A stretch of 35,775 nt of DNA, from the IMG/VR virus record IMGVR_UViG_3300042554_000913, positions 1 through 35,775 of that record; one strand, written 5' to 3'. This document shows positions 1-35,775 of the stretch, one piece after another (the first letter of the stretch is position 1; each line of letters starts with the position of its first letter). The position numbers were made by a program, and so were the translations under genes. The notes beneath the pieces were generated by a model, which did not search any database, was not told the DNA's origin, and saw nothing but the letters and a program-made list of their open reading frames with translations. Origin of the DNA: a virus.

Positions 1-23
1 ACCGAGAACATGCACGCGCTGAT
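1..23. other. Inverted fold-back at contig start, probably artefact
   Basis: These 23 bases are the exact reverse complement of 49-71. The sequence between (24-48) is itself a near-palindrome, so 1-71 forms a fold-back. At the other contig end the same repeat is preceded by different sequence that continues the reading frame of the split gene, while this inverted stretch replaces it with unrelated codons. I read it as a chimeric read end, not phage sequence. A natural hairpin telomere is the less likely alternative. Confidence 0.75.
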
Positions 24-149
24 CAGGTCCACCAGCATGGTGGTCCAGATCAGCGCGTGCATGTTCTCGGTGAGCAGGCGCTCACCAGCAGCGAGGTTCT
101 GCTCCTTGCGCTCGGCCTCGGTAGCCGGGCGAGTGACGAAAGCGTGGTC
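24..149. repeat. Direct terminal repeat, left copy (126 bp)
   Basis: Identical to 35650-35775. The repeat lies inside a protein-coding gene, and joining the two ends restores an intact 126-codon frame. This fits an assembly overlap of a circular or circularly permuted genome better than a biological terminal redundancy. Confidence 0.85.
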
Positions 150-179
150 GCAAGACTTGATGTTCCAAACGAGTGCCAT
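24..179 (-). CDS. Small early protein, N-terminal part (split by contig ends)
   Basis: Residues 1-52 of a 126-residue protein whose remainder lies at 35425-35775; the 126-bp terminal repeat encodes residues 11-52 in both parts. The ATG at 179 follows an AGAAGG Shine-Dalgarno inside one of the repeated regulatory units. The protein is charged and soluble, with a Glu/Lys-rich segment near residues 20-40, and has no signal peptide, membrane segment or motif I recognise. It is the second gene of the early operon after the structured RNA. Function unknown. Confidence 0.8.
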
Positions 180-275
180 GATCGAAGCCTTCTGCCCCTG
201 TGGGGCCGTTGAGTAGTGAATCCTGCACGGTGCAGGCCAGCCAGCCCTCGCGAGGGCTGGCGTGGCGCGCATCGG
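180..275 (-). promoter_or_regulatory. Repeated intergenic regulatory unit, copy A
   Basis: In transcription order it holds a 22-bp perfect palindrome at 261-240 (GC-rich hairpin), the 15-bp palindrome CCTGCACCGTGCAGG at 236-222, a small GCCCC/GGGGC hairpin and the Shine-Dalgarno AGAAGG before the ATG at 179. Closely related units lie at 35329-35424, 34815-34911 and 34159-34253. The arrangement suggests combined transcriptional (operator) and RNA-level control of each early gene. Confidence 0.7.
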
Positions 276-482
276 TCAGCGAGCAAGCGAACGGATGTAG
301 GCATCTTGCGCAGCGTGGTACGTGTCCATTGCGCAGCGCATCGCGTCTTCCTTGTCGAACAAGTCAGTGGGATGCATGGTTTCGCTTTCCATCGCCTTCG
401 CCCATACGCGCTGAGCCATGAGCCACTTGAGCAATGCCAAGTCCATTGCTGCCTTCGCTGACAACTTCTTCTTCTGCGTCAT
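276..482 (-). CDS. Small early protein, 68 residues, unknown
   Basis: First protein gene of the early operon, directly after the structured RNA and its hairpin terminator. The ATG at 482 follows AGAAGG with good spacing; the frame runs further upstream, but that part overlaps the RNA and has no ribosome site. The N-terminus is lysine-rich (MTQKKKLSAKAAMDLALL), then an amphipathic helical segment and an acidic middle. No domain recognised. Position and size fit an early host-takeover protein, which is inference from context only. Confidence 0.65.
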   Translation of the reverse strand: MTQKKKLSAKAAMDLALLKWLMAQRVWAKAMESETMHPTDLFDKEDAMRCAMDTYHAAQDAYIRSLAR

Positions 483-537
483 GTCTAAGCCTTCTGCCCA
501 CTTGGGGCGGTTGAGTGTGATCCTCCACAGCGGAGGA
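483..537 (-). promoter_or_regulatory. Divergent copy of the early regulatory unit (leader of first gene)
   Basis: Contains the Shine-Dalgarno AGAAGG, a degenerate GCCCCAAGTGGGC hairpin, and at 521-537 an inverted repeat TCCTCC/GGAGGA placed where the other units carry CCTGCACCGTGCAGG. Order and spacing match copies A-D, so I treat it as a diverged copy with a different operator half-site. Confidence 0.5.
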
Positions 538-543
538 GAAACA

Positions 544-565
544 GGCGCGGCCCTTTGGCCGCGCC
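544..565 (-). terminator. Hairpin terminator or attenuator after the structured RNA
   Basis: On the minus strand a perfect 9-bp stem GGCGCGGCC/GGCCGCGCC encloses the loop AAAG and is followed by TGTTTCTCC. The U-run is short, so it may only partly terminate. It sits 22 nt after the 3' arm of the RNA closing helix, so it could end a free RNA or act as an attenuator before the early genes. Confidence 0.55.
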
Positions 566-587
566 CGAATGTCGTGCGCTGTGCTGT

Positions 588-1012
588 GTCGGTTCTTTGT
601 AACGCGGTCGCATCGCGTCTCGTTGTATGTACCAGTGCGCCTGTCGGAAGTTTCGTCTCCTCACATCCGTCCGGCGCTTGCGCGCGCTCCATCACTCGGC
701 AGCCGCCGCGCGCTGCGTTTACTCAACAGCGCATGAGTGATCCGGGACGATGATGCTTTGGAGCATCGTTCGTTCGCACTGGGTTGTCGGCAGCGGTGTC
801 GCTCTCATCGTTCGCTTCACCTTAGCACGCTGCAGGTCGGACTCGTATGGTCTGTCGCTTGTGGCCCCCCATACGCTCGATCTTGCCCTACTGCGGTCCT
901 ATCGGGTTGCGCGGCCCTCTCGGGGCGCGTCTTTCGCAGTCCTGCGCGAGGTTGCCCGCTCGGGGCTTGCTCGCTTGCGTCTCGCTTGCTGCCTAGATGT
1001 CAAAGAACCGAC
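588..1012 (-). ncRNA. Candidate large structured non-coding RNA (about 425 nt)
   Basis: No plausible protein is encoded here on either strand. The ends form a perfect 12-bp helix: GTCGGTTCTTTG at 1012-1001 pairs with CAAAGAACCGAC at 599-588. Further perfect stems inside: CGTATGG/CCATACG (875-869 with 850-844), GATGCT/AGCATC with a 4-nt loop (767-752), ATCACTC/GAGTGAT (741-735 with 697-691) enclosing GCGCTG/CAGCGC (732-727 with 715-710), and ACGCG/CGCGT (618-602). The predicted start from the upstream extended -10 is at about 1012, the first base of the closing helix, and a hairpin terminator follows. I see no RNase P, tmRNA or 6S core motifs. It could be a large ornate phage RNA of the GOLLD/ROOL kind, or a cis-acting antitermination leader like HK022 put. 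It heads the early operon. Confidence 0.6.
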
Positions 1013-1018
1013 TTGCAA

Positions 1019-1027
1019 AGTATAGCA
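1019..1027 (-). promoter_or_regulatory. Extended -10 promoter for the structured RNA and early operon
   Basis: The minus strand reads TGCTATACT at 1027-1019, an extended -10 element (TGN plus a near-consensus TATAAT box). No good -35 hexamer lies 16-18 bp upstream, as is common for extended -10 promoters. Transcription would begin near 1012. It sits in the only long gap between the last late gene (stop at 1080) and the first early gene, so it is the natural main early promoter. Confidence 0.6.
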
Positions 1028-1079
1028 GAACTGCAAGCCCTATTCCTAGCCCTTGCAAACCAAGCGTCTTTGAAGGGGT

Positions 1080-1568
1080 TTACCAAAGCCCAGCCGGACA
1101 CCGCTCCCCGGCCAGCCGCTGCTTGGCGGCCAGCAGGCAACCGCATAGCCCGCACCGCCCGTCCTGCAGGTGCTCGCATGTCGCGCAGGTGGCGCGCCGC
1201 ATGTCCAGCGTGGCATCGTCGCACCGATCGATTCCTAGTGCCGCCTTCACCAGCCCGGTCGCGCCGTGCGTGACCGTCTGCGCCATCGTTGTTGGCTTCA
1301 TGCTGTCGGGCATGGGCGCAGTGGCTGCTGACATGTCATCCCACTTGCCCTGCGGGCAACGGGCGGTCTTGTGTGACGCGCCGATGGCTAGGCCCATGCG
1401 CCACGGCATGCGGTCCGGCATTACCGCGCAGCGTGGTCGCTCACCATCGTTGAACTGATCGCACGCCGCGCATCGCATCGCGCGTTCTTCGTAGACCGCC
1501 AGCGCGATGCCGCCCGGCGCTACTGCCTGTTGGCCGTTGATCGTGAGGATGATGCGGACCGGGCTCAT
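1080..1568 (-). CDS. Cysteine-cluster protein, probably metal-binding
   Basis: 162 residues and the last gene of the late operon. The ATG at 1568 overlaps the upstream stop as ATGA. It carries Cys pairs in the pattern of zinc sites: RCAAC near residue 33, a lone Cys and a CPQGKW motif near 47-75, and a C-terminal cluster with CATC, CGLCGC and ERCPAGLW. Phage proteins with repeated CxxC and CPxGxW motifs are common at the end of tail modules, but their role is not established to my knowledge. No membrane segment. Confidence 0.75.
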   Translation of the reverse strand: MSPVRIILTINGQQAVAPGGIALAVYEERAMRCAACDQFNDGERPRCAVMPDRMPWRMGLAIGASHKTARCPQGKWDDMSAATAPMPDSMKPTTMAQTVTHGATGLVKAALGIDRCDDATLDMRRATCATCEHLQDGRCGLCGCLLAAKQRLAGERCPAGLW

Positions 1569-2878
1569 GTGTAAGTGAAGGCGTTGGCGCGCGTCGCTGA
1601 TCCGCCGTCTGTCACCACAGTAATCGACACCGTAGTGCCAGCGGTCCCGGGCGGCGCGGCGCAGTAGATTTCGGTTGCATTGTTGTAGATCAGCACTGGC
1701 ACGCGCACGCTGCCGAAGCGGACATGCGTGACCTGAATGAAGTTGGTGCCGCGTATTGATACTGCCGTGCCACCAGCAGCGGGGCCGCTGCTGGGGGAGT
1801 TTGATGTGATAGTGGGTGGCGCAGGAGGCAACCGATTGACCTTGATCGTGGGAGGGAACGGATGCGGCACATCAAGCGGTGGCCACCAGCCTGCCTTGTC
1901 CGGGCACTGCGGGGGAATGTAAGCCGCACCTTGCTGGACATATGACGACGCAGGGCATGCTGGGATGTTGTAAGTCTGAAAAAAGTAGGTGGGATCGTAC
2001 GCGCACGGCACTGATCCTTGGTTGCCCGGCCGCCAGAGTTGCACATAGTTGATGGTGTTCGTGCCGAAGACGAAGGAAGTTGAGTCGCCTGCGTAGGTGC
2101 CCGTACTGACTGCATCGCAATCATCCACGCGGTTGATTTCGAAGATGCGCGACTGGTATCTGTTCTCCCCGATGTATCGGTTGTCGGAGTCATGGCACCC
2201 CCAATACAGCGCTGTGCCGCCCGCGTCGAAGTCCCGGCCTGCGATTCCTTGCGGGTCGCACGGCACCTCGATGAACTTTGGCAAGATCGCGGTGACAAGC
2301 AAGCCGAAGCCGTTGCCATTGCATAGCGCGTCGTTGTCGCACGCGACTTCGGTTTGGATGGGGCCGCTGTTGGTGCCGAACCGAACACGCACAGCGGGCA
2401 AGCCCCACACATCAAGCGATCCCGACAGCCAAGTGGCCTGTGGCCAACCTTGCTGGTAAGTCCAAGTGAAGTTCAACTCACCGAAGACACCGCCACCCGG
2501 CACCGACGCATAGGTCAGCACGCTGGCTGGCGACAGGAAGGCAAAGTTGTTGGGGCCGCACGCTGCGCAGACTGGAACTTCCGGAGCCAAGGTTGGCTCA
2601 TATGCGAGAATCCCGTTCCCGCCGCCCCATGTCCATACCGCCTCGTTGCTAACCGATGCAACGCATAACTGATCATATGCGTCGCAAGGTTGGCCGAAGA
2701 TGTTGCAGGTGATCGAGGTACTCGCCCATTCGTACTTCACCGAACTCGACAAGCCAAAGCCGGGCCACGGGCCTGTCTCAACGGTCAATGAATACTTGCG
2801 CCCGGATTCATATGTCCCGCTACAGCAGTTGCCCGGGTTAGGCCCGCCGCCGTCGCAGCAGCATCCTGCGCGGCTCAT
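1565..2878 (-). CDS. Cysteine-rich virion protein with C-terminal IPT/TIG-like domain
   Basis: 437 residues with an unusually Cys-rich N-terminus (MSRAGCCCDGGG, then NCCSG) and further Cys pairs through the first 300 residues, so disulphides or metal sites are likely. Residues about 350-437 look like an IPT/TIG immunoglobulin-like fold: a PTITSNSPSSGPAAGGT start, then GTNF, and a C-terminal strand rich in Thr and Val. Such domains are frequent in phage tail and fibre proteins that bind surfaces. The middle is aromatic and Gly/Asn-rich, as in beta-structured fibres. The ATG at 2878 lies just after the stop of the 38-residue membrane peptide. Likely a surface-exposed tail or decoration protein; exact role unknown. 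Confidence 0.7.
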   Translation of the reverse strand: MSRAGCCCDGGGPNPGNCCSGTYESGRKYSLTVETGPWPGFGLSSSVKYEWASTSITCNIFGQPCDAYDQLCVASVSNEAVWTWGGGNGILAYEPTLAPEVPVCAACGPNNFAFLSPASVLTYASVPGGGVFGELNFTWTYQQGWPQATWLSGSLDVWGLPAVRVRFGTNSGPIQTEVACDNDALCNGNGFGLLVTAILPKFIEVPCDPQGIAGRDFDAGGTALYWGCHDSDNRYIGENRYQSRIFEINRVDDCDAVSTGTYAGDSTSFVFGTNTINYVQLWRPGNQGSVPCAYDPTYFFQTYNIPACPASSYVQQGAAYIPPQCPDKAGWWPPLDVPHPFPPTIKVNRLPPAPPTITSNSPSSGPAAGGTAVSIRGTNFIQVTHVRFGSVRVPVLIYNNATEIYCAAPPGTAGTTVSITVVTDGGSATRANAFTYT

Positions 2879-2879
2879 G

Positions 2880-2996
2880 TCACTTCTTCAGCCAGCGGTT
2901 CAGCAGCCCGAGGTGACCGACGATGAAGCCCGCCGCAAGGCAGAGCGCGGCGAACCACAGCGACCCAAGGAACGATTCAAGCGAAGCGATGATCAT
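2880..2996 (-). CDS. 38-residue single-span membrane peptide
   Basis: The frame starts ATG ATC ATC at 2996, overlapping the upstream stop as ATGA, and ends TGA two bases before the next ATG, so it fits exactly in the operon. The product has a short N-terminus (MIIASLESF), one hydrophobic helix at about residues 10-28 and a basic tail ending NRWLKK, consistent with a single membrane pass with the C-terminus inside. It follows the lipobox protein, so it may be a small holin or other lysis component; this is inference from size, topology and place. No family assignment possible. Confidence 0.7.
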   Translation of the reverse strand: MIIASLESFLGSLWFAALCLAAGFIVGHLGLLNRWLKK

Positions 2997-3610
2997 TGCG
3001 TGTCTCCGGTCGCAGGGTTAGGGACCGCGTTGATCGGTGCGACCTGTCTGAAGGCCCGATCAAAGCGCGGGTCATCGAGCCGCAACTGCATGATGCGCTC
3101 GCGCACCTGCGGGTCGTTGACATCCATGAGACTAGCAGCAAGTTCAGCGCGCTTCCTGTCCGCTGGCGTGACCAGCCCCAAGACGCCGCGTATCAACCGA
3201 CCGACACCGCAGTACCACAGGAACCAGCAGCCGCCTACCACGGACAGCGCGGCGCAGATCCACACCACAACGCCGAACCATGCCGGGCTACGGTTGTCCA
3301 CTCCGGTCAGGGCGAGGTAGATGCGGTCCGTCGCGCTGATGATCAGGTCTTGCTCACCGATGCCCGCCTGTGCTTCCGTAGCAATGATTGGCAGTTCAGG
3401 TTCCGGCTTGGTCGTTTCAATGCCGATGCGCTCGAACCTGTCTCGGCTGCTGTGCGCCAGCCTGCGGACATCATTAGTCCGGCCAGCGATTGCTTCGGTG
3501 CTGCTGGTGCAGGCGTTGATGGTCAGGCTAATCGCCACCGCCATCAACAGGCGTGCTCGGCGTAAACGCTTGCCCGTCGTAGGTCCAGCCGATGTCGCAT
3601 GCGGTGTCAT
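2993..3610 (-). CDS. Lipobox plus membrane-span protein, possible spanin
   Basis: 205 residues from the ATG at 3610, overlapping the 61-residue gene upstream in another frame. The N-terminus has a basic stretch (KRLRRAR), a hydrophobic core (LLMAVAISLT) and INAC, a usable lipobox with Cys34. A second hydrophobic segment covers residues about 111-134, followed by a 70-residue charged tail. A lipoprotein anchored in the outer membrane that also spans the inner membrane is the topology of a unimolecular spanin, which fuses the two membranes at lysis. The long tail after the membrane span is atypical, so a structural or membrane-signalling lipoprotein remains possible. A start at 3544 would shorten the signal region and is less likely. 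Confidence 0.6.
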   Translation of the reverse strand: MTPHATSAGPTTGKRLRRARLLMAVAISLTINACTSSTEAIAGRTNDVRRLAHSSRDRFERIGIETTKPEPELPIIATEAQAGIGEQDLIISATDRIYLALTGVDNRSPAWFGVVVWICAALSVVGGCWFLWYCGVGRLIRGVLGLVTPADRKRAELAASLMDVNDPQVRERIMQLRLDDPRFDRAFRQVAPINAVPNPATGDTQ

Positions 3611-3713
3611 GGAGCGCGATGATCGCCGCTCCGGCGGGCGGTTGCCAAGGCTCCGCACCATCCCACTCGATGATGTTCGTGACGATGCCGGACTCGACTA
3701 TGGCGTGTCGCAT
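3528..3713 (-). CDS. Small tail-fibre-associated protein (61 residues)
   Basis: Begins with ATG four bases after the stop of the glycine-rich adhesin. The sequence has the recurrent phage pattern MRHAIVESGIV, IIEWDG, PWQPPAG and GWTYDGQAFTP, which I know from short proteins encoded just after tail fibre genes and often annotated as fibre-assembly or hypothetical. It probably helps fold or cap the adhesin; this is inference from position. Its 3' end overlaps the following lipobox gene by 83 bases in another frame. Confidence 0.65.
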   Translation of the reverse strand: MRHAIVESGIVTNIIEWDGAEPWQPPAGAAIIALHDTACDIGWTYDGQAFTPSTPVDGGGD

Positions 3714-3716
3714 GGC

Positions 3717-4685
3717 TCAATAGTAAGTGATCAGCACGACAAGTCCGCCGCCGCCAGCGCCGCCTGCGCCGCTTGCGTTCCCGTTCTCGCTGGCCGCACC
3801 GCCACCGCCGCCACCGCCATAGGAACCGCCTGCAGCGCCCGCTTGGCCTTGCGCTGCGGTCATGCTGCCTGCTCCGCCGCCGCCCGTGCCACGCCATCCG
3901 ATTGTGCTGCCTGCTGCTGGCGGTGAGATCGCGCCTGCTGTGCCGCCTGCGCTGGTGACATCCGCCCATGCCGGAGCCGAGCCCGTGCCGCCTGCGCCCG
4001 TCTGGTTAGACGCAGACAGGCCAGCGCCGCCGCCTCCGCCCGGGCATCCTTTGGCATTCGTCGCGCTGTTGCTGCCGTTGCGCGTACCGCCGCCTCCACC
4101 AGCACCGCCGTCGAATGTCCCGCCTGTCTGCGCCGAGCCCGCCGTGCCGCCCGACGTGCTGCCGAGTCCGCCTAACACGCCGCCCATGGCGCGCGCGATG
4201 ACTACGCCGCTGCCAGTCAGTTTCGTCTCGCCGCCACTGGTGCCCGGGTTGCCATTCGTGCTGTCCGCAGTCACGCCCGCCCCGCCTGTTCCGCCTGCGC
4301 CGATGGTCACGGTCAGCGATGCGGGCAGGTCATCCGGGCTGAACTGCATCTCGGTGATGGCACCACCTCCGCCACCGCCACCACCGCCGCGCGCGCTCGA
4401 CGCTGCGCCACGCCTTCCGCTGCCGCCGCCGCCACCGCCACCGATCAGCAGCGCGTAGATCCAGCGTGCGCCGTCCGGCTTGGTCCACGTCGTGCTGCTG
4501 TCATAGGACTGCACGGTGGCCTTGCGTCCGTCGATGCGCGCGATGCCTACGGTTGCGTTTTGCTGCGTCTGCACGAACAGCGCGCCATCGTAGTAGTTCA
4601 GAGCGATCTGGCCCTGTGTCAAAGCACCCACCGTTGGCTCGGCGCCTTGCGTGCCGCTGCGCGTATGCAGGATGATGTCTGCCAT
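3717..4685 (-). CDS. Polyglycine-rich tail adhesin
   Basis: 322 residues. Residues 1-60 have a typical fibre N-terminus (LTQGQIALNYYDGALFV) for tail attachment. Residues about 65-80 (WTKPDGARWIYALLIG) lead into a long region with runs of five to eight glycines, spaced by Ser, Ala, Asn and Thr, that fills the rest. Such glycine tracts resemble the polyglycine II sandwiches of phage S16 gp38-type adhesins, where loops between glycine helices contact the receptor. The end VVLITYY looks like a closing strand. The start overlaps the upstream stop as TGATG. Likely the receptor-binding tip; the comparison is by composition and pattern only. Confidence 0.75.
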   Translation of the reverse strand: MADIILHTRSGTQGAEPTVGALTQGQIALNYYDGALFVQTQQNATVGIARIDGRKATVQSYDSSTTWTKPDGARWIYALLIGGGGGGGSGRRGAASSARGGGGGGGGGAITEMQFSPDDLPASLTVTIGAGGTGGAGVTADSTNGNPGTSGGETKLTGSGVVIARAMGGVLGGLGSTSGGTAGSAQTGGTFDGGAGGGGGTRNGSNSATNAKGCPGGGGGAGLSASNQTGAGGTGSAPAWADVTSAGGTAGAISPPAAGSTIGWRGTGGGGAGSMTAAQGQAGAAGGSYGGGGGGGAASENGNASGAGGAGGGGLVVLITYY

Positions 4686-5209
4686 CAGTATGTCCCGCCG
4701 TCATAGTAGGTGGTCAGGCCCGTCGGGCACGCGCCCGTGATCGGGTTCGGCGCGCTGAAGTCCGCGCTCAACGCGTTCTGCTTGTTGCGCGACAGCCGCA
4801 ACAGCACCACGACATTGTTGGGGACCGGGTCGAAGTAGAACCCGGGTGATGCCACCAGTTCGCGCCCGGTTGTGATGGCGATGCCGCCGTAGACCTGCGC
4901 GTTGGTGTTAGACGCTTCCAGCGTGTTGTAGGCGGGACCGTAGCCCGGCGTTCCGCTTGTCAATCCGGTGGGGGTCCACAAGGGCTGATCCGTGGTGCGC
5001 AAGACCTGCGACCACCCGTATGCCCACCTCGTCCCGTCAACCGCATTCGGAGTGCTGTTTGTGATGAGGGCGAAGATGAACTCGCGAGTCACGCTTTGAT
5101 CTACGCGCGCACCGCTGGTGCCGCTGCTGACCGCCTGCACGGTGGTGTAGATCTCTCGCCACGTCGTAGGCGTTAGCGCGCCGAACCCGTAGGAGATGTT
5201 CGGCTTCAT
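4685..5209 (-). CDS. Distal tail structural protein, unknown (174 residues)
   Basis: Lies between a putative minor tail protein and the adhesin, with ATGA and TGATG overlaps on both sides, so it is part of the tail-tip operon. The sequence is rich in Thr, Gly, Asn and aromatic residues (YGFGALTPTTWREIY near the start, TYYDGGTY at the end), as expected for a beta-rich virion protein. No signal peptide, membrane segment or enzymatic motif. I cannot name a family; baseplate or tail-hub component is inference. Confidence 0.7.
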   Translation of the reverse strand: MKPNISYGFGALTPTTWREIYTTVQAVSSGTSGARVDQSVTREFIFALITNSTPNAVDGTRWAYGWSQVLRTTDQPLWTPTGLTSGTPGYGPAYNTLEASNTNAQVYGGIAITTGRELVASPGFYFDPVPNNVVVLLRLSRNKQNALSADFSAPNPITGACPTGLTTYYDGGTY

Positions 5210-5964
5210 GTCTGAATGCCGATGCTGGAGAAGGCGCTAGTTGCTCGGAACGGCTGCCGCCACATCACGCGCAACGCATTGCAGATGCCGTTCACGTCCG
5301 GCGTGGTAGTCCTCGGCTTGCCGTCGCCGTCCCGCACGGGCTGCTGACGCATGTGATAGGCCGCGTCGTAGACGATCTTGTAGGTCACTTCGTACTTGTC
5401 GTCCCCGATCCGCTTCGCGCTTGCTCCGGCGAACAGCAACGTGCCCGCCGCTGCGCCGAGGTACACATCGTTGTTCCGCGTGCCGAGCGCGGCGATGATC
5501 GCGGCGCTGTTGTTGTTGCTGCGGATGTTGGTGATGTTCAGCGTCTGCTGTGGGTAGACCGCGCTGATGGGGTAGCCGTTCTGATCGATAGGCGTGCCGC
5601 CGATGTCATCGTTGCCCGGCGTGTCCACACTGCCCGGGAACGACGGGCCAGCACGCCAGACGTCCACGATCTGCGCGGTGCTTTCCATGTCCATCGCAAC
5701 GTAGTTCGATGTGACGGTCCACGATTCGGTGCTGTAGTCAGCGCGCACGTCGTAGATGCCCGGTCCGTCTGCGACCGAATCCGCCGTGATCGACTGCAAG
5801 TAGCACGTCTGTCCATCGACCGTAACGGTTGACGGCGCGCCCGCGTCACTCGTGGCGTCGTTGGCCGACGGTGTGCCAACGACTCGATACGTCAACGTCG
5901 CAGTGGTCGCGCTGTCAAACGCGGCCTTGGCGCTTTCCTTGATGAGCGTGCTAGTTGCTGGCAT
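5206..5964 (-). CDS. Minor tail protein, unknown family (252 residues)
   Basis: Immediately after the tape measure gene, with a TAATG start overlap. That position usually holds the distal tail protein or another minor tail component. The sequence is beta-rich and polar (RSNNNSAAIIAALGTRNNDV near the middle) and has a conserved-looking core around YEVTYKIVYDAAYHMRQQPV. Two Cys only, no membrane segments. I assign it to the tail tip on position and composition; a specific function cannot be given. Confidence 0.7.
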   Translation of the reverse strand: MPATSTLIKESAKAAFDSATTATLTYRVVGTPSANDATSDAGAPSTVTVDGQTCYLQSITADSVADGPGIYDVRADYSTESWTVTSNYVAMDMESTAQIVDVWRAGPSFPGSVDTPGNDDIGGTPIDQNGYPISAVYPQQTLNITNIRSNNNSAAIIAALGTRNNDVYLGAAAGTLLFAGASAKRIGDDKYEVTYKIVYDAAYHMRQQPVRDGDGKPRTTTPDVNGICNALRVMWRQPFRATSAFSSIGIQT

Positions 5965-8900
5965 TAGGTCAGTGCCTTCCCGAGTCCTTCAGTGTTGGCG
6001 GCGATGGACCGCAACGCTACGGTCTGTGCCTTGAGTTCCGACAGTTGTTCTGCGCAGCAACGGTCCATGCCGACTACGGGCTGGTCAACCGCCGCCGCGC
6101 TACGCGCTGGTGACTGCGGCTCCATGTCCCGGACCGGAGACCTCTGCTGCAGAGTGTCGTGAATGTTGGTTAGGGCGGCCAGTTGCTCGCGCTGAATCTC
6201 TTCTTGCCGCGACAGTTCCGCCACGACGGGATCGAACGGCATGGCAACCTTGACCGCACCTAGTGCCGTGTCCAGCGCTACGGTCGGGTCCGGCAAGTCT
6301 TTGTCCTTCGTGTCGCGCGCGCTGATCTGCTCCTGCAACCGTTGCGCCTGTGCGATCTGTCCGGCAGTAGCGCCGAGTTCGCGCAAGTCATCGGCCACCT
6401 TCTCTGCGTCGGTCATGTCGATCTGCCGCAACTCCTTCGTCAGCGATGCCAGCGTGTCCTTGACCGATTCCGCGTCGGCCTCGCGCTTCTCCTTGGCCTT
6501 GTCCATTGCGGCTTGCGCGTCCTTGGCCGATTGAATCTGCTGCTGGATGGCGAGCGTCTTGGTGACCGCTTGCTCAAGCGCATCGCCCGTCAGCCCCATG
6601 GCGGACAGCGTAGCCCGGGCCAGTCCTTCTTCGTTCATCTGCGCCTTCAGCAAGTCCTCATTCAGCCGCTCAAAGTGCTTGCGGACATCGTCGCTGACCT
6701 TCGCTTGCTGCAAGACATCGGCCAGTCGCTCCGCTTCGGCTCGCGCGTGCGGAAGGACCGCCGCGATCTGATCCACCACGGTCTGCTCTTCGGTCTTGCC
6801 GAGCGCGGCAACTTCGTCGCGCATCTTCTGCAGTTGCTGCGTGGCATCCTCTTCCAACTTCTTCATCTCTTCGAGGTAGGCGTTGTGGTCCTGCAGCGCT
6901 TGGAGTTCACGCTGCATGATGTCGAACCGAGCGAGCGACGGCGCATCCGGTTGCATGGCCACGAACTCGGCGCGATCTGCGCCCATGTCCCCCATCTTCT
7001 CTTTGTTGAGTTGGGTCTGCAACTTCTCCAGCGCTTTCGCCACGTCCTTGATGCGCGATGCCTCTTCCTTGGCCCCGAGGTTCAACTGGTCTGTTGGCGC
7101 GGCGTCCGACAGCGCGCCGAGCGGGCGCGTCAACGCATCGATGACCGCGCGGGTGCTCTGACCCGTAGCGGCAAGCGCTGCGTCAACTCCCGCGTTCAAC
7201 CCTTCACCGAGGTCAGCGCCCGCGCCCTTCGCGGCTTCCTTCGCCGTTTCAATCATGGTGTCCGCGAACTCGCCAACGGCCTTGCTGGCATCGTTGGCCG
7301 TTCCGGTGACCTTCTCGAAGCCCCACACGATCCACTCAACTGCCTTCACCGCAACGCCAAGCGCGCCAACGATGCCGCCAACGATGATGCCAGCCACCGC
7401 TTGGAGCAAGTTGAAGATCAGCCGGATGCTGTTACCGAGGACCGCGAGGATGTCCGCGATGACCGCCACGATCGTTGCAACTGCGCCGAGTTGCTGCCGC
7501 ATCGCTTCCACGTCCTGCGTCAGGAACTCCAGCAGCGCGGCGGCGGCGCGCTCGACCGCCGGCGCGAACGCATGCGTCATCAAAGCGGCAGCGCCTTCCA
7601 TGCCGTTCTTGACTAGCCCTATGGTGTCATCGGTCTTTGCCAAGTCCTTGACCACGCGCGCCGGAAGGACGAACTTGCTGGCGTAGTCCGCCGCTTCGCC
7701 CATCTGTTCTGCGGTTGCCTGAACCACGGCGCGTAGGCCGAGTCCGGACTTGCCGAAGATGTCCTTGAGCGCTGTGACCTTGGCCGTCTGTCCGTCCAGC
7801 CGCTGAATTGCGCCGATGATTAGGTTGAACTGCTGCTCTGCGGTCTTGCCGTCAAAGTCACCGACGGTCATGCCGAGTCGCTTGAACGCGGCAATGGTTG
7901 TCTCGTTCCCGTCCGCCAGCGATTGGATCTGAATCTGCATCGTGCCGATTGACCGCTCCATCGCGCCCGGCGCAGCGCCAAGGAATTGCATAGCGGTCTT
8001 CAGCCTCTGGAAGGACTCAATGCTCATGCCGAGTGACATCGCTTCATCCTCAAGCGCACCCATCTTCTGTGCCATGAGGACCGTTGCGCCCGTAAGCGCT
8101 GCGAACGATGCGACCGCCGCTACGGCCGCCATGCCAACGCCCTTGATAGCCCCCGCCAACCGAACGGCACTTTGCTCTGCCTTCGCGGTGGTCAAGCCTT
8201 CCGAGGCCTTCGCAACCGCGTCCCGTGCCGCTTGCAAGTCCGGCATCTTCAAGGCGCTGACCTTGTCCGGGTCGAAGCCAGCGGCCCGTACCTTGGACCG
8301 CATCGCCTCAACCTTGGCGTTGCGCTCTTGTGCCTTCGCCAGCGAGTCCGTTGCCGCCTTGAGACGTTCGCGCGCGCGCGTAACCGCGTCCTCGCTGCCT
8401 GCCAACGCTTGGCGAGCGGTCACGCCCTTGGCAACTGCTGCCTCCATCCCGGTCAGGCGTTCCTGTGCCGTTCGCGTCTTGTCGGTCGCGGCGCGCAGGC
8501 GCTCTTGAGCCTTGGCAAACGCTTCCGGCGCTGACTTGGCCTTCGACATCGCGCTGAACAGCGCGCTGGTTGCCTTCGTTTCGGACTCCTGCGCGCGTGC
8601 CAGCGCACGCTTGGCGTTCTTCAAGCCCTGCGTGGCCTTGTCCGCTTCCACGATCGCGGCCCGGTTCTGCTCAAGCGTGGCCTTGCCTTCGCGCAACTTG
8701 GCCAGCGCTTCGGTCACGCCGCCCTTCAGCCCGGTCACGTCCTCGGCCTTCAGCCGCAACTTGTCCGGGTCGAATCCGGCACCTGCAACCGCCGCGCGAA
8801 TGCCGCCCATGCTGCGGCGCAACGAGGACGCATCGCGCAGCCCTTTCTGCGCGTCCGACAAGCGCTGCGTAGCGGCTACGACGGCGCTAGTGTCCTTGCC

Positions 8901-9155
8901 GAGCGCGCGCATGCGCTGCGAGAGTTCCCCGATGCCCGCCACGAGCGCGCCCGGGTCCAGCGATTGCATTAAGCCCGCTGGCAACGGGACCTCGATACTC
9001 CCCCAACCCTTGAAGGCCTCGATGGCGGATCGGTTCGTGGCAGAGGCAACGCGCTTGCCGAACTGGTCCACCTGCTTCTGCGCGTTCTGCAAGCCCGCGC
9101 GCAGCCCGTTGGTGTTCGCTCCGACGGTAACGAACAGGTTGCCAACGGTTGCCAT
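5964..9155 (-). CDS. Tail tape measure protein
   Basis: 1063 residues, the largest gene, placed directly after the G/GT chaperone pair as in most siphophages. It sets tail length and is ejected with DNA. Residues 1-330 are mostly heptad-rich helices (Ala, Lys, Glu, Arg). Hydrophobic stretches at about 338-361 and 556-612 could cross the membrane during ejection. The rest is helical and charged. A motif of the type AGFDPDK followed by Leu/Lys appears at about residues 125 and 292, suggesting an internal duplication of roughly 170 residues. The ATG overlaps the GT stop as TGATG. No lysozyme or peptidase domain recognised. Confidence 0.9.
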   Translation of the reverse strand: MATVGNLFVTVGANTNGLRAGLQNAQKQVDQFGKRVASATNRSAIEAFKGWGSIEVPLPAGLMQSLDPGALVAGIGELSQRMRALGKDTSAVVAATQRLSDAQKGLRDASSLRRSMGGIRAAVAGAGFDPDKLRLKAEDVTGLKGGVTEALAKLREGKATLEQNRAAIVEADKATQGLKNAKRALARAQESETKATSALFSAMSKAKSAPEAFAKAQERLRAATDKTRTAQERLTGMEAAVAKGVTARQALAGSEDAVTRARERLKAATDSLAKAQERNAKVEAMRSKVRAAGFDPDKVSALKMPDLQAARDAVAKASEGLTTAKAEQSAVRLAGAIKGVGMAAVAAVASFAALTGATVLMAQKMGALEDEAMSLGMSIESFQRLKTAMQFLGAAPGAMERSIGTMQIQIQSLADGNETTIAAFKRLGMTVGDFDGKTAEQQFNLIIGAIQRLDGQTAKVTALKDIFGKSGLGLRAVVQATAEQMGEAADYASKFVLPARVVKDLAKTDDTIGLVKNGMEGAAALMTHAFAPAVERAAAALLEFLTQDVEAMRQQLGAVATIVAVIADILAVLGNSIRLIFNLLQAVAGIIVGGIVGALGVAVKAVEWIVWGFEKVTGTANDASKAVGEFADTMIETAKEAAKGAGADLGEGLNAGVDAALAATGQSTRAVIDALTRPLGALSDAAPTDQLNLGAKEEASRIKDVAKALEKLQTQLNKEKMGDMGADRAEFVAMQPDAPSLARFDIMQRELQALQDHNAYLEEMKKLEEDATQQLQKMRDEVAALGKTEEQTVVDQIAAVLPHARAEAERLADVLQQAKVSDDVRKHFERLNEDLLKAQMNEEGLARATLSAMGLTGDALEQAVTKTLAIQQQIQSAKDAQAAMDKAKEKREADAESVKDTLASLTKELRQIDMTDAEKVADDLRELGATAGQIAQAQRLQEQISARDTKDKDLPDPTVALDTALGAVKVAMPFDPVVAELSRQEEIQREQLAALTNIHDTLQQRSPVRDMEPQSPARSAAAVDQPVVGMDRCCAEQLSELKAQTVALRSIAANTEGLGKALT

Positions 9156-9532
9156 CAGGTGTCCTTCGGTTTCGTGCTGGTGCTGTTCTTCGGCTTCGCC
9201 TTGACCTTCGTGGCTGCGGCCATCGCCTGCCAGATGCCAAGGCTGTCTTCCGGGTCCATCGTCAACTTGCCGTAGTCATCATCCCGCACGAACGGCATGA
9301 AGTCTAGGGGCTTGAACGCCTGACTACCGCGCTTGCGGTTCACGTTCGCCAGCAACGCCATAAGCATCCCCGAGTTGTAATCGTCACGCCATGCTCCGAT
9401 CGGCTCCACCGCATCGAACGCTTGCCACTCGGTCCATTCCTCGCTCGTCATCCGGTCGAGCAGTTCGCCCTGCGTGCAGCCGAGCGCAAGCGCGAGCCGC
9501 AACAGGAAGCGACGCGGACTGCCCGGTTTCAG
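9155..9532 (-). CDS. Tail assembly chaperone extension (T part), made by -1 frameshift
   Basis: This frame has no convincing start of its own. It is reached from the upstream G gene by a -1 shift at the slippery heptamer GGGAAAC (9538-9532), after which reading continues CTG AAA CCG. The extension adds 125 residues to the 120-residue G product, giving a 245-residue fusion. It contains MTSEEWTEWQAFDAVEPIG, matching the DUF4035 pattern of lambda gpGT-like extensions, then a Lys-rich tail. In lambda, the fused form binds the tape measure and recruits tail tube subunits. Ends TGATG into the tape measure gene. Confidence 0.85.
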   Translation of the reverse strand: MKPGSPRRFLLRLALALGCTQGELLDRMTSEEWTEWQAFDAVEPIGAWRDDYNSGMLMALLANVNRKRGSQAFKPLDFMPFVRDDDYGKLTMDPEDSLGIWQAMAAATKVKAKPKNSTSTKPKDT

Positions 9533-9891
9533 TTTCCCTCGAGTTCCTTCACCTCGGCAGCGCCGATGCCGGACAGCCGCTGCGCGATGGCGAACATCTC
9601 GTCAAGGATTGACGCGGGCAGCGCGCCGAGTTCGCCCTCCTCGCGGTCCGTGAACAGCCGCGCGCCGCTGGCATCGCACAGCGTGCGCACCAGCAACTTG
9701 GCGCGGATGTTCTCGGTCTGAAGGACGCGGTCCTTGCCGCGCTGAACGAAGCACGCAGACTCAAACGAGTCCCGCTCACGCCCGGTCATGCCCTTGATGT
9801 GCAGGCCGTCGATGCCGTCCACGGGGAACGGCTCGACCTTGATGCGCGATGCGAGAGAGAGTACGGACGCCTTGAGGTCGGTGGTGGTCAT
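9529..9891 (-). CDS. Tail assembly chaperone (G-type)
   Basis: 120 residues, between the tail tube genes and the tape measure gene. It corresponds to lambda gpG: a small soluble chaperone that coats the tape measure protein during tail assembly. The last codons, GAG GGA AAC TGA, form the slip site for the -1 frameshift that makes the longer GT fusion. The sequence is acidic and helical, with GIDGLHIKGMTGRERDSFE typical of this group. Start ATG at 9891 has only a weak Shine-Dalgarno. A hairpin at 9912-9942 precedes it and may lower its expression relative to the tube protein. Confidence 0.85.
   Translation of the reverse strand: MTTTDLKASVLSLASRIKVEPFPVDGIDGLHIKGMTGRERDSFESACFVQRGKDRVLQTENIRAKLLVRTLCDASGARLFTDREEGELGALPASILDEMFAIAQRLSGIGAAEVKELEGN
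9532..9538 (-). promoter_or_regulatory. Programmed -1 ribosomal frameshift site GGGAAAC
   Basis: The heptamer fits X XXY YYZ exactly with zero-frame codons GGA AAC followed at once by the G stop TGA. Lambda uses GGGAAAG at the same place. The -1 frame stays open into the DUF4035-like extension. Confidence 0.85.
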
Positions 9892-9911
9892 GGTGGCAGG
9901 CTACTAACGCA

Positions 9912-9942
9912 ACCGCCTCACCGCAAGAGTGCGGGAGGCGGT
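9912..9942 (-). terminator. Hairpin between tail tube and chaperone genes
   Basis: On the minus strand ACCGCCTC and CCGCA pair with TGCGG and GAGGCGGT across a CTCT loop, 13 pairs with one bulged T. No U-run follows, so it is more likely an attenuator or mRNA 3'-end stabiliser for the abundant tube mRNA than a full terminator. Confidence 0.55.
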
Positions 9943-9973
9943 CGCGCTTCCGGGGGAGTTCCGACCCTGTGGA

Positions 9974-10384
9974 TTACGAAGCCGGAGCGGTCACGCTGAC
10001 TGCGCCGCTGATGCGGATGGTGTAGGTCACGGTCACCGCCTGATCCACCGCCGCTTCAATGGACGTGGACTGCAGGTAGCCCGTGAACGTCACCGAAGGT
10101 CCAGCGAGGCCTGCACCCGTGGGACCGAACCGGATCACAAAGTTGCTTGGCGTGCTGTCGCCGCTGGTCGGCAGGTCGAATGCCTCCGTGCGCTCCATGT
10201 TGCAGGTGACCTCGACGGTGCCCGGGTCGCTGGTGCCGAGGACATAGGTCTTGCCCGTGTCGATGAGGCTAGTGACATCAATCTCGGTAGCGGCAATGCC
10301 GCTGAAAGAGATGCCAGTGATGAGGCCCGTGACTTCGGTATTGCCAGTAGTGAACGCCGAACCGTATGCGCTGAATGCTGCCAT
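9974..10384 (-). CDS. Tail tube protein paralogue 2
   Basis: 136 residues with a strong Shine-Dalgarno (AAGGAG, 6 nt before ATG). It shares long blocks with the gene upstream: GISFSGIAATEIDVTSL, GTVEV, LPTSG and a C-terminal YLQSTSIE block followed by VTYT. This layout (beta strands, GT.D.GTVEV core) fits the lambda gpV-like tail tube family. Of the two copies it is the more compact, with a shorter N-terminus. One copy probably builds the tube and the other may form a minor, terminal or decoration ring; which is which cannot be told from sequence. Confidence 0.75.
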   Translation of the reverse strand: MAAFSAYGSAFTTGNTEVTGLITGISFSGIAATEIDVTSLIDTGKTYVLGTSDPGTVEVTCNMERTEAFDLPTSGDSTPSNFVIRFGPTGAGLAGPSVTFTGYLQSTSIEAAVDQAVTVTYTIRISGAVSVTAPAS

Positions 10385-10402
10385 CTGTTGCTCCTTATGC
10401 CG

Positions 10403-10843
10403 TTAAGGCTGAACCGTTGAGGGTAGAACTGTGATCGTCCCGGTCAACCGGAACGTGTACGTGACCATGACTGCGTTGTCCACCGAGCCTTCAATGCTCG
10501 TGGACTGCAAGTAGCAGGAACCAGTGACTTGGATGTACTGGCTGTTCGGCGTGATGTTGTCACCGAGCGTGCAATAGAACGCACCCGGCGTGCTGTTACC
10601 ACTCGTGGGCAACAGCGGTGCAGTCGTGCGGTTTACGAAGGCAGACACCTCGACTGTTCCGTTGTCGCGCGTGCCCATCACGAAGGTCTTGCCAGCGCTG
10701 GTGAGGCTCGTGACATCAATCTCGGTCGCGGCAATGCCGCTGAACGAGATGCCGCGCGCCAACGGGATCTCGGCGTAGGCGGTTAGCGGGGGAGGCGTTG
10801 GCGAGTAACCGAAGGCGCTATACAGAGATGAGAAGGCTGGCAT
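10403..10843 (-). CDS. Tail tube protein paralogue 1
   Basis: 146 residues, upstream partner of a tandem duplication. Shares GISFSGIAATEIDVTSL, GTVEV, LPTSGNSTPG and YLQSTSIEGSVDNAV with paralogue 2, but has a longer N-terminus with SPTPPP. It lies between the tail completion protein and the G/GT chaperones, the standard place of the major tail (tube) protein. Ribosome site AGGATGA before ATG. Tandem tube paralogues are known in some siphophages, where both enter the tail. Assignment rests on position and on the duplicated beta-rich pattern. Confidence 0.75.
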   Translation of the reverse strand: MPAFSSLYSAFGYSPTPPPLTAYAEIPLARGISFSGIAATEIDVTSLTSAGKTFVMGTRDNGTVEVSAFVNRTTAPLLPTSGNSTPGAFYCTLGDNITPNSQYIQVTGSCYLQSTSIEGSVDNAVMVTYTFRLTGTITVLPSTVQP

Positions 10844-10846
10844 GGG

Positions 10847-11257
10847 TCATCCTGCGTAGTGGATGCTGAACACGAGTACCGACACGAACGTGCCGGATGA
10901 CTCGCCCGCCATCGGGTCTTGGTAGGCGGTCATCGTGTTGGAATGTAGGCACTGCTGAATCACTATGGAACCGTCCGTACCAGTCCAACCGTTCAAGCCA
11001 AGCATGACCGCCGCTGCCAATGATTGCGTCTCGGCTCGGGTGCGGGCCACGGCGGTCACCTCAAAGCGGCAGGTAGTCAAGCCCGTCAGCGCGAACGCCA
11101 TCACCTTCTGCTCGGACTGAATGCCCGTGATCAAGCACGGGACCGCACCGCCTTGCGCGCGCGCGTCGGGATAGATCCGCTGCGAGACCATGGCGGTCAC
11201 GCCCGCCGTAGCCAGCAGGCGGTTTCGGACTGCGACCTCGATGGAGTCGGTTGGCAT
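10847..11257 (-). CDS. Tail completion / tail terminator protein (DUF3168-like)
   Basis: 136 residues. The opening (DSIEVAVRNRLLATAGVTAMV followed by RIYPDAR) and the later block beginning GLTTCRFEVTAVARTR and running on with repeated Ala fit the DUF3168 family, which includes tail terminator proteins that cap the tube at the head side. Position between the gp10-like protein and the tube genes agrees. Soluble, no signal peptide. The ATG lies two bases after the gp10-like stop. Confidence 0.8.
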   Translation of the reverse strand: MPTDSIEVAVRNRLLATAGVTAMVSQRIYPDARAQGGAVPCLITGIQSEQKVMAFALTGLTTCRFEVTAVARTRAETQSLAAAVMLGLNGWTGTDGSIVIQQCLHSNTMTAYQDPMAGESSGTFVSVLVFSIHYAG

Positions 11258-11259
11258 GG

Positions 11260-11799
11260 TCAGTTCCCGCTCGTCAGGTCGCGCACGATGGCCCGGAACA
11301 TTCCCTCTGCCTGTGCGCGCTTGTCCTCCAGCGCCGGACCCATGAATGGCCGGGCCGCGATGCGACGGGGCCGGATCCGTCGCCCGTAGTAGTGGGTCAG
11401 GCGGTAGCCAAACTCAAAGAGGTGCGCCAGCGAGGCCAGCGACCAGTCGGGCACGCGCGACACAGATTCACCGCGGGCCATCGCATCCGCCTCGCGGCGC
11501 GAGCGCCCGTACCAGACGGCCAGCACGCCACGGTTGTAGTAACTGCTGCCCTTCATGCGCTTGAACTGTGGGTAGATTCGCGACGCGATAGCCCGCCGGA
11601 CCCCTTGGTGATACTTGCCCGTCGTGCCGATCTGCACCGCGTTCAACTTGGCCTGCTGCCCGATGAGCAGTAGCGCGGGCCGGACCGCTTCCTTGAAGAT
11701 GCGCTCCTGCGCCTTCTTCTCGATCTTGCCCATTCGGGCAATGGTGTCCTCGGTCCCGCTGACGTTGACCGACATGGCGGTGCGCATGCGGTTCTTCAC
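11260..11799 (-). CDS. HK97 gp10-like head-tail joining protein
   Basis: About 179 residues, basic, helical at the N-terminus. The core (RPALLLIGQQAKLNAV) and the end (RPFMGPALEDKRAQAEGMF) match the pattern of HK97 gp10-type neck proteins: a helix, then a beta region, then ARPFM..AL near the C-terminus. I chose GTG at 11799 because it overlaps the upstream stop as GTGA and has GAGG seven bases before, the same layout as the preceding gene. ATG codons follow at 11787 and 11772 and are less favoured. Confidence 0.75.
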   Translation of the reverse strand: MKNRMRTAMSVNVSGTEDTIARMGKIEKKAQERIFKEAVRPALLLIGQQAKLNAVQIGTTGKYHQGVRRAIASRIYPQFKRMKGSSYYNRGVLAVWYGRSRREADAMARGESVSRVPDWSLASLAHLFEFGYRLTHYYGRRIRPRRIAARPFMGPALEDKRAQAEGMFRAIVRDLTSGN

Positions 11800-12113
11800 G
11801 TCATCACCTCGCACTCAAGTTGCAGGCGCGCGCGCAGCCCGTCCGGGTCGATCAAGGACTTGACCTGATAAACCGCCGAACGGTAGGTGATGCGGCTGCG
11901 AGTCGAGACCGTCGCGCCCCAGCGCAGCAGCACTTGAATGCGCTGGACTCGCACTTGGCCTTCCTCTTCCTTGGTCTCGCTGACCGCCATCTCTGTGACC
12001 TGCGCCCACAGCGAAGTGCCCGCGCTCCAAGTTTCAATCATCTGACCGAAGGCGTCTGCGGTGTCCGTCGGGTTCTGAACCGACACGCGCGCTCGAAGCC
12101 TGCCGATCCTCAC
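11796..12113 (-). CDS. Head closure / head-tail adaptor protein
   Basis: 105 residues starting at GTG 12113 (GTGA overlap, GAGG upstream). RIGRLRARVSVQNPT at the start, then a W-containing segment (ETWSAGTSLWAQV) and a C-terminal strand with YQVKSLIDPDGLRARLQLEC fit the SPP1 gp16/HK97 gp7-type head closure family, which forms the stopper ring below the connector. It lies between the gp6-like connector and the gp10-like protein, as in HK97-like gene orders. Confidence 0.8.
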   Translation of the reverse strand: MRIGRLRARVSVQNPTDTADAFGQMIETWSAGTSLWAQVTEMAVSETKEEEGQVRVQRIQVLLRWGATVSTRSRITYRSAVYQVKSLIDPDGLRARLQLECEVMT

Positions 12114-12724
12114 GGCATGACCTCGCCAACCCACAGCGCGCCACAGAGCGAGTCGACGGCCAACTCCATCTCTTTGCTGATAGTCCCGACCACGACCGCT
12201 TCCCGGTTCTCATACCAGTGACCGATCAGCAGGCGGCACACTTGCCCGATCGTTGCTGGCATCTTGCCAGCAGCGTCGTAGCCAGCGGTGAACAGAACCA
12301 CCACAGCGTCTTCCGCGCCGTCAATGGTGTCCGGCCATGTCGTGCTGCTATACGGCAAGCGGATGCGCCCGGGCGGAACAGCGAATGCCACGCGGTAGTC
12401 CGTGTTCGCGGTCAGCGTCTGTGAGGTCGCATCTGCTTTGACGTAGGTGATGCTGGTGACCGCCGCACATGGTGCCGTTGGCATGACGATGTCCGCACCG
12501 GAGTCCGGAAAGCGTGACAACTCCATACGGTAAGACCGCTGGCCGACCGTGATGGCCGTGCGCCGCTCCACATAGGTCCGCGCCGCCGCAATAAGCGTAG
12601 TGATGAGCGCGTCTTCGTCGTTGCCGTCAACGCGCAGGTGCGCCTTGGCCTCGGCAAGCGTCAGCGGCTCGATCGCTGGCGCGGTGGTCGCTGCCCACCG
12701 CCTGATGTAAGGGATGGTTGCCAT
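12110..12724 (-). CDS. Head-tail connector (gp6-like)
   Basis: 204 residues. The N-terminus EPLTLAEAKAHLRVDGNDED followed by ALITTLIAAARTYVE is the hallmark of the phage gp6-like head-tail connector family (HK97 gp6), which forms a ring under the portal. The C-terminal helix ATIGQVCRLLIGHWYENREA fits the same fold. ATG at 12724 has no strong Shine-Dalgarno and overlaps the end of the previous small gene, so translation is probably coupled. A related, degenerate copy of the TGCCAAC/GTTGGCA palindrome lies about 22 bp upstream. Confidence 0.85.
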   Translation of the reverse strand: MATIPYIRRWAATTAPAIEPLTLAEAKAHLRVDGNDEDALITTLIAAARTYVERRTAITVGQRSYRMELSRFPDSGADIVMPTAPCAAVTSITYVKADATSQTLTANTDYRVAFAVPPGRIRLPYSSTTWPDTIDGAEDAVVVLFTAGYDAAGKMPATIGQVCRLLIGHWYENREAVVVGTISKEMELAVDSLCGALWVGEVMP

Positions 12725-12954
12725 GCGTCGGTGCTCTCTGTGCGGTTGTCAACGGTTGCACGGCGGCGCGAGGCCTGTGCCACTCCGTGGTGGATCAGAC
12801 TCGCCGCCTGATGCTCCGACACTTGCGCCTCGTCGCCCGGCACAAGTAGCCGTCCGTTCAGGATGACGGGCGACACGATCTCCACGACGCGCAGAAGCCC
12901 GGCAGCGTTTCCGCTGCCGGGCTCTGCGTCATCGCTGTGGTGGTGTTCAGGCAT
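12661..12954 (-). CDS. Small head-region protein, 97 residues
   Basis: ATG at 12954 overlaps the capsid stop as TGATG. The centre (PVILNGRLLVPGDEAQVSE followed by HQAASLIHHGVA) resembles short phage proteins between capsid and connector genes that carry a GxxxxPG.E pattern; the C-terminus is Arg/Gln-rich and looks disordered. It overlaps the connector gene by 64 bases in another frame. A stable hairpin lies inside its first third, so translation may be weak. Function unknown; could be a minor capsid or connector accessory. Confidence 0.55.
   Translation of the reverse strand: MPEHHHSDDAEPGSGNAAGLLRVVEIVSPVILNGRLLVPGDEAQVSEHQAASLIHHGVAQASRRRATVDNRTESTDAWQPSLTSGGGQRPPRQRSSR
12897..12922 (-). 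terminator. GNRA-capped hairpin just after the major capsid gene
   Basis: Perfect 11-bp stem GCCCGGCAGCG/CGCTGCCGGGC with a GAAA tetraloop on the minus strand, about 32 nt after the capsid stop codon. No U-run follows. Likely a transcription attenuator or an mRNA-stabilising structure that keeps capsid mRNA more abundant than downstream messages. Confidence 0.6.
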
Positions 12955-14249
12955 CAGGCCTTGATCTTCAACTGGACCTGCGATTCCGCCAAGGTCAACT
13001 TGCCGTCGTGGCGGGCGAAGCCGAAGTAGCCCGTCTGATTGTTCGCGAGGAAGGTCTCACGGGCCACCTTGATGTTGATCGACTCGCGCTCACCGATCTT
13101 GTAGTACGACATGTCACCGAAGGCCGCGACGCGGCTGCCAGCGGCGAACGCCGGACCATCGGCAAGGCAGACGACCGGGAAGCCGAGCAGGCGGTCCGGT
13201 TCGCCGTCCTGCAGGCGACCGTCACCGAGCGACCACGCGAACGGCGCGTAGGTCAGGTGCGATCCTGCAGTCGTGCCAGCGGTCATCAGCAACTGGCGGA
13301 TCTTGTTGAACACGCTGTCGGTCATGACCCACTTGGCGTTCGCACGGTACTGACGGGGCAGCGCGTAGACCACGTTGAGCAGGTCCGCCACGGCCACGGC
13401 ACCCGATGCGGCAGTCTCCACGTTGGTCACGTCGGGCGTTGCGCCAGCGCCGTAGGTGAAGATGCCCTTGGGCTCGCCGCTGCCCGAGCCGCTGGCGAAG
13501 GCCAGTTCTTCCACCTTGCCCATGACCCGGCCCATCTGCGAAGCAAGAATGGTCTCAATGTTGAAGCCCGGGCCGCGCGTCGGAGCGTCCGCGATCAGTT
13601 CGTTGCTGGCCTTCGTGAACACGCGCAGCGTGTTCGGGGACAGCACGACGTTTGCGAAGGTGGGCGAAGTCTCGGTTGCCGCCGTGCCCTGCGCGACGTA
13701 GGCCGCAGTGGCGAAGGCGTTCTCAATCGGGATGTCGGTCTTGAACGAGCCCATCGCCATCACGTCCGCCGCGCTGCGCATCGCGTTGGCGAGGAACCGC
13801 TTCTCAACCAGCGTGGCGTAGAACTCGGTGGTGGGCAGGAAGCCGCCGTCAGCGTTCGCGGTTTCCGAGAGCGCGCGCTGCTGCTGCTCGGTCAGCGCGC
13901 CGAATCCGCCGCGCAGGTAACTGACGAAGGCCTCGCGGTAGTGGTCGCTGTCCGCCATGGAGGTCAGGCGCTTCTCGTCGCGGCTGTTGCCGCCAGCGGC
14001 GCGGACCGTGGTGCTGATGTGCTGCGCGCGGGCATCGACGGCAGCGGCCTGCGCGTCCAGCATGGCGTAGTGCTGGTCCCGCATCTTGATGAGGTCCGAC
14101 AGCCGGGCCTCGTCGCGCTTGTACGACTCTTCGCGCTCGCCCTGCAAGGGCTTGCCTTCGGCCTGCGCAGCGGCCACGGTGGCCTTCATGCGCTCGTAGG
14201 TTGCGCCGATCTCGTCCTTGATGTCACGGATGGTGGTGGTGGTGCTCAT
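12954..14249 (-). CDS. Major capsid protein, HK97 fold with N-terminal scaffold region
   Basis: 431 residues. Residues about 1-115 are helical and charged (TIRDIKDEIGATYERMKA, RDEARLSDLIKMRDQ), like the delta scaffolding domain of HK97 gp5 removed by the prohead protease. The rest matches the HK97 capsid fold: ALSETANADGGFLPTTEFYA, a spine helix around ETILASQMGRVMGKVEELAF, GSGEPKGIF, and a C-terminal GYFGFARHDGKL. Start ATG at 14249 overlaps the upstream stop as ATGA. It is the second of two capsid-like genes and the more canonical one. Confidence 0.9.
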   Translation of the reverse strand: MSTTTTIRDIKDEIGATYERMKATVAAAQAEGKPLQGEREESYKRDEARLSDLIKMRDQHYAMLDAQAAAVDARAQHISTTVRAAGGNSRDEKRLTSMADSDHYREAFVSYLRGGFGALTEQQQRALSETANADGGFLPTTEFYATLVEKRFLANAMRSAADVMAMGSFKTDIPIENAFATAAYVAQGTAATETSPTFANVVLSPNTLRVFTKASNELIADAPTRGPGFNIETILASQMGRVMGKVEELAFASGSGSGEPKGIFTYGAGATPDVTNVETAASGAVAVADLLNVVYALPRQYRANAKWVMTDSVFNKIRQLLMTAGTTAGSHLTYAPFAWSLGDGRLQDGEPDRLLGFPVVCLADGPAFAAGSRVAAFGDMSYYKIGERESINIKVARETFLANNQTGYFGFARHDGKLTLAESQVQLKIKA

Positions 14250-15193
14250 GTAGCGATTGCCTTGATTGAGATTCCTGCCGCGTGAGAGATTCCTCCAAGG
14301 AATGCCTCGGCGCGGACTGATGCGTGAATGATCGACTGATTGGTTGCCGCCAGCGATTCCGAGTCTACGCGGAACTGCATCGGCTGCATGGCCAGCGACA
14401 CATAGCGCGGATCGAAGATGATGACATGCGGTTGCGTGATCAGCGCGCTGACCGCCGTTTGCGGCATGCTGCTGATGAAGTGCCACGGCAAGCCAGCGAA
14501 GTGACATTGACCGCGTTCGGTTCGGAAGTCCTGAAGGTCAGCCGGATACGACGCCTGGAACCCGCCGCCAGCGACCATCTCACCGAACACGTTGGCGTTG
14601 CTGCAGATCACCAGACCTTCGTAGTCAGCGTTGCTGAACATCTGACCAGCAGGCTGTCCGCCAGCAGCAGTCCCGCGTCCGAAGATGACGCGAGTGAGCA
14701 GCGGACCCGTCAAGACACCGCTAACCACGGTGCCACGTTCGTGACGATCGGTGCCACCGATGGCGATGCCGATGCGTTCCGCGATGTAGTTGTTCAACCT
14801 CTCCGCGAGTTGCCCGGCCATCACTTGCGCCAGCAGCGACTGGATGCCGTAGTCCGCCATCAGTTCGTTGGACACCTTCGTGGCTACGATGAAGGTCTGC
14901 AAGGTCGCGCGCGTTTCCGCGAAGGTGTAGTCGGTGAGGAAGGTGTACTCCGAGCCTTCGCCCGGCACTTCCACATCGGCCAGCGCGCTGACATCGCGGC
15001 AGCGATACGCCGACGCTGCGCTGACCTTGTTGACCAGCGGCAGCAAGCCAGTAGCGAATGTGCGCGAGTAGACCGCTTCGCTGAAGGTCTCGCTGACGGA
15101 TTGGTTGCCTCCAACGCCGGACGGGATCGACTCCGTAGTGAGGCCCTCTCCGCCGCCGCGCGTTGCCAAGATGTAGTCCTGTTCGGTGGTCAT
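14246..15193 (-). CDS. Second HK97-fold capsid protein, without scaffold region
   Basis: 315 residues, between protease and the canonical capsid gene. It begins almost directly with the N-arm-like region (SVSETFSEAVYSRTFATGLL), then ATKVSNELMADYGIQSLLA and a long spine helix with QVMAGQLAERLNNYIAERIG, closely parallel to the block with KASNELIAD in the neighbouring capsid protein. It lacks the long helical delta domain. It may be the main shell protein with its neighbour as minor subunit, a vertex protein like T4 gp24, or one of two co-assembling shell proteins. Ribosome site GGAG seven bases upstream. Confidence 0.8.
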   Translation of the reverse strand: MTTEQDYILATRGGGEGLTTESIPSGVGGNQSVSETFSEAVYSRTFATGLLPLVNKVSAASAYRCRDVSALADVEVPGEGSEYTFLTDYTFAETRATLQTFIVATKVSNELMADYGIQSLLAQVMAGQLAERLNNYIAERIGIAIGGTDRHERGTVVSGVLTGPLLTRVIFGRGTAAGGQPAGQMFSNADYEGLVICSNANVFGEMVAGGGFQASYPADLQDFRTERGQCHFAGLPWHFISSMPQTAVSALITQPHVIIFDPRYVSLAMQPMQFRVDSESLAATNQSIIHASVRAEAFLGGISHAAGISIKAIAT

Positions 15194-15194
15194 G

Positions 15195-15794
15195 TCATGC
15201 TCCGTAGATCGGCGGGACAGTCAACAGCGGCGAGATCGGGACGATCAACTTGCCAACCATTGCACGGCTACGCGCTCCGATCTCGGTGTTCGGATTCGCT
15301 GGCATGGCCACGAGGCTGACCTCATAGAGTTCCACATCGGTCAGCGTGCGCGTGACCTGCTTGCCTTCGATGTCGAACTTCTGTTCGCGGATGGAGAAGC
15401 CGAACGACATCGCGTCGAGCGTGCCCGTGCGGACCATCTCAAAGGCGTTGCGGCTTTCAGTCGTGTCCAGCGGCATGATCTCGACGCGCAGGCCGCGCTC
15501 GTCTTCCACCAGTTTCATGCTGCCGTTCTTGGTGCGCGCGATGACCCGCCCCATGTCATGGCCGAGCAAGGCGAAGACATCAGGTCGTTCGCGCAGCGAA
15601 CGCGTGAACGCGCCAGCGGCGACGATCTCGCGCACGCCCTCGACATCGTAAGGCTGGCCGTAGGTGCTGGCATAGCCCGTCAGACGCGGCGTGCGGTCCT
15701 CGCCTTCGTCTTCTTCTTCCTCATCGGCCCACCAGTTCGCGCGCGTGGTCAGGCGCGGAGTGATGAAGCGGTGTTCGAGTTCGATGATCGACAT
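15195..15794 (-). CDS. Prohead maturation protease, S78 family
   Basis: 199 residues. It cleaves capsid and scaffold segments during head maturation. Family signs: the strand TGYASTYGQPYDVEG, His in LLGHDMGRVIARTKNGS and Ser in GTLDAMSFGFSI, the usual catalytic His and Ser positions, followed by VELYEVSLVAMPANPNT. An acidic stretch of Asp and Glu lies near residues 24-33. The start is uncertain: ATG at 15794 or GTG at 15803, neither with a good Shine-Dalgarno. It directly follows the portal gene, as in HK97. Confidence 0.88.
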   Translation of the reverse strand: MSIIELEHRFITPRLTTRANWWADEEEEDEGEDRTPRLTGYASTYGQPYDVEGVREIVAAGAFTRSLRERPDVFALLGHDMGRVIARTKNGSMKLVEDERGLRVEIMPLDTTESRNAFEMVRTGTLDAMSFGFSIREQKFDIEGKQVTRTLTDVELYEVSLVAMPANPNTEIGARSRAMVGKLIVPISPLLTVPPIYGA

Positions 15795-15808
15795 GGCCGG
15801 CACAGTAT

Positions 15809-17467
15809 TCAGGTGAGACCGATCTGTCTAGCAAGTTCATCACGGTCCGCCGCGTCCGCGATGGACTCTGCCCATGCCTTGCCCGGGTCACCGCCCCACA
15901 GTGCCCAAGCGATGCGCCCGTTCGACGGATAGCCCTTCTCGCCCGGGCTGAAGCCCTCGGCCTGCTTGTCAACCTCGTGCCGCGCGAAGAACGACACCAT
16001 GCGCTGCACGGTTTCAATCGGCAGGTCTTTGCCGTTCACGATGTCCCGGGCGCGCGCTATGCCTACCTCGGTCCCGCCACGGCCATGCTCGCTACGCCAG
16101 TCGAGTCCGCGCTGCGCTTCCTCGCGCATGGCCTCGGTCGGACTGTGCGACTCGGCCCGTGCGAAGTCGACCGCGCGCTCCTCGCCCGTGTCATCGTTAG
16201 ACTCGTCAGGCACCGCGTCCGGATCCGCCGTCGGCTCCGTGATGTCCGTGAACTTGTCGCCGCCGTATGGCGTGGACGCAGGAACCATGTTGACGGGCTG
16301 CAGGTAAGTGTCGCCTGCCGTTCCGATGGACGGCCTGCCGATCTCTGCGCGGATCTCGTTGACCGACATGAACCCAAACTGCCGCGCGATGCTGAACGAC
16401 CGATACCGGGTCATCAGGTCCGCGCGCAACAGCGCATCGAAACTGATCTCGGTGACCAACGGCTCGTCACGCCTGAACAACTTGCGCTGCGCTTCCGCCT
16501 CAAGGCGCGCGGCCCATGATGACAGACAGTTGGTGACATACTCGCGGTTGGCTTGTTCGGCGCTGGCGTATGACTGCTTGTTGCCGACGCCGATGACCGA
16601 CGGCGGGACACGGAAGATGCTGCAGATCTCCTCGCGCTGGTAGCCACGACCTTCAAGCCACTGGCTGTCTGCTGGGGACAGGCTAATAGGTTGGTACTTC
16701 AATCCCTGCTCAAGGACCGCGACGGCCCCGGCGCTGTTCACGCCGCGCATCCGCTGCTCCCATGACTCGCGCATGCGCATGATGGCGTCCGGGGACAGTT
16801 CCTTGTCGGTGGACAAGATGCCGCTCGGCCTGCTGGCGTTGCGCCAGTACGAAGCGCCGAATGCTTCTGCAGCGAGTGCTACGCCGATGGCTTGGCGCGC
16901 GAGGCTGATCGGTGAATAGCCAAGCAGTCCGTCCGGAGACATCCACATCAGGTGGAAGATGTCGTGGCTCGAATAGACCGCGCGCCCGCTGTCCACGATG
17001 CCGCTGTAGATGTAGGCCAGTTCGCCGTCTGGCATCCGCTGCACCAGCATGAGGTCCGGTCGCAGGTAATGCAAGGCCATCGGTCGGCCTGCAGCGTCGC
17101 GCTCAATGAGCGAGTAGCCGTTGCCCGTAAGGCATGCGCTGGTCAGCATGAGTTCCCGCCAGACCATGGCGCTCATGTAAGGCGTGGCTTCCAGCCGCAG
17201 CAACCGATGAACCGGATGCGTGCGCATGATGGACCTGCCGCTATCCCCGTCGGTCATCACGGACCACGGCAACTTGCTCAACTCAGTTGCGATAGCCTGA
17301 ACGCACGCATTCACCGTCGAGCATGCCAGCGCCGCCTGCGGCGTGATGGCCTGCCCGGTGTCCGAGTACATGCCAGTGTAGACCTGCACGCCACTCGACA
17401 GCGGCTGACCCGCTGGCGTGGTCTGCTTGACAGCGCGCGTGGCTTTGCCCCGCTTCTTTACAGCCAT
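15809..17467 (-). CDS. Portal protein with extra C-terminal module
   Basis: 552 residues, longer than usual for HK97-type portals (about 400-450). Residues 1-400 are a standard portal: CSTVNACVQAIATELSKLPW, WRELMLTSACLTGNGYSLIE, GLLGYSPISLARQAIG, the FRVPPSVIGVGNKQSY motif, and FGFMSVNEIRAEIG near the end. After an acidic linker a separate module of about 95 residues follows (GLDWRSEHGRGGTEVGIARA, RMVSFFARHEVDKQ, GRIAWALWGGDPGKAWAE). I know this module from the ends of other phage structural proteins and proteases, role unknown. Start overlaps the TerL end by 10 bases. Confidence 0.9.
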   Translation of the reverse strand: MAVKKRGKATRAVKQTTPAGQPLSSGVQVYTGMYSDTGQAITPQAALACSTVNACVQAIATELSKLPWSVMTDGDSGRSIMRTHPVHRLLRLEATPYMSAMVWRELMLTSACLTGNGYSLIERDAAGRPMALHYLRPDLMLVQRMPDGELAYIYSGIVDSGRAVYSSHDIFHLMWMSPDGLLGYSPISLARQAIGVALAAEAFGASYWRNASRPSGILSTDKELSPDAIMRMRESWEQRMRGVNSAGAVAVLEQGLKYQPISLSPADSQWLEGRGYQREEICSIFRVPPSVIGVGNKQSYASAEQANREYVTNCLSSWAARLEAEAQRKLFRRDEPLVTEISFDALLRADLMTRYRSFSIARQFGFMSVNEIRAEIGRPSIGTAGDTYLQPVNMVPASTPYGGDKFTDITEPTADPDAVPDESNDDTGEERAVDFARAESHSPTEAMREEAQRGLDWRSEHGRGGTEVGIARARDIVNGKDLPIETVQRMVSFFARHEVDKQAEGFSPGEKGYPSNGRIAWALWGGDPGKAWAESIADAADRDELARQIGLT

Positions 17468-19128
17468 ATCAGTCCCCGCTTCTCGTAGATGTTGTCCTTG
17501 ATGGCTTCGCTGTGCAGCGACGCGGCGATGGCAACCGTGCAGGCGATGACCGGGTCAATGCGCTCGACACTGCGACGCTTTGACGGTCTTGGGTTGCCGG
17601 AGGCATCGCGGTCAAGGACGGTGTTAGACACCGCCCAAGTCAACACTGGATTGCCTTCGTGCGCAAGGGTCGATCCCACTACGGCCCGTTCTAGCATCCG
17701 TGTCGGCGTGCTCATCTGCAGAAACGACTGGGGACACCGGACCACATTGATCCCTTTCTGCTCCAGTTCGTTGGCCAAGTTCTGCGCGTTGTACGGGTCA
17801 TAGGCGACCGTCTGCACGCGGTAGGTCTTGGTCAAGTCGAGCACGCGCTGCCGCAGGTACGCGTAGTCGGTGACATCGCCTTCAGTCAGCGTCAGCCAGC
17901 CGTTGCGGCTCCATTCAAGGTAAGGAACGCCGTCACGGCGACTGCGCTGGATCGCGCCCTCCTCCGGCGCATAGTTCCATGACCGCACTAACATGCGCGG
18001 ACCGTCCAGCCAGAGCGCGCAGATGCTCGACAAGTCGGTGGTCTGCGCGAGGTCCAGCCCGATGAAGCAAGGCAACTGCTTTAGTTGCTCCTCGCTGAAC
18101 GCGTCTGCCTTGCACTTGTCCCAGTCGGACATCCGCAGCCACCGCTCGGCTGCCGTGATGTGCTGACACAGGTAGTAGGTGCGGAACGGCGACTCGTAGG
18201 ACGGTTGGTCGTGCGCGCGTTGCGCTTCGCTCTTGTACCAGTCAACGGTAGTCGTATGCCCTAGCGACGGGTTGGCCTTCCGCCAAGTCGCTTCCTCGTT
18301 CCATGCCTCGTCAGCATCGGCGTAGAACAGGCACGGCAGGAACGCCGGATTGTCCACCGTGCGTTCGCAGACCTTGATGGCGTACTGGAACAGGTCATGC
18401 TCAAGCGACTCGCGCAGGACGCCCGCCGTCGTGATGGACAGCATCAGCGGTTGGGACCGTGCGCCCATGCTGGTCATCACGGCTTCCCACAAGTCGCGAC
18501 GGTTCTCCATCGCATGGATCTCGTCCGCGATGCACGCGGACACATTGAGCCCGTGCGCGCTCGGAGCGTCAGCGGACAGCACCTTGTAGACGCCATGCAC
18601 CTGCGGTGCTACGAGCCGTCCAGTGTACTGCTCCACCATGGTCCGCATGACCGGGTGCTGGTCACTCATCGCCATAGCGCGCTTCAAGCACAACTTGGCC
18701 TGCGAGCGATCACGCGCGATGCCAACTACTTCCGGTGTCGGTTCATCGTCTGCAAGCAAGTGGTACAAGGCCAGCGCGGCGGCAAGTTCCGTCTTGCCAG
18801 CCTTGCGCGGAATCAGAACATGAGCCTGCCTGTATCGGCGCGTGCCGTCTGGGCGCAGCCAGCCATACAGGTTTCCGACGAGCGCACGCTGCCACGGCAG
18901 CAGTGCGAATGGCTTGCCAGCCCATACGCCTTCAGTGTGACGGCAGACAGACTCAATGAACGACAGTGCGTGCTGCGCTGCCTTCGGCTCCCATACGGCA
19001 TCGCCTCGCGTAGCGATGGCGTCGTACTTCGGAAGTGTGTTGAAGGCTTCAGGTGCCCAAGCGTCAACCTTACGACGCGAGCGCCTTGTTCCGGCTGAAG
19101 GTTGAGGCTTGCGCTTGGTCATCGCCAT
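17458..19128 (-). CDS. terL: Terminase large subunit
   Basis: 556 residues. ATP-driven motor and nuclease that packages DNA into the prohead. The ATPase domain shows a Walker A-type RKAGKTE at about 108-114, Walker B with acidic residues in SACIADEIHAM near 197-207, and the coupling motif ITTAG near 232. The nuclease domain begins with GLDLAQTTDLSSICALW near 345, holding the first metal-binding Asp, and includes VAYDPYNAQN. Follows the small subunit with a 59-base overlap. The start could also be the ATG two codons later. Resembles the HK97-like TerL group by layout. Confidence 0.93.
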   Translation of the reverse strand: MAMTKRKPQPSAGTRRSRRKVDAWAPEAFNTLPKYDAIATRGDAVWEPKAAQHALSFIESVCRHTEGVWAGKPFALLPWQRALVGNLYGWLRPDGTRRYRQAHVLIPRKAGKTELAAALALYHLLADDEPTPEVVGIARDRSQAKLCLKRAMAMSDQHPVMRTMVEQYTGRLVAPQVHGVYKVLSADAPSAHGLNVSACIADEIHAMENRRDLWEAVMTSMGARSQPLMLSITTAGVLRESLEHDLFQYAIKVCERTVDNPAFLPCLFYADADEAWNEEATWRKANPSLGHTTTVDWYKSEAQRAHDQPSYESPFRTYYLCQHITAAERWLRMSDWDKCKADAFSEEQLKQLPCFIGLDLAQTTDLSSICALWLDGPRMLVRSWNYAPEEGAIQRSRRDGVPYLEWSRNGWLTLTEGDVTDYAYLRQRVLDLTKTYRVQTVAYDPYNAQNLANELEQKGINVVRCPQSFLQMSTPTRMLERAVVGSTLAHEGNPVLTWAVSNTVLDRDASGNPRPSKRRSVERIDPVIACTVAIAASLHSEAIKDNIYEKRGLIWL

Positions 19129-19546
19129 TTGTGAGCCTACTACGGGCCGAAGGAGTCATGCCAAACTCTTGCGCCAGTCTGCGAATCATCAGGCCGTAGT
19201 CGAGTTGCAGTCCAACCCATGGTGAGCGGCGCATACCAATGACCTGCCCGTTGCCATCCTTCACGGGCAAGACATCGCCGTACTTGGCAAGCGCCTGCGT
19301 GGCCTTATGCCAGCGCGCGAGATACTCCGCGAACTGGCCGAGGGCGAGCGCGTCGGCATCGGTTAGCACGCGCATAGGCGCAAGGCAACGAGTCAGTTCT
19401 TGCCAATGATTGGCAGCGTCCGGGCTCAACCAGTCCGGCAGGTCCGGGACCTTGAGCGGCATCTCGGGCTCGTTCTTGCGCGTCTTGGCGCGCCACGATC
19501 CGGACAGTCGGAGCGCAGCAGTAGGCTTCGGGGGAGGGCCGGGCAT
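19070..19546 (-). CDS. terS: Terminase small subunit, P27 family
   Basis: 158 residues. DNA-recognition subunit that marks the packaging start. The opening MPGPPPKPTAALRLSGSWR is characteristic of P27-type small terminases, and the helical middle (ANHWQELTRCLAPMRVLTD followed by ADALALGQFAEYLARW) and SPWVGLQLDYGLMIRRLAQE fit it too. The ATG at 19546 has no Shine-Dalgarno. A TTGACC and TAAAGT pair lies just before it, so the message could start very near the ATG; this is tentative. Confidence 0.88.
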   Translation of the reverse strand: MPGPPPKPTAALRLSGSWRAKTRKNEPEMPLKVPDLPDWLSPDAANHWQELTRCLAPMRVLTDADALALGQFAEYLARWHKATQALAKYGDVLPVKDGNGQVIGMRRSPWVGLQLDYGLMIRRLAQEFGMTPSARSRLTNGDDQAQASTFSRNKALAS

Positions 19547-19719
19547 GCCAGCACTTTAGCACGCCTAGCAGGGGGTCAAGCAGCACGTTTCCCGCCCCGC
19601 AGCCCTTTGAGGGGCTCTAGACCCCCCCCTTGGGGTCTAACCCGTGGCAGCGCGCGCAAGGGATCGCGCGCAGGTCAATCCGCAGATGCCCAAGACCTTT
19701 AGACCCCCATGCCCCCCGG
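19547..19719 (-). other. Gap before terS with inverted repeats, candidate packaging site or promoter
   Basis: 173 bases without a gene. TAGACCCC (19618-19625) pairs with GGGGTCTA (19632-19639) across a 6-nt loop, and TAGACCCC recurs at 19700. A second hairpin can form from GAGCCCC and GGGGC just downstream. On the minus strand TTGACC and TAAAGT lie 15 bp apart just before the terS ATG. Phage cos or pac sites often lie beside terS, so this is the best place to look for one. No single element is decisive. Confidence 0.4.
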
Positions 19720-20358
19720 TCACGGGGCGCGCAAGCCAGCGAGGTGCAGGAACTCCGCACGAGCCGGACCGTCACGCAAGCAGCCAAGCAGCGAGGAGGT
19801 CACCATGTCCGCGTCAGGTTGGCGCACGCCACGACAGCCCATGCACGAGTGATGCGCGCGCGCCACGACACCGACACCGAGTGGTCCGAGGACGCGTGCC
19901 ATAGTGTCCGCCACCTCTCGCGTCACCCGCTCTTGCATGGAGGCGCGGCGGCTGATGACTTCGACTAGCCGGGGGATCTTGGACAAGCCGACCACCTTGG
20001 CCCCGGGCACATACCCCACGGTCATCTCGCCGCTGAACGGCAGCAGGTGGTGTTCACACAGGCTGGTGTAGCGGATGTTCCGAACCAGCACCATCTCGTC
20101 ATAGCGCTCGTTGAAGACGGTGGTCAGCACCGATGCCGGATCAATGCGGCTGCCGCTGGTCATCTCTGCCAACGCTTTGCACCAACGGCGCGGCGTGTCC
20201 ACTAACCCTTCGCGCGTCGGGTCCTCGCCTACGCACCGCAACAAGTACCGGACACACTCCTCGGCCAGCACCGGGTTGGGCGCGAAGCCATGGGACGGGT
20301 CAACGGCCTGTGCTATCGCACTTGCCAAGCCTTGTGCATCTGAATGGATAGCCGCCAT
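19720..20358 (-). CDS. folE: GTP cyclohydrolase I
   Basis: 212 residues. Converts GTP to dihydroneopterin triphosphate, the first step to 7-deazaguanines and folate. Zinc and active-site residues are visible: TSLCEHHLLPFSG (Cys101, His104) and HHSCMGCRGVR (Cys172), plus DTPRRW and RLVEVISRR. Length and order match type I enzymes. ATG at 20358 has AGAGGA upstream; the gene overlaps the end of queE by 46 bases. As the last gene of the modification cassette it boosts precursor supply and so frees the phage from host folate flux. Confidence 0.93.
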   Translation of the reverse strand: MAAIHSDAQGLASAIAQAVDPSHGFAPNPVLAEECVRYLLRCVGEDPTREGLVDTPRRWCKALAEMTSGSRIDPASVLTTVFNERYDEMVLVRNIRYTSLCEHHLLPFSGEMTVGYVPGAKVVGLSKIPRLVEVISRRASMQERVTREVADTMARVLGPLGVGVVARAHHSCMGCRGVRQPDADMVTSSLLGCLRDGPARAEFLHLAGLRAP

Positions 20359-20948
20359 GCCGGATCCTCTTTGATGAGTTGCAGGCACCACTCAAGCGCC
20401 TTGCGGTCAATGGTCAGCCCGTTGAAAGCGGGACTGATGAGTTGATGTTGAGCCTTGCACGCCGGGCGCGGCAACGCCTGCCCATGACCGCGCACATACT
20501 TGACTTCGTTCGCAGTCAGTTGCCGGACCGCGTGCTCTGCGACCTTTGGGCTGATCGTGATCCAGTCGAGCCCGAGCGGGTCAAGGCAGATGCTGCCGTT
20601 GCTTTCGATAGCGCATCGGAACCCTGCATCTTGCGCTTGTGCTACCAGCGCGCGGTCTACCTGCAAGCCCGGCTCGCCCCCGGTGAAAACGATCCATGCC
20701 CCATTGGTCTTCATGTACTCATCGGTCAAGCCGCATGCCTCACGGACTGCCGCAATGATCTCCGATGCGGTCATCCTTCGCCCGGACATGAACTCCGTGT
20801 CGCAGTCGAAGCCGCCGGGGCTGCGCGGTCCCGGTTCCATAGTGCAGCGTAAGTTGCAGCCAGTGAACCGCACGAACGCGGACATCTGCCCGGCCCGCAT
20901 GCCTTCGCCTTGCGGTGACCAGAAGATCTCGTTGACTGTGTATGTCAA
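20313..20948 (-). CDS. queE: 7-carboxy-7-deazaguanine synthase (radical SAM)
   Basis: 211 residues from a TTG start. Converts 6-carboxytetrahydropterin to 7-carboxy-7-deazaguanine (CDG) with SAM and an iron-sulphur cluster. Cluster cysteines: GCNLRC and then CDTEF, spaced C-x3-C-x13-C; the stretch between (TMEPGPRSPGGFD) is an insertion also seen in other QueE branches. SAM-binding FTGGEPGLQ and WITISPK follow. TTG at 20948 is chosen because AAGGAG lies 8 nt upstream and it overlaps the queD stop as TTGA; GTG at 20957 would sit on the Shine-Dalgarno itself. Confidence 0.92.
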   Translation of the reverse strand: MTYTVNEIFWSPQGEGMRAGQMSAFVRFTGCNLRCTMEPGPRSPGGFDCDTEFMSGRRMTASEIIAAVREACGLTDEYMKTNGAWIVFTGGEPGLQVDRALVAQAQDAGFRCAIESNGSICLDPLGLDWITISPKVAEHAVRQLTANEVKYVRGHGQALPRPACKAQHQLISPAFNGLTIDRKALEWCLQLIKEDPAWRLSIQMHKAWQVR

Positions 20949-21352
20949 TGTGGCCACTCCTTTAGATCGTCAAGGGTTACTACGATTGTTGCGCTGTCGG
21001 TCTCTTGCAAGGCCAACTCGACACACCCGGGCAACGAGCGCGCGCACTGATCGAGCAGCCATGCAGCTAGATTCTCTGCGCTGGTTGGCCAGCCGAATCG
21101 CACCGCGCTATGCCCGAGCGCATCACACAGCGGGTCTGCATCGGCTAGCAAGGTGCGATGGTCGAGGCTGTCAAAGATCGGTCGCAGCCGACCATCGATG
21201 TCGTCAAACAGCGTAGTGATGCCATGGTGCGTGTAGGCGAGGTCAAGGGTTACCTCGACTCCATACCGATGACCGTGCAGACGAGCGCACTTGTCGTTGA
21301 GCCCATCGTTACGGTGAGCCGCGTAGAACCGGTATCGACGCTTGATCTTCAT
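20945..21352 (-). CDS. queD: 6-carboxytetrahydropterin synthase
   Basis: 135 residues, T-fold enzyme acting between FolE and QueE. Zinc ligands His13, His26 and His28 lie in AAH and LHGHRYG, and the catalytic Cys22 in KCARLHGH. Further family signs are SLDHRTLL, PTSAENLAAWLL and ETDSATIVV. Length is normal. ATG at 21352 overlaps the glycosyltransferase stop as ATGA and has GAGGTGG upstream. A shorter, diverged relative is encoded at 22859-23182. Confidence 0.93.
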   Translation of the reverse strand: MKIKRRYRFYAAHRNDGLNDKCARLHGHRYGVEVTLDLAYTHHGITTLFDDIDGRLRPIFDSLDHRTLLADADPLCDALGHSAVRFGWPTSAENLAAWLLDQCARSLPGCVELALQETDSATIVVTLDDLKEWPH

Positions 21353-22404
21353 GCAACCACCTCTTGAAGGAAGCCCTTGATGCTGGAATCGTACTGCTGA
21401 CTCACGATAGCAGGCATAGGCTTTGGTTGATTCATGTTTGCTGCAAGGCGGCTTTGGCCTAGCAGATCATCTTCGCCGTACAGCCAGTCCGAAGGCGACA
21501 ATCCGGCGCGCTGCAAGTGGTTGCGGTAAGACAGTCGGTTTGGTGCGATGACTGGTACACCTAAGGCGACGGCTTCCAAGAAACTGTAGCCAAAGGTCTC
21601 TTGGTCTGCTCCTGACCATACCGCTCCGACGGTGGCCAACCAGTTGTAGTAGTTCGCCTTACTAGCGTGCTGGACGATCTCGATCCCGGATTCTTTACAC
21701 GCTGCTGCCATAGTGTTTGATACTTGTCCGTTAGTGCTAACAGCAAAGGTCCAACCGCTGCTCTTCATTTCGCGCGCCAAACGCATGAACTCCCAAGGAC
21801 GCTTCTCGTCTGCCCATCTATGGTTGAATGCAACGATGCGACGGCGTTCCTTGTGACCGTGCTGTGCTACCTCGGCGTGATCCCACGGCTGTCCGGCGGC
21901 AACGCCTTTGCCTTTCAAGGTAACATTGCGCGACACAAACTCGCGATGGTGGTCGCTCCCAAACGCGACTGCGTCAAAGATGCCTTCGAGCAGCATGACT
22001 TCAAAGCGGCGTCCCCATACACCTAACGATCTTGTCAGGTAGTCATGCGGATCGAAGCAGCCAGCGTGGTGCCAGCCTGCGAACCTCACCTGAAGACCAA
22101 GAAGATCGCACTGGCACTTCACAGTTTCAATGCCCGGAAACCATACATCTCCTACAAGGATGATGTCGCCACTGCTAACTGCGCCGGCACCAATGTCCTT
22201 CGTCAACTGCAAGAGTTGTTCAGTCTTCCACGCTGCTGTTCCGACTGTATCTAGCCATTGGCCGTGCTTGATGACTCCCGTAGATGTGTTGCCGCTAACG
22301 CGACGCCATGCAAGGTTGGTGCTTGCCAACGCTTGGCACACCCAGCGATCAACTTGCTCGGTGTACCGCTCGTGTAACGGCTCTAATGGCAGCCAATGGA
22401 TCAC
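21349..22404 (-). CDS. GT-B glycosyltransferase resembling tRNA-queuosine mannosyltransferase
   Basis: 351 residues from GTG 22404 (GTGA overlap with the gene before). The N-terminal half starts with HWLPLEPLHERYTEQV and includes HHAGCFDPHDYL. The C-terminal half has VAFNHRWADEKRPWEF (about 192-207) and TFGYSFLEAVALGVPVIAPN continuing RLSY (270-293). The FNHRW and NRLSY signatures are those I associate with the GTDC1/DUF3524 family, which mannosylates queuosine in tRNA, and the second motif is the nucleotide-sugar site of GT4-like enzymes. Lying between DpdA and QueD, it probably sugars a 7-deazaguanine base in phage DNA; the sugar and acceptor are unknown. The family link is by motif memory, not by search. 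Confidence 0.75.
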   Translation of the reverse strand: MIHWLPLEPLHERYTEQVDRWVCQALASTNLAWRRVSGNTSTGVIKHGQWLDTVGTAAWKTEQLLQLTKDIGAGAVSSGDIILVGDVWFPGIETVKCQCDLLGLQVRFAGWHHAGCFDPHDYLTRSLGVWGRRFEVMLLEGIFDAVAFGSDHHREFVSRNVTLKGKGVAAGQPWDHAEVAQHGHKERRRIVAFNHRWADEKRPWEFMRLAREMKSSGWTFAVSTNGQVSNTMAAACKESGIEIVQHASKANYYNWLATVGAVWSGADQETFGYSFLEAVALGVPVIAPNRLSYRNHLQRAGLSPSDWLYGEDDLLGQSRLAANMNQPKPMPAIVSQQYDSSIKGFLQEVVA

Positions 22405-22868
22405 AGGATGATCGCTTTGTCGTTGGCGTAATCCGCAGGCACAGTTACTTGGCCTTGGCTTACAGGAACTGTGATCATGTGATACGGCTCGCCTATTGAG
22501 ATCTCGTCGGTTGGTCGAAGTTGTGCGTGCCACTTACAGCCCCAAACACGAACCATAAGACGCACCTTCTCTGCCACTGGCAAAAGGAAGAATGCATCGA
22601 CTTGCTCCGCAGTCCTCCCGGCTGTTACTTGAATGTCCTTACTGCGTGCCCACGGCACAATTTCTTCCGCAGCCCATTCCCATGCTTCGAACTGTTCTGT
22701 TAGGAACAGATGTTCCGGCTCCTGTTCGACTACAGCTTGCCACTCGGCAAGAGAAAGTTCGCGTCGGATGATGGCAGTTCGTAATCCGAGACACACCTTG
22801 CCTTCTACTTCATCGCCAAGGAATGCAGGTGACTGATCTAGAGCCGAACACGGATGAGTCATGTCCAT
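22401..22868 (-). CDS. Modification-cassette protein of unknown function (155 residues)
   Basis: ATG at 22868 has AGGAG eight bases upstream and overlaps the end of the QueD-like gene by 10 bases; the stop overlaps the glycosyltransferase start. The sequence is acidic with many Trp and Glu residues (EQFEAWEWAAEEIVPWARSK) and a beta-like C-terminal half (VRVWGCKWHAQLRP, YHMITVPVSQGQVTVPADY). No signal peptide, membrane segment or known motif. Tight packing between DpdA, QueD-like and glycosyltransferase genes suggests a part in making or protecting the modified base. Confidence 0.75.
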   Translation of the reverse strand: MDMTHPCSALDQSPAFLGDEVEGKVCLGLRTAIIRRELSLAEWQAVVEQEPEHLFLTEQFEAWEWAAEEIVPWARSKDIQVTAGRTAEQVDAFFLLPVAEKVRLMVRVWGCKWHAQLRPTDEISIGEPYHMITVPVSQGQVTVPADYANDKAIIL

Positions 22869-23182
22869 ACTTCTGCTCCTTGCTTGCCGTCCTCAAGCAC
22901 GGCGCACCGCGCAAGCCGGTGCTGATTGCAGAGCCATGAAGCGATTTGTTCGCACGACAGAGTCCCGAAGTCGCCGCCAAAGTGCGCTTCTAATGACTCC
23001 CTCACTGCGTCTGCCAGGTCGAAGCACTCTACAGCACGATCTCCATGCGGCACCTCTTTCCACGCCGTGATGCAGAAGGTGTGCCGATGCTTGGCCCTTA
23101 AAAACGATTGACGCTCTGGAGCATCTGGCCAACAATGGACTCCAATCGCTTCAATCGATGCACAAACTAGTTGTCTGCTCAC
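22859..23182 (-). CDS. Small QueD-like (T-fold) protein
   Basis: 107 residues from GTG 23182, preceded by GGAGG six bases upstream; the frame is open further up but only this start has a ribosome site, and the gene overlaps the dpdA end. The order of motifs follows QueD in shortened form: GVHCWPDAPE, then HRHTF in place of HGHRY, a helix DLADAVRESLEAHFG, SCEQIASWL in place of PTSAENLAAWL, and CAVLEDGKQGAEV in place of the ET.SA strand. The first His and the upstream catalytic Cys context differ, so it may not be a carboxytetrahydropterin synthase. It could process a pterin or deazaguanine intermediate or scaffold QueD. Confidence 0.6.
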   Translation of the reverse strand: MSRQLVCASIEAIGVHCWPDAPERQSFLRAKHRHTFCITAWKEVPHGDRAVECFDLADAVRESLEAHFGGDFGTLSCEQIASWLCNQHRLARCAVLEDGKQGAEVWT

Positions 23183-24134
23183 GTAGCACCTCCAGCGTTT
23201 CTGATATACGGTCGAGTCTTTGCTTTGGCTTGACTTGGCACGCTCGGAACTCTGCCCTTGCTTTGTGGTAGTCGAAGCGGCCGTCAGCCAAAGAGTACCG
23301 CAGTCCGATGAGAATGCGCGCTGCTGCAATCCAGTTGCTAGCCGCCAAGAACACATTGACCCCGTGTCGTCGGGAATACACTGACCACAAGGCACACGCA
23401 GTCGATTGCGCGAACGCAACAAACGATGCTGCGCCTCGGTCGAATATCTGTTCGTCGTTGATGTCAGCCTTCGACATCCCGCAATCGCGTATCCACTCTT
23501 GCCATTCTGCAGAAATACCTTTGGCACGCCTTTCGGCTGTAGTGAAATACTTGATTCCGTTTCCGCGCGAGAAGCGACCGAATAAGCCGTAACGCTCTCC
23601 CGCAGAGTGTGTGCTTGAATCGCAACTCGTCAGGCCGAGCGAATACATCTCTGGCCACCGAATGTAGCCAAGCCCATGCAACTGCGCAGTCGGCGCAGCC
23701 GCATGGGCTTGTAGGTAGCGATTTTGAATCCACGCTTCTTTGCCGTGGAAGGTGCCCAGCGCACCTGCAATACAGATACGGCTGTTGATCTGCTGGAACT
23801 CTTGCAGCCGTGCATACGGTGCATCAACAGTAAGCACAGGCATTGGATTCACGCCTGCGTCGACCATTGCGTGCAGATTGCGGAGCGAGCCTTCCTCGTC
23901 CCCGATTACATCTAACTGAATGCATCCCCAGACTTGCGGCGAAGCGAGGTAATACTTGCAGGCCTCAATGTAGTTTGTGAGCCGGATTCGGACGCCTAAC
24001 CTATGCGCCGAGAACGCGCCGCTGTCGATGAGGACGCACGCTCCTTCTGTGTTCATCAGCCTGTGACACAGCGCAGATACTGTATTAGATCTGCCAGATA
24101 GATAGTGATATGAAAACAGCAGCGACGGGATCAT
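23151..24134 (-). CDS. dpdA: DpdA-type 7-deazaguanine transglycosylase (TGT-like)
   Basis: 327 residues. Related to tRNA-guanine transglycosylase but acts on DNA, exchanging guanine for a 7-deazaguanine base. LIDSGAFSAHRLG near residues 35-47 corresponds to the DSGGFQ active-site motif of TGT (catalytic Asp37). IQLDVIGDEEG carries further acidic residues. HGLGYIRWPEMYSLGLTSCD followed by SSTHSAG has the HxLGxxxxE...SxDS pattern of phage DpdA. Start ATG 24134 forms an ATGA overlap with the ParB-like gene; ATG 24158 has no spacing to its purine run. With FolE, QueD and QueE alongside, the assignment is strong. Confidence 0.88.
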   Translation of the reverse strand: MIPSLLFSYHYLSGRSNTVSALCHRLMNTEGACVLIDSGAFSAHRLGVRIRLTNYIEACKYYLASPQVWGCIQLDVIGDEEGSLRNLHAMVDAGVNPMPVLTVDAPYARLQEFQQINSRICIAGALGTFHGKEAWIQNRYLQAHAAAPTAQLHGLGYIRWPEMYSLGLTSCDSSTHSAGERYGLFGRFSRGNGIKYFTTAERRAKGISAEWQEWIRDCGMSKADINDEQIFDRGAASFVAFAQSTACALWSVYSRRHGVNVFLAASNWIAAARILIGLRYSLADGRFDYHKARAEFRACQVKPKQRLDRISETLEVLREQTTSLCID

Positions 24135-24724
24135 GACATTGACGCTACAGACGACCATCCTTCGCGATCAATCAAGGCTTCGATTGCCGCTTTGATCTTC
24201 GCCCGTGACGGCATGTCAGTCACCTTCACAACGATCTTTTCGGAGTATTGGACCTCACGCTCCGCAGCGTTTTGTTCCGGTGCTGCAAACTGTGACGGCC
24301 CGAGCAGTTGTGCTAGATCGCCTTCCGTGAATCCTGTTGCTTCGATGGCTATGCCATTGGCGGCAAGGTCGCGCAGCAGTAAGTCAAGGCCATCCAAGTC
24401 CCATCCGGCGAGTTCTGCAGTCCGGTTGTCTGCAACGGCATAGGCGGCTGCTTCAGCGCCTTGCAGCGTTGTGCGAACCACTGCCACTGTTGTCCAGCCG
24501 AGTTCTTTCGCTGCTTGGAGACGACCGTTGCCTGCCAACACCTTGTTGTCCATCGACACCAGTAGCGGCATCTGTTGGCCGAATCGCTGCAAGCTGGTTT
24601 TGAGCGCCGCAAGATTGCGTTCCGGATGCTTGCGAACATTGGTCGGATCAAGAACAAGTTCATCGATTCGCACTTGCTCATAGGTCAGCAGTTGGAGGTT
24701 GTGGTCCTTGGTCGTTCGTGCCAT
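24131..24724 (-). CDS. ParB-like nuclease-fold protein next to dpdA
   Basis: 197 residues. The N-terminal half is a ParB/Srx-type domain: RIDELVLDPTNVRKHPERNL, KTSLQRFGQQMPLLVSM, VLAGNGRLQAAKELGW (the GxxR/NGR box) and a following VADNRTAELAGWD. The C-terminal half is short and has no HTH I can see. ParB-like proteins (DpdB) accompany DpdA in bacterial 7-deazaguanine DNA islands, where they are needed for base insertion, so a helper role, for example an ATP-dependent or DNA-binding step, is plausible. The start could also be ATG 24736. Lies between the HNH gene and dpdA with overlaps on both sides. Confidence 0.8.
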   Translation of the reverse strand: MARTTKDHNLQLLTYEQVRIDELVLDPTNVRKHPERNLAALKTSLQRFGQQMPLLVSMDNKVLAGNGRLQAAKELGWTTVAVVRTTLQGAEAAAYAVADNRTAELAGWDLDGLDLLLRDLAANGIAIEATGFTEGDLAQLLGPSQFAAPEQNAAEREVQYSEKIVVKVTDMPSRAKIKAAIEALIDREGWSSVASMS

Positions 24725-25325
24725 GCCTAACACCATACTCTGTTGACCATCTGCTGGCTAGCCATGCTTGTTCGTCTGTTACGGCGTCTGGTATCGCGCC
24801 TACCTCGTGCGTTACTACGGGAATCTTCCATCTGCCTGCTGCCTGCTTGCACCAAGCCGCATCATCAAGGCTGATAGTCAACTTCAAGTCTGATAGCAGT
24901 CCTCCTGACCATGCGCTGATCACGCCTTCCGCAGCCGACAGCATGAGCCTATGTGCTTGCTGCCAACTGAACCTTGCCGCGGCTTGTCGTCGAATGACGC
25001 GCCAGTCAAAGCCTGCTACTGCTTCTGCATTCAACGACACACATATCAGCGTTAGGCTCGAGCGTTCTTTATTGCGCCGAGCCGAAAGGTCTGCGGGAGT
25101 CTTGACTGCGTCGTGACATCGCTTGCAAAGCGGTTGCAGGTTGTCGGTTGTGTTTGTGCCGCCGTCGCGAAGCGGGACAATGTGATCAACAACCGCCGCG
25201 GCTACGGTCCGTCCCGCTGCTAGGCATAAGCGACACAAGGGCTGCTCACGCAACAGCGCCATACGCTGCTTACGCCATGATGCGTCGTATGGCGACTGGC
25301 CGATCTTCGGTGGCTTGTATGGCAT
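24678..25325 (-). CDS. HNH endonuclease with C-terminal extension
   Basis: 215 residues. Residues 1-90 are a standard HNH nuclease: CRLC and CKRC zinc pairs, VVDHIVPLRDGG, and DNLQPLCKRCHDAVKT. Residues 95-215 are an added domain (SSLTLICVSLNAEAVAGFDW, KLTISLDDAAWCKQAAGRW) with no P-loop. It vaguely follows the outline of the kinase domain fused to HNH in some phages, perhaps degenerate. The ATG at 25325 overlaps the RusA stop as TGATG. Position at the head of the modification cassette, away from terS, raises the question whether it spares modified phage DNA and cuts unmodified DNA. Confidence 0.85.
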   Translation of the reverse strand: MPYKPPKIGQSPYDASWRKQRMALLREQPLCRLCLAAGRTVAAAVVDHIVPLRDGGTNTTDNLQPLCKRCHDAVKTPADLSARRNKERSSLTLICVSLNAEAVAGFDWRVIRRQAAARFSWQQAHRLMLSAAEGVISAWSGGLLSDLKLTISLDDAAWCKQAAGRWKIPVVTHEVGAIPDAVTDEQAWLASRWSTEYGVRHGTNDQGPQPPTADL

Positions 25326-25756
25326 CACTGGCCGGGCAAGTTGAAGCCCATCGGCTGAACCTTGATGCTCACGCAGTCGGAAGCAGAGTCGATCTTGCCG
25401 CTGGCCTTCTCGGCAACCTGCGCGTCATCAAGCCAGATCCCTGCCTCGGTCAAAGCGTCCATCACTGCCTTCTCTAAGTTGTCGAGGTCTGGGCGCGCGA
25501 TGCGCCAGCCACGGCTCTTGCGCCCGGTCTTCTTGAACGCGAACACGCACTCAAGGCGCACCGGGCCTTCGATCGGACCGCGCTTACGATGCTTCATGGC
25601 TTCTGCGATGATGGCCTGCCTGTACGCGTGGACTGGATGCGCACTCGGGATGTAGTGCTTGACGAAGCCGCCGCGTGCGGTCACGCTGTGACGCGGCTGC
25701 GCGACGGGCTTGACGTGGACCACGAAGTGGATCACTTCATCTGCGTCAGCATCCAT
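25325..25756 (-). CDS. rusA: RusA-like Holliday junction resolvase
   Basis: 143 residues. Resolves branched recombination or replication intermediates before packaging. The family motif [19 protein letters not shown] with catalytic aspartates is clear, followed by [11 protein letters not shown]. An N-terminal strand region ([20 protein letters not shown]) is typical. ATG at 25756 has a strong AGGAGG seven bases upstream. Overlaps the 74-residue gene before it by 25 bases and is coupled to the HNH gene after it. Confidence 0.92.
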
Positions 25757-25956
25757 GCGATCCTCCTGCGAATGCGTTCTACATACTCTCGCTTCTCGCT
25801 GCGGGCACGGTGGTAGTCGATGTACGCCAACAGGAACCGCAACTGTTCGTCACAGAACATACAAGTCTGCAGCCAGCGTTCGCTGCGTTCTTCGCACGCA
25901 CGACGCTTCTGCTCGCAGTCGGCCTGTGCTGCTTCTGATGGTGGCAACGGTTGCAC
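25732..25956 (-). CDS. Small basic helical protein, 74 residues
   Basis: The frame starts at GTG 25956 after the terminator that follows the primase gene, and overlaps the RusA start. The product is rich in Arg, Glu and Gln, with two Cys in TCMFCDEQ and an amphipathic helix [20 protein letters not shown]. No motif recognised. A short palindrome GCAACCGTTGC covers the start region, possibly an operator. Since the primase terminator lies just upstream, this gene may have its own weak promoter or rely on read-through. Confidence 0.6.
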
Positions 25957-25969
25957 GCGTGCAGCCTAT

Positions 25970-26017
25970 CGCCAAAAACGAACAAAGCCCCCGCCCCGGG
26001 TCACCGGAACGGGGGCT
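25970..26017 (-). terminator. Rho-independent terminator after the primase gene
   Basis: On the minus strand AGCCCCCG (26017-26010) pairs with CGGGGGCT (25993-25986), with extra pairing inside the loop, followed by TTTGTTCGTTTTT. Six bases after the primase stop. The best intrinsic terminator in the window; it separates the replication genes from RusA and the modification cassette. Confidence 0.8.
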
Positions 26018-26022
26018 AGCCA

Positions 26023-26883
26023 TCAAGCGTGCCGCGCACGCCACAAGAGGTCCGCCTTGGTTGCCCCGGCTTGCGCCCATGCGCGCAAGTCCTTGACGGG
26101 CGGAGTGACGGTCACTACCTCCTTGGCGCGCGGCTCGATGGCTTGCCGCAGCGACTCTGCGCCATCGCGCCCGGCGGCATCGTTGTCGGTCACCAGCATG
26201 ACGCGCTTACCGCGCGCCAGCGCCGCAACTGTCTGCGTAGCCGCCTTGCAGCCCGGGCGCGCTACGGCGTTCAGGCCCCATGACGCGGCCACCATCAGGT
26301 CTGACTCGCCTTCTGTCACCACTAGCGTCGGCTTGGACGGATCGAACGCCTTGGCGTAGATAAGACCAAGCCTGCTGCCTGTCGCGCAAAGTTTCCGCCC
26401 GTCAAAGGTGCGGACCTTGAGGCCGATCAGTGCGCCAGCCTCTCCGCGCATGGCGAAGCACCATCCCGTCGCTGCTTCGTCCCCGTGGCTCCTCCAGCGC
26501 CACGCGCCTACCTCTACCGTGCCAACGGTTGGCAGCGGCAGTTTCAGCGTCTGCGCCAGCGCAGCCATGTCATCATCCGTTCTGGCGCGCAGGGCAGCAG
26601 CCCAGTCTGATGCGAAGTCGCGTACAGGCGGAGTGTGCCGGAGAGCGTCCCGGAGGATGACGCGGTCCGTGCTGGCACCATCGCGGCGATGAAGCCAGCC
26701 TGCGTCACCGATCTTGCGATCCGATTCCACGCGAGGGCAGATTGCCAGCCCCCGCGCTTCGTCAATCACGCACCACGACTGGTTGCGGTGCAGGTGACCA
26801 CACACCCAACATGGCCGCGCACGCGTGACGCGCACGCCATCGAAGGTCACCTCCCCGGTCTTGCGGTCGATGAGCCTCACCAT
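26023..26883 (-). CDS. TOPRIM-domain primase
   Basis: 286 residues. Residues 20-60 hold a Cys-rich zinc ribbon (ARPCWVCGHLHRNQSWC, LAICP). The TOPRIM fold is at about 180-250: TLVVTEGESDLMVAA (catalytic Glu191) and RVMLVTDNDAAGRDGAESL (metal-binding Asp residues). Makes RNA primers for phage DNA synthesis. No helicase domain is attached; a separate SF2 helicase is encoded just before. ATG at 26883 follows AAGGAGA. A perfect copy of the TGCCAAC/GTTGGCA palindrome lies inside the gene at 26520-26534. Confidence 0.85.
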   Translation of the reverse strand: MVRLIDRKTGEVTFDGVRVTRARPCWVCGHLHRNQSWCVIDEARGLAICPRVESDRKIGDAGWLHRRDGASTDRVILRDALRHTPPVRDFASDWAAALRARTDDDMAALAQTLKLPLPTVGTVEVGAWRWRSHGDEAATGWCFAMRGEAGALIGLKVRTFDGRKLCATGSRLGLIYAKAFDPSKPTLVVTEGESDLMVAASWGLNAVARPGCKAATQTVAALARGKRVMLVTDNDAAGRDGAESLRQAIEPRAKEVVTVTPPVKDLRAWAQAGATKADLLWRARHA

Positions 26884-27104
26884 GGGTCGGTCTCCTTCTG
26901 TCGCCTGCGCTTCATGATGGTCTCCACTGCTTCGGGCACGCTGATGACTGAAGCGTCAGGCACAGTGATGGCCACGGAGTTCGGGCAGTCCTGCCCATTC
27001 ATCAGGATGGGCTGGCAGACCCACTCTGTCTGCCCGTACTCGTCTGTGCGCGTCATCACGCGCACGCGCACCAGCGCAGCCTGATTCGGCTTGAAGCGGT
27101 TCAT
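26877..27104 (-). CDS. Small replication-region protein, 75 residues
   Basis: ATG at 27104 has AAGGAGG eight bases upstream; it overlaps the neighbouring genes by 4 and 7 bases. The product, starting MNRFKPNQAALVRVRVMTRT, looks beta-rich with DEYGQTEWVCQPI and ends with a basic helix RRRQKE. No domain recognised. Sits between a 62-residue gene and the primase, so it is probably part of the replication block. Function unknown. Confidence 0.7.
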   Translation of the reverse strand: MNRFKPNQAALVRVRVMTRTDEYGQTEWVCQPILMNGQDCPNSVAITVPDASVISVPEAVETIMKRRRQKETDPW

Positions 27105-27289
27105 GCCTTGTCCTCCTTGAAGCAGTCCCAACCTCGGCGATCGGCGTAGTCCTCAACGGTGAAGTAGCCGTGCGCGTGCTTGTGGCATACCTCGCGCCGG
27201 GCTTCGTCCCGCTCGCGCCGCGCTTCATCGCGCTGCGCGATCATCTCTTCTAGGGCGGCAAGCGCCGCGTCCAGTTCTCCAGCCTTCAT
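27101..27289 (-). CDS. Small charged helical protein, 62 residues
   Basis: ATG at 27289 overlaps the helicase stop as ATGA. The first half is a Glu/Arg-rich coiled helix (ALAALEEMIAQRDEARRERD), the second contains CHKHAHGYFTVEDY and ends near DRRGWDCFKEDKA, with His and Cys residues that might bind metal. Likely a small helicase or primase partner by position only. Confidence 0.7.
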   Translation of the reverse strand: MKAGELDAALAALEEMIAQRDEARRERDEARREVCHKHAHGYFTVEDYADRRGWDCFKEDKA

Positions 27290-28944
27290 CGGACACCACC
27301 TCTCTTGATACGGTCGATCTCGTCCGACGCAGTGCGGCGGTCGAATTGATCCGGGTTCTTGCCGTGCTTGATGAGGAATGCGGCCTGTGCAGGCGACGGC
27401 GTTGCCTGCATGGCTTCGATCAACTGACTTGCCTCGCGCAGCGTGAGCAGTTCCGGCAGGGCGACCTTCATGCGCTGCAGATACGCGATCTGCCGCTCCG
27501 TCGCTGGCCTGCCCGTTGCCCATGCCTGCTCGCGGTCCGGCGACAACGCGATGAGCGAGAACGGATCGATCTCCTGCGTGCTGTAGTTCGCCTTGCCGAC
27601 GATGCCGCGCCGCTCGTGCCACTCGCGCTCTTCGCGCGCTTGCCGCTCCGTTTCCGTCAGCAGTTCCAGCACATCCACATCGTCCACCTGCGCCCGGTCC
27701 ATGCACCGAGCCTCCGCTCGCTCGCGGATCTCCTCGCTGCTCTTGCCGCCGAGCGCGTCGGCAAGGTGGACCAACTTGTGTCGGCCCGCGTTGCCGCAGA
27801 AGTCCAGCACGGTCAGGTGCTGCTTGGCGCTTGCCGCAATGGCTGCGCGCCGCTCGTCGGCATCGGACAGCCCGTCGATCACGCCGGGCAGCGGGCGCGT
27901 GCCGCGACCGATGCACTGCGAGTACAGCGCGCGGCTCTTGGTCGGTCGCATCATGGCGACCACCTGCACGCCGCGACCGTCCAGCGCGGCATCGTCCCAC
28001 CCTTCGGTGGCCACGCCGACGTTCACGAGGAACTGGTAGCGGCCTTCCGCGAAGCCTGCGAACCTCTCGCGGCGCACATCGCGGTCCGTCTTGCCATCGA
28101 CTGCGACGGCGCACGCGGCCCGGTGTCGGTTCAAGATCTCTGCGATGCGGTGCGCGTGCGCAACGCTGGCCGCGAACACGATGCACCGTCGGTCGCCCGC
28201 GATGTCAATGGTCGGATGGACCATGCCGTGCAGCGTCTCTTCGTAGCGCAGCACGTTGTCGAGGTCTGCGCCGTTTAGGTCACCAGCGGTAGTCCGGCAC
28301 TCGGAGAAGTCGAGACCTGCGACATTCACCACGCGCTGCTTGATGTTGACCAGCCAGCCAGCCTCAACGCCTTCCCGAATGCCGAACTCGTACGCGCACT
28401 TGGCGAACATCTCGCCAAGCGCCGCTTCGTCCGTGCGGTCCGGCGTGGCCGTCACGCCGAGCACGCGGCAGGATTCGTTCTGCCTGTAATGATCGACCAC
28501 GGCGCGATACGAATCTGCCACCGCATGGTGCGCCTCGTCAACGATCACGAGGCCGAACTGCTTCGGGTCGAATCGTTGCATCCGCTTGCGGTCCGTGCGC
28601 CCGGCCACCTGCGTTTGAACCGTACTGACTACGACCTGCGGACGGCGCAGGTACGAGTCATCGACCCGCGCTGCGCCCATCTCGATACCGACCTCCAGCC
28701 CGGTCATGCGCTTGATCGTGCGCGCTGCCTGCGTGATCAGTTCTTCCCGGTGCGCCAGCACCAGCACGCGACATGGCGTGCGGCTGACCCATGATCGGAT
28801 CACCTCCGCGAACACCACAGTCTTACCGAGCCCGGTTGCCATGACGATGAGCGCGCTCCCATGAGCGCGCATCGCCTCTGTAGCCGCGTCGTGCGCGGCC
28901 TGCTGGTAGTCGCGCAGTGCGACCACCGGATGAGTTGTAACCAT
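27286..28944 (-). CDS. SF2 DEAD/DEAH-box helicase
   Basis: 552 residues. Motifs in order: Q-motif-like VALRDYQQAAHDAA, Walker A MATGLGKTVVFAEV (about 35-48), VLVLAHREEL (Ia), IVDEAHHAV (DEAH box), GVTATPDR (III), then the second RecA domain with CIVFAASVAHAHR, VGVATEGWD and YSQCIGRGTRP (VI). The C-terminal 130 residues are helical with a RPATERQIAYLQRMKV segment. Unwinds DNA during replication or repair. ATG 28944 follows AAAGGA; a longer frame upstream lacks a ribosome site and runs through the regulatory hairpin. Confidence 0.9.
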   Translation of the reverse strand: MVTTHPVVALRDYQQAAHDAATEAMRAHGSALIVMATGLGKTVVFAEVIRSWVSRTPCRVLVLAHREELITQAARTIKRMTGLEVGIEMGAARVDDSYLRRPQVVVSTVQTQVAGRTDRKRMQRFDPKQFGLVIVDEAHHAVADSYRAVVDHYRQNESCRVLGVTATPDRTDEAALGEMFAKCAYEFGIREGVEAGWLVNIKQRVVNVAGLDFSECRTTAGDLNGADLDNVLRYEETLHGMVHPTIDIAGDRRCIVFAASVAHAHRIAEILNRHRAACAVAVDGKTDRDVRRERFAGFAEGRYQFLVNVGVATEGWDDAALDGRGVQVVAMMRPTKSRALYSQCIGRGTRPLPGVIDGLSDADERRAAIAASAKQHLTVLDFCGNAGRHKLVHLADALGGKSSEEIRERAEARCMDRAQVDDVDVLELLTETERQAREEREWHERRGIVGKANYSTQEIDPFSLIALSPDREQAWATGRPATERQIAYLQRMKVALPELLTLREASQLIEAMQATPSPAQAAFLIKHGKNPDQFDRRTASDEIDRIKRGGVR

Positions 28945-29040
28945 CTGCGTCCTTTCAGTTGAGTTGCGTTGCCCTGCACGGTGCAGGCTTCCGGGCATGA
29001 GGAACGCCCTCATGCCCGGTAGCGCGTACCGTCATCCACT
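28945..29040 (-). promoter_or_regulatory. Regulatory gap before the helicase: hairpin and shared 15-bp palindrome
   Basis: In transcription order, a perfect 12-bp stem CCGGGCATGAGG/CCTCATGCCCGG with a 5-nt loop (29019-28991) is followed by the palindrome CCTGCACCGTGCAGG (28987-28973) and the Shine-Dalgarno AAAGGA. The palindrome is identical to those before the far early genes at 222, 34199, 34857 and 35368, so one DNA-binding protein probably controls both blocks. Confidence 0.7.
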
Positions 29041-29844
29041 TCAGCCGCGCTGTGCCTTCGGGATCAGATCCCACTGCCGCTTGCTAACCCATCCGCAGCC
29101 GCGACAGGTGTCGCAGCCACTGCCTTCGCAGATGGGGCAGACCTTGTACGGCATCGCCTGCTTCAAGGCGGTACGGGCGTTCTTGAGGTCCGCCTCCACC
29201 GACTGCGCATTGATGTAGTGCCCATGCGCAGTGCCTGCCACGCGCTGCACGGCCAGCAACGCATCATCGGTAGCCTTGATGGCGACCTCGACCGCCGCCT
29301 CTGCTGCCATCATGAGGCGGTCAACTTCACTGACCTCACCGATGTCCTCGGCGACCTCTAGGGCTTCATCGACCTGCGCTGCGATCTGCTGGTCAAGCGC
29401 CTCTGCTTCTTCGGCTTGCTTGGCGTGCAAGCGAACCATCTCGCGCGTTACCGCACAGTGCGCTGCGATGTCCGCATGACTTGACTCTGGTCGCGCCAGC
29501 AGCGCGAGCGCGACAGCGCGTCGCTTGTCCGCGTTCGTGCGGCGCACACCGTGCCGCAGGTTGGCCTGCGCAGCCAGCCAGATCGCGTCCATGCGGTTGC
29601 CTGTGGTGACCACGGCTGCGATGGTCTTCGCCTTCAAAGCCTTCGCGGCCATCACGCGGTGCCAGCCGTCCACGCAGTACAGCGTGGCACCGTCCTTGAC
29701 CACGGCGATAGGCGGGAACACCTCGCCTTCCTCCATGGCCACCTTGTAATCCTCCACTGCCTCTGCCGTGACCGACACGCGTGGCTGCATGTCTCGATCC
29801 AACACAATGTCCTTGACTTTCAACTGCTGTGTCTTGTCTGCCAT
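29041..29844 (-). CDS. ParB-like protein with HTH and zinc-finger end
   Basis: 267 residues. ParB N-terminal fold at about 5-100 (DIVLDRDMQPRVSVTAEAVE, EVFPPIAVVKDG, YCVDGWHRVMAAKAL), an HTH near 125-150 (SSHADIAAHCAVTREMVRL), a long acidic helical stretch, and a Cys cluster CPICEGSGCDTCRGCGW at the end, like a DnaJ-type zinc finger. Probably a DNA-binding regulator or replication/partition-like factor. The ATG at 29844 follows AGGACGCAG, the same ribosome site as the helicase gene. Distinct from the ParB-like protein at 24131. Confidence 0.8.
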   Translation of the reverse strand: MADKTQQLKVKDIVLDRDMQPRVSVTAEAVEDYKVAMEEGEVFPPIAVVKDGATLYCVDGWHRVMAAKALKAKTIAAVVTTGNRMDAIWLAAQANLRHGVRRTNADKRRAVALALLARPESSHADIAAHCAVTREMVRLHAKQAEEAEALDQQIAAQVDEALEVAEDIGEVSEVDRLMMAAEAAVEVAIKATDDALLAVQRVAGTAHGHYINAQSVEADLKNARTALKQAMPYKVCPICEGSGCDTCRGCGWVSKRQWDLIPKAQRG

Positions 29845-29867
29845 CTGCGTCCTGCAATCTTCCCGCA

Positions 29868-30104
29868 TCAGAACCCGAATGCTCCGCCCCCGACGAGCGG
29901 GGGCAACCGAGGGCGGAACAGTGCATCGTCACCGTCATGTCCTGCGCTCATCTCACCATTCTGCTGCAGACGATGCAGCCACCGCGTGAGCGCGTCGAGT
30001 GCGAAGCCTAGTGGCCTCGGCGCGAGGTAGGGGCGTGAGTCCTCGCGTCTTGCGTCATCGACCTTGACGAAGCCATGTCGGCTGGCTCCATGCGCCCCGC
30101 AGGG
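29868..30104 (-). pseudogene. Orphan open frame without start codon between ERF and ParB-like genes
   Basis: The 336-base gap 29845-30180 holds a frame open for 78 codons from the stop at 30107-30105 to TGA at 29868. It has no ATG, GTG or TTG near its beginning, but reads like protein (GFVKVDDARREDSRPYLAPR, ALDALTRWLHRLQQNGEM) with high-GC third positions. Out-of-frame ATGs at 30092 and 30077 open a 27-residue frame. A sequencing indel, a programmed frameshift or a decayed gene would each explain this. Its stop forms TGATG with an alternative ATG of the ParB-like gene. The gap also has a 7-bp GCCCCCG/CGGGGGC hairpin at 29886-29904. Confidence 0.35.
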
Positions 30105-30180
30105 CTACTCCGCTGGCATGGTCTGCGGATGAAATGTGAAACCCGTTGCGCACCTGTCGGCACGCACCGGGCAGAACGGA

Positions 30181-30804
30181 TCAGGAGTCCTGTTCGTCGC
30201 GCTGACGGTTGATCCAGCCGTCAATGCGGGACATCAAAGCCTTTGGCCATTGCGCCATGTCCTCCGGCGCAGCAACGCCCTTGCTGCTCATCGCAGCGCG
30301 GAGCGCATCCACGGCCAGCCCGGCATCGTTCAGCCGCTTCCGCAGCGCAACTGCGCCACGGATGCCGATCAGTTCCGGGTCATGCGCCCGGTCATCGCGG
30401 CGGTCCACCTCCTGCTCGTCTTCGCGCGGCACGAGCAGCAAGTCCCGGAGCATGTATGACTGGCTGGTTGTGAGCGCGCCAGCCAGCGCCTTGTCGAATG
30501 GCCGACCCTTGTCCTCGATGATCGGCCAAGGCACAGGCCCGAGGGTCATCGGCTCCCCCAACCCGAGCGTGACGATGTAGGTGGACAGCACGAACGGCTG
30601 ACCGTCGCGCAGTTCGACGGTCCAACCGATGCGCGCGAACGCCAGTCCCGCGCTGTGGAGAGCGGCCCGGCAAGCGGACAGCATCCCTTCTGCGCTGGTG
30701 TAGGCGTATCGGTGGTGCTGGTTCACAGCGTCCTTGCCGACTGCGCTGATGGCCTGCTGCGCCTTGATCAAGGCCAGCCCGATGCTGTGGTGCTTCTCGC
30801 TCAT
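30181..30804 (-). CDS. ERF-family ssDNA annealing recombinase
   Basis: 207 residues. The opening MSEKHHSIGLALIKAQQAIS with HRYAYTSAEGMLSACRAAL matches the ERF pattern (HxYxY.s.e.i......L...GL), and ALAGALTTSQSYMLRDLLLV resembles the conserved ..A.T.a.kY.l..ll.. block. Such proteins anneal single strands during phage recombination. Paired with the exonuclease gene just before it, whose stop it overlaps as ATGA. C-terminal third is variable. Confidence 0.85.
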   Translation of the reverse strand: MSEKHHSIGLALIKAQQAISAVGKDAVNQHHRYAYTSAEGMLSACRAALHSAGLAFARIGWTVELRDGQPFVLSTYIVTLGLGEPMTLGPVPWPIIEDKGRPFDKALAGALTTSQSYMLRDLLLVPREDEQEVDRRDDRAHDPELIGIRGAVALRKRLNDAGLAVDALRAAMSSKGVAAPEDMAQWPKALMSRIDGWINRQRDEQDS

Positions 30805-31709
30805 GGCTGGCCTCCGCGCTTCGTGCGGACCGTTGCGCGCTGGTGCGACGATGGCCGCATGTACGGCTCCGCGAGGTCCGGGTGATCCGCGCGAAACTGC
30901 TTCGCGTCGAATCGCTCCGTGCTGACCTCGCTGATGGTGACCGTGTAGCCGCCGCCCTCGCCGCGCAGGCTAGTGCCGAGCGCGGTAAGCAACCGCGCGC
31001 GCGCGCCGTCAGCCACCTCCTGCGCTGCGGCCAGCGCCTTGCGCGCGCCGTCGTCGGCCACGAACAGCGCGGGATCGATGCTGACCGTAGGCCCGTCCTG
31101 CTTGCGCAGGCGCTTGGCGACCTCAAGCGAGGCTACTGCGTCCGGCGGCGTGTCTTCGGTCACGCGCTGCCAGAACGCGTCCACGCGGTCGATGATGTGG
31201 GCGGCGTAGTCCGCGTCCCACTCGACACGGTGCAACTGGAACCGCAAGCCACGGTCCCCCATGAGCACGCCGACCCATGCGCGATCCGATGACGCGCACG
31301 CCATCTGATACATGACCTGCGCCTTGACGGCCTCCGGGACATCAGGACTGCCGTCCTCGCCCCACTCATCGGTGCGGCCCGTGGTCTTGGCCTCCACGAT
31401 TGGCGCGCCGCGCTTGGCTTGCCCCACCATTCCATCGATGTTGGCTCGATGGTGCGCCTTCGCACCGACGAAGGTGCTGGACGGCGACACTACGCGCGCC
31501 TCCAGCCGCTCGCCTGCCAACTTCAGAATCACTGGCTCCAGCGCGGACCCCATAGCCATCGCCATGTTCTCCGGCTGCGGTTCCGCCCGGCCCGTGCGGA
31601 CGAGCCACAGGTCCATCGGCGTGGACCATGGGCTGATGCCAAGAATCGTCGGAACATCCGACGATCCGATGCCGCGCTCGCGCGCGGCCCGTTGCGTTTC
31701 AGTAATCAC
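30801..31709 (-). CDS. YqaJ-type viral recombinase / exonuclease
   Basis: 302 residues. Motifs of the lambda-exonuclease-like nuclease fold: REARERGIG-like start with RGIGSSDVPTILGISPWS, MGSALEPVILKL (Glu), NIDGMV (Asp) and IVEAKTT (Glu-x-Lys), then QVMYQMACA. Resects DNA ends to feed the ERF annealing protein. Start is GTG at 31709, with AAGGA nine bases upstream and a GTGA overlap with the HTH gene. The C-terminal 120 residues are helical with an Ala/Arg-rich stretch. Confidence 0.88.
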   Translation of the reverse strand: MITETQRAARERGIGSSDVPTILGISPWSTPMDLWLVRTGRAEPQPENMAMAMGSALEPVILKLAGERLEARVVSPSSTFVGAKAHHRANIDGMVGQAKRGAPIVEAKTTGRTDEWGEDGSPDVPEAVKAQVMYQMACASSDRAWVGVLMGDRGLRFQLHRVEWDADYAAHIIDRVDAFWQRVTEDTPPDAVASLEVAKRLRKQDGPTVSIDPALFVADDGARKALAAAQEVADGARARLLTALGTSLRGEGGGYTVTISEVSTERFDAKQFRADHPDLAEPYMRPSSHQRATVRTKRGGQP

Positions 31710-31900
31710 TGCTTGCGTCCTTTGCTTCTTGGACGCCCCGTCGAGCGTCGCTTGAACTTAGGCAGGTCAGCCACGCGCCATAGCGCGAGGTTGCCTACCC
31801 GTACTGGAACGATGCCCCGCGTCCGGGCCATCGCTTGAACTCGCTGGCGTGTCACGCCTATGCGTGCCGCCAGTTCTTGTGATGTCAGGTAGCCGTGCAT
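31706..31900 (-). CDS. Small HTH DNA-binding protein (excisionase/AlpA-like)
   Basis: 64 residues from ATG 31900. The core LTSQELAARIGVTRQRVQAM is a clear winged HTH start, followed by VRVGNLALWRVADLPKF and a very basic tail (RRSTGRPRSKGRKQ). Such proteins bind DNA as excisionases or transcription regulators. Two palindromic sites lie 38-75 bases upstream (31938-31974), likely its own operators. In-frame extension to TTG 31975 would place the start on the operator and is unlikely. The best candidate for a regulator of the early genes. Confidence 0.75.
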   Translation of the reverse strand: MHGYLTSQELAARIGVTRQRVQAMARTRGIVPVRVGNLALWRVADLPKFKRRSTGRPRSKGRKQ

Positions 31901-31937
31901 CCCGTAAGTATTGCCAAACGGCACGAAGCCCGCAACC

Positions 31938-31974
31938 TGCCAACGGTTGGCAAGCGCCTTGCCAACCGTTGGCA
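31938..31974 (-). promoter_or_regulatory. Tandem 15-bp palindromic operators
   Basis: TGCCAACGGTTGGCA (31938-31952) and TGCCAACCGTTGGCA (31960-31974), each a perfect 7-bp inverted repeat about one base; centres are 22 bp apart, two helical turns, so a dimer pair could bind one face. They lie just upstream of the HTH gene. A third perfect copy is in the primase gene at 26520-26534, and weaker relatives sit near other gene starts. Confidence 0.65.
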
Positions 31975-32006
31975 ACTTGACATCGCGCTACACTGGCCTC
32001 GCGCGT

Positions 32007-32040
32007 CCGGGGCAAGGCGGCGCGTCCCCGCTTGCCCCGG
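32007..32040 (-). terminator. Hairpin after the DUF932 gene
   Basis: CCGGGGCAAG and CTTGCCCCGG (32040-32031 with 32016-32007) form a 10-bp stem over a 14-nt loop, 12 bases after the DUF932 stop. No U-run follows. Possibly an attenuator or mRNA 3' protection before the HTH gene. Confidence 0.45.
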
Positions 32041-32051
32041 CGCGCTTCACA

Positions 32052-32972
32052 TCAGTTGCTACTGATGAACGGCTGACCTTCTGAGTTGTGACGCGGTGGG
32101 CAGACGCCGGGCAACGCGGCGTAGGCGTCGAACACGGTCGCCATGCGCGCGTGCCGCTTCAGCGTCGGCTCAAGGGCCGGGCTGCGCTTGTCAACCTCGG
32201 TGATGGCCTGCTCCAGCCTGAACATGGTTGGCCGGGACCACGCGCCATCCTCGTCGTCCAGTTCAGGGCGACCGAGAACGCCACCGGGCAGGTCAGCCCG
32301 GCGGAACTCGTGCAGGATGTGCGGGACCGCCGTGGCCGTGACGGCCCGGTACTCGATCAGGTCGAGCATGAGCCGAGCCAGCAGCGCGTCTTCCGGCAGG
32401 TTGCGCTCGCGCTCGCGCGCCTGCAGGTCGAAGGCGCGCCACCGCTGCTCGCGGTCACGCATCGCGCCGATCGCTTCGTGCATGCGCCCGATGCGGTCCA
32501 TGACGATGCCGGGCAGGTCGCGGATGATGTTTGCCGTGTGTTTACGGGCGAACGCGAACGCCTGCGAGTCGCCCCCGAAGGCGAGGTTGTCGCACACGAA
32601 CGCTTGCTTGCCGATGATCCCGCCAGCCACTACCGACTTGTCATCCGAGTTGCGGAGTCCGAGGACCCACTGGCCGGAACGCGCTTCACCGAGCGCCTGC
32701 GTTCCGCCTTGACCCGGCGGGCTCTGCAGCCCAATCAGTCCGAAGTACTGCGCGCCGCCACGGGCAAGCGCGTGCGCTTGCTCCGTTACGGTGTAGCCGC
32801 AGGTCGCCAGCGCGTCCAACGTCATGTCGACGAGGCGTGCGTGCGGGATCGGGCAGTGACTGCCCGTGCGCTCCGGCGTCTTCACCGCCACGACATCGTT
32901 CCAAGTCGCTGCCTGCGCTCCGCAGTGCAGCACGAGTCGGCCTGCGCCGACCTTGCTCTCAATCCAAGCCAT
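32052..32972 (-). CDS. DUF932 phage/plasmid-like protein
   Basis: 306 residues. The blocks VWxVKTPER-like NDVVAVKTPERTGSHCPIPH, YFGLIGLQSPPG, VLGLRNSDDKSVVAGGIIGK and AFVCDNLAFGGDSQAFAFAR follow the DUF932 pattern found in phages and plasmids, usually with recombination or anti-defence genes. Biochemical role not established to my knowledge. ATG 32972 has AAAGGAG nine bases upstream. The gap before it contains two small hairpins. Confidence 0.8.
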   Translation of the reverse strand: MAWIESKVGAGRLVLHCGAQAATWNDVVAVKTPERTGSHCPIPHARLVDMTLDALATCGYTVTEQAHALARGGAQYFGLIGLQSPPGQGGTQALGEARSGQWVLGLRNSDDKSVVAGGIIGKQAFVCDNLAFGGDSQAFAFARKHTANIIRDLPGIVMDRIGRMHEAIGAMRDREQRWRAFDLQARERERNLPEDALLARLMLDLIEYRAVTATAVPHILHEFRRADLPGGVLGRPELDDEDGAWSRPTMFRLEQAITEVDKRSPALEPTLKRHARMATVFDAYAALPGVCPPRHNSEGQPFISSN

Positions 32973-33036
32973 CTGGTGGCTCCTTTCAATGTGCGCCGCA
33001 GTCGTTGCGGCCCCGTCCATCCGACTGAATGGAGAT

Positions 33037-33060
33037 GGGCGCACCATCGCTGGTGCGCCC
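33037..33060 (-). terminator. GNRA-capped hairpin between early genes
   Basis: Perfect 10-bp stem GGGCGCACCA/TGGTGCGCCC with the tetraloop GCGA on the minus strand, eight bases after the stop at 33069. No U-run. Same class of U-less GC hairpin seen after the capsid gene and in the regulatory units. Confidence 0.55.
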
Positions 33061-33068
33061 CGGTCCCG

Positions 33069-33362
33069 TCAGTCAAGGAACTTGTCAACGAGGAACTGCT
33101 CCGCCAGTTCGTCCGCTGGCTCACGATGGAATGGCGGCGGCTGCCATCCCATGGACTGTGCGATAGCAATGACGCTCTTGCCGCTCAACAGCGACTCAAG
33201 CAACGACAGGCGCACCAGCCGCCTCTCGACTCCAGCGAGGTGGCGCGCGTGACCCGCGTGCCCTTCCGCCACCTTGGCATGAATGCGCTCGCGCTTCTTG
33301 CCTTCGATGCGTCTCTGTTGCGCCACGACCTGCATTGCCAATTCAAACGTCAACTCGTTCAT
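33069..33362 (-). CDS. Early helical protein, 97 residues
   Basis: ATG at 33362 overlaps the upstream stop as ATGA. Highly basic first half (MNELTFELAMQVVAQQRRIE, KKRERIHAKVAEGHAGH), then RLSLLESLLSGKSVIAIAQS MGW, which could be an HTH-like segment. Ends acidic. A DNA-binding role is possible from the basic, helical composition. No family recognised. Confidence 0.7.
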   Translation of the reverse strand: MNELTFELAMQVVAQQRRIEGKKRERIHAKVAEGHAGHARHLAGVERRLVRLSLLESLLSGKSVIAIAQSMGWQPPPFHREPADELAEQFLVDKFLD

Positions 33363-33589
33363 GCCGCACCCCCTTGACCGTTGAGATATCTGAAGCACTG
33401 CACGCAGCACATCGGCTTGGACCACACGCCACGGCCCGGCGCGGCATCGCCTTCCCAGCGATACTGGAACCGTGCGGGCCGTGCGCAGTAGTCGCACTGC
33501 TTCTGGTCCGCCACCGTGCGTGCGCGCGGCAGCGTGCGCCGCACGAGCGTGGCGCGCGCGAACGGATCGCGTGAGAGTGCCTTGTTCAT
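33359..33589 (-). CDS. Small zinc-finger-like protein, 76 residues
   Basis: ATG at 33589 overlaps the upstream stop as ATGA. An Arg-rich N-terminus is followed by KQCDYCARPARFQYRW and, 20 residues on, KPMCCVQCFRYL: two CxxC pairs as in a zinc ribbon. This is a frequent layout in phage early proteins with nucleic-acid or protein binding roles. Exact function unknown. Confidence 0.72.
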   Translation of the reverse strand: MNKALSRDPFARATLVRRTLPRARTVADQKQCDYCARPARFQYRWEGDAAPGRGVWSKPMCCVQCFRYLNGQGGAA

Positions 33590-34158
33590 GCTGCCTCCAA
33601 TCGGAATCCGAGCGGCGCGTCCGGTTCCGGCTGAACGCGCCACAGCGTCAGAGGCAACTGCGTGCCGACGGTGTCGCCGGGCTTCCGCCTGACTTCGATG
33701 ACCTCGCACGCCTGCGCCGGGTCCACGAGCACGGTTGGCTCGCACATGATCTCGCACAGCACCTTGAACAGCGGCCCTTCGGCCATGCCTTCGATGCTGT
33801 GGCGCGCGATGGTGATGCCGCACGCGGCCAGCCAGTCCACGGCCCATTGGCACGGGCCTCCGTTGGCGTGCGACCACTCGCACGGCGCGCCCGCTTCCGC
33901 GCCAACCGCTACGGCGAGTGCTCGCCGCGCTGGCTGGCCAACTTCCTCCACGACTGCCATCGGCGCGATGCGCGGCGCGTGGCTCATGTCGTACTCGATA
34001 GCAGCGGCCATCCGCGCCTGCCCTTCGGGCACGCCGCGCCGCATGTGCGCAGCGACCATGTTGTCGATCCACGGCGCGCGCTTGGGGTCCAAGCGCGTCC
34101 GGGCTTCAGCGGCGACCTCTGCCATACGCATGACTTGGGATGAACTGAAACAGACCAT
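33586..34158 (-). CDS. Early protein of unknown function, 190 residues
   Basis: ATG at 34158 follows AAGGAG at 6 nt inside a repeated regulatory unit, so the start is certain. The N-terminal 70 residues are helical (QVMRMAEVAAEARTRLDPKR, GQARMAAAIEYDMSHAP). The middle has a Trp/Cys cluster (APCEWSHANGGPCQWAVDWL) and the C-terminal part is beta-like with VIEVRRKPGDTVGTQLPLTL. No known domain. First gene of a run of three overlapping genes down to 33069. Confidence 0.78.
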   Translation of the reverse strand: MVCFSSSQVMRMAEVAAEARTRLDPKRAPWIDNMVAAHMRRGVPEGQARMAAAIEYDMSHAPRIAPMAVVEEVGQPARRALAVAVGAEAGAPCEWSHANGGPCQWAVDWLAACGITIARHSIEGMAEGPLFKVLCEIMCEPTVLVDPAQACEVIEVRRKPGDTVGTQLPLTLWRVQPEPDAPLGFRLEAA

Positions 34159-34253
34159 TCAAGGCTCCTTGCCCCTATGGGGCGTTAGGTGATGTGATCC
34201 TGCACGGTGCAGGCCAGCCAGCCCCCGAAGGGGCTGGCGTGGCGCGCGTCGTG
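34159..34253 (-). promoter_or_regulatory. Repeated intergenic regulatory unit, copy D
   Basis: Stem GCCAGCCCC/GGGGCTGGC with loop TTCG on the minus strand (34238-34217), palindrome CCTGCACCGTGCAGG (34213-34199), hairpin GCCCC-ATA-GGGGC, and AAGGAG six bases before ATG 34158. The upper stem differs from copies A-C by paired changes, which supports a conserved RNA hairpin. Confidence 0.72.
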
Positions 34254-34814
34254 TCAAGCCGACTGCTGCTGCTGCTGCGCGGACAACTGACGCACGATCT
34301 CGGCAGCAAGCCGGCGGTAGTCGATCTCGTTCGTGATGGCCGGGATGTCCAGCGCCTCCGCGATGTCCTTGGCGTTCAAGTGACCCGCCACCTCTTCCGT
34401 GTCGATGTGCCGCGCGGCATACTCACCGATCGTTTCCTCGCACATCTCTGCCGCGATGTCCTTGGCGTAGAACTTGCCAGCCAGTTCGTCCGCGATGTCA
34501 CTGACATCGAACTGGTCAACGAGGTCAGCGACATCTACATACTGCGCCACATCTTCTGCCGAGATGCTGACCATGTCCTTCACATCGTCGCGGATCAGGT
34601 CCGCCGCGGCTTCTGCCACGGCCTCCGCGTCCACGAACTGCGCAACCTGCGTTGCGAACTCAACGCTGCCCATGCGCAGCGCGACCTGTTCTTCGATGGC
34701 ATCCGTGCTGACTTGCTGCGGTCGCGCAGCGATGTCGTTGCACAGCGCAGAGAAGGCGTTGGCGATGGCGGAGAACTGCGTGGCGAGCGAGAGAAGGCGT
34801 TCTGACTGATTCAT
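34254..34814 (-). CDS. Acidic early protein with repeated short helices, 186 residues
   Basis: ATG at 34814 lies 8 nt after AAGGAG; TTG at 34820 is too close. The protein is very acidic and built of short alternating segments such as AEDVAQYVDVADLVDQFDV, DIADELAGKF and DIAAEMCEETIGEYA, AKDIAEALDIP. The repeated D-[IV]-A pattern suggests a solenoid of small helices. It ends with Gln repeats (AQQQQQ). Could be a DNA mimic that blocks host DNA-binding proteins, judged on charge only. No family recognised. Confidence 0.75.
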   Translation of the reverse strand: MNQSERLLSLATQFSAIANAFSALCNDIAARPQQVSTDAIEEQVALRMGSVEFATQVAQFVDAEAVAEAAADLIRDDVKDMVSISAEDVAQYVDVADLVDQFDVSDIADELAGKFYAKDIAAEMCEETIGEYAARHIDTEEVAGHLNAKDIAEALDIPAITNEIDYRRLAAEIVRQLSAQQQQQSA

Positions 34815-34911
34815 GTTCAAGGCTCCTTGCCCCTACGGGGCGTTAGGTAAGTGACTCCTGCACGGTGCAGGCCAGCCAGCCTCCGCAGAGGCTGGCGTGG
34901 CGCGCGTCGTG
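34815..34911 (-). promoter_or_regulatory. Repeated intergenic regulatory unit, copy C
   Basis: Stem GCCAGCCTC/GAGGCTGGC with loop TGCG on the minus strand (34896-34875), palindrome CCTGCACCGTGCAGG (34871-34857), hairpin GCCCC-GTA-GGGGC, and AAGGAG before ATG 34814. CTC/GAG replaces CCC/GGG of copy D, a compensatory change. Confidence 0.72.
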
Positions 34912-35328
34912 TCACTCGTAGATGTCAGCGAGCGCAGCGATGTCGTTCAACTGGTACGGCACGCCGGGCAGGCGTTGCCCAAGCGCCGCGCGCAGCTGAT
35001 TCTGATGGCGGCTCGTTGTCACGCTGTGCTTCTGCTTCGGCACGATCCAGACCAGTCGCTTGCCTGCATGGTTGTGAGCGTTGAACCATGCGCGGTAGCC
35101 GATGGGCGTTGCGTAACTCAGCACCGCAGCATCAACCTCAAGGCCGATGCTGGCCTTCGCCTCATTCAGCAGCCGCACGAGTTGCGCGTCTGCCCTGCCT
35201 TGCACCTGAACGGTTCCGCCAGCACGGCTCGGCTGCAGTTGCAGGCTTGCGGCCTGCACCGGAGGCAGCGCGCAGCGATAGAAGTGGCCGCTGACGATGT
35301 TGAAGAACTGCTTGACGGTCATACGCAT
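34912..35328 (-). CDS. Early protein of unknown function, 138 residues
   Basis: ATG at 35328 follows AAGGAG; a second ATG lies two codons later. Opens MRMTVKQFFNIVSGHFYRC, then a Gln/Ala-rich stretch, and a conserved-looking C-terminal half with SYATPIGYRAWF, VWIVPKQKHSVTTSRHQNQL and LPGVPYQLNDIAAL. The ATPIxYR and SVTTSRHQ blocks recur, as I recall, in small phage proteins of unknown role. Soluble, no membrane segment. Confidence 0.75.
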   Translation of the reverse strand: MRMTVKQFFNIVSGHFYRCALPPVQAASLQLQPSRAGGTVQVQGRADAQLVRLLNEAKASIGLEVDAAVLSYATPIGYRAWFNAHNHAGKRLVWIVPKQKHSVTTSRHQNQLRAALGQRLPGVPYQLNDIAALADIYE

Positions 35329-35424
35329 GACAAGGCTCCTTGCCCCTGTGGGGCGGTTGAGTGTGGTCCTGCACGGTGCAGGCCAGCCAGCCCTCGCGAG
35401 GGCTGGCGTGGCGCGCGTCGTCTC
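35329..35424 (-). promoter_or_regulatory. Repeated intergenic regulatory unit, copy B
   Basis: A 22-bp perfect palindrome (35407-35386, identical to copy A), palindrome CCTGCACCGTGCAGG (35382-35368), hairpin GCCCC-ACA-GGGGC and AAGGAG before ATG 35328. Confidence 0.72.
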
Positions 35425-35775
35425 TCAGTAGCCGCTGGCGATGCGGCGCGTCACCTTCTGCGCAACGACGTCCATCGTGCGGCGCATGAACTGGCTGCGA
35501 GTGTGCTTCACAGCGTTCGTCTGCAGGCCCGCATGGTCACGCAGCATGTCCGTGGACGGCACGCTGCCCCACGGAATGGTGACACCGATCTCCTTGAGGA
35601 AGGCGAGGCGCCAATGCCATTCCTTCGCGTTCTCGGCGGTCAACTCGGACAGGTCCACCAGCATGGTGGTCCAGATCAGCGCGTGCATGTTCTCGGTGAG
35701 CAGGCGCTCACCAGCAGCGAGGTTCTGCTCCTTGCGCTCGGCCTCGGTAGCCGGGCGAGTGACGAAAGCGTGGTC
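35425..35775 (-). CDS. Small early protein, C-terminal part (continues at 24-179)
   Basis: Residues 11-126 of the protein whose N-terminus is at 150-179. After the shared repeat region it reads MLVDLSELTAENAKEWHWRL, then IPWGSVPSTDMLRDHAG and a basic end (RSQFMRRTMDVVAQKVTRRI). Helical and charged, without known motif. Stop at 35425 is followed by regulatory unit B. The internal ATG at 35688 is not a separate start. Confidence 0.8.
   Translation of the reverse strand, partial: DHAFVTRPATEAERKEQNLAAGERLLTENMHALIWTTMLVDLSELTAENAKEWHWRLAFLKEIGVTIPWGSVPSTDMLRDHAGLQTNAVKHTRSQFMRRTMDVVAQKVTRRIASGY
35650..35775. repeat. Direct terminal repeat, right copy (126 bp)
   Basis: Identical to 24-149. Here it is preceded by the true continuation of the split gene, which shows that the left-end bases 1-23 are foreign to this position. 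Confidence 0.85.

Follow-up and report, generated by a model that had tools for sequence, protein, structure and literature searches.

What is encoded at the point of this phage genome where the tail genes end and the early genes begin, in a stretch left empty by gene calling, and what does it do there? The window, meaning the whole stretch of DNA that was analysed, is the complete virus record IMGVR_UViG_3300042554_000913 (35,775 bases). From its letters, the original prediction had proposed that an undescribed large structured RNA heads the early operon, and had offered two guesses for its role, an ornate trans-acting RNA or an antitermination leader.

The final 124 nt of the record (35652-35775) are a copy of nt 26-149, and this terminal repeat makes the genome circular as sampled, although the record is classed as having no end repeats. 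An inverted repeat links nt 1-25 to nt 47-71, and the former segment has the look of an assembly artefact. A codon-usage gene caller returned 47 genes, every one of them on the minus strand, with 483-1079 left empty. With the circle closed, the tail genes are followed on this strand by a 162-aa gene, the noncoding stretch and small early genes, and then by recombination genes, helicase and terminase; the noncoding stretch therefore sits at the tail/early junction and heads the early genes, as the original prediction had it. The landmark genes around this junction are:

1080-1568, minus strand: 162-aa cysteine-rich gene, adjoining the RNA upstream and lying outside it; syntenic marker
276-482, minus strand: first early gene, 68 aa, from the gene caller, 106 nt after the closing helix (P1) of the RNA
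30801-31709, minus strand: RecE/YqaJ, early-side gene downstream of the RNA
30181-30804, minus strand: ERF, recombination gene
29041-29868, minus strand: ParB-like gene, between ERF and the helicase in the gene order

The 162-aa gene has a 96% identical homologue in the viral contig L069 and weaker ones beside the RNA in the related contigs G010 and G011. The first early gene has no Pfam or PHROG match, and no tRNA or tmRNA genes were found in the window. Elsewhere in the window, positions 21000-25500 have a G+C content of 55-57%, as compared to about 64%, and carry a weak glycosyltransferase-like match; the gene caller left 21997-23150 empty within this lower-G+C stretch, which may have been recently acquired.

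No gene is evident in the predicted stretch of about 425 nt, whose open frames are no longer than those of shuffled sequences. The stretch is enclosed by the predicted inverted repeat, which is exact: GTCGGTTCTTTG (1012-1001) pairs perfectly with CAAAGAACCGAC (599-588) on the minus strand, with 401 nt between the arms. A perfect repeat of at least 12 bp enclosing 100 nt or more arose in 7 of 1000 dinucleotide shuffles of the 600-nt region and in 3 of 1000 shuffles of 544-1027, so that the earlier chance estimate of about 1 in 100 was about right. From 5' to 3', the elements of the RNA and its borders are:

1019-1027, minus strand: extended -10 promoter TGCTATACT, from a sigma-70 scan; predicted start near 1012
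1001-1012, minus strand: P1 5' arm, from the perfect 12-bp inverted repeat; pair probability 0.98-1.0; covaries across eight lineages
998-1006, minus strand: boxA-like element TCTTTGACA, overlapping the P1 5' arm; the only 9-mer, and the longest word, common to the eight lineages
988-993, minus strand: P2 5' arm GGCAGC; pair probability 1.0; P2 is also present in consensus folds
795-987, minus strand: first structured domain, inside P2, predicted from the window sequence by itself (for example hairpin 875-869/850-844)
789-794, minus strand: P2 3' arm GCTGCC, on the same basis as the 5' arm
600-788, minus strand: second structured domain, from P2 to the P1 3' arm, predicted in the same way (for example 782-775/639-632 and 741-735/697-691)
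588-599, minus strand: P1 3' arm, on the same basis as the 5' arm
532-567, minus strand: terminator-like GC hairpin (567-542) with tail TTTCTCCTCC, the only such site on that strand within 1-1600

The inner helices of this fold have varying pair probabilities and are less certain than P1 and P2. We rejected the folding energy (z = -3.1) as proof of a structured RNA: segments elsewhere in this GC-rich genome get to -3.0, so that energy alone proves nothing and the proof is carried by homologues.

Viral contigs with related terminases were therefore collected and gene-mapped for the tail/early junction. Relatives having a terminase show 68-73% identity to that of the window. Long noncoding gaps were found at the junction in G010/G011, G017, G021, G022 and G023/G024, and sequence comparison added G009, L222 and L229 as carriers of the RNA. 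At 360-510 nt, these noncoding RNAs occupy a position equivalent to that of the window RNA, and they form a type A (G009, G010/G011, L222 and G017) and a type B (G021, G022, L229 and G023/G024). The window RNA is a third type with no similarity in sequence to types A and B outside a 5' motif; its membership is well supported by position, a shared 9-mer, P1, and P2, which lies at the equivalent place in the window fold and in the separate consensus folds of both types. Two further gaps that looked noncoding were set aside, since that of G014 looks like a tail gene and the first one in G021 (24943-25533) like the cysteine-rich gene. Profile searches of the fetched genomes yielded no further members, and the window RNA, one type A RNA and one type B RNA had no relative among 50,697 phage records. 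Type B RNA was also searched for in 385 Alphaproteobacteria genomes, with no match in a search run without a positive control. Pattern scans for window-type RNA gave no homologue, the two extra matches examined, L251 and L252, being rejected for lack of homology.

The original prediction had staked the RNA on compensatory changes among related phages, and such changes were found both inside types A and B and, across types, in P1. In type B, 24 of 113 predicted pairs have compensatory changes (9.2 ± 2.2 in shuffled controls), 97.5% of cells are paired, and sliding the structure yields only 1-3 compensatory pairs; the type A values are 22 of 124 pairs (6.6 ± 2.1 shuffled), 93.5% and 1-7. These counts are 2.6-3.3 times the shuffled controls, in small sets of 4 and 5 distinct rows and with structures derived from the same alignments (398 and 549 columns). 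Across the eight lineages, the window included, P1 shows 21 double-change cells as compared to 7.9 ± 2.0 (no shuffle reaches 21), in an alignment that was adjusted manually to the pairing register, leaving out one bulged L222 base. The number of P1 pairs having a double change (7, versus 5.2 shuffled) is not unusual by itself, and P1 is weak in G017. That types A and B are structured RNAs seems to us nearly certain, and it is very probable that the window copy is the same kind of RNA.

A conserved protein frame, which the original prediction had named as evidence to the contrary, was looked for as well and not found. Types A and B do have one antisense frame open over nearly the whole length. 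The RNA strand is U-poor, however, with 9-15% U (L153:87-577, L156:36-432 and the other RNA loci), so that long open antisense frames are expected (p = 0.2-0.8 in shuffles). In type A, 1-nt indels are common, and substitutions in homologues have no codon-position bias. An antisense protein-coding gene was rejected on these three grounds. Open antisense frames on such U-poor RNAs could mislead gene callers.

The Rfam covariance search that had been proposed, with GOLLD and ROOL among its families, gave no gathering-level match in the window, a relaxed threshold returning chance-level unrelated families only, and none in seven loci of homologues, with E values up to 5 allowed. Literature searches found no description of such an RNA, which does not prove that none exists. 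With homologues at the same junction and compensatory changes, the description as an undescribed large structured RNA holds.

The P1 5' arm begins 7 nt after the TATACT of TGCTATACT, which is preceded by the extended TGC; the extended -10 box said to set transcription to start near 1012, on the first base of P1, is thus present in the sequence. No other promoter-like site was detected along the transcribed strand of the window, where 3.3 are expected from shuffling, and the opposite strand has 0 sites passing the sigma-70 scan. The only passing site on the transcribed strand of G009 and of G022 is likewise the one before the RNA. The strong hairpin expected after the end of the helix was found at 567-542; it is terminator-like, with a tail reading TTTCTCC. 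The scan shows no promoter-like site between the RNA and the first early gene of the window, so that this gene needs read-through past the hairpin. Four terminator-like hairpins lie downstream of the RNA on the transcribed strand of G009.

A different arrangement is seen in G001 (contig L069), where the tail proteins next to the site are 96-100% identical to those of the window and the RNA is absent. Its early region (L069:5480-8400) instead has four TGGACA-16-TATACT promoters before small early genes, a single case, with other relatives less clear. These promoters are accompanied by GC-rich repeats (GGGCGCCGGCGGGC...). An intergenic module made up of a GC hairpin, a second hairpin, a CCGCCCC..GGGGC hairpin and a ribosome site is repeated before several early genes of both the window phage (193-274 and 480-540) and L069 (6537-6616 and 8142-8219); it is possibly an element for RNA processing, protection or termination.

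Comparison of the RNAs retrieved UCUUUGACA, located at the 5' end, as the only 9-mer common to all eight lineages, and TCTTTGACA occurs only sporadically elsewhere in the fetched genomes. A 7-mer, GACCTGC, is also common to all lineages and was dropped for its inconsistent places; the TTGACA of the shared motif was rejected as a -35 box, as no -10 lies at 15-19 nt. The closest terminase among 84,980 species genomes (57%) comes from a Rhodobacteraceae MAG, on a contig of 4 kb, for which reason alphaproteobacterial rRNA leaders were compared: 4 of the 19 leaders contain TCTTTGACA exactly (shuffle p of 0.005 or less) and 6 of the 19 with one mismatch, in a clade that was chosen on the weak host hint of that one contig and may not be the host's. 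The published gammaproteobacterial boxA consensus is GYTCTTTAANA (PMC5725501). Within P1 the boxA letters are invariant and their partners drift to G-U or mismatches, the pattern expected if the word itself is read. UCUUUGACA is probably a boxA of the type seen in rRNA leaders.

With 425 nt and no translation, the leader would be exposed to Rho. The boxA identity, the lone promoter-like site, the hairpins before the first gene and the contrast with G001 together lead us to infer an rrn-like antitermination start. Our favoured reading, held with moderate confidence, is that a boxA-led, closed structured RNA heads the early transcript and is made via an rRNA-type Nus antitermination complex. The RNA would form the 5' end of the early transcript, with boxA in its first nucleotides, and NusB-S10 would bind boxA on the nascent RNA and load the Nus complex on RNA polymerase. 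The polymerase so equipped would traverse this RNA, which is untranslated and open to Rho, together with the hairpins that follow, and enter the early genes; as the 3' end emerges, P1 would close the RNA into one domain, as the leader-trailer helix of pre-rRNA does. BoxA has been described as necessary and sufficient for recruiting rrn antitermination factors (PMC10250234) and often precedes long noncoding RNAs and CRISPR arrays (PMC7862264). Rrn-type antitermination is accordingly predicted as the job of the RNA, with odds that we judge to be somewhat in its favour, and the match to rRNA leaders suggests that the phage may borrow the host's rRNA antitermination machinery. The antitermination guess of the original prediction is thereby favoured by a boxA-identical 5' end that it had missed.

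Several observations weigh against this antitermination reading. The phage boxA is not single-stranded upstream of the closing helix, as in rrn leaders, but lies partly inside the P1 5' arm, so that a bound boxA and a closed P1 may be mutually exclusive; boxA may be free before P1 closes. There is no excess of intrinsic terminators in the rest of the window's early region or in G010. In addition, the RNA promoters of six relatives (G010, G011, G017, G021, G023 and G024) fail the sigma-70 scan, and G017 has the weak P1.

The closest competitor, a real possibility to which we give somewhat less than even chances, is a free-standing trans-acting ornate RNA like GOLLD or ROOL, which would end or be cut at the hairpin after P1, accumulate early and act on host or phage components. 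BoxA would then serve only to ensure completion of the long untranslated transcript, and both explanations can be true together. The elaborate closed fold with its covarying inner helices, the terminator-like hairpin that comes straight after P1 in both the window and G009, and the different first genes downstream of the RNA in different lineages all fit a free RNA. Against it, the RNA promoter is the only one available to the first early gene, which means that transcription has to continue beyond the RNA as well; the type B hairpin behind P1 has no clear U-tract; and the primary sequence is almost wholly different between types. What stands of the original trans-acting guess is its compatibility with the covarying closed fold, and a released trans-acting product alongside the antitermination role is a possibility of the same, slightly less than even, order. 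More doubtful still is a family of ornate RNAs in phages by which the host route for antitermination and folding of rRNA, with boxA, NusB-S10 and the closing helix, would be redirected, early in infection, to the production of a stable trans-acting RNA. We know of no described precedent for a phage RNA class using that route for a trans-acting product.

Unlikely, in our view, is a long 5' UTR, folded solely for protection of the early mRNA or for translational control of the first gene, with no antitermination and with UCUUUGACA as some other binding site. The RNA and the first early gene are contiguous, and hairpin modules recur before early genes; yet it would then be by coincidence that the word is identical to boxA of rRNA leaders and keeps a fixed place where the transcript starts, and the first gene is not conserved, so that no common regulated gene is seen. 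An opposite-strand protein gene or a DNA element, for instance an origin of replication, already disfavoured and highly improbable, could draw on the nearly full-length antisense frame of types A and B and on the site being a module boundary, but the frames are expected from the low U content given above, the type A indels and the lack of codon-position bias speak against coding, pair-preserving changes require an RNA fold or a cruciform, and an origin would have to do without a GC-skew switch at the site (a weak test).

Among known systems, the rrn leader is alike in having a boxA, identical to that of several alphaproteobacterial leaders, near the transcript start and before a long untranslated RNA closed by a long-range helix. 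It differs in that its boxA is upstream of the leader-trailer helix instead of overlapping it, and the phage RNA is not rRNA and, at about 425 nt, stands at the head of an early operon in a phage. CRISPR arrays led by boxA, where boxA is thought to prevent Rho termination (Stringer et al. 2020, cited in PMC7862264), also have boxA before a long noncoding transcript, whereas the phage transcript lacks repeats and spacers, has an extensive fold and is predicted to continue into genes. GOLLD, ROOL and OLE are large, elaborately folded ornate RNAs, of which GOLLD and ROOL are borne by phages or prophages and have no known function; a ROOL example has 659 nt and GOLLD often exceeds 800 nt (PMC12286853). 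Our RNA shares with all three a large elaborate noncoding fold, and with GOLLD and ROOL the phage setting. It differs from GOLLD and ROOL in size (360-510 nt) and in matching no Rfam family, and the window has no tRNA genes, whereas those RNAs are often near tRNA islands.

In the lambda nut/N system, too, a boxA RNA lies near the start of a phage early transcript; in the window, boxA is followed by the long-range helix P2 and not by a local boxB hairpin, and the RNA is much larger. No N-like gene was recognised in the window, where the first gene has no Pfam or PHROG match and N-type proteins are too variable for one to be excluded. HK022 put is a small two-hairpin RNA that promotes read-through at the start of phage early transcripts and needs no Nus site. 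A read-through role at that place is what we propose for our RNA, which differs from put, as described, in its length of about 425 nt, its many helices and its boxA. The antitermination leaders known to us are all far smaller, a further point against the antitermination reading. To our knowledge this would be the first large structured phage RNA that begins with an rRNA-type boxA. The list of large structured RNAs known from phages is short, and this one would extend it. BoxA, NusB and S10 give a concrete handle on how it would be made and why it heads the early operon. A phage, this suggests, may be able to exploit the rRNA antitermination route of its host with no need for an N-type protein.

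Follow-up and report, generated by a model that had tools for sequence, protein, structure and literature searches.

A QueC-free 7-deazaguanine cassette with its own putative glycosyltransferase probably points to a sugar-bearing DNA base in a group of phages

Replacement of guanine by a 7-deazaguanine, and glycosylation of bases, are each known anti-restriction defences of phages. In phages 9g, CAjan and Rosebush, 7-deazaguanines are exchanged into the DNA and guard it against restriction (Hutinet et al., 2019, PMC6884629), and the modification can be partial in published phages that carry cassettes of this kind, for example at 15% of dG (PMC12028318). The window analysed here, a 35,775-nucleotide stretch of viral DNA (IMG/VR record IMGVR_UViG_3300042554_000913), has the FolE, QueD, QueE and DpdA genes in common with these three phages; whereas they encode QueC (for preQ0) or Gat-QueC (for archaeosine), with no glycosyltransferase mentioned, the window carries in its stead a QueD-fold protein (Ql), a 155-residue protein (u155) and a glycosyltransferase (GT) (PMC6884629). 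Mycobacterium phage Bipper, which lacks only QueC, led its authors to suggest 7-carboxy-7-deazaguanine (CDG), the substrate of QueC, as a possible base; unlike the window, it has no GT described (PMC6884629). The preliminary description of this DNA held that a sugar-bearing 7-deazaguanine is not known as a described phage base, and we likewise found none in the literature examined, nor any published report of 7-deazaguanine replacement and glycosylation combined on one DNA base.

Eight genes on the minus strand form a chain of end-to-end overlaps, in the order ParB-like, DpdA, Ql, u155, GT, QueD, QueE and FolE. The last seven, those of the preliminary description, occupy positions 19720-24134, and the ParB-like gene (24131-24736; phrog_620, 2.4e-36; ParB_N, 4.2e-05) is coupled upstream, an arrangement with DpdA that recurs in related cassettes and in mycobacteriophages. 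Successive genes meet in an ATGA overlap (ParB-like/DpdA), overlaps of 32 bases (DpdA/Ql) and 10 bases (Ql/u155), a GTGA overlap (u155/GT), a second ATGA overlap (GT/QueD), and overlaps of 4-13 bases (QueD/QueE) and at least 46 bases (QueE/FolE). Together with profile matches, these junctions bear out the overlapping FolE, QueD, QueE and DpdA operon claimed at the outset, and a GT, a QueD-like protein and a 155-residue protein do lie between dpdA and queD with stop-start overlaps, as was also claimed. Third-position GC is low from the HNH gene to GT (0.49-0.60), 0.65 in QueD, and 0.72-0.81 in TerS, FolE, QueE and the remaining measured genes.

The pathway genes are recognizable by family. FolE, GTP cyclohydrolase I (19720-20391, starting at GTG 20391 or ATG 20358), matches PF01227 at 3.8e-62; QueD, 6-carboxytetrahydropterin synthase (20945-21352), matches PTPS at 1e-21 and TIGR03367 at 2e-18; and QueE, 7-carboxy-7-deazaguanine synthase (20313-20957, from GTG 20957 or TTG 20948), matches TIGR04508 at 2.3e-40 and phrog_2076 at 8.4e-28. 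The 327-residue DpdA-type guanine transglycosylase (23151-24134, ATG 24134) matches phrog_887, 'queuine tRNA-ribosyltransferase', at 9.8e-24, as do all 24 aligned members of its family, in which Asp36, Asp74, His152 and Asp171 (numbered without the start Met) are invariant (24/24); neither the sequence nor the profile of DpdA drew a meaningful match from solved structures. Both gene hallmarks of a phage 7-deazaguanine system are thus present, namely FolE, QueD and QueE, and a DpdA-type protein with conserved aspartates. The family assignments give good support to a 7-deazaguanine DNA-modification cassette, and that part of the preliminary description stands, as does the coupling of a GT to it on comparative genomic grounds; what it overlooked is the QueC gap and the low third-position GC from the HNH gene to GT.

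Neither QueC nor Gat-QueC, the mark of the preQ0/archaeosine subtype, belongs to the window cassette. In sister phages, with a terminase 71% identical to that of the window, a ParB-DpdA-QueC-QueD-QueE-FolE cassette lies at the matching location, and Ql-u155-GT therefore occupies the place of QueC; the sister QueD, QueE and FolE are 65-81% identical to those of the window (QueE, 80%). QueC was not found in the window, a 35,775-base fragment of a genome that may hold it elsewhere or draw on the host for it, nor near any of 159 GT/Ql loci, nor in the complete genomes of ACP17, Phosso, PAC2 and BUCT-ZZ01 (positive control Vid5, 181 bits). Among complete GT isolates, X1 alone gave a QueC match, which fell below the cut-off; apparent QueC genes in three viral contigs were short matches (some 70 of 210 positions) barely above it and were not accepted. 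In the window and the complete genomes of related isolates, all QueF matches fell below the cut-off, that in the window being FolE itself. As QueC and QueF are absent from the window and from the complete related-isolate genomes, the cassette is not of the preQ0 type, and the base should derive from CDG. Without QueC or QueF, such a base presents no evident classical hydroxyl or amine acceptor for a sugar.

Ql (22859-23182; 107 residues, GTG 23182) has phrog_17812, of unknown function, as its sole library match (2e-10). Its AlphaFold2 model (pLDDT 96.3) superimposes on E. coli QueD (4ntm) with Z 12.9 and an rmsd of 2.1 A over 105 residues, compared with Z 9.9 or less for dihydroneopterin aldolases. 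The zinc histidines His16, His32 and His34 are kept in all 53 sequences, the catalytic cysteine that precedes the HxH motif is absent from the window protein, and Leu28, next to the position of that cysteine, is likewise invariant (53/53). Ql is a QueD paralogue and not a QueD enzyme. DpdL, as Cui et al. reportedly described it in 2023, is a CDG decarboxylase. The adjoining u155 (22401-22868), of unknown function and a member of an 'EVEG' family, has no convincing library match; relatives stand directly upstream of GT in three other cassettes (L006, L047 and L026), and by profile it matches (hhalign E 3.7e-06, probability 87) a family that 47 of the 80 GT loci carry.

GT (21349-22404; 351 residues, GTG 22404) matches Glycos_transf_1 at 7.8e-05. 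Its AlphaFold2 model (pLDDT 93.8) adopts a GT-B fold that matches BshA, MshA and sucrose-phosphate synthase (Z 25.6-27.0), the donor-site residues Arg195 and Lys200 (69/70 sequences) and Glu276 (70/70) are kept, and the E-x7-E motif of GT4 enzymes appears as ETFGYSFLE. A family signature lies N-terminally around E7 and R12-Y13-T14. Sequence and model thus place GT as a GT4-like retaining member of the GT-B family, for which sugar transfer and acceptor are predicted. A GT-B fold is a poor guide to substrate, and glycosyltransferases that act on pterins or on thiol precursors are similar in fold.

Scanned singly against viral contigs, the window GT and DpdA returned no relatives; the family is too diverged for such scans, and a profile was needed. 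A profile of GT alone brought up 374 relatives among viral contigs, although the seeds of the search pattern were already Que-linked, which could bias it toward linked relatives. Among the best 80 of these 374, FolE, QueD or QueE lies within 8 kb in 64 loci, a pathway gene is nearby in 70 once window-type DpdA is counted, and Ql is present in 67 and QueC in none. By sequence cluster, a pathway gene accompanies GT in 39 of 40, with the more distant ACP17-type DpdA-like family counted in; because the profile match of that family to window-type DpdA is weak (E 0.0087, probability 4.6), linkage counts are also given without it. Used as a control query, the Xanthomonas phage PhiXhv-15 GT gave no matches, so viral contigs picked at random by a 15-mer served as background, and none of the 52 held FolE, QueD, QueE, Ql or QueC. 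The family is nearly restricted to viruses: against the 374 viral matches, a bacterial-genome search with a pattern from alignment A1 found 4 contigs in 84,980 genomes, each with Ql (4/4). Carriers include five isolates or isolate groups with different hosts (Acidovorax ACP17, the PA5oct/Paride group, Phosso, BUCT-ZZ01 and Xanthomonas X1), minimal cassettes of QueD-QueE-FolE-Ql-GT-DpdA-ParB only (L015, L020), and large marine members that adjoin NDP-sugar genes and a DNA polymerase. Since the FolE, QueD, QueE, DpdA, Ql and GT families co-occur in unrelated phages, the arrangement is not due to chance, and comparative genomics strongly supports a tie between GT and the 7-deazaguanine cassette.

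We read the operon, with a probability of roughly two in three, as a cassette for 7-deazaguanine DNA modification that does without QueC and has a sugar-adding GT of its own. FolE, QueD and QueE, whose reactions are established (PMC13329287), would convert GTP to CDG, and DpdA, judging by the biology of its family (PMC6884629), would replace guanine of the phage DNA, wholly or in part, by CDG or a base derived from it. Ql may alter the 7-substituent or ready the base in place of QueC; GT, perhaps assisted by u155, would then move a sugar from a nucleotide sugar onto the 7-substituent, most likely in DNA after insertion, and the bulky base would shield the phage DNA against host restriction. 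The best reading is that the product is probably a sugar-bearing base in DNA, with the sugar, its linkage and DNA as the acceptor all inferred.

GT might instead act on a small pathway molecule, either a pterin or 7-deazaguanine as a free base, to yield a soluble metabolite or a pre-insertion base for DpdA. Pterins are made by FolE and QueD, and tetrahydrobiopterin glucosyltransferases are among the fold matches (Z 23.5-23.8), but many other GT4 enzymes rank at least as high, and no such glucosyltransferase occurs among the sequence matches up to E 0.1. Pterin chemistry, moreover, has no use for QueE or DpdA-type genes, both of which belong to the conserved set, and in three loci (L011-L013) DpdA directly follows GT with no pterin gene nearby; we regard this account as unlikely. 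Alternatively, the DNA may carry a sugar-free 7-deazaguanine (CDG or its decarboxylated form), with GT serving elsewhere, for example on host surface sugars. Que/DpdA phages without GT do exist, the close sisters among them, and the sugar genes beside marine members could serve surface polysaccharides; yet a surface-sugar enzyme would have no reason to track Que/DpdA genes across unrelated phages, given the empty background, or to sit in translational coupling with u155 on one side and QueD on the other, which renders this option improbable. That GT glycosylates host-tRNA queuosine, in the manner of the tRNA-queuosine mannosyl- and galactosyltransferases, is very improbable: tRNA does contain glycosylated 7-deazaguanines (PMC12518689), but queuosine requires QueC and QueF, which the cassettes lack although hosts may have both, the transglycosylase is DpdA-like, and a Pfam search gave no match to a queuosine-mannosyltransferase model.

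The operon thus probably indicates a sugar-bearing DNA base not described before, and this reading would explain why QueC is absent from these Que/DpdA phages. A broader proposal is that an entire phage class, with small siphoviruses at one end and jumbo phages at the other, substitutes for guanine a glycosylated 7-deazaguanine derived from CDG with no QueC step. The sugar would then be joined in a way not seen in DNA before, either as an acyl glycoside of the 7-carboxylate or, once Ql has removed the carboxylate, by a carbon-carbon glycosidic bond at C7; this proposal is tentative and on balance doubtful. The gene set occurs in isolated phages (ACP17, Paride, X1, Phosso and BUCT-ZZ01), and the chemistry of its glycosyltransferases and of its QueD paralogue invites study.

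Known systems resemble the proposed pathway in parts. TubE of the tubercidin pathway uses CDG directly from QueE-type chemistry without QueC, but its product is a free nucleotide antibiotic rather than DNA, and its decarboxylase is UbiD-type, not QueD-like (PMC6112128). Mannosyl- and galactosyl-queuosine of animal tRNA bear a sugar on a 7-deazaguanine base, as proposed here; there the setting is tRNA, the sugar sits on the cyclopentene handle and the full queuosine pathway is required (PMC12518689). BshA, MshA and the tetrahydrobiopterin glucosyltransferases, all GT4, have the fold and donor-site residues in common with the window GT, but are 9-15% identical to it and differ in gene context, and the RYT signature is conserved within the phage family, unlike in these enzymes. 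In the T4 glucosyl-hydroxymethylcytosine system, a phage glycosyltransferase adds sugar to a pre-modified DNA base, a likeness by analogy; there the base is cytosine with a hydroxymethyl handle, whereas the window GT stands in a Que/DpdA operon and has a BshA-like GT4 fold (PMC13216743).

The 35,775-base window is an IMG/VR virus contig that encodes packaging, portal, capsid and tape-measure proteins and also has a recombination/replication block; it carries a 7-deazaguanine cassette that belongs to a widespread class. Between an HNH gene (24678-25328), which flanks the cassette at one end, and the small terminase gene, the minus strand encodes a ParB-like protein, the DNA guanine transglycosylase DpdA, a QueD-like protein (Ql), a 155-residue protein (u155), a glycosyltransferase (GT), QueD, QueE and FolE, in that order. 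The preliminary description proposed a FolE/QueD/QueE/DpdA cassette with embedded glycosyltransferase, QueD-like and 155-residue proteins, and library matches agree, identifying FolE, QueD, QueE, DpdA and a GT4-like glycosyltransferase, with no named family among the matches of Ql and u155. The stop-start overlaps that it described throughout are present at every junction from the ParB-like gene to FolE. A GT start at 22533 was set aside in favour of GTG 22404, within a GTGA overlap with the u155 stop. A second ParB-like protein (29041-29868; phrog_1033, 4.1e-15) lies outside the cassette.

Neither QueC nor QueF was found in the window, and QueC was present in none of 159 loci bearing GT or Ql. 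FolE, QueD and QueE stop at 7-carboxy-7-deazaguanine (CDG; pathway as in PMC13329287), and therefore the cassette as found yields CDG, not preQ0. Among 33 related phage contigs retrieved by large terminase, two sister phages (L178 and L179; terminase 71% identical to that of the window) encode HNH, ParB, a different DpdA, QueC (Pfam QueC, 1.9e-59), QueD, QueE, FolE, and small and large terminases, in that order, such that QueC sits where the window has Ql, u155 and GT. Their QueD, QueE and FolE are 73%, 80-81% and 65% identical, respectively, to those of the window. QueE and FolE were also seen in two fragments (L180, L181), while no pathway genes were found in the available stretches, many of them short, of the remaining terminase relatives. 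Third-position GC is 0.49-0.60 from HNH to GT, 0.65 in QueD, and 0.72-0.81 in TerS, FolE, QueE and the remaining measured genes; we infer that the segment up to GT was recently exchanged next to an older QueD-QueE-FolE set. The window QueE (20313-20957) has the cysteine pattern C-x3-C-x13-C (CNLRC...DC), not CxxxCxxC, and is probably a functional variant, as the QueE of a QueC-bearing sister has the same pattern.

A tblastn search of public phages turned up GT relatives, 22-29% identical, in ACP17, Phosso, the PA5oct/Paride/PAC2 group, BUCT-ZZ01 and X1. All five isolate loci examined cluster GT with QueE and a Ql homologue, and, except in PAC2, with FolE; protein names in these clusters were assigned here, most being annotated as hypothetical. 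Xanthomonas PhiXhv and Erwinia Ep032 make up a sixth group, in which the match covers only 55% of the query and the genes are arranged differently. At 6618-10704 in Xanthomonas phage PhiXhv-15, a Gat-QueC fusion, with an aminotransferase annotation, and a PIG-L deacetylase precede a distant relative of GT, which a sugar oxidoreductase follows; QueE lies in another part of this genome. The arrangement might represent an independent system for attaching an amino sugar to an archaeosine-type base.

A profile built from six GTs recovered 374 relatives in IMG/VR. Among the best 80 of these, FolE, QueD or QueE lies within 8 kb of GT in 64 (43/48 where fully flanked), rising to 70 when window-type DpdA (phrog_887) is also counted, and to 78 when the more distant ACP17-type DpdA-like protein or Ql is added. 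The two unlinked loci comprise one with QueE elsewhere on its contig (L044) and a 10.8-kb fragment (L059). Full-length GTs form 40 clusters at 70% identity, 39 with a pathway gene (ACP17-type DpdA included). The profile seeds are themselves Que-linked, which may bias recovery towards linked relatives; such bias would hardly explain the size of the contrast with 52 control viral stretches, chosen by an arbitrary 15-mer, none of which contained FolE, QueD, QueE, either DpdA type or Ql. Across 84,980 bacterial and archaeal genomes, GT matches occurred on four contigs only, all from metagenome bins and all with Ql.

The minimal complete cassette is QueD-QueE-FolE-Ql-GT-DpdA-ParB (L015, L020), and L011-L013 combine a u155-like gene, GT and DpdA without Ql. 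The window u155 matches three proteins immediately upstream of GTs, and its profile matches the 'EVEG' family (hhalign E 3.7e-06, single comparison; probability 87), present in 47/80 GT loci. Several cassettes insert a radical-SAM protein between Ql and GT (L008 6736-8001, L016 7049-7990, L018 6260-7021, L023 5467-6180, L025 5073-5888, L026 6802-7518), in some with a SPASM domain, and this second radical-SAM enzyme suggests further base or sugar variants. Four isolates, RHph_I1_18, Ahp1_CNU-2021, Bakedbeans and MA9V-3 (L168-L171), have Ql, FolE and QueE, and no GT of the window family, QueC or phrog_887 DpdA was found in them; in the latter two, a longer protein carries Ql as its C-terminal portion. 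They are useful controls for the role of Ql without GT.

Judged by its model (70-sequence alignment, mean pLDDT 93.8), GT is a GT-B enzyme. Sucrose-phosphate synthase, BshA and MshA match it best, over 310-326 residues at Z 25.6-27.0 and rmsd 3.1-3.4 A; BH4 glucosyltransferases reach Z 23.5-23.8. Arg195, Lys200 and Glu276 show essentially no variation, and 67-69 of the 70 sequences keep an N-terminal signature (E7, R12-Y13-T14). The Ql model (mean pLDDT 96.3) resembles E. coli QueD (Z 12.9, rmsd 2.1 A over 105/107 residues) more closely than dihydroneopterin aldolases (Z 9.9 or less). His16, His32, His34, Arg49, Glu52, Ser76, Glu78 and Glu97 are invariant across 53 Ql sequences. The QueD cysteine has no counterpart in Ql, and Ql cannot perform the QueD reaction.

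The predicted chemistry is that DpdA would put CDG or a CDG derivative into DNA, that Ql would work on the carboxylated base, and that GT would attach a sugar. The proposed role of Ql fits its QueD-like fold and its zinc site, as well as a glutamate that occupies the position of the pterin-binding one. Without QueC, the sugar handle might be the 7-carboxylate, C7 once the base is decarboxylated, or a group that Ql or some other enzyme makes. Part of the work of Cui et al. from 2023 is said to name a predicted CDG decarboxylase DpdL.

The literature covered, itself incomplete, yielded no report of a glycosyltransferase-DpdA link or of glycosylated 7-deazaguanine in DNA; excerpts of PMC7824862 note a deazaguanine system in PA5oct, and make no mention alongside it of a GT of this family. 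In large marine phages, epimerase, UDP-sugar dehydrogenase, cytidylyltransferase and phosphoribosyltransferase genes lie near GT, with DNA polymerase nearby. The phosphoribosyltransferase recurs in large-phage cassettes (L004 10345-10779, L005 4084-4545; 38/80 GT loci), and since TubE of the tubercidin pathway acts on CDG as a phosphoribosyltransferase (PMC6112128), the base in these phages might be made by way of a nucleotide.

Follow-up and report, generated by a model that had tools for sequence, protein, structure and literature searches.

Comparative analysis identifies, in the gaps between the early genes of the window (the whole 35,775-nt stretch of viral DNA that was analysed), a family of RNA structures encoded on the transcribed strand. 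Each is predicted to contain two or three hairpins, the fold is conserved far beyond the sequence, and it is present in unrelated phages. The family and its structure are established by the comparisons below; the mechanism that we infer, a form of RNA punctuation between cistrons, has in our estimate a little under an even chance of being correct.

The window contains four units of about 96 nt each (95–97 nt). Direct reading confirmed their positions and the order of their elements as given in an earlier note on this DNA, which had also called the intervening genes unrelated; the genes flanking the units have no evident relation to one another. Each main unit occupies the entire gap between the stop codon of one minus-strand early gene and the Shine–Dalgarno (SD) sequence and start codon of the next. 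Beyond these, a diverged unit, a partial unit and a weaker one lie likewise between minus-strand early genes. The sites are listed here, with E values from R1, the covariance model for window-type modules:

34159–34253, minus strand: intercistronic RNA module; hairpin 1 at 34217–34238 (UUCG loop), hairpin 2 at 34199–34213, hairpin 3 at 34171–34183, then AAGGAG and ATG; fold z −3.9; R1 E 5.8e-20 (in the training set)
34815–34911, minus strand: intercistronic RNA module; hairpin 1 at 34875–34896 (UGCG loop), hairpin 2 at 34857–34871, hairpin 3 at 34829–34841; fold z −3.8
35329–35424, minus strand: intercistronic RNA module; hairpin 1 at 35386–35407, hairpin 2 at 35368–35382, hairpin 3 at 35342–35354; fold z −3.4
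180–275, minus strand: intercistronic RNA module; hairpin 1 at 240–261, hairpin 2 at 222–236, hairpin 3 at 194–206; fold z −3.0
484–575, minus strand: opening module of the early operon, ahead of its first gene; hairpin 1 at 544–565 followed by TTTCT, hairpin 2 at 522–536 (CCTCC-GCTGT-GGAGG), hairpin 3 at 496–508; fold z −2.8
28948–29031, minus strand: partial module before the helicase gene; hairpin 1 at 28991–29019, hairpin 2 at 28973–28987, without hairpin 3; R1 E 0.007
32973–33068, minus strand: three-hairpin gap before the gene ending at 32052; hairpin 1 at 33037–33060, hairpin 2-like element at 33016–33033, hairpin 3 at 32995–33011; assigned on structure only, fold z −4.0

On the gene strand, the main units are composed of the stop codon, a short strand with GCCAC at its end, hairpin 1, TGG, hairpin 2, a linker, hairpin 3, the SD sequence and the start codon. 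Hairpin 1 has the form GCCAGCC nn / nn GGCTGGC with a UUCG, UGCG or CGCG loop, and a CCA/TGG pairing extends the stem beneath a bulged C. Its upper stem occurs in three versions in the window that differ by paired substitution, as had been noted. Hairpin 2 is the 15-bp palindrome CCTGCACCGTGCAGG (CCTGC-ACCGT-GCAGG) and is followed by an unpaired, A/C-rich linker of ~15 nt. Hairpin 3 (GCCCC-nnn-GGGGC) precedes AAGGAG or AGAAGG and then ATG. The general plan is a hairpin 1 whose tetraloop is of the UNCG or GNRA type, read on the gene strand, and a hairpin 2 whose loop is mostly RC(Y)GU. The folding energies of the window gaps lie 2.8–4.0 SD below those of dinucleotide shuffles (3.0–3.9 SD for the four main units), and a 5-bp stem with an RYYGT loop occurs eight times on the minus strand, against 0.8 expected for both strands from mononucleotide shuffles.

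The module before the first gene had been described as a diverged stretch at 483–537. It is present there, but once extended to 575, where hairpin 1 is found, it is a full unit and not just a diverged stretch. Its plan is that of the main units (GGCGCGGCC/GGCCGCGCC, CCTCC-GCTGT-GGAGG, GCCC/GGGC), it is matched by R1 with an E value of 9.7e-5 from outside the training set, and the same form is found in a relative (L185, 9932–10008). The partial unit reported before the helicase gene was likewise recovered, with a different, 12-bp hairpin 1 followed by the same palindrome as in the main units. This module is kept in two relatives (L185, 16784–16865; L187, 954–1029), and hairpin 1 of L185 has changed yet is still paired. 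The gap at 32973–33068, absent from the earlier list, is a weaker member of the set, because its second loop differs and R1 gives no match to it at E 0.05.

The earlier proposal that RNA pairing is selected is strongly supported by an alignment of 19 window-type modules, in which 99.1% of 447 cells are paired. Eight pairs hold 47 cells changed on both sides, compared with 16.7 in shuffles (none of 500 reached 47) and at most 8 in slid controls. Hairpin 2 alone is 100% paired in 27 sequences, with a covariation score of 0.160 versus 0.024, arm complementarity having itself been a selection criterion. Among 11 modules of a second type, from the relatives G006–G009, 90.8% of cells are paired, double changes occur at all 11 pairs of hairpin 2, and the whole structure has 40 such cells versus 13.2. 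In all three comparisons, the number of doubly changed cells was beyond the reach of 500 shuffles and of the slid controls. The shuffles ignore relatedness, so these values are not probabilities; the slid controls and the tetraloop strand comparison answer part of this concern.

UNCG and GNRA tetraloops stabilise RNA, and they are found on the transcribed strand alone. Read on the gene strand, 67 hairpin 1 tetraloops include 32 UNCG, 11 CNCG and 10 GNRA loops, and the opposite strand of the same 67 hairpins has no UNCG and no GNRA. The element therefore most likely acts as a transcript.

Two covariance models connect the divergent versions of the module. R1 matched modules of G006–G009 from outside its training set (E 2e-4 to 0.035), and R2, built on GNRA types from G006, G007 and G009, matched modules of G004, G005 and G011 (E 7e-4 to 0.046) as well as G008; these E values are rough, coming from short calibrations. 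Across 879 kb, strong matches to R1 and R2 were located in early regions on the gene strand, with weak mirror matches where these palindromic units are read on the other strand. Matches of both models to divergent versions outside their training sets place these versions in one family.

The wider unit set was gathered from IMG/VR by exact scans with a long pattern and a 15-mer, by two degenerate patterns and through TerL relatives, and contains 82 units in about 30 contigs. A hairpin scanner also gives chance hairpins in coding DNA, and of its matches only those in gaps with a start codon and SD sequence were used. An upstream stop codon is present in 75 of the 82 units (TGA in 74 of these), most often 14–16 nt before hairpin 1. 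Hairpin 2 is mostly 15–29 nt from the SD sequence, and the linker is 41% C, 33% A, 18% T and 8% G (A+C 74%). The arms of hairpin 2 occur as CCTGC/GCAGG, CCAGC/GCTGG, CCCGG/CCGGG and CCTCC/GGAGG, and as CCTAC/GTAGG in L003, all still paired. The loop in this set is ACCGT, ACTGT, GCTGT or ATCGT, a constancy that is partly by construction, since the search required a loop of this form; the further relatives of G006–G009 type were found without that condition. Some loops are not of the RC(Y)GU form, among them that of G011 (AACTTC) and that of the first unit in both G004 and G005 (CGCG). With arms that vary by compensation around a conserved loop, hairpin 2 appears to be an RNA hairpin rather than a DNA operator.

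Comparison with related phages, as the earlier note had advised, revealed that most relatives keep the pattern; G010, G012 and G016 are the exceptions. The reading thus withstands the refuting condition named in that note, disappearance of the pattern from close relatives, these exceptions aside. Whole records of relatives whose TerL is 68–73% identical to that of the window phage revealed the same plan in units that are hardly or not at all alike in sequence. In G009, hairpin 1 is capped by GAAA or GGAA, hairpin 2 is CCACGCATC-GCGTT-GATGTGTGG or a covarying version of it, the linker is CTTTCATTTCACTAC and hairpin 3 is GCCGC-nnn-GCGGC; the modules of G006–G008 resemble these, with a GCGT loop in hairpin 2. 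Such gene starts in G010 carry their own promoter, hairpins and SD sequence instead, so the unit and a dedicated promoter look like alternative routes to gene independence. G012 and G016, which are near-identical, keep the early genes with neither units nor promoters, indicating that the module is non-essential to this phage type. In the record IMGVR_UViG_3300044971_000892 (L181/L182), the gene starts at 21593, 22788, 23229 and 25103 on the plus strand and at 15026 and 16168 on the minus strand each have a TTGCnn-N16/17-TAnnnT promoter. Most copies contain a CCCCCG..CGGGGG palindrome in the spacer, which looks like a repeated operator–promoter, and two hairpins and an SD sequence follow.

The same units, including the GCCAGCC type, are found in a podovirus-like group (G001–G003 and G014), where most early-array genes have a unit of their own. 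The 14 window-phage proteins tested all lack a match in this group, and its portal is of the SU10/P22-like type (weak matches). The units of this group are without hairpin 3, nearly every one has a different stem within a single genome, and a boxA-like leader is again present. In a third set (L033, L051 and L061), the hairpin 2 sequence follows another hairpin 1. A search for the host found no close isolate. A phage of the podovirus-like group also encodes a 3080-residue polyvalent protein (L198, 4108–13350) with an ART-PolyVal (ADP-ribosyltransferase) domain.

One unit type can be found between different upstream and downstream genes, and one gene after several unit types, which argues that genes are exchanged around the units, those of the podovirus-like group included.

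A consensus scan found no sigma-70 promoter in 32900–35775 and none in the units, and no intrinsic terminator (GC hairpin with U-tract) was found in 32900–35775; near the array, only hairpin 1 of the first unit (542–567), with its TTTCT tail, resembles a terminator. Upstream of the first unit are the following elements:

1019–1024, minus strand: −10-like hexamer TATACT of the presumed early promoter, assigned from its sequence and its position relative to boxA and missed by a strict sigma-70 scan
998–1009, minus strand: boxA-like element GGTTCTTTGACA, close to where the early leader begins; conserved behind a −10-like hexamer in those unit-bearing phages that were inspected

In these phages, (T)TCTTTGACA occurs within about 30 nt after the −10-like hexamer. 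TCTTTGACA is one base off the core of the gamma-proteobacterial boxA consensus GYTCTTTAANA (PMC5725501), and is a putative boxA by sequence. The first unit comes within about 70 nt in the podovirus-like group and after about 450 nt of leader in the window family. In the window, the 420–450 nt between the boxA-like element and the first gene (575–998, minus strand) are apparently non-coding and could hold a structured or stable RNA; pieces of this leader (such as GGCACGGC..AAGAAGCAAG) are common to the relatives G007–G009. Upstream of the first unit in L002–L006, L013, L043, L049 and L113, an early promoter TTGAC(A/C/T)-N16-TACTGT has a spacer with repeated TGCAGTAC-like motifs, possibly a repressor site.

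We suggest, with not quite an even chance of being right, that the units are RNA punctuation modules that end one cistron and present the next to ribosomes within one early transcript, and that hairpin 2 docks an RNA-binding factor. They would act in cis within a presumed polycistronic early transcript, with transcription of the array relying on the single early promoter and boxA leader. Hairpin 1, a few nucleotides past the stop codon, would close and shield the 3′ side of the upstream cistron. Hairpin 2 and the A/C-rich linker, together with hairpin 3 in the window family, would keep the next ribosome-binding site open independently of neighbouring sequence, so that each cassette could be translated by itself whatever gene adjoins it. 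The module thus probably makes each gene separately read and swappable. We prefer punctuation and insulation because the module spans the region from stop codon to SD sequence, includes a G-poor unpaired standby stretch, varies freely in its stems, gives way to promoters in G010 and is found at the joints of gene exchange. The conserved hairpin 2 loop is left unexplained by protection and insulation alone, and it suggests a binding factor, for which the RC(Y)GU loop with its freely varying stem would be the docking site. As unrelated phages share hairpin 2, this factor is more likely to be a host protein than a phage protein. Counted against punctuation are the early genes without units in G012 and G016, the lack of hairpin 3 in the podovirus-like group and the loops that depart from RC(Y)GU.

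The units could instead act on elongating RNA polymerase, in the manner of put RNA or of nut (boxA and boxB), hairpin 2 being a boxB-like 5-bp stem and pentaloop bound by an antiterminator or a host Nus-type factor that renews a boxA-started resistant complex at each gene. This is unlikely, although several features fit it. The early promoter of the unit-bearing phages inspected has a boxA-like element after it, and hairpin 2 has the size of boxB with a conserved loop on a variable stem. The HK022 put RNA is also ~70 nt long with two stem-loops and needs no phage protein (PMC9378689), and the units have in common with put and lambda-type nut sites that stem-loops adjoin each other in early phage RNA and that the leader includes a boxA-like element (PMC9378689). 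However, put and nut occur once per operon, downstream of the early promoter and close to it, whereas the units begin at the previous stop codon and precede almost every early gene. Antitermination also leaves the linker to the SD sequence and hairpin 3 without a role. G006–G009 retain boxA, yet their hairpin 2 has a stem of 8–11 bp and a loop of 4–5 nt, and no N-like protein was identified.

Endonuclease processing is a quite improbable explanation. Its model is the early precursor RNA of phage T7, from which RNase III, acting at five sites, makes the mature mono- and dicistronic mRNAs (PMC4858673). Like the T7 sites, the units are structured RNA placed between early cistrons of a polycistronic phage transcript (PMC4858673), co-transcription being presumed for the units. 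A cut would leave hairpin 1 at the new 3′ end and hairpin 2 at the new 5′ end, and in the window and podovirus-like types the upstream strand can lengthen hairpin 1 to about 20 pairs with internal loops. RNase III needs a duplex of roughly two helical turns. Such a duplex is possible in the long form of window-type units and is not predicted in G006–G009; hairpin 1 of G006–G009 and G011 has about 12–14 pairs, and their modules are predicted to fold mainly into short hairpins that stand apart and fall below this length. The T7 site is one long irregular duplex, in contrast to the short separate hairpins of most relatives. Cutting would also leave the conserved loop of hairpin 2 unexplained.

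The long form itself raises the idea of a two-state RNA switch. Units of the window and podovirus-like types can adopt an alternative fold, in which the strand that follows the stop codon pairs with the palindrome and hairpin 2 is excluded. This strand would either break hairpin 2 by pairing or lie under the ribosome ending the upstream gene, so that hairpin 2 forms only when that gene is translated. The upstream strand pairs with palindrome positions 1, 3–5 and 8–9 in 90% of cells; position 8 gives G:C in 39 cases and A:T in 8 (C to T where the partner goes from G to A), and an A at position 3 always meets a T (7/7). For most units the minimum-energy prediction is the long form, and the stop codon lies at the edge of the upstream strand. 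Against these observations, a swap control reached only P = 0.02 with 14 non-redundant units, a slid control (+2) still gave 73.5% paired with a covariation of 0.131, and the strand is absent from the G006–G009 units and from the first unit of the window. Support for the alternative fold is moderate, and the fold could either serve as a switch that responds to the ribosome as it terminates or simply follow from the resemblance between strand and palindrome; we consider the switch very unlikely as the function of the units.

That the units work as DNA, as an operator palindrome, homology island or recombination site for cassette exchange, is highly improbable: gene cassettes are shuffled at the units, but arms that vary freely with compensation (CCTGC, CCAGC, CCCGG, CCTCC, CCTAC) around a conserved loop are the reverse of an operator and do not bear out the earlier suggestion of a protein-binding DNA site, half-sites and integron attC motifs are not conserved, UNCG and GNRA loops are found on one strand only, and stems that differ in nearly every podovirus-like unit leave little homology for exchange inside a genome. 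Cassette shuffling may be a consequence of modularity.

Three specific DNA elements were also considered and rejected. The RYYYAAC/GTTRRRY core boxes of integron attC sites are not in every copy; by eye, ACTCAAC or ACCTAAC can be seen in window units and is absent from most podovirus-like units. An N4-type DNA hairpin promoter was raised by the template-strand C(CGNA)G, where forming a GNA triloop would put the lower stem out of register; the 3080-residue protein matches the ADP-ribosyltransferase domain and no polymerase family. A ParB or centromere site, prompted by a ParB-like neighbouring gene, is disfavoured by arms that are not conserved.

The nearest idea found in limited literature searches is the start-associated sequence (SAS) of cluster K mycobacteriophages; the searches also gave the T7 RNase III sites, HK022 put and the psaA motif. 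The SAS consists of 13 conserved nucleotides where the gene starts, to which the ESAS adds an imperfect 17-bp inverted repeat that differs between subclusters (PMC3203893). The likeness drawn in the earlier note extends to the idea and not to the sequence (PMC3203893). Both kinds of element are repeated in one orientation just upstream of unrelated phage gene starts. The units share no GGGATAGGAGCCC-like sequence at the gene start, where AAGGAG, AGAAGG or CACATGGAGA is present instead, and, unlike SAS and ESAS, they span the whole gap from the stop codon, contain two or three hairpins with UNCG or GNRA loops and are common to unrelated phages. The cyanobacterial psaA RNA motif, a potential 5′ UTR, also consists of three hairpins, often with UNCG loops (PMC2864571), but it has a single, cellular location upstream of psaAB, with no phage or intercistronic link.

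No Rfam model came near its gathering score in the window, none matched at the units and none matched in 12 unit-bearing loci. DNA similarity searches of INPHARED and PLSDB returned chance fragments only, at the sensitivity used, and a scan of GTDB genomes gave eight matches in unrelated phyla, consistent with chance by the expected number. The units are a well-supported phage RNA fold in several phage groups, absent from Rfam and unmatched in the searches made of phage, plasmid and GTDB genomes. A broader and more doubtful reading is that they represent a form of RNA punctuation that had not been described before, recognised by a host factor and adopted by unrelated phages of the same hosts, in which early genes would be swappable like cassettes and some phages would keep their stems different within a genome to avoid recombination, with the fold and the hairpin 2 loop held constant. 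The unit-bearing phages include several unrelated freshwater phages, and a standard RNA junction is a possible answer to how fast-changing arrays of small early genes stay expressible after swaps. Should a host protein read hairpin 2, it would become a target of phage takeover that can be identified. Should the unit insulate translation, polycistronic design would have a ready-made natural insulator.

Other features of the window were also recorded. The contig has a 126-nt end repeat (24–149 = 35650–35775) and is read as circular; it opens (1–71) with a 34-nt inverted copy of the following sequence, a fold-back that is an assembly or amplification artefact. A near-perfect 22-nt inverted repeat (CTTGCCAACCGTTGGCA; 31933–31979) lies at a small HTH gene before a RecE-like gene, and a similar repeat precedes the corresponding gene in G007 and G008. 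In the structural region, the adjoining genes at 9974–10384 and 10403–10843 look like tandem paralogues, sharing a 107-nt stretch that is 81% identical at a spacing of 438 nt.
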